IMG/VR virus record: IMGVR_UViG_3300037585_006989
Location: 1 to 32,104 of that record
DNA from: a virus
Direction: 5' to 3' (one strand)
Length of the DNA stretch: 32,104 nucleotides
In this document: one piece after another, positions 1 to 32,104 of the stretch
How the letters are laid out: each line of letters starts with the position of its first letter
Position numbering within the stretch: position 1 is the first letter of the stretch
The notes under the pieces: generated by a model
Told to the model about the DNA's origin: nothing
Seen by the model: the letters and a program-made list of their open reading frames with translations, nothing else
The model's database searches: none
Made by a program: the position numbers and the translations under genes

Positions 1-669
1 TTATCTTACAGGGTCTAGTATCTTTTTGACCACATTAAATATTTTAATACACTCATTCAGGCTTACCGTGAAATCCTCATATAAGTCATTCAAGCTATGG
101 AGTGTAATAGTACCTCTTTCGACATCGTGATTAATGATTCGCTTTAGTAATACTCCCTCCGTTTCGTGTACTATAATAAAATCCCATTGGGAAATGTGCA
201 GCTTGCTTTGCCAATGTGATTTGGATATTTCACGCCCCATTACAATCGAATGCTCTGGGTAGCTTTCAATGCTTCTATTATCCATGCTATCGCCACGGAC
301 TTCAAACGCCATATAATTACCTCTATACACTTTACTTTCGACTACAAAAGGGACAGTAGGTAAATCACTTATATAATCATCATCGCTATAGCCAGATAGA
401 TAGCCAGCATAAGCATATTGATGAACTAATGGCACTTTCATGATGGAGCTATCATTAGGCGGTTCTAAGTTCTGATATTGCTGAGGTGGTTCGCTTACCT
501 TATCGCTAAACATTTCATATTTGACGAGCTTTTCAATAACAGTAGGTATTTTATCTAAATATTCATAGTTCTGATAAGTTCTAAATTTAACTCCTAATCG
601 CTTAGCCATTTCTAATTGAGTTAAACCTCCATTTTCTTCACGAATTTTTTTTAAGTCCAAGCCTTTCAT
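1..669 (-). CDS. S24-family phage repressor (CI/LexA-like)
   Basis: This 222-residue protein probably maintains lysogeny by binding operators in the divergent region to its right, and is inactivated by RecA-stimulated self-cleavage. An N-terminal helix-turn-helix lies at about residues 16-38 (LTQLEMAKRLGVKFRTYQNY). The C-terminal half is an S24 peptidase domain. A plausible Ala-Gly cleavage site is at 88-89 (AYAGYLSG), the serine nucleophile is Ser128 in FEVRGDSMD, and the general-base lysine is Lys176 in LLKRI. The frame stays open upstream to 951, but homology starts at the ATG at 669, and the longer version would run through the promoter region, so I chose 669. The role is clear from the family; the target sites are inferred. 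Confidence 0.93.
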   Translation of the reverse strand: MKGLDLKKIREENGGLTQLEMAKRLGVKFRTYQNYEYLDKIPTVIEKLVKYEMFSDKVSEPPQQYQNLEPPNDSSIMKVPLVHQYAYAGYLSGYSDDDYISDLPTVPFVVESKVYRGNYMAFEVRGDSMDNRSIESYPEHSIVMGREISKSHWQSKLHISQWDFIIVHETEGVLLKRIINHDVERGTITLHSLNDLYEDFTVSLNECIKIFNVVKKILDPVR

Positions 670-705
670 TTTCAATAAGTTATAAGTAGATAAGAAATTA
701 AAACA

Positions 706-713
706 CAAAAATA
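706..713 (-). promoter_or_regulatory. Leftward repressor promoter, -7 element
   Basis: Read on the minus strand this is TATTTTTG, a match to TAnnTTTG, placed 37 bases upstream of the repressor ATG at 669. No good -33 element is seen at the expected distance. It overlaps the left arm of the palindrome, which fits autoregulation. Moderate confidence because short A/T-rich words occur often here. Confidence 0.4.
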
Positions 714-727
714 CGTATCTACGTATT
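710..727. promoter_or_regulatory. Perfect 18-bp palindrome, probable repressor operator
   Basis: AATACGTA-TC-TACGTATT is a perfect inverted repeat with 8-bp arms and a 2-bp spacer. A third TACGT copy lies at 734-738 inside an imperfect dyad (TTCATACGTGAA, 730-741). The palindrome touches the upstream element of the rightward promoter and the -7 element of the leftward one, so one bound dimer could control both. The operator assignment is inferred from symmetry and position. Confidence 0.7.
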
Positions 728-755
728 GCTTCATACGTGAATATGTGTATATTTG
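725..755 (+). promoter_or_regulatory. Rightward early promoter (Bacteroidota type)
   Basis: A -7 element TATATTTG (748-755) matches the Bacteroidota consensus TAnnTTTG. ATTG at 725-728 stands 19 bases upstream, in the position of the -33 TTTG/TTG element. It would start the early operon at 782 with a short leader. The upstream element overlaps the right arm of the palindrome at 710-727, which suggests direct repression. Confidence 0.6.
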
Positions 756-781
756 TCATGTAATAACAACAATATACCAAA

Positions 782-1123
782 ATGATGCCACAATTAATAT
801 ATGCTACTGATGAAATATTAAAAGAGGTCACTAAATGTAGTGACATAATTGATCTTTCGGACTGTATTGATTGCAGGGATAGATCGGTAGAATTTGACCT
901 AGAGCATGAAGGGGAGGTATTTACAGCCGTGGCGAAAGTAGATAAAGACATGGATTACAGGGAGATACCAGCGACTTATTTAAATCCAAAAGAAATTGAG
1001 GTAATTAAAAATGAGGTAAGAATTAATGAGGTGGAATTATGGGGGGAAGAAGGATTAATAGAAATATCCGATACCCAAAAAGCGATAATTGAAGCGAAAT
1101 TTTTAAAAATGATTGTGATATGA
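782..1123 (+). CDS. First early-operon protein, unknown
   Basis: This 113-residue protein is the first gene behind the rightward promoter, the position usually held by Cro/antirepressor or establishment genes. I see no helix-turn-helix. It is acidic with a predicted mixed alpha/beta pattern and four cysteines in the N-terminal third (CSDIIDLSDCIDCRD). Two adjacent ATGs (782 and 785) could start it. Its stop overlaps the ATG of the next small gene (ATGA), implying translational coupling. I do not recognise the family. Confidence 0.75.
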   Translation: MMPQLIYATDEILKEVTKCSDIIDLSDCIDCRDRSVEFDLEHEGEVFTAVAKVDKDMDYREIPATYLNPKEIEVIKNEVRINEVELWGEEGLIEISDTQKAIIEAKFLKMIVI

Positions 1124-1299
1124 GTGAATTATCAAAAAAGACAGTAAGTGATTTAACACAAATATTACGTACGGATTTCGATAATAATGCTGGGTTTATG
1201 ACCGCTAATAAGTGGGTTAGGATAGCGAGAGAATTAGGATTGAATGAATTAGTAAAGGAATTAGAACAGGATATAAAACAACTTGAAAATGCTATTTGA
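1120..1299 (+). CDS. Small early protein, unknown
   Basis: This 59-residue ORF begins at an ATG sharing ATGA with the preceding stop and ends inside the start of the next gene. It reads MSELSKKTVSDLTQILRTDF and continues to a lysine/glutamate-rich helical C-terminus. The overlaps at both ends and the same direction support it as a genuine coupled gene. No family is recognised. A helical, possibly coiled-coil protein is all that can be inferred. Confidence 0.6.
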   Translation: MSELSKKTVSDLTQILRTDFDNNAGFMTANKWVRIARELGLNELVKELEQDIKQLENAI

Positions 1300-1579
1300 A
1301 GAAAAACACTATGGAAATCTGATTAGTAAACAGCTATCGGATTATTTGAGAGAACACACCTCTAAAAATGATTATGCGGATGTAGCGAATCTTACAGGGG
1401 TAAGCCTACACACTTTGCGATATGTGGTTGCACGATCCAACAACCTCACGCAAAGCAACTCAAAAGCAGTGATTGAACTGGCTAAAAAAGCAGTCATGAA
1501 TTGCACCAATACGATCAATGATAGCCGAGAAGCTAAAGAGTATCTATTGGAGAAACTTCAAATAGAAGGCTGGAGCTAA
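1289..1579 (+). CDS. Small helix-turn-helix-like protein
   Basis: This 96-residue protein contains a segment at about residues 28-50 (YADVANLTGVSLHTLRYVVA) with the spacing of a helix-turn-helix, followed by an asparagine/serine turn and another helix. That suggests a small DNA-binding regulator of the early operon. The frame can be read from a TTG at 1283, but the ATG at 1289 is the more likely start. It overlaps the previous gene by 11 bases and the next through TAATG. DNA binding is inferred from pattern only. Confidence 0.65.
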   Translation: MLFEEKHYGNLISKQLSDYLREHTSKNDYADVANLTGVSLHTLRYVVARSNNLTQSNSKAVIELAKKAVMNCTNTINDSREAKEYLLEKLQIEGWS

Positions 1580-1746
1580 TGAGAAATAACGCAATCATAG
1601 AAGCTGTATATGACAGCCTATCCATAGAGGATTTGAAAGCGATGATTGCGCAAAAGCAAAGCAACCAATCCATTAAGCCGATGAGCGAATTGGAGCGATA
1701 CCGATTTGAAGTAAGGCAAAAACTGAAAGCAAAATTTTATAAATAA
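1579..1746 (+). CDS. Small early protein, unknown
   Basis: This 55-residue ORF shares TAATG with the preceding stop. It is predicted to be helical, begins MRNNAIIEAVYDSLSIEDLK and ends with a basic segment (RQKLKAKFYK). The frame, coupling and codon use agree with its neighbours, so I consider it a real gene. No family is recognised. Confidence 0.6.
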   Translation: MRNNAIIEAVYDSLSIEDLKAMIAQKQSNQSIKPMSELERYRFEVRQKLKAKFYK

Positions 1747-1752
1747 TTCAAT

Positions 1753-2037
1753 ATGGATAATCTAGAATTTAAAGGAACAAATACAAAATGGGAAAGCGTA
1801 TATAATGGCTTATACTATTATATCACACCAGTTGGGAATGCACAAGCTTTAGCTTCTACTCAAATAAATGAATATATAGGGATAGACCAAGATACAATGG
1901 CAGCAAACGCCAACCTAATAGCAGCTGCACCTGACTTATTAGAAGCCTTGCAATTAATACTAAGTGAAGGCGAACATAGTATTTCAGTAATGACAGCCAA
2001 AAAAGCTATCCAAAAAGCCTTATCAGGTGAACTATAA
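1753..2037 (+). CDS. Conserved phage protein with AAPDLLEAL motif
   Basis: This 94-residue protein has a central ANANLIAAAPDLLEAL motif at about residues 50-65. That motif recurs in many small phage proteins of unknown function, usually in early regions. The N-terminal half is beta-rich (YYYITPVGNAQALAS) and the C-terminal half is two helices. It starts 6 bases after the preceding stop. Family membership is fairly clear; its biochemical role is not known to me. Confidence 0.75.
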   Translation: MDNLEFKGTNTKWESVYNGLYYYITPVGNAQALASTQINEYIGIDQDTMAANANLIAAAPDLLEALQLILSEGEHSISVMTAKKAIQKALSGEL

Positions 2038-2071
2038 AGTAAGCAACAAATCAAATTTTAAATAAAAAGCA

Positions 2072-2494
2072 ATGGAAAAATCAGAAGTAAAATCAAGCGA
2101 AACAGCGGTAAGTAAGATTCATAGCTTACCAAACCTACATGAAGCGAAACTTTCATTTAGGGAATTATCAAGCGAATACTGGACACCAGAAAATGAAGGA
2201 GATTATAGGGTAGGAGTGTTATTGAATATCAATGAAGAACCTTATGAAGATGAAAAAACAGGTGAAACGGTAATGCTCCCTTGTATCATATTCCTATCTC
2301 AAAATCAAGATGGAACATTCAAAACCATTAAAAACGGTTCAAAAAGATTAGTTGCAACAATGGAAAGCAACTTAGAAAGCGGTGAAATTGAACTAGAAAC
2401 CACACCTATAAGAATCACATTCAACGGCAAGAAAAAGAATAAAACCAACGGTTTCAATTCTGATACATGGAGCGTAAAACCAATACTTCTATAA
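2072..2494 (+). CDS. Recombination-module protein, possible ssDNA-binding accessory
   Basis: This 140-residue protein lies immediately upstream of the YqaJ-type exonuclease, separated by two bases. After a charged N-terminal tail it is beta-rich (DYRVGVLLNI, LPCIIFLS, PIRITFNGKKKNKT), and could be an OB-like fold. In many phages the exonuclease neighbour is an annealing or single-strand binding protein, so that is a reasonable guess, but no diagnostic motif is visible and the sequence does not resemble RecT or Erf. Function unproven. Confidence 0.6.
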   Translation: MEKSEVKSSETAVSKIHSLPNLHEAKLSFRELSSEYWTPENEGDYRVGVLLNINEEPYEDEKTGETVMLPCIIFLSQNQDGTFKTIKNGSKRLVATMESNLESGEIELETTPIRITFNGKKKNKTNGFNSDTWSVKPILL

Positions 2495-2496
2495 TT

Positions 2497-3393
2497 ATGG
2501 AACTGGAAAGATTAGAAGAAATAAAAACGGGATTGCCAGATTTACATTCAGCCCCCATTGGTTTAGACGAACTGAGAAGTAAGGAAGAAGTCTGGTTAGA
2601 AAAGCGCAAAGGTAAATTTACCGCTTCGGAATATGATAGACTGATTGCAGGGGTAGATGAAACAGAACACGAAGCAGCGATAAGAGTATCAAAAGCTTTA
2701 AAAGATTATTTGGTAAAAGATGCTGAAGAGTTAAATCTATCAACTGCAGGAACAAAAGTAGACATCGCTCACAGGTTAGTAAAAGCTGGATATGTAGCAT
2801 ACGGAGCTTATGCATTCTCAGACGGTGGCGAAACCTATGTATTAGAAAAGGTCATTGAAGAACTGACCGACACATTACCAGACCACTTTGAAACCTCTGC
2901 TATGCGATGGGGCAAAGAATGGGAAGAAATAGCGGTTAAGGAGTTTATGCGAAAAACAGGTATTAAGGTCGACCACTATGGAGATGATCAGGTATTTGTG
3001 GACCATGAAAGCGAGTATTTGAATAAGTCCATTACGCAAAGCTTAATCCCTCACATTGGATGCACCCCGGACGGATTGATAGGAGATGATGCTGGCATAG
3101 AAACAAAATGCCGAGATAGCAAACAGCATTTCTTATGCCTACAGGAAATAAAAGATGCAGAGACTTTGAAAGCGACCTATCCAAAAGCCTACTGGCAATG
3201 TCAAGGCAGTATGTATTTAACAGGGCGTTCGATGTGGTTTTTTGTCTCATTCGATCCAAGGTTTAAGCAGGATAAATTAAAGATTCTGATTGTAAAGGTA
3301 AAGCGAAATGATGAAGACATCGAGAAGCTTGAAAGACGCTTAAAAATAGCGGTAACAAAGAAAATAGAACAGGTAAGTATTTATAATCAATAG
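2497..3393 (+). CDS. YqaJ-type recombination exonuclease with SAP-like insertion
   Basis: This 298-residue PD-(D/E)XK exonuclease is of the YqaJ/lambda-Exo type, which resects DNA ends for phage recombination. Visible motifs are WLEKRKGKFTAS (33-44), GKEWEEIAVKEF (139-150), the metal-binding Asp in CTPDGLIG (189-196), the E-x-K of IETKCR (201-206) and the Gln pair in YWQCQGSMY (232-240). Residues 68-97 (ALKDYLVKDAEELNLSTAGT then KVDIAHRLV) look like a SAP DNA-binding helix pair, inserted between the N-terminal helix and the catalytic core. The frame opens at 2467 inside the previous gene; the ATG at 2497 fits gene spacing better. Confidence 0.88.
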   Translation: MELERLEEIKTGLPDLHSAPIGLDELRSKEEVWLEKRKGKFTASEYDRLIAGVDETEHEAAIRVSKALKDYLVKDAEELNLSTAGTKVDIAHRLVKAGYVAYGAYAFSDGGETYVLEKVIEELTDTLPDHFETSAMRWGKEWEEIAVKEFMRKTGIKVDHYGDDQVFVDHESEYLNKSITQSLIPHIGCTPDGLIGDDAGIETKCRDSKQHFLCLQEIKDAETLKATYPKAYWQCQGSMYLTGRSMWFFVSFDPRFKQDKLKILIVKVKRNDEDIEKLERRLKIAVTKKIEQVSIYNQ

Positions 3394-3432
3394 ATACAAT
3401 TGATTTTTTTAAAGGCTTAAAAGATTAAGAAA

Positions 3433-3726
3433 ATGGAACAGGATATAAAAGAAGCATTAGAGTATTTAAATAAGCAAGGATACGGAAGTGGCACTAATTA
3501 CAGCTCAAAGTTAGTAGCTGTTTTGATAGCTAATTACCATCAATATAAGCTGAAAAATAATAGTGATAAAAATTCATATTCTAAATATGAAATAGATTTC
3601 GGGAATCATTTAAGAGCAGGATTGCAAATAAAGAATGATGAAGTAGAAATTATAGGAGCTGTTAATGGATGGGGCGACAATGTACCTTTAAGCGAAGTTT
3701 TAATTAAAAAGATTGATAATCAATAA
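3433..3726 (+). CDS. Hypothetical early protein
   Basis: This 97-residue protein has a helical N-terminus (MEQDIKEALEYLNKQGYGSG) and a beta-rich C-terminal half ending EVLIKKIDNQ. It lies 39 bases after the exonuclease gene, with a short A/T-rich leader, and 5 bases before the winged-helix gene. Composition is more AT-rich than its neighbours. No family is recognised and no catalytic pattern is seen. Confidence 0.65.
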   Translation: MEQDIKEALEYLNKQGYGSGTNYSSKLVAVLIANYHQYKLKNNSDKNSYSKYEIDFGNHLRAGLQIKNDEVEIIGAVNGWGDNVPLSEVLIKKIDNQ

Positions 3727-3731
3727 TAGCT

Positions 3732-4160
3732 ATGGAAGCAGTAAAAAACAGGAATACAGCCTATCACAATATAGATAATTTAGGTAAGCGACAATTTGAA
3801 GTATTGGAAGCAATACGGTTAAACCAGCCATGCACAGCGCAAGAGATTTGCAGGTTTTTAGGAGTGGGGATTAACCAGGTAACAGGCAGAATTAGCGAAT
3901 TGCGAGATGACTTAATGCTAATAACAGAAGCAGGTAGCGAGGTGAACCAAAATAGCAAAGCGCAAAATACGCTATGGAGACACTTTAAAAACAAAGATGA
4001 GCGGATTAATGCCATCAATAAAAAGTATGTGGAATTGCAGAACATAAAAGCGCAATTGGAATCTGACGGGCATATAGCTTTAAGTCCTTATGCAGCGAAT
4101 GTGATTGCAAAGGAAATCGAAAAAGTAGATAAGCGAATTAAAAAGATTGTGAAACTATGA
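3732..4160 (+). CDS. Winged-helix DNA-binding protein
   Basis: This 142-residue protein carries a winged-helix domain at about residues 18-75. FEVLEAIRLNQPCTAQEICR and FLGVGINQVTGRISELRD form the helix-turn-helix, followed by a wing (LITEAGSEVN). The C-terminal 60 residues are a lysine-rich helix, possibly a dimerising coiled coil. Similar small MarR/IclR-like phage proteins are thought to act in early regulation or replication. It ends in ATGA overlap with the next gene. DNA binding is likely; the target is unknown. Confidence 0.75.
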   Translation: MEAVKNRNTAYHNIDNLGKRQFEVLEAIRLNQPCTAQEICRFLGVGINQVTGRISELRDDLMLITEAGSEVNQNSKAQNTLWRHFKNKDERINAINKKYVELQNIKAQLESDGHIALSPYAANVIAKEIEKVDKRIKKIVKL

Positions 4161-4723
4161 GAGCATCAGTTAAAATATTAAAAATAAACCAAGCCGACAG
4201 GGATAAAAAGCATGACTATGATTTGATAGTTTGCGAGCTAGAGAATCCTAATAACGAAATATGGCTACAGGTTAGAAGAACGCAAACACCTTTGTTAATG
4301 AAATTTGATGAAGGGAACAATGCGACCATCACTTTTAATGCTGAATATTCGGAGCAATCCGCAACAGCAAACGGAAAAGCGTACCGGCACAATAATTTGA
4401 TACTGTCAGATATTACGGAGGTAATGCCAGAGCATTTGAAATTCAATTCACATTCTACAGAAGAGTTATTGAATGAGTTAGATCGTAGGGGATTAAGTGC
4501 AAATGAAATTGAAGAAGTGATACAGGTAAGCATTCCAAAACCGAAACATCAAAGGCACTCACTAGAGCAACCCGAAAACGTAGAGCTATTTGTTGAATAT
4601 TCCGACAAATTAAGATGGCAGCAATGGAACTACATATTTAAAGAAGTGGCTCGAAAGCCATTTAAGGAACGTCAAAAAATGCCACATGATTATTCCATGT
4701 TATTAAACGAGACTATATCATGA
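4157..4723 (+). CDS. Hypothetical protein with possible OB-like N-terminal domain
   Basis: This 188-residue protein begins with a beta-rich domain (residues 1-90: ASVKILKINQ, YDLIVCELEN, IWLQVRR, ATITFNAEYS) that could be an OB-type nucleic-acid fold. It is followed by a helical motif STEELLNELDRRGLSANEIE. ATGA overlaps on both sides couple it to the winged-helix protein before it and the membrane protein after it. Placement between the recombination and clamp genes suggests DNA metabolism, but I recognise no specific family. Confidence 0.65.
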   Translation: MRASVKILKINQADRDKKHDYDLIVCELENPNNEIWLQVRRTQTPLLMKFDEGNNATITFNAEYSEQSATANGKAYRHNNLILSDITEVMPEHLKFNSHSTEELLNELDRRGLSANEIEEVIQVSIPKPKHQRHSLEQPENVELFVEYSDKLRWQQWNYIFKEVARKPFKERQKMPHDYSMLLNETIS

Positions 4724-5061
4724 GGTGGGTATTTATCACATTGACCATTCTGTCAATACTAAGCCAGATACCACATGCTTATTGGGCGATTGACAACTTT
4801 AGCACCATAAAAGAAAGGTGGTTAAAGGTAAGTCAAAACATAGTATTCTGCGGAATCATAAGCGTGGGTATTTTAGCTTTTGTATTGATAGGGAAGCATT
4901 GGTACGCTTTAGCTGGAGCAGCTATTGAGATAGTTATAAACATCTATTATTACAATAGCCAGTTCGACAAGCGGACAAGTAGAAAAAAAACATGGTTAGC
5001 TTACTTCTTAGCTTTCCTTATACCGATTTCGATTTTCATTTTCAGTATGGAAATCAAGTAA
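4720..5061 (+). CDS. Small polytopic membrane protein
   Basis: This 113-residue protein has about four hydrophobic segments: 2-22 (WVFITLTILSILSQIPHAYW), 42-60, 62-78 and 92-110 (WLAYFLAFLIPISIFIFSM). A basic loop (KRTSRKK) lies before the last one. It is coupled by ATGA to the preceding gene and sits 23 bases before the sliding clamp. Membrane proteins in phage early operons can act in superinfection exclusion, but nothing here proves that. No family is recognised. Confidence 0.7.
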   Translation: MRWVFITLTILSILSQIPHAYWAIDNFSTIKERWLKVSQNIVFCGIISVGILAFVLIGKHWYALAGAAIEIVINIYYYNSQFDKRTSRKKTWLAYFLAFLIPISIFIFSMEIK

Positions 5062-5084
5062 AACAGATTTAAACCAAAGAACAC

Positions 5085-6194
5085 ATGAGATTAAAAGTAA
5101 ATGAATTTAAGCATGCGCTTAACATGGTAGCTCCTGCATTTCAGAAATCAACGGCCATGCCGATTTGCGAATATGTAAAGATTGAAACGGCAGAAGATAA
5201 GGTAAAATTAACCGCATCAGATTTAGCCATAAGCATCATTCACGAATACAAAGGAATCGAGACCAATAAGAATGAAACAATTCTGATTGCTTATAAAGAC
5301 ATCCTAAATTATGTGAAATTATGCAAAAATGTATTCATAGAGTTAGAAGCGGAGCAGGTCAATAAAATGACTATCAATATCAACATCACGGCAGGATCGG
5401 CAAAGATGAAAATGAGCGGAGAGAGTGAAGATGATTTTCCTAATATCGAGCTGGACGAGTTTAAGTATTCGTTTTTGATGGATGCTGAAATGTTCGGGAT
5501 ATTGCAGAAAAAGGCATTACCATTTGCAGCGGATGACGATTTGAGGCCGTCCATGTCAGCGGTAAGAATGAAGAAAGTAAACGGTCAGACTAGTTTTGCA
5601 TCTACCAACGGATATACAGCATCTATACTACTGTTTGAAGAAAACGAAAGCTTACAGAAATTAGACGATTTCCAGTTATTGATACCTAGATATTTAAAGC
5701 ACTTAGAGCAGATATTTAGCATTAATAATGAGTTGGTGACCGTGAATGTAAGTGGTAGTAAGATAGCTTTTCAGGATAGCGATACTACGTTGATAGGCTA
5801 TCAAATAGATGAAAACTATCCAGATTTAGAAGCGGTATTGAACGGACATAAAGATGGTGAAATAGTTAAAGTAAACAAGCAAGCTTTAATTGACGAGTTG
5901 ACCGTGGCAGGGAATTTCACGGGCTCAAATAATGATGTGCTTTTTGATTTTGCTAAAGATAAAATCCACCTGAAAGCTCAGGATATGGATTATGGAAAGG
6001 ATTATGATAATTCCATTCAAGCCGAAAGCAGTGAAGAGTTAGCCATTAAATTACCCTACGATCAGGTAATAAAAGCATGCAAGGCATGCCAGGGCGATAC
6101 GGTTCATTTAGTTCACCACCATACCAACAATAAAGCGGTATTTGTGAAAAGTGAAGATGGGAATTATGAGGTACTAATAATGCCGATGAAATGA
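5085..6194 (+). CDS. dnaN: Phage-encoded sliding clamp (DnaN/PolC beta-like)
   Basis: This 369-residue protein matches bacterial beta clamps in length and landmarks. It has an N-terminal MRLKVNEFKHALN...VAPAFQKSTAMPICEYV, a DDDLRPSMSAVRM segment resembling the clamp DxRxxLxGV motif, ENYPDLEAVL corresponding to the FPDY/inner-strand region, and a C-terminal VLIMPMK resembling the MPMRL tail that forms part of the peptide pocket. The product would tether replicative polymerase or other clamp-binding proteins to phage DNA. No phage DNA polymerase is seen nearby, so it presumably serves the host polymerase or other phage enzymes. The gene is followed by ATGA overlap with a small membrane protein. 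Confidence 0.85.
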   Translation: MRLKVNEFKHALNMVAPAFQKSTAMPICEYVKIETAEDKVKLTASDLAISIIHEYKGIETNKNETILIAYKDILNYVKLCKNVFIELEAEQVNKMTININITAGSAKMKMSGESEDDFPNIELDEFKYSFLMDAEMFGILQKKALPFAADDDLRPSMSAVRMKKVNGQTSFASTNGYTASILLFEENESLQKLDDFQLLIPRYLKHLEQIFSINNELVTVNVSGSKIAFQDSDTTLIGYQIDENYPDLEAVLNGHKDGEIVKVNKQALIDELTVAGNFTGSNNDVLFDFAKDKIHLKAQDMDYGKDYDNSIQAESSEELAIKLPYDQVIKACKACQGDTVHLVHHHTNNKAVFVKSEDGNYEVLIMPMK

Positions 6195-6406
6195 GAGGGA
6201 TAAAGAAAGTGATAGCGATATTGGTATTCATTTGGAACGGATTAGCCGACCTGTTTTATCTCATGTTTGTAGTCATGATGTCATGGATATTTTACACGGT
6301 CTTTACAAAAGGCGATCTACTGGAAATAACGCCCATTATGATTTCAATATTCTATATCACTTTCATTCCCTTTTTAGTACGAACCGCAAAACAACTAGTA
6401 GAATGA
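6191..6406 (+). CDS. Small two-segment membrane protein
   Basis: This 71-residue protein is coupled by ATGA at its start to the clamp gene and at its end to the helicase-methyltransferase gene. It has two hydrophobic segments, about residues 5-36 (VIAILVFIWNGLADLFYLMF onward) and 48-62 (IMISIFYITFIPFLV). The role is unknown. The overlapping frame of the next gene is open back to 6232, but hydrophobicity and coupling support this reading for the region. Confidence 0.65.
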   Translation: MRGIKKVIAILVFIWNGLADLFYLMFVVMMSWIFYTVFTKGDLLEITPIMISIFYITFIPFLVRTAKQLVE

Positions 6407-8907
6407 AAAACGATTATAACGACTTTTTAAAGTCAAAAATTACCATAGCCGAGAAGCACGGATTCGAGATTGACCAAAGCGAACTGCATCCTAACTTATT
6501 ACCACATCAGAAAGACATTTGCCATTGGGCCATTAAAGGCGGTAGGCGTGGGATTTTCGGAAGCTTTGGAGTAGGTAAAACAGTAATTCAATTAGAGATA
6601 GTCCGACAGTTTTTAAAGAAGTTCGGAGGGGTGGGATTAATTACATGCCCTTTAGCGGTGCAATACGAATTTCAAAAAGATGCTGAAATACTAGATATGC
6701 AAGGCAGGTTGAAATACATCACTCACACCGACCAGATAGATGGGAAGCATGATGTGTATTTGACTAATTACGAAAGGATCCGTTCGGGCAATATTGACGC
6801 TTCACTTTTTACCGTGGCAACTTCAGATGAAGCCAGCGGATTACGTTCGCTGGATAGCCAGACTACAGAGGTATTTCTAAGATTATTCAAGCAGGTGAAA
6901 TATAGATTTGTAGCTACCGCCACACCGTCACCGAACCGATATTTAGAATTGACCCACTATGCAGATTATTTAGGTATAATGGATAGAGGGCAAATACTAA
7001 CACGTTTCTTCCAACGAGATAGCACTAAAGCAGGAAACCTAACGCTTTACGATAAGCGGATTAAAGAGTTTTGGCATTGGGTAGCCAGTTGGGCGTGTTT
7101 CGTTAGAAAGCCGTCTGATTTAGGATATTCAGATGAGGGATATGATTTACCCGAAACCAAAATAAACTGGCATAAAGTAAAGGTAGAACGTGAAGCGAAA
7201 GTCGATAGAGGTGGACGTTATAAATTAATCCATCAGATCAATGCTGGAGTAGGCGCGGATAAATCCAAAGAAGATAAAGAGAGCTTAGAAGAGCGTGTTT
7301 CTAAGATGTGGGAAATTGCCCCTGACCCCGAAAAGGAAAGCTTTATAGTTTGGCATTACAGGGAAGATGAACGGCACGCTATCCAAAAAGCATTAGGCAA
7401 AGAATGTAAATCGGTTTGGGGAAATCAGAACCTAAAAGACAGAGAAGATCACCTGACAGGTTTTAGAGATGGAAAGTACAAGATACTAAGCACAAAACCA
7501 GAGATAGCAGGGAGCGGTTGCAACTTTCAGCACCATTGCCACAGGGCAATTTACATCGGACTGACTGACAACTTCAATGACTTCATACAATCGGTACATC
7601 GAATTGTAAGATTCATGCAAAAGCATCAGGTAACCATTGACATCATTTACACCGATGCTCAGGAAGCCATGCGAAAGCGAGTAGAAACCAAGTGGAAACA
7701 ACATAATACTTTACAGCACGAAATGACAGCGATAATTAAAAAATACGGATTGAATTCTGAATTATACAGAGAGGATTTAAAAAGGGAAATGTTCAAAGAC
7801 CGACAGGTTTTAAAGGGTGAAAATTGGGAAGCGGTCAATAATGATTCTGCTATGGAATTACCGAAATGGAAAGATAATTCTATTCACATGTTTTGCAGTT
7901 CCATTCCTTTCGGAAATCATTTTGAGTATTCAGAGAATTACAACTGCTTTGGACATAATACGACTAATGATGCATTCTTTGCGCAAATGGATTACATCAC
8001 ACCTGAAATTTACAGGACATTAAAGCCAGGGCGAATTTGCGCTATCCATGTAAAAGACAGGATCCAATACGGTTATCAGAATGGAGTAGGTTTTATAGAT
8101 CAAATACCATTTTCAGACCATACCAATATGCATTTTATAAAGCACGGCTTTCATTTCATGGGAAGGATTACCATTACCACCGATGTAGTAAGGGAAAATA
8201 ACCAGACCTACAGATTAAGCTATGGCGAAAAGGTAAAAGATGCTACTAAAATGGGCGTGGGAATGCCAGAATATGTATTGATATTCAGAAAGCCACCGAC
8301 AGACAATCAAAACGCTTATGCAGATGATCCAGTAAAGCACGAAAAAGAGCAATATAGATTAAGTAAATGGCAGATAGATGCGCATGGATACTGGAAATCA
8401 AATGGAAAGTCATTATTCGCAACCGAAGATTTGCGAAACATGGAGCTTAAAAACGTGCTAAAAACATGGAAAGCCATTGAAGCATTTGAGAATTACGATT
8501 TTGAAAAACACGTTTCGATTTGTGAAGCCTTAGACCAGCTAGGGAAACTACCTAGAACCTACATGGCTATCCCTCCAATATCTCATAATCCAGAAGTATG
8601 GACGGATATAAGCAGAATGAAAACCCTCAATGCAGACCAAAAGCGAAAGAACCTAGAGAAGCACATTTGCCCTTTGCAGTTGGATATTATCGAAAGGCTA
8701 ATTGAACGCTACAGCGAGAAAGGCGAAATAATAGCCGATATGTTCGGGGGTATTATGTCCGTGCCATACCAAGCGGTTAAAATGGGGCGTAAAGGTATAG
8801 GAGTTGAACTGAATGATTCGTATTGGATGGACGGTGTAAAGCACCTAAAGAAAGTCAGCTATCAAAGCGATAGACAAAGCATGTTTGAAATGGAGGGGGT
8901 TAAATAA
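6403..8907 (+). CDS. SNF2-type helicase/ATPase fused to DNA methyltransferase
   Basis: This 834-residue two-part protein has a superfamily-2 motor at residues 30-460: Walker A GSFGVGKT (53-60), motif II SDEASGL (141-147), motif III ATATPSP (171-177) and motif VI QSVHRIVR (396-403). Residues 475-815 form an amino-methyltransferase, with catalytic-loop motif SSIPFGNHF (499-507), a variant of the S/D-PP-Y motif, and the AdoMet motif ADMFGG (778-783) preceded by HICPLQLDIIERLIERY. Catalytic order places motif IV before motif I, as in the beta/N4-N6 class. No nuclease domain is visible, so it may be a modification or anti-restriction enzyme. The start is the ATG at 6403, coupled to the previous stop; upstream in-frame sequence to 6232 is unlikely to be translated. 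Confidence 0.88.
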   Translation: MKNDYNDFLKSKITIAEKHGFEIDQSELHPNLLPHQKDICHWAIKGGRRGIFGSFGVGKTVIQLEIVRQFLKKFGGVGLITCPLAVQYEFQKDAEILDMQGRLKYITHTDQIDGKHDVYLTNYERIRSGNIDASLFTVATSDEASGLRSLDSQTTEVFLRLFKQVKYRFVATATPSPNRYLELTHYADYLGIMDRGQILTRFFQRDSTKAGNLTLYDKRIKEFWHWVASWACFVRKPSDLGYSDEGYDLPETKINWHKVKVEREAKVDRGGRYKLIHQINAGVGADKSKEDKESLEERVSKMWEIAPDPEKESFIVWHYREDERHAIQKALGKECKSVWGNQNLKDREDHLTGFRDGKYKILSTKPEIAGSGCNFQHHCHRAIYIGLTDNFNDFIQSVHRIVRFMQKHQVTIDIIYTDAQEAMRKRVETKWKQHNTLQHEMTAIIKKYGLNSELYREDLKREMFKDRQVLKGENWEAVNNDSAMELPKWKDNSIHMFCSSIPFGNHFEYSENYNCFGHNTTNDAFFAQMDYITPEIYRTLKPGRICAIHVKDRIQYGYQNGVGFIDQIPFSDHTNMHFIKHGFHFMGRITITTDVVRENNQTYRLSYGEKVKDATKMGVGMPEYVLIFRKPPTDNQNAYADDPVKHEKEQYRLSKWQIDAHGYWKSNGKSLFATEDLRNMELKNVLKTWKAIEAFENYDFEKHVSICEALDQLGKLPRTYMAIPPISHNPEVWTDISRMKTLNADQKRKNLEKHICPLQLDIIERLIERYSEKGEIIADMFGGIMSVPYQAVKMGRKGIGVELNDSYWMDGVKHLKKVSYQSDRQSMFEMEGVK

Positions 8908-8913
8908 GTAGAT

Positions 8914-9108
8914 ATGAACAACCATTATGCAAACGCCTTTATGGCATTGGAAAGTAAAAGAATAGCGTTGATATGTAAGCAATCACAGGCTATTTATAAC
9001 CATTCAATTAAGAATGGGGCATCGTACGATTTTGCAGTGGAACGGCAAGCAGAACATATAACGAAAAGGAAATTATTCACTAATAAAAGCAAGGTTAATG
9101 AACGATAA
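8914..9108 (+). CDS. Small hypothetical protein
   Basis: This 64-residue protein begins 6 bases after the helicase-methyltransferase stop and overlaps the next gene by 11 bases. It is predicted helical and basic (LESKRIALICKQSQAIYNHS, HITKRKLFTNKSKVNER). No family is recognised. Tight packing in the operon supports it being real. Confidence 0.6.
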   Translation: MNNHYANAFMALESKRIALICKQSQAIYNHSIKNGASYDFAVERQAEHITKRKLFTNKSKVNER

Positions 9109-9295
9109 TTCAATAATGCCTTTCGGGAAATACAAAGGCAATTCAATGGCAAATGTTCCAGATTCATATTTAGTATGGATTTGGGGGCAAAACAAAGATA
9201 GGTATTTAGGTAATCCAGATATGTTGAAATCGATCAATGATGAAACATATAATGTGATGAAATATATAGAAGAATTTCTATACGATCAAATTTAA
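9098..9295 (+). CDS. DUF3820-like small protein
   Basis: This 65-residue protein has the hallmark MPFGKYKGNSMANVPDSYLVW-type N-terminus of the DUF3820 family (PFGKYKG at residues 8-14, VPDSYLVWI at 20-28), followed by a helical C-terminus. The family occurs in phages and bacteria, and has been annotated as a putative virulence-regulated factor without a proven biochemical role. It overlaps the previous gene by 11 bases. Confidence 0.75.
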   Translation: MNDNSIMPFGKYKGNSMANVPDSYLVWIWGQNKDRYLGNPDMLKSINDETYNVMKYIEEFLYDQI

Positions 9296-9319
9296 TTATT
9301 CACTTAAAACAATAAACCA

Positions 9320-9775
9320 ATGTATTACACAGGAACAGCGAAGTACCAGAAAGAAGATGAACACGGCAGACTTAAACTAGCCACAGAGCAGTATTTAGTA
9401 GATGCGGTAAGCTTCACAGAAGCAGAAGCGAAATTGTACCAATTCTTAGGCGACAGCATAAGGGGAGAATTTAAAGTCAAGTCGATAAGCGAAAGCGGTA
9501 TAACGGACGTATTCGATTTTGAAGATGGAGGGATTTACTACCAATCGACCGTGGCTTATTTTGTAGCAGAGGAAAGCGGAAAAGAGAAGATGATTAAGAA
9601 TAAGATGCTGATTGAAGCTAAGAACATCACACAAGCCATAGAGCGGACACGTGAGAGCCTTAGTAACATGTTAGTATCATTTGACATTCCAGAATGCAAA
9701 GAAAGTAAAATCATTGAAGTAATTCAGTATGAGCGAGAAGAAGAAGGAAAGGAGGTACATAATGACACTAAATAA
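9320..9775 (+). CDS. DUF4494-like protein
   Basis: This 151-residue protein resembles the DUF4494 family of Bacteroidota: an N-terminal YYTGTAKYQKEDEHGR, then TEQYLVDAVSFTEAEAKLYQ at residues 22-41, and two alpha/beta repeats. The family is common in Bacteroidota mobile elements, and its function is unknown. Its last 14 bases overlap the start of the next gene and also contain that gene's ribosome-binding site. Confidence 0.75.
   Translation: MYYTGTAKYQKEDEHGRLKLATEQYLVDAVSFTEAEAKLYQFLGDSIRGEFKVKSISESGITDVFDFEDGGIYYQSTVAYFVAEESGKEKMIKNKMLIEAKNITQAIERTRESLSNMLVSFDIPECKESKIIEVIQYEREEEGKEVHNDTK
9748..9756 (+). promoter_or_regulatory. Strong Shine-Dalgarno sequence
   Basis: AAAGGAGGT is an unusually complete anti-16S match for a Bacteroidota genome, placed 5 bases before the ATG at 9762. 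It decides the start of the next gene against the in-frame upstream ATG at 9729. It also lies in the coding sequence for the acidic tail of the preceding protein, so part of its purine content may be coincidental. Confidence 0.55.
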
Positions 9776-10199
9776 TTTCATCACCAAAAGCGATATAACT
9801 CATTTCAAAGGAGTTAATAATAAGCAATTTATTTCTATTTCAAACACTCATTTCAGAATTTCATTAGGAGCTGTTGAGGTAATGGATTTAAAGAATATTG
9901 ATAAAATATGCATTGAGATTTTTGAAAAAGAAGGTAATTTATATTTAAAAATTCATGATGCAAAAACTATAAAAGAAAGCTCAATAGAGAAATTTAAACT
10001 AACATCACATGCACACAATAGACTTGAATTTAGAACATCATCTATTAGAAATTTATTGAGCAGTAAATTATCAAGGAACGATCAAGGAATGATTTATTTT
10101 TACTGTATTAATAGTGAAAAAGACCCATTTACATACATATATAGTGAAAAAAAACCTAAACAGTATTTCTTAGATACATATTATAAAAAAATTGAATAG
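9762..10199 (+). CDS. Hypothetical AT-rich gene
   Basis: This 145-residue protein has alternating beta strands (QFISISNTHFRISLGAVEVM, KICIEIFEKEGNLYLKIHDA) and a tyrosine-rich C-terminus (YFYCINSEKDPFTYIYSEKK). I recognise no family. It is markedly more AT-rich than the preceding genes, suggesting separate acquisition. The start is chosen at 9762 because of the Shine-Dalgarno just upstream. A small Cys-rich reading frame overlaps its stop. Confidence 0.65.
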   Translation: MTLNNFITKSDITHFKGVNNKQFISISNTHFRISLGAVEVMDLKNIDKICIEIFEKEGNLYLKIHDAKTIKESSIEKFKLTSHAHNRLEFRTSSIRNLLSSKLSRNDQGMIYFYCINSEKDPFTYIYSEKKPKQYFLDTYYKKIE

Positions 10200-10326
10200 A
10201 CTAAAACGTAAGAAAAAGAAGAAGCAGCCGAAAGCGAAACAGCTTGAATTACCGATTGATAAAAGAAGGGATTGCACATGCTGGCTTGATGTTGGCAGGT
10301 GTTTTTGTAGACCGGATAGAGAGTGA
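10192..10326 (+). CDS. Candidate 44-residue basic Cys-rich peptide
   Basis: An open frame from a TTG at 10192 overlaps the preceding stop. It encodes a run of lysines (RLKRKKKKKQPKAK) followed by CTCWLDVGRCFCRPDRE, a C-x-C...C-x-C arrangement that could bind a metal. It ends 10 bases before the attC-like site. The TTG start and small size make it tentative. The non-random ordering of basic tract and paired cysteines is the reason to list it. Confidence 0.35.
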   Translation: MNRLKRKKKKKQPKAKQLELPIDKRRDCTCWLDVGRCFCRPDRE

Positions 10327-10336
10327 TTAGATATTG

Positions 10337-10425
10337 ATTATAACGTCCGATGATAAAAAATCGGGCTCAACCATAAACCTAAATTCAGAGCGTAAACGCT
10401 GCCTACGCCTGTTTTTTATACATTG
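10337..10425 (+). repeat. attC-like site 0 (phage target site, left portion)
   Basis: An outer box ATTATAAC (10337-10344) is followed by an imperfect inverted repeat. CGATGATAAAAAATC-GGGC (10348-10366) pairs with the reverse complement of 10407-10425, with a few unpaired bases. The inner loop contains the small hairpin AGCGT-AA-ACGCT. The site ends with the G of GTT at 10425. Its matching right outer box is not here but after the second cassette (GTTATAAT, 11536-11543), so the site has been split by the cassettes. Confidence 0.8.
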
Positions 10426-10449
10426 TTGGCAGCAGTTAATTTTAATCAG

Positions 10450-10641
10450 ATGGCAAAAAGAAACTTAACTTACAAAAATAGAAAACTTGAAATTGACTAC
10501 AATCAGTCAAAAAACGGCAAGGTATCAATTAATCAAATCAAAATGATTGAAACTGGTGAAGATATTACAAACTATGTTGATAGCAATAACAAACAACGAA
10601 TATCCAATATGATTAAAATTGGTGAAGCGGAGTGGATTTAA
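10450..10641 (+). CDS. Cassette 1 protein, unknown
   Basis: This 63-residue protein fills cassette 1: MAKRNLTYKNRKLEIDYNQS, a glycine/lysine turn, and an NQIKMIETGEDITNYVD segment. It is basic at the N-terminus and rich in asparagine and lysine. It has no recognised family and no obvious toxin, antitoxin or resistance motif. Its stop overlaps the first base preceding the attC-like site. It would be read as part of the phage early transcript. Confidence 0.6.
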   Translation: MAKRNLTYKNRKLEIDYNQSKNGKVSINQIKMIETGEDITNYVDSNNKQRISNMIKIGEAEWI

Positions 10642-10642
10642 T

Positions 10643-10731
10643 TGCTGCCAACGGTCATGGCTAAGAAACGTAGCCACTAATCACGTTTCGTAATGGCACT
10701 AAATCAATTGGCTATGTTTTCTTAGCTGATG
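10643..10731 (+). repeat. attC-like site 1
   Basis: The first box is TGCTGCCAAC. A long imperfect stem follows: CATGGCTAAGAAACGTAGCC (10656-10675) pairs with the complement of 10709-10731 (GGCTATGTTTTCTTAGC then TGATG), with extra unpaired bases on one strand. About 32 bases form the loop. The site ends at the G of GTTGTGG. An 89-bp length and a one-sided bulge pattern are normal for attC sites. The outer box keeps the invariant AAC/GTT but does not fit the full GTTRRRY consensus. Confidence 0.8.
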
Positions 10732-10756
10732 TTGTGGTGCGTTGATTGATAGAAAA

Positions 10757-11002
10757 ATGTCATTAGAGATAGTAAAAAAACTAGAAGAAAAATTAAGTCA
10801 TTTATCTGAAATACAAGATTTAGACGAAGGTATATCATCATTAAGAGCAAGATGGTTACGTACAAGAGATGAGTACAATAAAATTACAACTAGACTAAGT
10901 AAAGAAGGTGCTTATAGTCAAGCCCTAATATTTAGTGAAAGAGCAAAACAAATAGATGAATGTATTTATCAATTAAATAAACTTTATAAAGATGAAAAAT
11001 AG
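10757..11002 (+). CDS. Cassette 2 protein A, helical, unknown
   Basis: This 81-residue protein is predicted to be almost entirely helical with heptad-like leucines and isoleucines (LEIVKKLEEKLSHLSEIQDL, and RAKQIDECIYQLNKLYKD at the end), suggesting a coiled coil. Its last 11 bases overlap the start of the next ORF. An upstream in-frame TTG at 10742 exists, but the ATG at 10757 is favoured. No family is recognised. Confidence 0.6.
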   Translation: MSLEIVKKLEEKLSHLSEIQDLDEGISSLRARWLRTRDEYNKITTRLSKEGAYSQALIFSERAKQIDECIYQLNKLYKDEK

Positions 11003-11285
11003 AAAACAATTTAAAACATCAGAAATTTTAGACAATCTACAAAATATAGGACCATGGTCATTGTATGGATTAGCCATTGAAGCTTTACATCATTACTTTC
11101 CAGAAGAATTTGATTTAAGTGATGATGGTAGTGAATTTCATAAAGATGGAGTTTTAGCAGAAATTAAATTAATGGAGTCTTTAGGGTGTAACATGTGGGA
11201 TGAACTTATAAAAAAGTATCATAATGAAATAGGGTACTATAGACCTAACGGATTATTTGGAACTTTAGAAGTAAATGAGGCATGA
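10992..11285 (+). CDS. Cassette 2 protein B, unknown
   Basis: This 97-residue acidic protein contains LQNIGPWSLYGLAIEALHHY near residue 15 and a histidine/aspartate-rich middle (FPEEFDLSDDGSEFHKDG). It overlaps protein A by 11 bases and protein C by ATGA. The layout looks like an operon inherited as a unit in one cassette. No known domain is recognised. Confidence 0.6.
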   Translation: MKNRKQFKTSEILDNLQNIGPWSLYGLAIEALHHYFPEEFDLSDDGSEFHKDGVLAEIKLMESLGCNMWDELIKKYHNEIGYYRPNGLFGTLEVNEA

Positions 11286-11476
11286 ATATTAAAAAAAGGA
11301 ATAAGGTAGCATTAAAGATACTATTGGAACTTCAAAATAACATTGGAGCAAACAGATGGACAAAGGAGCAATTTATAGAACATAGTTTTAAACTTGCTGA
11401 TCAATATATGGAAAAATGTGAAAAAGATATTAGGTGTTCAAAAAAGGAAGATTTAATAAATGCAATGATAGAATAA
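11282..11476 (+). CDS. Cassette 2 protein C, unknown
   Basis: This 64-residue helical, basic protein (MNIKKRNKVALKILLELQNN; CEKDIRCSKKEDLINAMIE at the end) is coupled by ATGA to protein B. Its stop codon is followed by one base and then the outer box of the attC-like site, the usual economy of integron cassettes. No family is recognised. A small accessory partner of proteins A and B is plausible. Confidence 0.6.
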   Translation: MNIKKRNKVALKILLELQNNIGANRWTKEQFIEHSFKLADQYMEKCEKDIRCSKKEDLINAMIE

Positions 11477-11477
11477 T

Positions 11478-11543
11478 GCACCACAACGTGCGAATAAACG
11501 ACTGCGGAGCAAAGCGGAGTTGCGTTTGATTCGCTGTTATAAT
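11478..11543 (+). repeat. attC-like site 2 with phage right box
   Basis: The first box is GCACCACAAC (11478-11487). The stem is GCGAATAAACGACT (11490-11503) against the complement of AGTTGCGTTTGATTCGC (11518-11534), with three unpaired bases on one side. The site ends at G11536, followed by TTATAAT. GTTATAAT (11536-11543) is the exact complement of ATTATAAC at 10337, so this right box belongs to the phage's own site, now at the far end of the array. Confidence 0.82.
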
Positions 11544-11564
11544 TATTTTAAAAAGACTAAATAA

Positions 11565-12710
11565 ATGCCTAAAAGATACCACGATACGGAGCTAAAAAAT
11601 AAGGATTGGTACTTGCAATTGGAAGCCGATGAGAAAGCGTTTTTTCATTGGATTACAATGGAGCAAAGCACCGCTGGGATTTGGGATGTGAACCTAATTA
11701 TTCCAAAAAGGCTTATTCCATTATCAAAAGATTTCAGTTTAGATACTTTCATTGAAAAATGCAATTCAGACGGCAAAGAAAGAATGATGAAAGTAGCCAA
11801 CGGAAAGAAGATATTTTTTGCACCTACCGTGGAATTTCAGCAGCGTAAAAATGGTGAAAATATTACCTTATTAAACCCAGCCGTGCCAGCTCATAAAGGC
11901 GTATTAAATCAGCTTCGGGAAAACGTGGAGACTAAAGAATGGTTAGCGAAACAGATTAAGGAAAAGCAGATATTCATAGGAAGTAAAGATGAATTAGAGG
12001 GTTACAAGTCCGATAGGCTTACAGAAAAGCAGAAAGATGCGATTAAGAAATCCGACAAATACACCTGCCAGTATTGCGGTTCAACCGACAAAGAAAGCAT
12101 ACAGGTAGATCATATAATACCGAAATCAAGCGGAGGAGATAACATGCGAGACAACCTCATAACAGCATGCGAACATTGCAATATGGAGAAGGGAGCAAAG
12201 CCAGTAATTCAATACATAGCATCGACAGGATTAGACCCACTCGATAACCTAAAAGTACAAATTGAAAAGCTTTTCAAACGTGGTAAAATACCCGAAAATT
12301 TCCAAGGGTTAGCTAAGGGTATAGGTATAGGTATAGGTATAAGTAAAGGTAATAATAATTCTAACAGTAGTAGTTCTAATAAACATTTACTTAAAAAACC
12401 CCCTACCCCCTTTGCGGAAGATTTGAAATCATGGCTAAAGCTTTACGGGAAGGATTCGACCCACAAACATTTAGCTACATTATGGGCTGGATTGAATGAA
12501 AGCGAGAAAAAGAAGATTATATCCAGGACAAAGCTTTTGCAAACCGATGTGAAATTTAGGAAGGAGCCGTATTATTTCCTGAAGGATAGGGATTATGAAG
12601 TGATTGAAAAGTTAGAGGTTTACAAAGCACCGAAATTTGACGGCTCAAAGTACGGAAAGGTAGATTATGAAGCTTACAAGAAAAAGCATTCAAAAAACGA
12701 ACCACCCTAA
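11565..12710 (+). CDS. Replication-initiator-like protein with internal HNH nuclease
   Basis: This 381-residue protein starts with a domain (residues 8-130, including DWYLQLEADEKAFFHWITME and STAGIWDVNL) that resembles the winged-helix N-terminus of phage replisome-organiser proteins. Residues 160-212 form a complete HNH/zinc module: CxxC at 168-171, VDHIIP at 181-186, N197 and CEHC at 202-205. A low-complexity linker (GIGIGIGIS, then NNNSNSSSSN) leads to a basic C-terminal domain (285-381). In lambda-like phages the initiator gene contains the origin, and the repeat in this linker is a candidate. Fusion to HNH is unusual. Confidence 0.7.
   Translation: MPKRYHDTELKNKDWYLQLEADEKAFFHWITMEQSTAGIWDVNLIIPKRLIPLSKDFSLDTFIEKCNSDGKERMMKVANGKKIFFAPTVEFQQRKNGENITLLNPAVPAHKGVLNQLRENVETKEWLAKQIKEKQIFIGSKDELEGYKSDRLTEKQKDAIKKSDKYTCQYCGSTDKESIQVDHIIPKSSGGDNMRDNLITACEHCNMEKGAKPVIQYIASTGLDPLDNLKVQIEKLFKRGKIPENFQGLAKGIGIGIGISKGNNNSNSSSSNKHLLKKPPTPFAEDLKSWLKLYGKDSTHKHLATLWAGLNESEKKKIISRTKLLQTDVKFRKEPYYFLKDRDYEVIEKLEVYKAPKFDGSKYGKVDYEAYKKKHSKNEPP
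12318..12341 (+). repeat. Four tandem GGTATA hexamers in initiator linker
   Basis: Four perfect GGTATA units encode the Gly-Ile repeat in the linker of the initiator-like protein and are followed by an A/T-rich stretch to about 12390. The position recalls iteron-bearing origins embedded in lambda O-type genes, but the units are short and may only encode a flexible linker. Copy changes would alter linker length without a frameshift. Confidence 0.5.
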
Positions 12711-12806
12711 ACCAAAATTTGCACATTAACGAAATATTTGCGTTATTAGTGGCTTCTTATCTGCTTATCTACTTCTTTACTTTTCGAAAATTAACGGAAT
12801 AAAGCT

Positions 12807-12986
12807 ATGGAAGCTCAGGAAAAAGCAGGTATAAAGGGCAACACAGACCCGAAACAAAACCCTAAAGATGAGGCGGTTAAAACCCTCATTGAAGCGATTA
12901 AGATTGCAAATAAGCGTGGCGCATTTGAGCTCAAAGAATCCGCTATCATCTTCAATTCGGTTCAAATCTTAGAGGGAGATGCCTAG
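12807..12986 (+). CDS. Small conserved phage protein
   Basis: This 59-residue protein has a charged N-terminus and a helix pair (AVKTLIEAIKIANKRGAFEL then KESAIIFNSVQILEG), a pattern common in small Bacteroidota phage proteins of unknown function. It is preceded by a 96-base non-coding gap that contains a short dyad (TAACG...CGTTA, 12727-12745) and no clear promoter. Its end overlaps the next ORF by 8 bases. Confidence 0.6.
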   Translation: MEAQEKAGIKGNTDPKQNPKDEAVKTLIEAIKIANKRGAFELKESAIIFNSVQILEGDA

Positions 12987-13149
12987 CTACGAGTTTAAAT
13001 GCGACAGGTGCGAGACGGTAGAAGAAAAGAATCTACCAATTGCGGAGCGAAACAATACGCAATTTTGCAGTAAGTGCGGTACACCGATGGAAAGGAAGGT
13101 AAGTGTTACCCACCTTTCAGGTTTTGACCAATACGGTACTAGCTCATGA
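12979..13149 (+). CDS. FmdB-type zinc-ribbon protein
   Basis: This 56-residue protein begins MPSYEFKCDRCETVEE and has a second cysteine pair CSKC at about residues 30-33, so a four-cysteine zinc ribbon like the FmdB family is expected. It overlaps the previous gene by 8 bases and the next by ATGA. Such proteins are thought to be regulatory. Here its role is unknown. Confidence 0.65.
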   Translation: MPSYEFKCDRCETVEEKNLPIAERNNTQFCSKCGTPMERKVSVTHLSGFDQYGTSS

Positions 13150-13508
13150 ACAACATTGATAAAAAGCTATTCAATGAGCGGTTCAAGCAGTATCTAAATG
13201 GTTCGTATGTGTTTAGCAATCAACTGTATAAAGACCTGAAAGCGATATGTTACAATGTAACCTATACCCATGAGTTCAGCGAGGTACAAACCTATGAAGA
13301 TACTGAATCAGAGTTGATTCTGTTTACCCTAACTAAGTGCCAGTATTTGAAGGATAAAGGGAATACAACAACGAACTATTACAACTTAGTTTTTAGCATG
13401 GTTAAGCGTAAGTTCTTGGATATTCTAAGAGCTAAGAATAGGATTAAAAAAGGCATTAGAGTTGATTTAGATGTTTATTCAATAAAGATAAGTTATGAAA
13501 TACATTAA
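13146..13508 (+). CDS. Possible sigma-like or late-regulator protein
   Basis: This 120-residue basic helical protein has a C-terminal half (TNYYNLVFSMVKRKFLDILR, then AKNRIKKG) that weakly resembles region 2 of sigma factors and the small phage sigma-like proteins, where an aromatic helix is followed by a basic helix. The location just before the packaging genes is where phages often keep late-gene activators. The similarity is by eye only. A recruiting factor for the late CGTTTATTA sites is speculative. Confidence 0.4.
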   Translation: MNNIDKKLFNERFKQYLNGSYVFSNQLYKDLKAICYNVTYTHEFSEVQTYEDTESELILFTLTKCQYLKDKGNTTTNYYNLVFSMVKRKFLDILRAKNRIKKGIRVDLDVYSIKISYEIH

Positions 13509-13695
13509 GGTAATAGCATTCTTAATCGGATGTGTATTGAATTGGTTAATTCTATCATTTATAGGATGGAATATGGATGTGTCAGATTGGAGTTGGTGGT
13601 ATAGAGGGATAATGATTTTGCAATGTGCATTAACTTTTTTCGCTATTTTTGGCGGTAATAACAACGGGATAGATAGATCAGATAAAGACGATTGA
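13495..13695 (+). CDS. Small two-segment membrane protein
   Basis: This 66-residue protein has two hydrophobic helices, residues 4-25 (IKVIAFLIGCVLNWLILSFI) and 38-53 (GIMILQCALTFFAIFG), linked by a tryptophan-rich loop (DVSDWSWWYR), with an acidic tail. It overlaps the preceding gene by 14 bases. No family is recognised. Confidence 0.6.
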   Translation: MKYIKVIAFLIGCVLNWLILSFIGWNMDVSDWSWWYRGIMILQCALTFFAIFGGNNNGIDRSDKDD

Positions 13696-13698
13696 GAT

Positions 13699-13908
13699 AT
13701 GAGCGATAGAACATTTACGCATCCAGAATCATTGCAAGAGCCCACTGAAATACAGAAATTACAATGGGAAAATAAAGCCCTTAGAGATGCCTTACAGTAT
13801 CTAGTTTCTACTAAAGAAAGGGAATATAATATTGGAAAAGATTCAATATTTATGCAAAGGGAAAAGCTAGGTTTGATGAAAGCTAAATCATTACTTAAAG
13901 ACGATTAG
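13699..13908 (+). CDS. Hypothetical helical protein
   Basis: This 69-residue protein contains a likely coiled coil (IQKLQWENKALRDALQYLVS, residues 18-37) and a second helix with basic residues. It lies 3 bases after the membrane protein and 3 bases before the HNH nuclease. No family is recognised. Confidence 0.6.
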   Translation: MSDRTFTHPESLQEPTEIQKLQWENKALRDALQYLVSTKEREYNIGKDSIFMQREKLGLMKAKSLLKDD

Positions 13909-13911
13909 CTA

Positions 13912-14250
13912 ATGAAATTCTTGAACCACTTAAATACCGACCAACAAAAGAACATACGAAAGTTCTACAACTCCAGAGAGTGGAAGCAGGTACGCAACCA
14001 TAAGATACAGATGAACCCATTGTGCGAGCATTGCGATGATAAGGATATAATCACACCTGCCACGGATGTAGATCACATCACGCCACTATCGGTAGATTTT
14101 AGTTTAAGAACTGACTATGATAACCTGCAATCATTGTGTAGACAATGCCATGTAGACAAGACTATAGCGGACAATGGAGGTAACAGAGCGAAGCAGTCAA
14201 GGATCATGAATGGTATGGATAGGTTAGCAAAGGAGCTGTTAGATGAGTGA
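13912..14250 (+). CDS. Terminase-associated HNH endonuclease
   Basis: This 112-residue HNH nuclease has FYNSREWKQVR (18-28), CEHC (38-41), the catalytic VDHITPL (53-59), N71, and CRQC-H (76-80) near the C-terminus. Small HNH proteins of this form sit beside terminase genes in many HK97-like and cos-packaging phages, where HNH and terminase act together in DNA packaging. This supports a specific-ended packaging mechanism for this phage. Confidence 0.85.
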   Translation: MKFLNHLNTDQQKNIRKFYNSREWKQVRNHKIQMNPLCEHCDDKDIITPATDVDHITPLSVDFSLRTDYDNLQSLCRQCHVDKTIADNGGNRAKQSRIMNGMDRLAKELLDE

Positions 14251-14298
14251 TAGCATGAAGATTACTTAAAACATTTGAACGAGATAACTAATAGAGAT

Positions 14299-14547
14299 AT
14301 GAGTGAATTTAAAAAGTACAAAAGAAAACAAATAGCAGAGTTAAGACCTGTTACAAAAGAAGAAATAATTGATGGCTATAAAGTCATGTTATCAAATACA
14401 TCTATAAGTATAAGCGGAGAAGATGCTAAGAACGGATCTCCTAAAAGCGGAGATATGATAGCACGTAATCCTATAAACCATGATGATCAATGGTTAGTAG
14501 CGGAGAAGTATTTTAAAGATAACTTTGAAGAGCTATGCAAAAAATAA
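14299..14547 (+). CDS. Conserved phage protein (GDMIARNP family)
   Basis: This 82-residue protein has FKKYKRKQIAELRPVT at the N-terminus and SPKSGDMIARNPINHDDQWL at about residues 46-65. These recur in a widespread family of short phage proteins of unknown function, often near structural or lysis-inhibitor genes. I chose the ATG at 14299 over the TTG at 14275. The 3' end is followed by the first CGTTTATT-type word. Confidence 0.75.
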   Translation: MSEFKKYKRKQIAELRPVTKEEIIDGYKVMLSNTSISISGEDAKNGSPKSGDMIARNPINHDDQWLVAEKYFKDNFEELCKK

Positions 14548-14676
14548 TCGTTTATTGTATTGAAGTAGGGGGGCATAGTATAGCCCTTGTATAGGTCTGT
14601 GCGAAACCCTTTCTCCTAGTTTTTGCATACTTTTTTGAGATTTTTAGGGTTAGGGGGTATAATTGAAATTGATAAC
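14548..14676 (+). promoter_or_regulatory. Non-coding region before terminase; late promoter or cos candidate
   Basis: These 129 bases without a convincing gene contain a variant late word CGTTTATTG (14549-14557), a GGGC...GCCC dyad (about 14567-14582), a T-rich tract and a G-rich run before TATAAT (about 14659-14664). The position between the HNH and small terminase genes is where cos or pac sites and late promoters commonly lie. A frame open from 14623 exists, but the small terminase probably starts at 14677. Confidence 0.4.
14549..14557 (+). repeat. Late-gene word, variant copy (CGTTTATTG)
   Basis: This matches the repeated word CGTTTATTA at eight of nine positions and stands at the border between the pre-late genes and the terminase block. 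Unlike the exact copies it is far (120 bases) from the next start codon. Confidence 0.4.
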
Positions 14677-14997
14677 ATGAAAAAGAAAATTAAAGAATAT
14701 CTATCTGATAAAGGGATTTACGAATCTGGATATGATTTATTGATTGATATTTTATGCGATCAAGTAGACATGTACAAGCAAATAAACAAAATGCTAAAAG
14801 AAGAGGGTTACACCGTTAACGGAAACGACAAAGGCACTTTCAAAGTACGTAACCAGCATTTTAAAACCATTGACGAGATAATAGGAAGGATAAACCAACT
14901 CACTAGAAAACTATCATTGAGCCCTAAAGATTTTCAAGACTTAGGATTAGAATTAACTCCAGAAGAAGATGATGGATTCGAAGCTTTTCAAAAGTAG
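14677..14997 (+). CDS. terS: Terminase small subunit (P27-like)
   Basis: This 106-residue protein would recognise the packaging site and hand DNA to the large subunit. The C-terminal half (INQLTRKLSLSPKDFQDLGL, then ELTPEEDDGF) resembles the LxLTPxxRxxL region of P27-type small terminases. It directly precedes the large subunit with no gap. The frame is open back to 14623, but MKKKIKEYLSDKGI at 14677 is the more natural start. Confidence 0.75.
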   Translation: MKKKIKEYLSDKGIYESGYDLLIDILCDQVDMYKQINKMLKEEGYTVNGNDKGTFKVRNQHFKTIDEIIGRINQLTRKLSLSPKDFQDLGLELTPEEDDGFEAFQK

Positions 14998-16677
14998 ATG
15001 GATAGGAGTAAATATATTGACAATCAATATAAAAAGCTTGACCAGTATTTAAGTGATGTTGATAGCGGTAAAATACCAACTGGAAAGTATGTAAAAAAAG
15101 CCATTGCGAAATATCGTAAGGAGGTAAAAAGCAAAAAATACTACTTCAATAAAAAAGCTTTAGATAGATTCTTCCATTTCCTATCCTACGTTAAGATAAA
15201 TCAAGAAGATCAGTACAAATACTTTCATCCTGAAGGCTGGCAGTTATTTTATTTTGCTAACATCTACGGAATATACCGAAAGGAAAACAACGAAAGAAAA
15301 TACAATACATCCTTTCTTACCATGTCAAAAAAGCAAGGTAAGTCAACGCTTGGAGCCGTTCAAAGTATTTACCACTTAACAAGCGATGGACAAATAGACG
15401 GACAAAACTACTTTGTTTCCAACGGAAAGGAAGCTGCAAAAATAGCCCTAAACTATACAAAAGCGATTACCAGAAATAGCCCTGCGATAAATAAAAGAGC
15501 AAGGATAATGCAATACGAATTAAGGTTTAAGCAAGCTAAAAACCTTAATGTGCTGAAAGTTTTAACCGCTGACCCTGAAAAGTCCGAAGGATTAAGAGGT
15601 GCATTTGTTTTGATAGATGAGCTGCATACGATACCAACCTCAGATTTATTTGATTCTTTGAAATCCGCAACGGTGGGAATTACAAACCCTTTGATTTCTA
15701 TAATTACTACCAGGGGAATGAATACAGGTTACTATCAGTACCAATTAGAAACCTACATCAAAAAAGTAATTGACGGAAAAGTAGAAGATGATACTATTTT
15801 TGGTTTAATATATGAGTTAGATAGTGAAGAAGAAATTAAGGATCCTGACAAATGGATAAAATCAAACCCAAACCTATCGAATCCTAAAATACTTTCGCTG
15901 GACGAATTGAAATCATTATACAATTCTGCTAAGATTACATTAACCACCTTAAAGAGTTTTGTAGTTAAGAACTTGAATATGTGGTACGAAAAAGCGGATA
16001 GTTCATTTATAGAAACCAAATACCTAGATGCTGTTTTTGTAGATGAAATCCCAGAAGAAATAATTGCAGGTGAAGAATGTTATTTAGGCGGTGACTTTTC
16101 AAGCAATAGAGATATTTCTGCAATTAGTTTAGTATTCCCTCCAAGCATTAACCACAGCGAATACATCATTAAAAACTTCAACTGGAAAACATTAAATGAT
16201 ATTTCCAGAAATCACAAAGACATTACCGATTTCATATTAAGCGGTGAAATAGTGGAGCAAGATAGCGAGGTTATGGATATGGAAATCATATTCCAAAAGA
16301 TAAAAGAATTGAACGACCAATATTTTATAAAGAACTTTGGCTATGATTCAGCTAATGCGCTCCAGCTAATCAAACAAGTTAAAGACGAATTAGGTATTGA
16401 ATGCACGCCAGTACCGCAAAATGCCAAAACACTAAACTATCCTTTGAAATTCTTAGAAAGATACATTATTGACGGGCAAATAATATGTGACAACATGGCC
16501 ACTAAATGGCAATATACAAATGTAGTCCTATGGGTAGATTCTAACGGTAATTACAAAGCCATGAAGGATAAATCTAAATCCTCAATTGATAGCGTGATAG
16601 CGAATGCATGTGCTTTAGCGGCTCACTTCAATGACTTAAATGAAGCAGAATTAAACTATGTCAGCGCAAATATTTAA
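14998..16677 (+). CDS. terL: Terminase large subunit
   Basis: This 559-residue HK97-type terminase motor/nuclease packages DNA into proheads. The ATPase has a Walker A variant MSKKQGKST (109-117), Walker B FVLIDEL (203-209) and a coupling motif SIITTRG (234-240). The nuclease domain begins at LGGDFSSNRDISAIS (363-377) with Asp366, then FGYDSANA and SIDSVIANA near the end. Length is typical. It begins immediately after the small subunit stop. Confidence 0.95.
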   Translation: MDRSKYIDNQYKKLDQYLSDVDSGKIPTGKYVKKAIAKYRKEVKSKKYYFNKKALDRFFHFLSYVKINQEDQYKYFHPEGWQLFYFANIYGIYRKENNERKYNTSFLTMSKKQGKSTLGAVQSIYHLTSDGQIDGQNYFVSNGKEAAKIALNYTKAITRNSPAINKRARIMQYELRFKQAKNLNVLKVLTADPEKSEGLRGAFVLIDELHTIPTSDLFDSLKSATVGITNPLISIITTRGMNTGYYQYQLETYIKKVIDGKVEDDTIFGLIYELDSEEEIKDPDKWIKSNPNLSNPKILSLDELKSLYNSAKITLTTLKSFVVKNLNMWYEKADSSFIETKYLDAVFVDEIPEEIIAGEECYLGGDFSSNRDISAISLVFPPSINHSEYIIKNFNWKTLNDISRNHKDITDFILSGEIVEQDSEVMDMEIIFQKIKELNDQYFIKNFGYDSANALQLIKQVKDELGIECTPVPQNAKTLNYPLKFLERYIIDGQIICDNMATKWQYTNVVLWVDSNGNYKAMKDKSKSSIDSVIANACALAAHFNDLNEAELNYVSANI

Positions 16678-16680
16678 AAA

Positions 16681-16689
16681 CGTTTATTA
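16681..16689 (+). repeat. Late-gene word CGTTTATTA, copy 1
   Basis: An exact copy in the 16-base gap before the portal gene, ending 4 bases before its ATG at 16694 and preceded by an A run. Confidence 0.7.
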
Positions 16690-16693
16690 AAAT

Positions 16694-17914
16694 ATGGGAT
16701 TTTGGGATAACTTATTAAAAAAGACAACGGTAATAAAACCCGATTGGGACTTTACAACCGTAGAAAACAGGGCGTTTAACGAAGCCGATGACATCATTAG
16801 CACGGTGTTAACCTGCGAAAAGATACTATCTGAAAGCCTTGCAAAGCTACCTTTGGAGATTTACAAGCAAACAGATGAGGGAAGGTTAAAGGATAAAGAA
16901 CATAATCTTTATAAAATCCTGCATAAGTACCCGAACGCCTGGACAAACTCAACTATATTCTTTTCAACTTTAGAAAAACATAGAAATCATTACGGTAATG
17001 CTTTTGCTTTAATAAATAGAGAAACCAGAAGCGCAAAGCCTACCAGCTTACAAATCATTCACCCGAACAAAGTACGAGGTTACAAAATAATGGGAGGTGA
17101 ACTGTTTTACATCTTCCACGATCACGAACCGATAAGCTCAGAGAATGTATTGCACTTCAAATTCATTTCAGATGACGGAGTATATGGGATTAACCCTATA
17201 AAAGCCCTGTTATTTGAACTAGACAACATATTTCAGGGTAAAACAACGCTCAATAAGGCGTATAAAAACAACCTGAATATTGATAAATACCTTCAATCTT
17301 CTGTTTCAAACTTTAACGCACCGAATGTAAAGAACAGTTTAGATGAGTGGAAAAAGCAATATACGGGCTCACAAGGCACAAAAGAAACGCCTATACTACC
17401 TTCAGGATGGGATTTAAAAGCAGCTCCAACCTCATCTATACAAGATGCGCAAATACTGGAAAGCTTAAACTTTAACAAGAAAGATGTAGCAGCCCTTTAC
17501 GGTGTACCTAGCTATATGATTGGAATGGATGTAGCCAATATATCCATTGAGCAAATGGGGTTACAATTCAAAACCAATACCCTACAGTATATCGCTAGAA
17601 TGTACCGTCAGGAAATGGAGCGTAAACTATTATTCGATAGCGAACATGAATTAAGCATTGAATTTAATCTAGATGCTTTGGTAGAAGTGGATTATTCCAC
17701 CAAAGTAGCAGGAACGATTAACCAAGTTAAGGCTGGACTAATGACCCCGAATGAAGCAAATAAGATATTAGGCAATGCGATGTTTGAAAATGGTAAATAT
17801 CATTATACACAAATGCAAAATTCTTTCCCATTGGAAAAATTAGATGAGTTTTTACCAGCCTTAATGAATAAGCATTCAAAAGTTCCTGTTGAACCTGAAA
17901 AAGAAGAGGAATGA
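16694..17914 (+). CDS. Portal protein (HK97-like)
   Basis: This 406-residue portal would form the dodecameric ring at the capsid vertex through which DNA passes. The family signature is visible: MGFWDNL at the start, ILSESLAKLPLEIYKQ, HRNHYGNAFALINR, LQIIHPNKVRGYKI, and DVAALYGVPSYMIGM, then SIEQMGLQFKTNTLQYIARM, the clip and crown regions of HK97 portals. The length is normal. It is coupled by ATGA to the HNH gene that follows. Confidence 0.93.
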   Translation: MGFWDNLLKKTTVIKPDWDFTTVENRAFNEADDIISTVLTCEKILSESLAKLPLEIYKQTDEGRLKDKEHNLYKILHKYPNAWTNSTIFFSTLEKHRNHYGNAFALINRETRSAKPTSLQIIHPNKVRGYKIMGGELFYIFHDHEPISSENVLHFKFISDDGVYGINPIKALLFELDNIFQGKTTLNKAYKNNLNIDKYLQSSVSNFNAPNVKNSLDEWKKQYTGSQGTKETPILPSGWDLKAAPTSSIQDAQILESLNFNKKDVAALYGVPSYMIGMDVANISIEQMGLQFKTNTLQYIARMYRQEMERKLLFDSEHELSIEFNLDALVEVDYSTKVAGTINQVKAGLMTPNEANKILGNAMFENGKYHYTQMQNSFPLEKLDEFLPALMNKHSKVPVEPEKEEE

Positions 17915-18690
17915 AAGAGAAGGAGTGCAAGCGTTGCGAACAGGTTTTAAGCATTGATAATTTTTATAAAGATGGATATGCTAAAAGCGGGTATAAAAAC
18001 AAATGCAAAAATTGCAGTAAGGAGACAAAAGGTCTTTATACAAAAAAGAAAGATTTACTAAAAAATGATAAATCTATTTGCACAAAATGTGAAAAAGTTA
18101 AAAGTATTGATGATTTCTGGAAAGATTGCAGTAAAAAATATGGAATAGGAAGTATTTGCAAAAGCTGCGATAAGGAATATAGGGAAGAAAACAGAGATAT
18201 AATTCTGAAAAAGCAATCAGAATACAATAAAAAAAGAAATAAGGATCCTGAGTACTCGAAAAGACAAAAAGAATATAAACAGAAAAGAGCTAAATTTTTC
18301 AAAAATTACCAAAAAGAGTACGATAGAGAGTATAAAAAGAAGCGAAGAAAAGACCCATTATATAGGGTTAAGTATTCTTGTTATAACAGGGTTTATTATG
18401 CTATAAAATTGAAAGGATACACTAAAAAAAGTTCTACCAATGAGCTAGTGGGTTGCGATTGGAATACACTTAGAAGTCATTTAGAATCATTATTTACCGA
18501 TGGAATGAATTGGGATAATTATGGAGATTGGCATGTAGACCATATAATACCTTGTGATAAATTTGATTTGAGTAAAAAGGAACAACAATTAGAATGTTTT
18601 AATTATAAAAATTTACAGCCTTTATGGGCTTATGATAATAGGTCTAAGTACAATAAAATATTAAGTCATGGCAACGAAGAAAACGAGTAG
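17911..18690 (+). CDS. Free-standing HNH endonuclease with duplicated zinc fingers
   Basis: This 259-residue lysine-rich protein has two tandem CxxC/CxxC units at 6/9+32/35 and 57/60+83/86 with identical spacing, so the zinc module has been duplicated. A long basic helix follows (about 90-150). A C-terminal HNH core has WHVDHIIPCDKFDLSKKEQQ and KNLQPLWAYDNRSK. It lies between portal and protease, where free-standing homing-type HNH genes are often found, and is more AT-rich than the flanking genes. It overlaps the portal by 4 and the next ORF by 23 bases. Confidence 0.8.
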   Translation: MKEKECKRCEQVLSIDNFYKDGYAKSGYKNKCKNCSKETKGLYTKKKDLLKNDKSICTKCEKVKSIDDFWKDCSKKYGIGSICKSCDKEYREENRDIILKKQSEYNKKRNKDPEYSKRQKEYKQKRAKFFKNYQKEYDREYKKKRRKDPLYRVKYSCYNRVYYAIKLKGYTKKSSTNELVGCDWNTLRSHLESLFTDGMNWDNYGDWHVDHIIPCDKFDLSKKEQQLECFNYKNLQPLWAYDNRSKYNKILSHGNEENE

Positions 18691-18862
18691 AGCGCAAAAG
18701 CTCAAAGAAAAAAAAGAGGTTATCGAACCTAAAGAAAATAAGGAAATCAGAAAAACGGTAAAAGAAGATGAAAAACCTAAAGGAAAAAAGATACAATGCT
18801 ATTACGGATGCGCAATTAAGTCTGCGTGCCGAAAAGAACGATGCGGAAGAGCTAACAATTAG
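18668..18862 (+). CDS. Small charged protein overlapping the protease start
   Basis: This 64-residue ORF begins MATKKTSRAQKLKEKKEVIE and is extremely charged through residue 40, then reads through the first 95 bases of the protease gene in another frame. It could be a small scaffolding-like or linker gene, or an accidental open frame. It overlaps the HNH gene end by 23 bases. No ribosome-binding site is seen. Confidence 0.35.
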   Translation: MATKKTSRAQKLKEKKEVIEPKENKEIRKTVKEDEKPKGKKIQCYYGCAIKSACRKERCGRANN

Positions 18863-19412
18863 CGGATATGCGAGCGTTTTTAACAAACGTTCAAAGCTAA
18901 TATTCGAACGTGGTCGTATGTTCTACGAAATCATTGAGCCTAATGCATTTGATAATGTATTGCAGCGGTCAGATTTAGATGTAATAATGACCTATCAGCA
19001 TAATCCGAATGAAGTATTAGCCAGAAAAAACGTATCGAAAGATATTAAAAGTCTTGAATTGTCAGTAGATGAAACAGGATTACGTTACACGGCAACGCTT
19101 GCCAATACCACATCCGCCCGTGATACATGGGAAAATGTGAAAGCTGGCAATCTATATGAGAATAGTTTTGTTTTTACCGTTGAGCGAGAGGGCGAACGAT
19201 GGGAAAAAGACGATGAGGGCAACAATATCCGTTACATCAAAGAGGTAAGCGGTTTATATGATGTTTCAGTAGTGGTAAACGGTGCTTATTCAGATACCGA
19301 CATGGAAGCAGCTAAAAGAAGCTTGCAGGAGTTTGAAAAAAGCTTAGAGCCTGAACCTTCGGAGGTTGAGCGAGATACAATGGAAATTGACATTTTAGAA
19401 TTAAAAAGATAA
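18768..19412 (+). CDS. Prohead maturation protease (HK97 type, S78)
   Basis: This 214-residue serine protease would cleave capsid and scaffold during maturation. Visible features are LTISGYASVFNKRSKLI (residues 29-45) and MFYEIIEPNAFDNVL, which are typical N-terminal family motifs, the catalytic His78 in MTYQHNPNEVLAR, Ser133 in ENSFVF, and LYDVSVVVNGAYSDTD near the C-terminal core. It lies directly before the major capsid gene as usual. Confidence 0.9.
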   Translation: MKNLKEKRYNAITDAQLSLRAEKNDAEELTISGYASVFNKRSKLIFERGRMFYEIIEPNAFDNVLQRSDLDVIMTYQHNPNEVLARKNVSKDIKSLELSVDETGLRYTATLANTTSARDTWENVKAGNLYENSFVFTVEREGERWEKDDEGNNIRYIKEVSGLYDVSVVVNGAYSDTDMEAAKRSLQEFEKSLEPEPSEVERDTMEIDILELKR

Positions 19413-19414
19413 AA

Positions 19415-19423
19415 CGTTTATTA
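19415..19423 (+). repeat. Late-gene word CGTTTATTA, copy 2
   Basis: An exact copy that begins 3 bases after the protease stop, within AAAACGTTTATTA, and ends 19 bases before the capsid ATG. Confidence 0.7.
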
Positions 19424-19442
19424 TTTTAAAGAAATCGAAGAC

Positions 19443-20630
19443 ATGAATAAAATCAAGCAGTTAAAGGATTCAAGGAATCAGAAGATCAAAGAAATGAGAG
19501 CCATCACAGAAGCGATGGACAAAGAAAAGCGATCGGTTAAGACCGAAGAAGAAAGAACCAAATTCGAAGGATTAAAGTCTGAGATTGAAGCCTTAGATAA
19601 AGAGATTGAAGATGCGGAGTTTGAGGAAAGAGCGAAGATTGAAGAAATCAAAAAAGACCCAAAGCCAGAAGGTGGGGAGGATAAAGAATTGAAGCGTTAC
19701 GACTTATTCAAAGCAATGAGAGAGGGCGCAAACCCTACAGGCTTTGAAAAGGAAATGAGAGATGAAGCGAGAAAGGAAATAAAAGAAGCGAGAGGGGATT
19801 TTAATGATACTGGTATTCAGATACCTGCGGCAGTTTTAAAAAGAGCTGTTTTTGATACTACCGCTGGAGCAGATGTTACGAAAGTAAATCAAGTTCCAAA
19901 CCTTTCAACTCATGATAAAAGATTGGTTTCCTCGCAAATGCCAATTACTATTTATGAGGGATTGAACGGTAAATTGGAATTACCAAGCATGGCTGACATT
20001 ACAGCATCTTTTACAGCGGAAAACGCAGCTGTTTCAGATGTTGACCCTTCTGTAGCAAAGGAAACTATTGAGCCGACATTTGTTAGTGCTAATAGCCCTT
20101 TCTCTAAGCAGTATTTGAATCAGACTGATCCGAGAATCCAGAATCAAATTTTAAACCAATTCAACTATGCTATTTCAAAAGCAGTTGAAAAGAGGTTGTT
20201 TGATGCTGTTTATGCTTTAACTGCTAAGGCAGGTTATGAAGCTGCGACTTTATGGCCAGCAGGCGAAGAATATAGTTTGTTACTAGAAATGGAAGCAGAC
20301 TTAGAATACGGAAATGGTATTCTAGTAAGTAATGATGTGAAAGCCATCATGAAAAACAAATTTGTTGACCCAGGTAGTGGTATTAGAATTTGGAAAGATA
20401 ACGAAGTAAACGGATATGGTGCATTCGCTACTTCTTTATTGGCTGCAAATTCTGTTATTATGGGATCATGGGAAGATGCAGTTATCGGATATTGGGGAGG
20501 TATGGAGATCATATTAGACCCTTTCACTAAGAAAAGAAACGGTCAAATGGATATTCAAGTATCTAGGTTAGCAGATGCAGCGGTTGCAAATCCTGCTTCT
20601 TTCTCAGTAGTGAAAAACTACGCAAAGTAA
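19443..20630 (+). CDS. Major capsid protein (HK97 fold)
   Basis: This 395-residue protein forms the head shell. Residues 1-75 are a long charged coiled coil (the delta/scaffolding domain, removed by protease). Residues 80-395 have the HK97-fold pattern, with LPSMADITASFTAENAAV, FSKQYLNQTDPRIQNQILN, MGSWEDAVIGYWGGMEIILD and IQVSRLADAAVANPASFSVV close to the C-terminus. It is followed by an intrinsic terminator. Confidence 0.94.
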   Translation: MNKIKQLKDSRNQKIKEMRAITEAMDKEKRSVKTEEERTKFEGLKSEIEALDKEIEDAEFEERAKIEEIKKDPKPEGGEDKELKRYDLFKAMREGANPTGFEKEMRDEARKEIKEARGDFNDTGIQIPAAVLKRAVFDTTAGADVTKVNQVPNLSTHDKRLVSSQMPITIYEGLNGKLELPSMADITASFTAENAAVSDVDPSVAKETIEPTFVSANSPFSKQYLNQTDPRIQNQILNQFNYAISKAVEKRLFDAVYALTAKAGYEAATLWPAGEEYSLLLEMEADLEYGNGILVSNDVKAIMKNKFVDPGSGIRIWKDNEVNGYGAFATSLLAANSVIMGSWEDAVIGYWGGMEIILDPFTKKRNGQMDIQVSRLADAAVANPASFSVVKNYAK

Positions 20631-20668
20631 GATAATTAGTCTCCATAGCTTAATTTTGGTTTAAGTTT

Positions 20669-20702
20669 AAAAGCTACTCTGGAAACGGGGTAGCTTTTTT
20701 TT
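20669..20702 (+). terminator. Intrinsic terminator after major capsid gene
   Basis: AAAAGCTAC (20669-20677) pairs with GTAGCTTTT (20690-20698) across a 12-base loop that can extend the stem by two pairs. The hairpin runs into eight Ts (20695-20702). It would raise capsid mRNA relative to downstream genes. The next late-gene word begins 6 bases after the T run. Confidence 0.8.
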
Positions 20703-20708
20703 GTAAAA

Positions 20709-20717
20709 CGTTTATTA
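20709..20717 (+). repeat. Late-gene word CGTTTATTA, copy 3
   Basis: An exact copy directly behind the capsid terminator, ending 4 bases before the connector ATG at 20722. Only about 20 bases separate the terminator T run from that start codon. Confidence 0.75.
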
Positions 20718-20721
20718 GAAT

Positions 20722-21249
20722 ATGACATTAACAGAGCAATCAAAAGCTTTTACATTTATAAGCCTATCTGAAATCAAAAAGCATCTTCATATAAATGAAG
20801 CCTATACAGATGATGATGGTTACATAGACACGCTTTTAGAAGTAGCGACCAAGGTAGTAGAAAACGACACCTCAAGAACATTAGCGGATACTACTTTTAT
20901 AATCAATGATACCCTGGATAAAGCAAAAGAATACACCATTGAAATAGGGAGCGTAAGAAGCATTGAAGCTATTACATTGGACGGGTCTGTATTCACCGGT
21001 TACACAATCGAAAAAGGAGATTTTAAAAGTGTATTAACATTCGATGAGCCTGTTAGTGGTGACATATCCATAACTTTAAAAGCAGGATTCACAGCAACAG
21101 AAAAAGACAAAGTACTAATCCAATGTATTTTAATAAAAGTATTCGGATTGTATGATAATGAGCGGTCAGAGTTCAATTCAATGAATTACTACAAAAATAA
21201 TGTATATGAAAATCTTGTCAACTTCTACAAAAAAGAACGATTCTTATGA
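20722..21249 (+). CDS. Head-tail connector (gp6-like)
   Basis: This 175-residue protein of the HK97 gp6/gp15-type adaptor family docks under the portal. The helical N-terminus FISLSEIKKHLHINEAYTDD, then IDTLLEVATKVVENDTSRTL, is the usual family start. A beta region and a C-terminal helix (YENLVNFYKKERF) follow. It overlaps the head-closure gene by ATGA. Confidence 0.85.
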   Translation: MTLTEQSKAFTFISLSEIKKHLHINEAYTDDDGYIDTLLEVATKVVENDTSRTLADTTFIINDTLDKAKEYTIEIGSVRSIEAITLDGSVFTGYTIEKGDFKSVLTFDEPVSGDISITLKAGFTATEKDKVLIQCILIKVFGLYDNERSEFNSMNYYKNNVYENLVNFYKKERFL

Positions 21250-21560
21250 TAGGGGTAAATCTAAAGGAAAATATAGAGGTCTGGCTGAAAACGAAAACGA
21301 ACAATTCATTTGGTGCTATTGGTGAAACAGAAAGCAAAATAGCCGATGTGAAAGCAGGGGTTAAAGTGGATATTGGCAGAGAAGCAGGAAAGGAAGATGT
21401 TATTTTGAATCAAACAGAAGTGACCTTTTACATCCGAAATTATCCAGAAATGACCTACGACCATTATATAATTTGGAAAAGCGATAAATACAGAATATTA
21501 GCAATACAGCCGATGCTGGATAGGTCCGGGCAAACGATAAAAGCAGTAAGAAATGGCTAA
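21246..21560 (+). CDS. Head-closure/adaptor protein
   Basis: This 104-residue beta-rich protein of the phage head-tail joining (SPP1 gp16-like) family has an N-terminal strand pair (ENIEVWLKTKTNN), a central KEDVILNQTEVTFYIR, and the terminal YHYIIW-like segment DHYIIWKSDKYRILAIQPML. The order connector, closure, gp10, tube matches HK97-like phages. It overlaps the next gene by 8 bases. Confidence 0.8.
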   Translation: MIGVNLKENIEVWLKTKTNNSFGAIGETESKIADVKAGVKVDIGREAGKEDVILNQTEVTFYIRNYPEMTYDHYIIWKSDKYRILAIQPMLDRSGQTIKAVRNG

Positions 21561-22023
21561 GGATTCAGTGCAAGGAATGGAATTAGTGAATTTAAAGGAG
21601 TTGGATAAATTGCTATCTGCTTTACCGGTTGATTTACAAGCTAAGATATGGCGGTCAGCAAATAGAAAGGCAGCTAAGATTGCATTGGATAAAATGAAAG
21701 CCAATGTACCGGGCCCTTACAGCGATGAAGTGAAAAACATCAAAATAGCATCCGACAAATACAATAAGTCAGGCGTTTTAGTGGGCGTTCATCCAGACGG
21801 TTTCAAATTGCGATGGGTAGAATACGGGACAGCGCAAAGGGAAACGAAAGGCGGTGCAAATAGAGGTAAGATACAACCACAGCCATTTATTAAAAAATCA
21901 ATAGACGAAAGCGAAAGCCAGATATTAGATTTTGTAAAAAAGGAATACGGAACAATTATTAACAAAGCAATCGAAAGCCGTATTAAATCCACATTAAGGA
22001 AGATCAAGAAATTAAATTCATAA
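21553..22023 (+). CDS. Tail-completion protein (HK97 gp10-like)
   Basis: This 156-residue protein of the gp10 tail-component family has an N-terminal helix (LVNLKELDKLLSALPVDLQA), KAAKIALDKMKANVPGPYSD, then the conserved LRWVEYGTAQRETKGGANRG and QPQPFIKKSIDES core. A small tail-terminator gene usually follows gp10, but here the tail tube follows directly and a candidate terminator is found much later at 28962. Confidence 0.87.
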   Translation: MAKDSVQGMELVNLKELDKLLSALPVDLQAKIWRSANRKAAKIALDKMKANVPGPYSDEVKNIKIASDKYNKSGVLVGVHPDGFKLRWVEYGTAQRETKGGANRGKIQPQPFIKKSIDESESQILDFVKKEYGTIINKAIESRIKSTLRKIKKLNS

Positions 22024-22025
22024 AA

Positions 22026-22034
22026 CGTTTATTA
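22026..22034 (+). repeat. Late-gene word CGTTTATTA, copy 4
   Basis: An exact copy within AAAACGTTTATTA that begins 2 bases after the gp10-like stop and ends 16 bases before the tail-tube ATG. Confidence 0.7.
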
Positions 22035-22050
22035 ATATAAATTATAAGAT

Positions 22051-22476
22051 ATGAGTAAGGTAAAAGCAGCGGAGTATGTCATGGAATGGAATGGAACAGC
22101 CATTGCAGCAGGTACGGACTACTCCCTAGAAATAAACGGAGAAGAAATTGACATCTCAACGCTTGACAGCGGAAAATGGAAAAGAATATTAGGTGGTTTA
22201 ATGTCATGGACGGGCAGCCTTTCGGGTATGGTAGAACGTGGCCCAAATAGTTCGTTTTTTGCTTTTGTGGAACACATGACCACCAACGGAAACGCAATCG
22301 TTACACTAGCTTTGAAAGCAACAGTAGAAGGTGATAAGTACCTAACTGGTCAAGCATTATTAACGAATCTTTCAAAGTCAGGAGCAGGTGCAGGTGGTCA
22401 GGAAATCATTACTTATTCAGCTTCTTTTAGCGGTGATGATGCGATTTTAGTAGAAACTTTACCAATAACCCCATAA
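22051..22476 (+). CDS. Major tail (tube) protein
   Basis: This 141-residue TP901-1/tail-tube-type protein has YVMEWNGTAIAAGTDYSLEI at the N-terminus, ISTLDSGKWKRILGGLMSWTG in the middle, and a GQALLTNLSKSGAGAGGQEI loop before the last strands. These features, the size and the position before the chaperones identify the repeating subunit of the tail tube. No sheath gene is present nearby, supporting a non-contractile tail. Confidence 0.87.
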   Translation: MSKVKAAEYVMEWNGTAIAAGTDYSLEINGEEIDISTLDSGKWKRILGGLMSWTGSLSGMVERGPNSSFFAFVEHMTTNGNAIVTLALKATVEGDKYLTGQALLTNLSKSGAGAGGQEIITYSASFSGDDAILVETLPITP

Positions 22477-22477
22477 T

Positions 22478-22789
22478 ATGCATTACATAGAATTTAAAGG
22501 CGAAAAGTTACCATTGAAATTCTCTTTTATAGCGATGAAAAACTATAATAAAGAGAGTGGAAAGGACATAATCAACGGCATTGATCAGCTTGATTTTAAT
22601 GATATTGAGTTATTATTCAAATGCGCTTATCAAAGCGGATGTAAATCTGAAGGTGTTGAACAAAAATTCACAGATATTGAAGCTGTTTTAGATGACACGT
22701 ATCATGAATTTATTGAGTTGATACCTAAGTTAATGGCAGTTGATAAAAAAAAATCAAGTCCGAATCCAGCAACGAGGAAGAAGAAATAG
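22478..22789 (+). CDS. Tail assembly chaperone G
   Basis: This 103-residue protein starts one base after the tail tube stop. It has a helical body (LPLKFSFIAMKNYNKESGKD, FNDIELLFKCAYQSG, YHEFIELIPKLMAVD) typical of gpG-like chaperones that coat the tape measure. It ends in a basic tail read from a nine-A run. Through a -1 slip at that run, ribosomes can continue into the downstream T domain. Confidence 0.85.
   Translation: MHYIEFKGEKLPLKFSFIAMKNYNKESGKDIINGIDQLDFNDIELLFKCAYQSGCKSEGVEQKFTDIEAVLDDTYHEFIELIPKLMAVDKKKSSPNPATRKKK
22744..22755 (+). promoter_or_regulatory. -1 translational frameshift site in tail chaperone
   Basis: Nine consecutive As (22745-22753) follow GAT. Reading in the G frame gives Lys-Lys-Lys-Ser; a -1 slip gives Lys-Lys-Lys-Ile and continues without a stop for 130 codons to 23142. 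A-run slippage between overlapping tail chaperone genes is a deeply conserved arrangement in long-tailed phages. Confidence 0.85.
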
Positions 22790-23142
22790 ACCCATTTTCA
22801 GAGCTACTTAATAAGGATTTAGATTATTTCGTAGCTTACCTTTGCAATTATTGTAACATACGATTAAAAGATGCGCTTTTGATGGACTATCAAGAAGCGC
22901 ATTTTTTTTTATACACTCAGAACGAAATAAAGAAACAGGAACTACGGGAGCAAATGGAGGTAATGCGATTACAAACCTTCTACATGCTCAAACCACATCT
23001 AAAAGATTCAATAAACAAGCCAAGTAAGCTAATGCCTTTCCATTGGGAAAGCGAGCCAATACTAGACGTTCAGGCGGTTGACTTCGATGCTTTCGATAAG
23101 CTTTTCCAAAAACGTTTATTAAAGAAGAAAAACAAAGAATAG
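22753..23142 (+). CDS. Tail assembly chaperone T domain (made as G-T fusion by -1 frameshift)
   Basis: The T domain is read in the -1 frame from the A run and has no stop upstream, so the fusion product 22478-22753/22753-23142 is about 221 residues. It starts IKSESSNEEEEIDPFSELLN and contains ALLMDYQEAHFFLYTQNEIK then LKPHLKDSINKPSKLMPFHW. An ATG at 22879 is internal to this domain and probably not a separate start. The last 30 bases hold a late-gene word. Confidence 0.83.
   Translation: MKSESSNEEEEIDPFSELLNKDLDYFVAYLCNYCNIRLKDALLMDYQEAHFFLYTQNEIKKQELREQMEVMRLQTFYMLKPHLKDSINKPSKLMPFHWESEPILDVQAVDFDAFDKLFQKRLLKKKNKE
23113..23121 (+). repeat. Late-gene word CGTTTATTA, copy 5
   Basis: An exact copy inside the end of the T-domain coding sequence (codes for RLL), ending 22 bases before the tape-measure ATG. 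It is the only exact copy within a gene. Confidence 0.65.
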
Positions 23143-23143
23143 A

Positions 23144-25033
23144 ATGGCGGGATTATTAGCAGACTTATCACTTAAAATATCAGCAAATACAGCAGAATTA
23201 AACAAAGGCTTGGATAAAGCAAAAAGTTCTGTTAATAAGTTTGGTAAACAAACAAAAGACAATTCCAAAAAGGTAGGGAGTGCTTTTAGTTCTATTGGAG
23301 ATAGAGCAAAAGGATTAGGCACTCAAATGACATCTCAAATGGGGATTGCTGGAGAAGCTTTGAACGGATTGGTGGGGTCATTCTCAGGTGTTACAAAAGG
23401 ATTGGGCGGTGCTTCAAGTGCATTGAAGGTGTTTAAAGTAGCCTTAGCATCTACAGGTATAGGGCTTTTAGTAGTGGCTTTAGGCTCATTGGTAGCCTAT
23501 TTCACCAAAACCCAAAAAGGTGCGGACATGGTTTCAAAGGCTATGGCTGGAGTTAGTGCCGTTGGAGATGTGATTATAGACACTCTTTCTGAATTAGGTG
23601 AAATGTTAGTGTGGGCATTTCAAAACCCACAAGAAGCCCTTAAAAATATGGGTGAAGCAATTAAGAACTTTGTTTTAGCAAGATTTGAACAGCTAATAGG
23701 AGGAATAAAAGGTATTGGCACGGCTTTTAAATTGTTGTTTGAAAAAGATTTTAGTGGTGCAGCTAAAGCTGCTGGAACTGCTTTAAAAGATATTGCGATG
23801 AGTACAACGCCAGTTGGACTTGCAATGTCAGTGATTTCCGATAATCTAGATACTATAAAAGAGAAGTACGGAGAAGCTTCTACAGAGGCTAGAAAAGCTT
23901 TTAAATTAGAGGAAGATACTATCCAGCTACAGAAAGACAGAATAGCCTTTAAGGTCAGGGAAGCCGAGATGGAGTTCAAGATGGCTGAGGCTAGAAGAAA
24001 AAGCAGGGATGAGGAAAAGTACAATGAAGCGGAAAGACTTTCTTTTATTAAAGAAGCACGTAAAATACAAGATGAATTAAGCAATAAAAGAATCTATTTT
24101 GCAAAAGAAGAATTACGGATTAAGCAAGAAACAGATGCTTTAGCAAATAACATGAGGTCTGATGATGAGGATACAGTTGACTTGCAGGTAAAAATAGTTA
24201 AACTAAACCAACAAAGGGAAGATGCTCAAAGAACTTTATTAAGAGACCAAAACACTTTAACGGCACAGTTAGAAACTCAACTAAAATTAGAGGAAAAGCT
24301 AAATGCTGAAAAAGCGAATCAATCTACCTTAGGCGGTGGAGGTATTCAAAAAATGACTGCTCAATTAGACGGGGTAAAAACAAAAGCTTTGCAAGTTTCA
24401 GAAGCATTAAAAACCATGGTTTCAAATGGCATTCCCGAAGAAACAATGGAAATGTATAATGCCAAAATGGAGCAAATGCAAATGAAAATTGAATTATTGA
24501 GAGAGCAAGCATGGGCGGTAGGCAATGCGGTAGGAGATGCCTTCTTTAATATGGGGAATAGGATAGTAGATTCTTTAGGCTTGGCAGATTCAGGGTTTCA
24601 AGGCTTTATAAAGGGAATGGCTAAAACAGCTATGGATTTAATTTCAATGATGCTAAGTCAAGCAATAGCAACAGCTATCCAAATAGGTAATCTTTCAGCT
24701 TTAGGCACAGGTATAGGGGCAGTAGTAGCACAGCCAGCATTTATAGCGACAGCAGTAGGAGGTATTTTGTCAGCTTTCGCATCTATTCCTAAATTCTTTT
24801 CAGGCGGGATTGTCGAAGGCTCACCTACAGGCGATCAAAACCTAATCCGTGCCAATGGTGGGGAAATGATGCTAAACAAATCACAGCAGTCTAATATGTT
24901 TGATATGATAAATAGAGGTGGTGCGATGGGCGGAACTCAAAACATAAGAATTACAGGTCGATTGATAGGTAGTGGAAATGAATTAGTGGCGGTAATAGAT
25001 GAAACAAACGCTCGAAATAATAGAAATTTCTAA
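23144..25033 (+). CDS. Tape measure protein
   Basis: This 629-residue protein sets tail length. It has an alanine/glycine/serine N-terminal region, a hydrophobic helix (ALASTGIGLLVVALGSLVAY, about residues 102-121), a long charged coiled coil (about 250-420), and a second hydrophobic stretch (about 490-550). Its C-terminal motif FSGGIVEGSPTGDQNLIRAN and GGEMMLNKSQQSNMF is the usual tape-measure ending. At roughly 0.15 nm per residue the tail would be near 95 nm. Confidence 0.92.
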   Translation: MAGLLADLSLKISANTAELNKGLDKAKSSVNKFGKQTKDNSKKVGSAFSSIGDRAKGLGTQMTSQMGIAGEALNGLVGSFSGVTKGLGGASSALKVFKVALASTGIGLLVVALGSLVAYFTKTQKGADMVSKAMAGVSAVGDVIIDTLSELGEMLVWAFQNPQEALKNMGEAIKNFVLARFEQLIGGIKGIGTAFKLLFEKDFSGAAKAAGTALKDIAMSTTPVGLAMSVISDNLDTIKEKYGEASTEARKAFKLEEDTIQLQKDRIAFKVREAEMEFKMAEARRKSRDEEKYNEAERLSFIKEARKIQDELSNKRIYFAKEELRIKQETDALANNMRSDDEDTVDLQVKIVKLNQQREDAQRTLLRDQNTLTAQLETQLKLEEKLNAEKANQSTLGGGGIQKMTAQLDGVKTKALQVSEALKTMVSNGIPEETMEMYNAKMEQMQMKIELLREQAWAVGNAVGDAFFNMGNRIVDSLGLADSGFQGFIKGMAKTAMDLISMMLSQAIATAIQIGNLSALGTGIGAVVAQPAFIATAVGGILSAFASIPKFFSGGIVEGSPTGDQNLIRANGGEMMLNKSQQSNMFDMINRGGAMGGTQNIRITGRLIGSGNELVAVIDETNARNNRNF

Positions 25034-25039
25034 GTAATT

Positions 25040-27889
25040 ATGGCATACGGATTAAGATATAAAGCTGAATATACCAGCAACGGCAGAGCTATTAAAATTG
25101 AAGTTTTAAAAAAAGATTATGTCGGGGCAGTTTATGATGTAGAGGGGGTAACTGGAAAGTTATCACTTCAATATAAAAATAAAGACAGTGCAATTAATGG
25201 TTCTGAATTTAGCTTTAGATTAATTACTAAAAATAACGCTGAATATGCGGAACTTTTAACGGCTGAAATAGGCGATTATATTGGGAAATACTATCTAGAC
25301 GGGGTTTTAAATCATACAGGTGAATTAGATGTCGAAAATATAGAGACTAAATATATCGACTATGTATTTGAGTATGATTTAGGGTTTAATGATAGACTTG
25401 CTAAGTTAGAAAAGTTCACAATATTAGATGAGGTAGGGGAAGAAATAGAGGGAGATAATACCCTACTTTGGTACATTAAGCAAGCTTTAATCCCTACTAA
25501 CTTAGAACTTGATTTTTCAGTCATATTAAATACCAAAGAAGATTCTTTAATGACCGGAACCAATGATAACGCATTGGTTAATTGTGTCATAAATGCCGAA
25601 CGATTTAAAAGAGTACAAGACGGTAAAAAAGACATTTACAATTGCAAAGAGGTGATTGAAGCTATTCTTGATCCGTTTAACCTTAAATTATTTCAATCAA
25701 AGAATAAGTTTTTTATAGTCAATCAATTAGAGGTTAGCAGCTTTCAGTATAATTACCTTTATACTGATTTGTCTTTAGTAAGCAAAACAGCAGTATCCAA
25801 TACGATCGACATTTCTACTTTTAAATTTGAAAGATCAAACAGACTGACTAAGTTAAGTGCGCTTAAAAAGTCGGATGTTATTTTTAAAAATAAAACCATT
25901 CAGGCAAATCTAGTAAGAAACCCGGATTTTAGTAACGCTAATTTATACTGGTTTAAAGATGAGCCTGGCATTAATGTAGCTATAAATAATGGGGAGCTTG
26001 CAGTTAGTTCTGATACCGATGGTAAAAGAATATACTCAGAAGATTTTGCAATTGAAAAAGTCAGCGATAAGGACATTATAAAGCTATCTTTTGAATATTA
26101 CCTATTTTCTGTTAATCATATCAATGCTAATGGAAATCGAGACCCTGAACTTGAAGTTTCTATTTTATATCAGGGAGGAAACAAAGTCAGCTACATAACC
26201 CCCTTAAATACGGGTAAAAATGTTTTCGAGGGAACGTACAATAACCAAGGTACGGGGAATTATACAATCGAGATAAGAGATATTACCCACGTTACAAGCC
26301 CGTACAGTTCTATCCAGTACAGAATGGATAATTTCAAACTGAATGCAATAACTCAAGAAGATACAACAACTTATGATAGGTTTTTCCAGGTAACCAACTT
26401 AGATAACAACGCAATTGAAAAAGATAGCGAAAACAATATTTTAATAGCCGATGGAATACAGGTAAATGATGTCGGGAACCTTAAAATAAACGATACACTA
26501 ACCACATCATGGAGTACATTTCAAGGAGCTGAAGGTAGGCCATTAGTATATCTTTATTTATTAAATAAACTGAGAAGAAGGCAGAAACCAAACAACGATT
26601 TAAAACTGACCATTATAGATAATGACAATGTTGATTTGAATTATAGCAGTTCTATTTTATTTGACGGCAAAAGGTATATTATAAATGAATATGATTATGT
26701 TTTTGATAGTGTACAGAACTTAATAAAATTAGAATTAATTGAGGTTAATTACTCATCCTTTAATTACACTATTGAAAATACTACTTTGACCTCTGTAGGC
26801 GGTGAAAGCACAAGCAATACAGCTTCTAATTTCACAGAAACAGACCCAACAGTTCCTAATTTTGTAAAATCCATTACTCAAACAAATATTGATAGCTGGA
26901 ATGCTAAAGTAGATAGATGGGAAAAATGGACTAATAAACTAACTGTTAAAAATGATTTAGAAATAGAAGCTACTGGAAGTACTTCGCTAACAGCACGCAT
27001 TAATAATAATGGAATATTTGAGGGTGAAAACTTCCTATTTAATGGGGTGAACGGATCAGGCGGTGGCGGTTCAGGTGGAAGTGCTGCAATTTGGGGTTTA
27101 ATTAGTGGTACACTTTCAGACCAAACAGATTTACAAAATGCTTTGAATGGTAAAGAAAATGCTTTTAGCAAAAACACAGCATTTAATAAGAATTTCGGAA
27201 CTGCTTCAGGTACAGTAGCGCAAGGCAACGACAGTAGAATAATAAACGGCCAGACTGCTTTCGGATGGGGAAACCATGCAAACGAAGGATATTTAACGAG
27301 TGTACCTAATTTAGCAGCTTCTAAAATAACAAGTGGTACTTTTTCAGATGCTAGAATATCTTCTTCTAGTGTGACACAACATTTAGGTAATTATGTTGAT
27401 AGGTCAACAAATCAAAGCATTAATGGTGATAAAACTTTTACTGGTATATTAGACTTTAATTTTAAATCTAATAGCTGGTATAATGATTCAAATGGTAATC
27501 TAAGACTTTATTTTGGTGTAGATGTTAATTCTAATTCTTTTATTTTTAGAGCAGGAAATACAGGTCAATATACATCTTTTAGAAATTCAACAAATTCAAT
27601 AGTATCAAGAATTGAACACGACACAGGTAAAATGTTATTAGGTGGATCAATTTCACCTGATGAAAGACTACACGTATTAGGAAATATTAAATTATCGGGT
27701 GCAATCGTTTCCGATCAATCACAAATATCTTTTCTAAATAATGGTGCTGCACTACCAATTAATACAAATAATTTATTAGTAAGTAATAGTTATTCAAATC
27801 GTTCATTAGTCCCTACTAACGGAATGTATGTAAAAGGTGATATTTTGAGTGGTGGAGTTGTAACAGCTACCAATTTTGTATTTGGGTAA
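25040..27889 (+). CDS. Tail tip/baseplate protein fused to tail fibre
   Basis: This 949-residue protein has an N-terminal beta-rich part (about 1-570) with ITKNNAEYAELLTAEIGDYI and YIDYVFEYDLGFNDRLAKLE, resembling Bacteroidota tail-tip proteins. A glycine linker (GSGGGGSGGS, about 674-683) separates it from fibre repeats: AIWGLISGTLSDQTDLQNAL, GTVAQGNDSRIINGQTAFGW, and a knob-like C-terminus (ERLHVLGNIKLSGAIVSD). It would bind the host receptor. The C-terminal third (from about 27360) is clearly more AT-rich and may have been exchanged as a host-range module. Confidence 0.8.
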   Translation: MAYGLRYKAEYTSNGRAIKIEVLKKDYVGAVYDVEGVTGKLSLQYKNKDSAINGSEFSFRLITKNNAEYAELLTAEIGDYIGKYYLDGVLNHTGELDVENIETKYIDYVFEYDLGFNDRLAKLEKFTILDEVGEEIEGDNTLLWYIKQALIPTNLELDFSVILNTKEDSLMTGTNDNALVNCVINAERFKRVQDGKKDIYNCKEVIEAILDPFNLKLFQSKNKFFIVNQLEVSSFQYNYLYTDLSLVSKTAVSNTIDISTFKFERSNRLTKLSALKKSDVIFKNKTIQANLVRNPDFSNANLYWFKDEPGINVAINNGELAVSSDTDGKRIYSEDFAIEKVSDKDIIKLSFEYYLFSVNHINANGNRDPELEVSILYQGGNKVSYITPLNTGKNVFEGTYNNQGTGNYTIEIRDITHVTSPYSSIQYRMDNFKLNAITQEDTTTYDRFFQVTNLDNNAIEKDSENNILIADGIQVNDVGNLKINDTLTTSWSTFQGAEGRPLVYLYLLNKLRRRQKPNNDLKLTIIDNDNVDLNYSSSILFDGKRYIINEYDYVFDSVQNLIKLELIEVNYSSFNYTIENTTLTSVGGESTSNTASNFTETDPTVPNFVKSITQTNIDSWNAKVDRWEKWTNKLTVKNDLEIEATGSTSLTARINNNGIFEGENFLFNGVNGSGGGGSGGSAAIWGLISGTLSDQTDLQNALNGKENAFSKNTAFNKNFGTASGTVAQGNDSRIINGQTAFGWGNHANEGYLTSVPNLAASKITSGTFSDARISSSSVTQHLGNYVDRSTNQSINGDKTFTGILDFNFKSNSWYNDSNGNLRLYFGVDVNSNSFIFRAGNTGQYTSFRNSTNSIVSRIEHDTGKMLLGGSISPDERLHVLGNIKLSGAIVSDQSQISFLNNGAALPINTNNLLVSNSYSNRSLVPTNGMYVKGDILSGGVVTATNFVFG

Positions 27890-27928
27890 TAATAAAATTA
27901 GATAATAAAAAGAAATTAATTAATAAAT

Positions 27929-28777
27929 ATGGGAAGAGTTAGTAATACAGGATATAGTAAGGCATTTGAAGGTACTGCAAATGGTGTGAGTGATTTTAAT
28001 AGCATCCAAAAGGCAATAAAAGGAACTATTACAGATACTTCTTTAGCTACTAAAAATATGAATACATTAGCTAATTTGGCTAGGTTAGATATGTTTGTGC
28101 CTAAAAGAACTAATCCACCTGTAGATATGGCAAGTTTTAGAGGATTTCCACAGGCAACTATTAATGTAGCGCATAACATTCAAAGTGCTGACACTTCACT
28201 AGGCACAGCTGCACATACTTTTAATTTTACATTTAATAATAAAGTAGGTTATGATGTTAAAATTCAAATTAATATTGAACATAATGAAGAAATAAATGAC
28301 ACATCAACACAAGAAGTAATTATAATACCAGCAGGAAATACAAGTTTTTTTGCTACTGTAGATGTTCCATTTACTATAAATAATCAATTTCAAACAATAA
28401 GTATAAATGCATTAGATAACACTTATTTTGGTGAAACTTATAAAAGTACATTCTACAGTAATACTCCATTGGATTTTACTGTAATGGTAAGTGATCCTAA
28501 CGCTCTACCGCCATATATTTCTAGAAATATTGATAAAACAATTGCTTATCAATGCGGTGCGCCAAGTGTACAAGATGATATTACAGCTTATCAAGATAGA
28601 AGTGATGATATTGCAGTAAATAAATACATCTATACTGATACTGCATTAAGCACACCTTTACCATCTCATAGCTATAGATATTATAATGGAAATAGTGAGT
28701 TTTTATATTTTCAAGTAGATAGTAATGGTATGATAACAGGTGTTATCACTTGCATAATTGATGATGGTATTTCTTAA
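27929..28777 (+). CDS. Accessory tail/host-interaction protein, unknown
   Basis: This 282-residue beta-rich protein follows an AT-rich 39-base leader. Middle strands (FNFTFNNKVGYDVKIQINIE, EVIIIPAGNTSFFATVDVPF) suggest an immunoglobulin-like or adhesin-like domain. The C-terminus (YIYTDTALSTPLPSHSYRYY, FLYFQVDSNGMITGVITC) resembles the terminal repeats of Bacteroidota surface/tail proteins. It shares the AT-rich composition of the fibre end, pointing to horizontal exchange. It may be a fibre tip or receptor-binding protein, but no family is certain. Confidence 0.6.
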   Translation: MGRVSNTGYSKAFEGTANGVSDFNSIQKAIKGTITDTSLATKNMNTLANLARLDMFVPKRTNPPVDMASFRGFPQATINVAHNIQSADTSLGTAAHTFNFTFNNKVGYDVKIQINIEHNEEINDTSTQEVIIIPAGNTSFFATVDVPFTINNQFQTISINALDNTYFGETYKSTFYSNTPLDFTVMVSDPNALPPYISRNIDKTIAYQCGAPSVQDDITAYQDRSDDIAVNKYIYTDTALSTPLPSHSYRYYNGNSEFLYFQVDSNGMITGVITCIIDDGIS

Positions 28778-28780
28778 TAT

Positions 28781-28789
28781 CGTTTATTA
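28781..28789 (+). repeat. Late-gene word CGTTTATTA, copy 6
   Basis: An exact copy 3 bases after the accessory tail gene, ending 11 bases before the next ATG at 28801. The upstream bases (ATAT) differ from the AAAA found at other copies. Confidence 0.65.
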
Positions 28790-28800
28790 AGTAAAAAGAT

Positions 28801-28962
28801 ATGGAATCAATAGTGATAGCAACAATCATAATAATTTTATCCGCTATAGTAGGGGTATTTTTATTAAAGGGAAGAAGTAAGAAAAACGGTAATAAAAGCG
28901 GTTCAGGTAGAGGTAATAGTAAAGATTACAATACGCCAGATAAAATTAGCAAGAGAGATTAA
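28801..28962 (+). CDS. Small single-span membrane protein
   Basis: This 53-residue protein has one hydrophobic helix (IVIATIIIILSAIVGVFLL, residues 4-22) and a basic, glycine/serine/asparagine-rich tail. It ends in TAATG overlap with the next gene. It may be a lysis-associated or tail-associated membrane peptide. No family is recognised. Confidence 0.6.
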   Translation: MESIVIATIIIILSAIVGVFLLKGRSKKNGNKSGSGRGNSKDYNTPDKISKRD

Positions 28963-29351
28963 TGAAATTGCTTTTAGAAGACATTTACGGTAAGCTTTCG
29001 GCAATAATTCCTAACACCTATTTTTCACAACTTCCTGAAAACATAGATTCAGCTCAGAACTTTTGCGTATATGAAGCCAATATTTCGGAAAGCAAAAACA
29101 CGCTTTCCGAAATTGACTTTGAAAACGGTGTAGATGTAACGGTAAAGATACTCAGCAAGGATATTGCTTTTTTATTTAGTTCAGCCGATCTGATTACCTC
29201 CTCTATATTACAGTCAACAGCAAATTATTATAGTGCTATTGTCAATAATACCGTGCCTGTTTTCTACGATGCAAACTTAGAGTTAAGCCAGTATACTATA
29301 GTTTTCAATGTAAATAAGAAAGGGTCTAATCACAAAATACATCAAGTTTAA
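28962..29351 (+). CDS. Candidate tail terminator (DUF3168-like pattern)
   Basis: This 129-residue protein begins with a helix (LLLEDIYGKLSAIIPNTYFS), then LPENIDSAQNFCVYEANISE, strands, and a second helix with LFSSADLITSSILQS. That layout resembles tail terminator proteins, which usually lie between gp10-like and tail tube genes, and none is seen there. If correct, the gene has been moved to the end of the tail cluster. The resemblance is by pattern only, so confidence is low. Confidence 0.4.
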   Translation: MKLLLEDIYGKLSAIIPNTYFSQLPENIDSAQNFCVYEANISESKNTLSEIDFENGVDVTVKILSKDIAFLFSSADLITSSILQSTANYYSAIVNNTVPVFYDANLELSQYTIVFNVNKKGSNHKIHQV

Positions 29352-29352
29352 A

Positions 29353-29628
29353 ATGAGCGAAAAAGTAGATAACATAAAGGAGATGCAAATCAAATTATGG
29401 CAGTTATTTGTGAGTATAGCTGGATTGTTAACCGTGCTTGTTGGAGCTTGGATTTCGATTAATTTAGAAATCAAAGAGCTTCAAGTAAGGCAAAACAACC
29501 AGTTTAAGCAAATAGAATTGAACACTAAGAAGATTGAAATTTTATATGAAGACATCAACCAAACCCAAAAACAAATGATGAGAGATGTATACGATATAAA
29601 ACTGATGATTAGAGATCAAGGGAAATAA
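29353..29628 (+). CDS. Membrane-anchored coiled-coil protein (XhlA/holin-accessory-like)
   Basis: This 91-residue protein has one membrane helix (LWQLFVSIAGLLTVLVGAWI, about residues 15-34) followed by a long coiled coil (KELQVRQNNQFKQIELNTKK onward). The order resembles hemolysin XhlA-type lysis accessory proteins. It opens the lysis-like cluster. The role is inferred from location. Confidence 0.55.
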   Translation: MSEKVDNIKEMQIKLWQLFVSIAGLLTVLVGAWISINLEIKELQVRQNNQFKQIELNTKKIEILYEDINQTQKQMMRDVYDIKLMIRDQGK

Positions 29629-29636
29629 GATGAAAA

Positions 29637-30026
29637 ATGAAACTGGAGCTAAAGCGATTTAAGGAAACTGAAAAAAGCACATTAGGAAAGCTATTTATAG
29701 ATGGCGTATTCGAGTGCTACACACTTGAAAATCCTTATTTAGATAATCAGAATAACATTAGCTGCATTCCAACAGGATATTATCATTGGAAAATCAGAAA
29801 TGAGCCACAAAGTAAATATCCATATCCGCATATTCATATTACAAATGTGGTAGATAGATCATGGATATTGATACACATCGGGAATTACCCAAAAGACACG
29901 TTGGGTTGTATCCTTCCGGGTACTTCATACGGTGAAGATGCCGTATGGAATAGCAAAGAAGCATTTGAAAAGGTCATGAGCAAAGTATCCAATGACGGTA
30001 CCATAATTATTACGAATGAATTTTAG
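29637..30026 (+). CDS. DUF5675-like protein, candidate lysis enzyme
   Basis: This 129-residue protein has the DUF5675 layout: FECYTLENPYLDNQ (25-38), CIPTGYYHWKIRN (43-55) and WILIHIGNYPKDTLGCILPG (76-95). The last segment has His80, Gly82-Asn83 and Gly90-Cys91 in an order resembling the catalytic loop of L,D-transpeptidase-type enzymes, so a cell-wall function is possible. It lies among holin-like and spanin-like genes, and no other lysozyme or amidase is recognised in this window. Confidence 0.65.
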   Translation: MKLELKRFKETEKSTLGKLFIDGVFECYTLENPYLDNQNNISCIPTGYYHWKIRNEPQSKYPYPHIHITNVVDRSWILIHIGNYPKDTLGCILPGTSYGEDAVWNSKEAFEKVMSKVSNDGTIIITNEF

Positions 30027-30282
30027 TAAGTTATTATATTGGTTTTCAGCATCCTTAGAAGGAGAAGATGGGAAATTAAGCAGTAAGAAAGCGACAATTT
30101 TCGCATTTATACTCATGTTCGCTTTTATGATTACCTACACAGCTATCATATTTTATAAGCATCCCAACGCAAATCAAGTATTTCCAGATATAGCTTGGAT
30201 AATGTGCGCTTCAGGCGCAATAGGGTTCACGGCTACACAAACATATCAGAGCGTTAAAAGACATAGCAATGAAAAAATTTAA
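30016..30282 (+). CDS. Holin-like membrane protein
   Basis: This 88-residue protein has two membrane helices, residues 28-46 (IFAFILMFAFMITYTAIIF) and about 55-72 (PDIAWIMCASGAIGFTA), with a basic C-terminal end. It overlaps the DUF5675-like gene by 11 bases and the next gene by 14. The size, topology and neighbours suggest a holin. Family identity is not certain. Confidence 0.6.
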   Translation: MNFSKLLYWFSASLEGEDGKLSSKKATIFAFILMFAFMITYTAIIFYKHPNANQVFPDIAWIMCASGAIGFTATQTYQSVKRHSNEKI

Positions 30283-30583
30283 TATAGTTCAGATATTATT
30301 ATTTGTGATCGTTGCGATACTTGCTTTCAGCTGGGTGAAAACATTATTTACAGCTGAAGAAATAGAGGCAGATCGAATAGAACTAAAGCACCAATTGAAA
30401 GAACGTGACCGACTGATAGCGGAATACGAACGAATTTACAATGCAGCCGACAGCAGCTACAAAGCAGAGTTTAAAAAGATAGATAGCATTCAACACTTAA
30501 TACATGAAAACGATAGTATTACATTTAATTTTAGTGCTGATAGCATACAAAAGCTATGGGCAAAGCGATTCGGTCACCATTAG
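30269..30583 (+). CDS. Inner-membrane spanin-like protein
   Basis: This 104-residue protein has an N-terminal hydrophobic helix (IVQILLFVIVAILAFSWV, residues 6-23) followed by a long charged coiled coil (IELKHQLKERDRLIAEYERI), the layout of Rz-type i-spanins that join inner and outer membranes at lysis. Its C-terminal 80 bases overlap the start of the next gene in another frame, which recalls nested Rz/Rz1 pairs. Confidence 0.6.
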   Translation: MKKFNIVQILLFVIVAILAFSWVKTLFTAEEIEADRIELKHQLKERDRLIAEYERIYNAADSSYKAEFKKIDSIQHLIHENDSITFNFSADSIQKLWAKRFGHH

Positions 30584-30860
30584 CCTACAGAAAGCCAATT
30601 TAATCGAGCAGCGGTTAAGATCATGCGAACTGAAAAAGATACAGTACAATAGATTATTAGAAGCCGAAAAGCAGCAAGGTAAAAAGATAGCGGCTTTACA
30701 TAGTCAAGTGTTGGAGCAGATTAGTAAGTATAATTTAGCATCAAATCGATTAAGTAAATTAGAAGCGAAATACATCCGCGAAGAAAAAAGAAAAAAGCTA
30801 TGGAGAGCTTTAGTTCCGATAGCTTTTTTCGGTGGGGTTTTAACACCTTTTATATTATAA
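30504..30860 (+). CDS. Secreted coiled-coil protein with C-terminal membrane helix
   Basis: This 118-residue protein starts inside the previous gene. It has a Bacteroidota-style signal peptide (MKTIVLHLILVLIAYKSYGQ), a long coiled coil (about 25-92), and a C-terminal hydrophobic helix (LVPIAFFGGVLTPFIL). No lipobox cysteine is seen, so it is not a classic Rz1 lipoprotein. Together with the previous gene it may form an unusual spanin pair. The 3' part encodes a terminator hairpin. Confidence 0.6.
   Translation: MKTIVLHLILVLIAYKSYGQSDSVTISLQKANLIEQRLRSCELKKIQYNRLLEAEKQQGKKIAALHSQVLEQISKYNLASNRLSKLEAKYIREEKRKKLWRALVPIAFFGGVLTPFIL
30791..30829. terminator. Bidirectional terminator within last late gene
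   Basis: AAAAAAGCTAT (30791-30801) and ATAGCTTTTTT (30819-30829) form a perfect 11-bp stem around a 17-base loop. Six Ts end the stem on each strand, so it could stop both the late operon and the convergent integrase transcript. It lies in the coding sequence, 31 bases before the last late stop codon, an unusual place for a terminator. Confidence 0.65.
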
Positions 30861-30862
30861 AT

Positions 30863-32104
30863 TCACTTCAAATAATCACTCCAATCTTCTGGTAGTTTAG
30901 CATCTATAGAACGAAGGTAATTTTTAAGACCTGCAATGCTCTCGTGTCCAGTGATCAGTTGCAAACGTTCAAGCGTTTCCTGTTCCGTATGCTTTTTGAT
31001 TAGCTTTGTGTAAATCTTTTTAGTAAAAGTATGCCTAAAACTGTAAAGCGTGTATTCATTTCCAAGCTTTAATTTAGCTTTTACCTTTGCAAATCGTTTA
31101 CCAAAATATCCTCTTTTATTAGTTTCCAACGTATCCCATTCTCCAGGTGCATCATTCGGAGTAAAAATGAAATAGGCATCATTTGACAAGTCAAGAGATT
31201 GAAAGTAATTCAATAAGATGTCAGGAATACGCTTTATTTTATCCGCTTTATTTTTAGCCCTTACATATAAGATACCTTCCGAAAGGTCAATATCCCGACA
31301 TTGTAATCTACATATCTCTACAGGCCTCAAAAAGTTATATCCGAACAATTGAATAAAGCTTAACAAATACGGATCATTAGCTTTCAGGTATTCGATAATA
31401 GTTTGCAGACTTGCAGAAGTATAGCTGCGGTTACGGATAGTCGTGGTTTTAAGATTCTTAATTGAATCGAAATGATTGACAGATACAATCTCATTACTGA
31501 CCAAATCAGAAAAAACAGAACGAATAGCAGCAAGGTAGTTATTCCGATTTCGTGAACTTGAACTTTTAGAAATGTGATTTAGAAAATCGTTACAATGTTT
31601 TTTAGTCAGGCTTTGAACTGGAGATAAAAGCATATCACGATTAGAAAGGTATTCCATGAATTTAGAACACCTACTTTCATAATCTCCATAGGTGGTAGGA
31701 TTAACAGAGTTCTTTTTAAGTTCCAAGCCGAACTGAATTGCCCCTTTAATGTTAAAAGCTTTCAATTCGGTATTATTAGGATAAGGCGAATAGCCATTGG
31801 ATAATAGATTTTCGATTTCCTCTTTAATAATAAGGATTCGCTTTCGCCTTTGGTCAAAATTAGGAAAGTCACGGTTAACCCCTAAAGTGATAGGGTTTTG
31901 CCGTTTCATTTTGCCTGTCAACGGATCCAAGTATTCAAAATAAACATACCATCGAACCCCTGTTTTAGTCAGTTCGACTTTTTCTTCCTTAGTGAATCTA
32001 GATTTTTCACCTATAATAGAAGGATAAATACGTACATCACTATACGGTTTCACTTTGTATACGTTTTTGTATGCACTTTGTAGCGCAATAAGTAGAGAAG
32101 ACAT
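30863..32104 (-). CDS. int: Phage tyrosine integrase
   Basis: This 413-residue tyrosine recombinase integrates and excises the prophage. Residues 1-110 are an arm-binding region, 118-215 a SAM-like core-binding domain, and 225-400 the catalytic domain: Arg260 in FLRPVEICRL, a lysine near 289-291, Tyr354/Arg357 in YSFRHTF (the usual His replaced by Tyr, as in many Bacteroidota integrases), His387 in TGHESI, and the nucleophile Tyr396 in LKNYLRS. It is not an integron integrase: the IntI-specific extra helix is not evident. It is convergent with the late genes, with 2 bases between the stops. Confidence 0.93.
   Translation of the reverse strand: MSSLLIALQSAYKNVYKVKPYSDVRIYPSIIGEKSRFTKEEKVELTKTGVRWYVYFEYLDPLTGKMKRQNPITLGVNRDFPNFDQRRKRILIIKEEIENLLSNGYSPYPNNTELKAFNIKGAIQFGLELKKNSVNPTTYGDYESRCSKFMEYLSNRDMLLSPVQSLTKKHCNDFLNHISKSSSSRNRNNYLAAIRSVFSDLVSNEIVSVNHFDSIKNLKTTTIRNRSYTSASLQTIIEYLKANDPYLLSFIQLFGYNFLRPVEICRLQCRDIDLSEGILYVRAKNKADKIKRIPDILLNYFQSLDLSNDAYFIFTPNDAPGEWDTLETNKRGYFGKRFAKVKAKLKLGNEYTLYSFRHTFTKKIYTKLIKKHTEQETLERLQLITGHESIAGLKNYLRSIDAKLPEDWSDYLK

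Follow-up and report, generated by a model that had tools for sequence, protein, structure and literature searches.

Two probable integron-type gene cassettes in the early operon of a temperate phage

A short block upstream of an HNH endonuclease gene in a 32-kb virus record (IMG/VR record IMGVR_UViG_3300037585_006989, whose full 32,104 nucleotides are here called the window) probably consists of two integron-type gene cassettes. Integrons are bacterial systems that shuffle resistance genes. The best explanation for the block is a CALIN, i.e., attC-bounded cassettes with no integrase, in the early or replication operon of a temperate phage of Bacteroidota. Integron-type cassettes in a phage early operon had been proposed in the first-pass annotation of this DNA, and the proposal is strengthened by chained joints, an empty site that closes around the block, a covariance-model match at predicted boundaries and a foreign base composition; however, the cassette limits that it placed on the plus strand are in doubt, because the sole site recognized by the attC models has minus polarity, and the two other hairpin sites are not recognized as typical attC.

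Results

Genomic Setting

The gene set of the record is that of a tailed temperate phage and includes genes for DNA processing, an HNH protein, terminase, portal, capsid and tail proteins and a tyrosine integrase (several of these roles were read from translations). The nearest relatives of its helicase/methylase are in Flavobacterium phages (49% identity) and relatives of its DUF4494 protein occur in phages of Bacteroides and Parabacteroides; a Bacteroidota host is therefore likely. The helicase/methylase (6412-8907) reads in translation as a helicase-DNA methyltransferase fusion with ~49% identity to proteins of Flavobacterium columnare phages, and is also matched in Mycobacterium and Arthrobacter phages; no synteny was shared around these relatives in the loci examined. 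Searches for relatives of the region through the HNH, DUF4494, terminase, YqaJ-like and capsid genes gave none or distant loci only, and the collections searched yielded no relative carrying an empty site.

The block lies in the gap that separates a short reading frame, ending near 10331, from the HNH gene (11565). It holds four small ORFs in two blocks, with three hairpin regions (sites 0, 1, and 2) between and around them. The features are listed by position in the window, with the putative cassettes named as in the plus-strand reading:

10337-10344, plus: ATTATAAC, left half of the putative resident site; exact 8-bp complement of 11536-11543 across the block
10345-10424, no strand assigned: site 0, hairpin region running from ATTATAAC to the first GTT; inner stem weak, anchored arm score 5.4
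10425-10434, plus: GTTGGCAGCA, start box of cassette 1; complementary to 10643-10652 and present once in the window
10450-10641, plus: cassette 1 ORF, 63 aa; ends 1 nt short of the 3′ box; Pfam, PHROGs and NCBIfam searches without a match
10643-10652, plus: TGCTGCCAAC, 3′ box of cassette 1; complement of 10425-10434, unique in the window
10653-10730, no strand assigned: site 1, a long hairpin with bulges; arm score 11.8
10731-10740, plus: GTTGTGGTGC, joint of cassette 1 end and cassette 2 start box; unique in the window
10757-11002, plus: cassette 2 ORF a, 81 aa; no family match
10992-11285, plus: cassette 2 ORF b, 97 aa; overlaps its neighbors; no family match
11282-11476, plus: cassette 2 ORF c, 64 aa; no family match
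11478-11487, plus: GCACCACAAC, 3′ box of cassette 2; pairs with 10731-10740, unique in the window
11480-11543, minus: site 2, attC-model match, top in the window for both models; extrahelical base on the R″-L″ arm
11536-11543, plus: GTTATAAT, right half of the putative resident site; pairs with 10337-10344
11565-12710, plus: HNH endonuclease-domain phage gene (Pfam PF01844, E 1e-14); downstream flank, outside the cassettes
30863-32104, minus: phage tyrosine integrase (PF00589 and PHROG integrase), of the Xer/phage type and not an integron integrase

Paired Boxes and a Probable Empty Site

The four 10-bp boxes described in the first-pass annotation are exact, are correctly placed and occur once each in the window. 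The start of each cassette complements its own 3′ box around a GTT/AAC core; the two 10-bp pairs are chained, and complementarity reaches 12 of 13 positions in both cassettes. The bulged inverted repeat reported after each 3′ box is likewise present and ends at the next GTT (10731 and 11536). It is the genes, not the hairpins, that are spanned by the pairing of boxes. A third pair, beyond those reported earlier, links ATTATAAC to the left of site 0 with GTTATAAT to the right of site 2; when both cassettes are removed, these two halves meet as the foot of one hairpin site.

None of the R′ boxes (GTTGGCA, GTTGTGG, and GTTATAA) fits GTTRRRY, which had been taken as a possible sign of a divergent system. 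That caveat is unneeded: a full GTTRRRY starts only 8 of 25 control cassettes beside real integron integrases, so GTTRRRY is a consensus rather than a requirement that defines such cassettes.

The arrangement was compared with chance expectation using a scanner that seeks a GTT-started word, a downstream complement ending in AAC, and then a paired arm extending to the next GTT; the null set was 2000 dinucleotide-preserving shuffles of the window. A single box match proves little, since shuffled windows yield about 0.7 candidates with one self-match and a stem per strand when the thresholds are kept unchanged, and other anchor triplets in place of GTT also give hits. A two-cassette chain with a common GTT joint, in contrast, appeared in 5 of 2000 shuffles, and the chain plus the closing match (10338/11536) in 0 of 2000. 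Rarity lies in the chaining.

The scanner recovered the known attC chain of Tetrasphaera phage TJE1 (three cassettes), the arrays of Shewanella phage M16-3, an integron in Bacteroidia (self-matches of 12 and 8 bp, beside a 422-bit IntI) and arrays adjoining integron integrases in another phylum. The scanner did not recover the attC sites predicted in Polaribacter phage P12002L and so misses some reported sites. Among 25 control cassettes, from the arrays beside integrases in the other phylum, self-matches span 6-11 bp and the imperfect hairpin that leads from R″ to the next GTT has arm scores of 7.4-18.6; the window cassettes, with self-matches of 10 and 10 bp and arm scores of 11.8 (site 1) and 8.8 (site 2), are ordinary in this company, and site 0 is weak (5.4).

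The Bacteroidia integron used as a control (genome G143, contig C40, locus L066, 1-4600) is complete, with two cassettes, one of which has an ORF resembling a DNA methyltransferase. An apparent CALIN in a second Bacteroidia genome (G229:C281, locus L129, 3.7 kb), with two strong attC sites, was not used as support because it resembles a class 1 integron fragment and is possibly assembly contamination.

Recognition by attC Models

Two attC covariance models were built for this analysis, distinct from the published ones: R1 from 29 sites, none from the window, and R2 from 47 sites, with the window excluded from training. On held-out arrays, R1 called sites on the strand that the integrase gene predicts; a wrong-strand call was made at one site only and was weaker (16.6 vs. 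33.5 bits on the right strand). In an integron cassette array or CALIN, at least two sites would be expected to be recognized by such a model; of the three sites in the window, one scored E 0.06-0.07, one 7.7 bits (E 7), and one was not found. The top R1 match was 11480-11543 on the minus strand (17.0 bits, E 0.069; next best 9.2 bits), its AAC and GTT falling precisely on the predicted boxes, and R2 ranked the same interval first (16.7 bits, E 0.058; next best 7.7 bits); site 2 had no plus-strand match above 2.3 bits. Site 0 (10337-10432, minus) was placed third in the window by R2 at 7.7 bits, a score not significant alone, and site 1 was the one not found in register. The models single out the last site, at its predicted boundaries; sites 0 and 1 are not recognized as typical attC. 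In 305 kb of other phage DNA, R2 returned nothing at E ≤ 1; P12002L belonged to this set, so its reported sites are also missed by the model.

When site 1 was folded, its minus strand outperformed 195 of 200 shuffles. On the minus strand of site 2, an unpaired C follows GCGAAT on the R″-L″ arm, which corresponds to an extrahelical G on the opposite strand. An extrahelical base on this arm sets strand choice in attC (PMC2727003), and the base at site 2 is placed for strand selection in the minus polarity.

Known RNA families gave no match at gathering thresholds. The hairpins were also considered as terminators, and this was rejected, sites 1 and 2 being without terminator-like T-runs. Putative Bacteroidota-wide site patterns (AACGTGTATA... 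and CAAC-N-GTATANAANNCATTGC) gave chance-level hits only and were discarded. No near-identical copy of site 2 was found in viral contigs.

Cassette Genes and Recombinase

The cassette ORFs had no convincing family match in Pfam, PHROGs or NCBIfam, and their homologs in phages, plasmids and 395 Bacteroidia genomes amounted to none but one weak 26% hit. A single-sequence structure model of the 97-aa ORF was unusable (pLDDT 41, low confidence). The base composition of the cassette genes is foreign: the cassette 2 ORFs have 27.8% GC, the minimum over all 720-nt stretches of the window, and the cassette 1 ORF has 28.6%, against 38-40% in neighboring phage sequence. Outside the block, an ORF of 145 aa (9762-10199) that overlaps the end of the DUF4494 gene has 24.4% GC between genes of ~40% GC; it has no GTT boxes or hairpin and looks like another foreign insertion.

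The record, which may be incomplete, has no TIGR02249 match to an integron integrase; no intI, which would mark a complete integron, was thus found beside the array. A clear IntI was found in 1 of 395 Bacteroidia genomes sampled. In the phylum of genome G632, 86 of 247 genomes sampled carry integron integrases over the family cut-off, a very high frequency, and some of its genomes have three or four.

Discussion

Under the preferred reading, the phage would first have carried one attC-like hairpin site (ATTATAAC...GTTATAAT) in the gap upstream of the HNH gene, where circular cassettes closed by their respective attC sites would have been inserted successively by cutting and joining at G^TT. 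After such insertion, each cassette would begin with ten bases that complement the 3′ box at its other end, and across the block the two parts of the old site would complement each other. An IntI supplied in trans by the host or a helper, which we infer to be the simplest source, would act as the recombinase on a folded single strand. Integrase-free CALINs are common, and insertion off target or in trans has been proposed as one way in which they arise (PMC8618304; PMC9668308). The cassettes would supply four small co-directional ORFs that could be transcribed with the phage operon, and an accessory role for these ORFs, e.g., in counter-defense, is plausible.

Because the boxes and hairpins are palindromic, the block can be read on either strand, and the movable units may be 10426-10731 and 10732-11536 (plus reading) or 10344-10651 and 10652-11486 (minus reading); neither set is claimed here. 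There is slightly less than an even chance that the same cassettes recombined with minus polarity, in which case site 2 would be the resident attC, the ORFs would oppose the attC direction, and a different hairpin would travel with each gene. Minus polarity is favored by the attC structure of site 2, whose match is the only strong one and falls on that strand (17.0 bits, with plus never above 2.3), by the weak third match at site 0, likewise minus, by an extrahelical base on the right arm for this strand, and by a closed empty site that is compact and folds more stably in the minus reading (-13.6/-16.3 vs. -11.5/-10.0 kcal/mol). Cassette ORFs usually run in the attC direction. The usual sense layout is what the plus reading gives, with ORF starts 24-25 nt past the joints and stops 1 nt short of the 3′ boxes; two successive reversed cassettes would be unusual, and site 1 gives no polarity signal. 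The two polarities predict different movable units, and the question is therefore testable.

Two explanations dispense with IntI-mediated cassette insertion. Accessory genes (morons) could be separated by ordinary intergenic hairpins, the box matches arising from chance and from palindromic hairpin ends. Low-GC accessory genes are frequent in phages, the adjacent ORF at 9762-10199 is of this composition without cassette boxes, and single box-plus-stem candidates are common by chance; nevertheless, this account is unlikely given boxes that pair across genes rather than hairpins, a closed chain that no shuffle reproduced, hairpins free of terminator-like T-runs at sites 1 and 2, and an attC-model match at the predicted limits. 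Alternatively, a recombinase other than IntI, for example the phage tyrosine integrase or a Bacteroidota enzyme, could act on attC-like sites as a lineage-specific, integron-like system. A lineage-specific recombinase is kept in consideration mainly because IntI is infrequent in Bacteroidia; sites 0 and 1 are also unlike typical attC, the boxes are long (10 bp), and the record itself encodes a tyrosine recombinase. Yet a general attC model does match site 2, 12-bp boxes are also found beside a true IntI in Bacteroidia, IntI is able to act in trans, and one putative Bacteroidota site pattern gave nothing above chance when searched, so that such an enzyme is quite improbable here. Equally small is the probability of the broader proposal that a temperate phage with a resident attC docking port in its early operon swaps accessory cassettes there, in a Bacteroidota-specific variant with sites unlike known attC and a recombinase other than the usual IntI.

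Among known systems, the block read as a CALIN most resembles the phage CALINs of TJE1, Pseudoalteromonas phage PH101 and Polaribacter phage P12002L (Qi et al., 2023, PMC9892861), which likewise comprise attC-bounded cassettes with no integrase. Those elements, together with complete integrons, came from a screen of 10,705 phage genomes that included virulent phages, one of them of Polaribacter, and TJE1 attC sites were shown to recombine with IntI1 (PMC9892861). TJE1 shares with the window chained self-matching boxes and small co-directional genes, and P12002L shares a Bacteroidota host; however, TJE1 sites fit the attC model at 26-29 bits (as training sites), whereas one site only fits here, at 17. 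In contrast to all three phages, which are virulent, the present one is temperate, with an integrase gene, and its block is flanked by the two readable halves of a putative empty site. Shewanella prophage M16-3 (MZ568829) is also a temperate phage bearing attC arrays but has its own intI and attI, neither of which is present here. The chromosomal integron of Bacteroidia genome G143 has similarly long self-matching boxes (12 and 8 bp) without full RRRY (GTTAGCA and GTTATGT); it differs in having an IntI (422 bits) next to its array, in its 49% GC and in a site that scores well with the attC models (36 bits for R1 and 55 bits for R2, both trained on that site).

Phage-borne CALINs are already known (PMC9892861), and the block adds a well-marked case to a kind reported for few phages. 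Its most useful feature is the readable old empty site, which makes both the insertion model and its polarity testable, and the four cassette ORFs are candidates for portable phage accessory functions. Phages of this kind could move cassettes from cell to cell in a phylum that seldom carries integron integrases.
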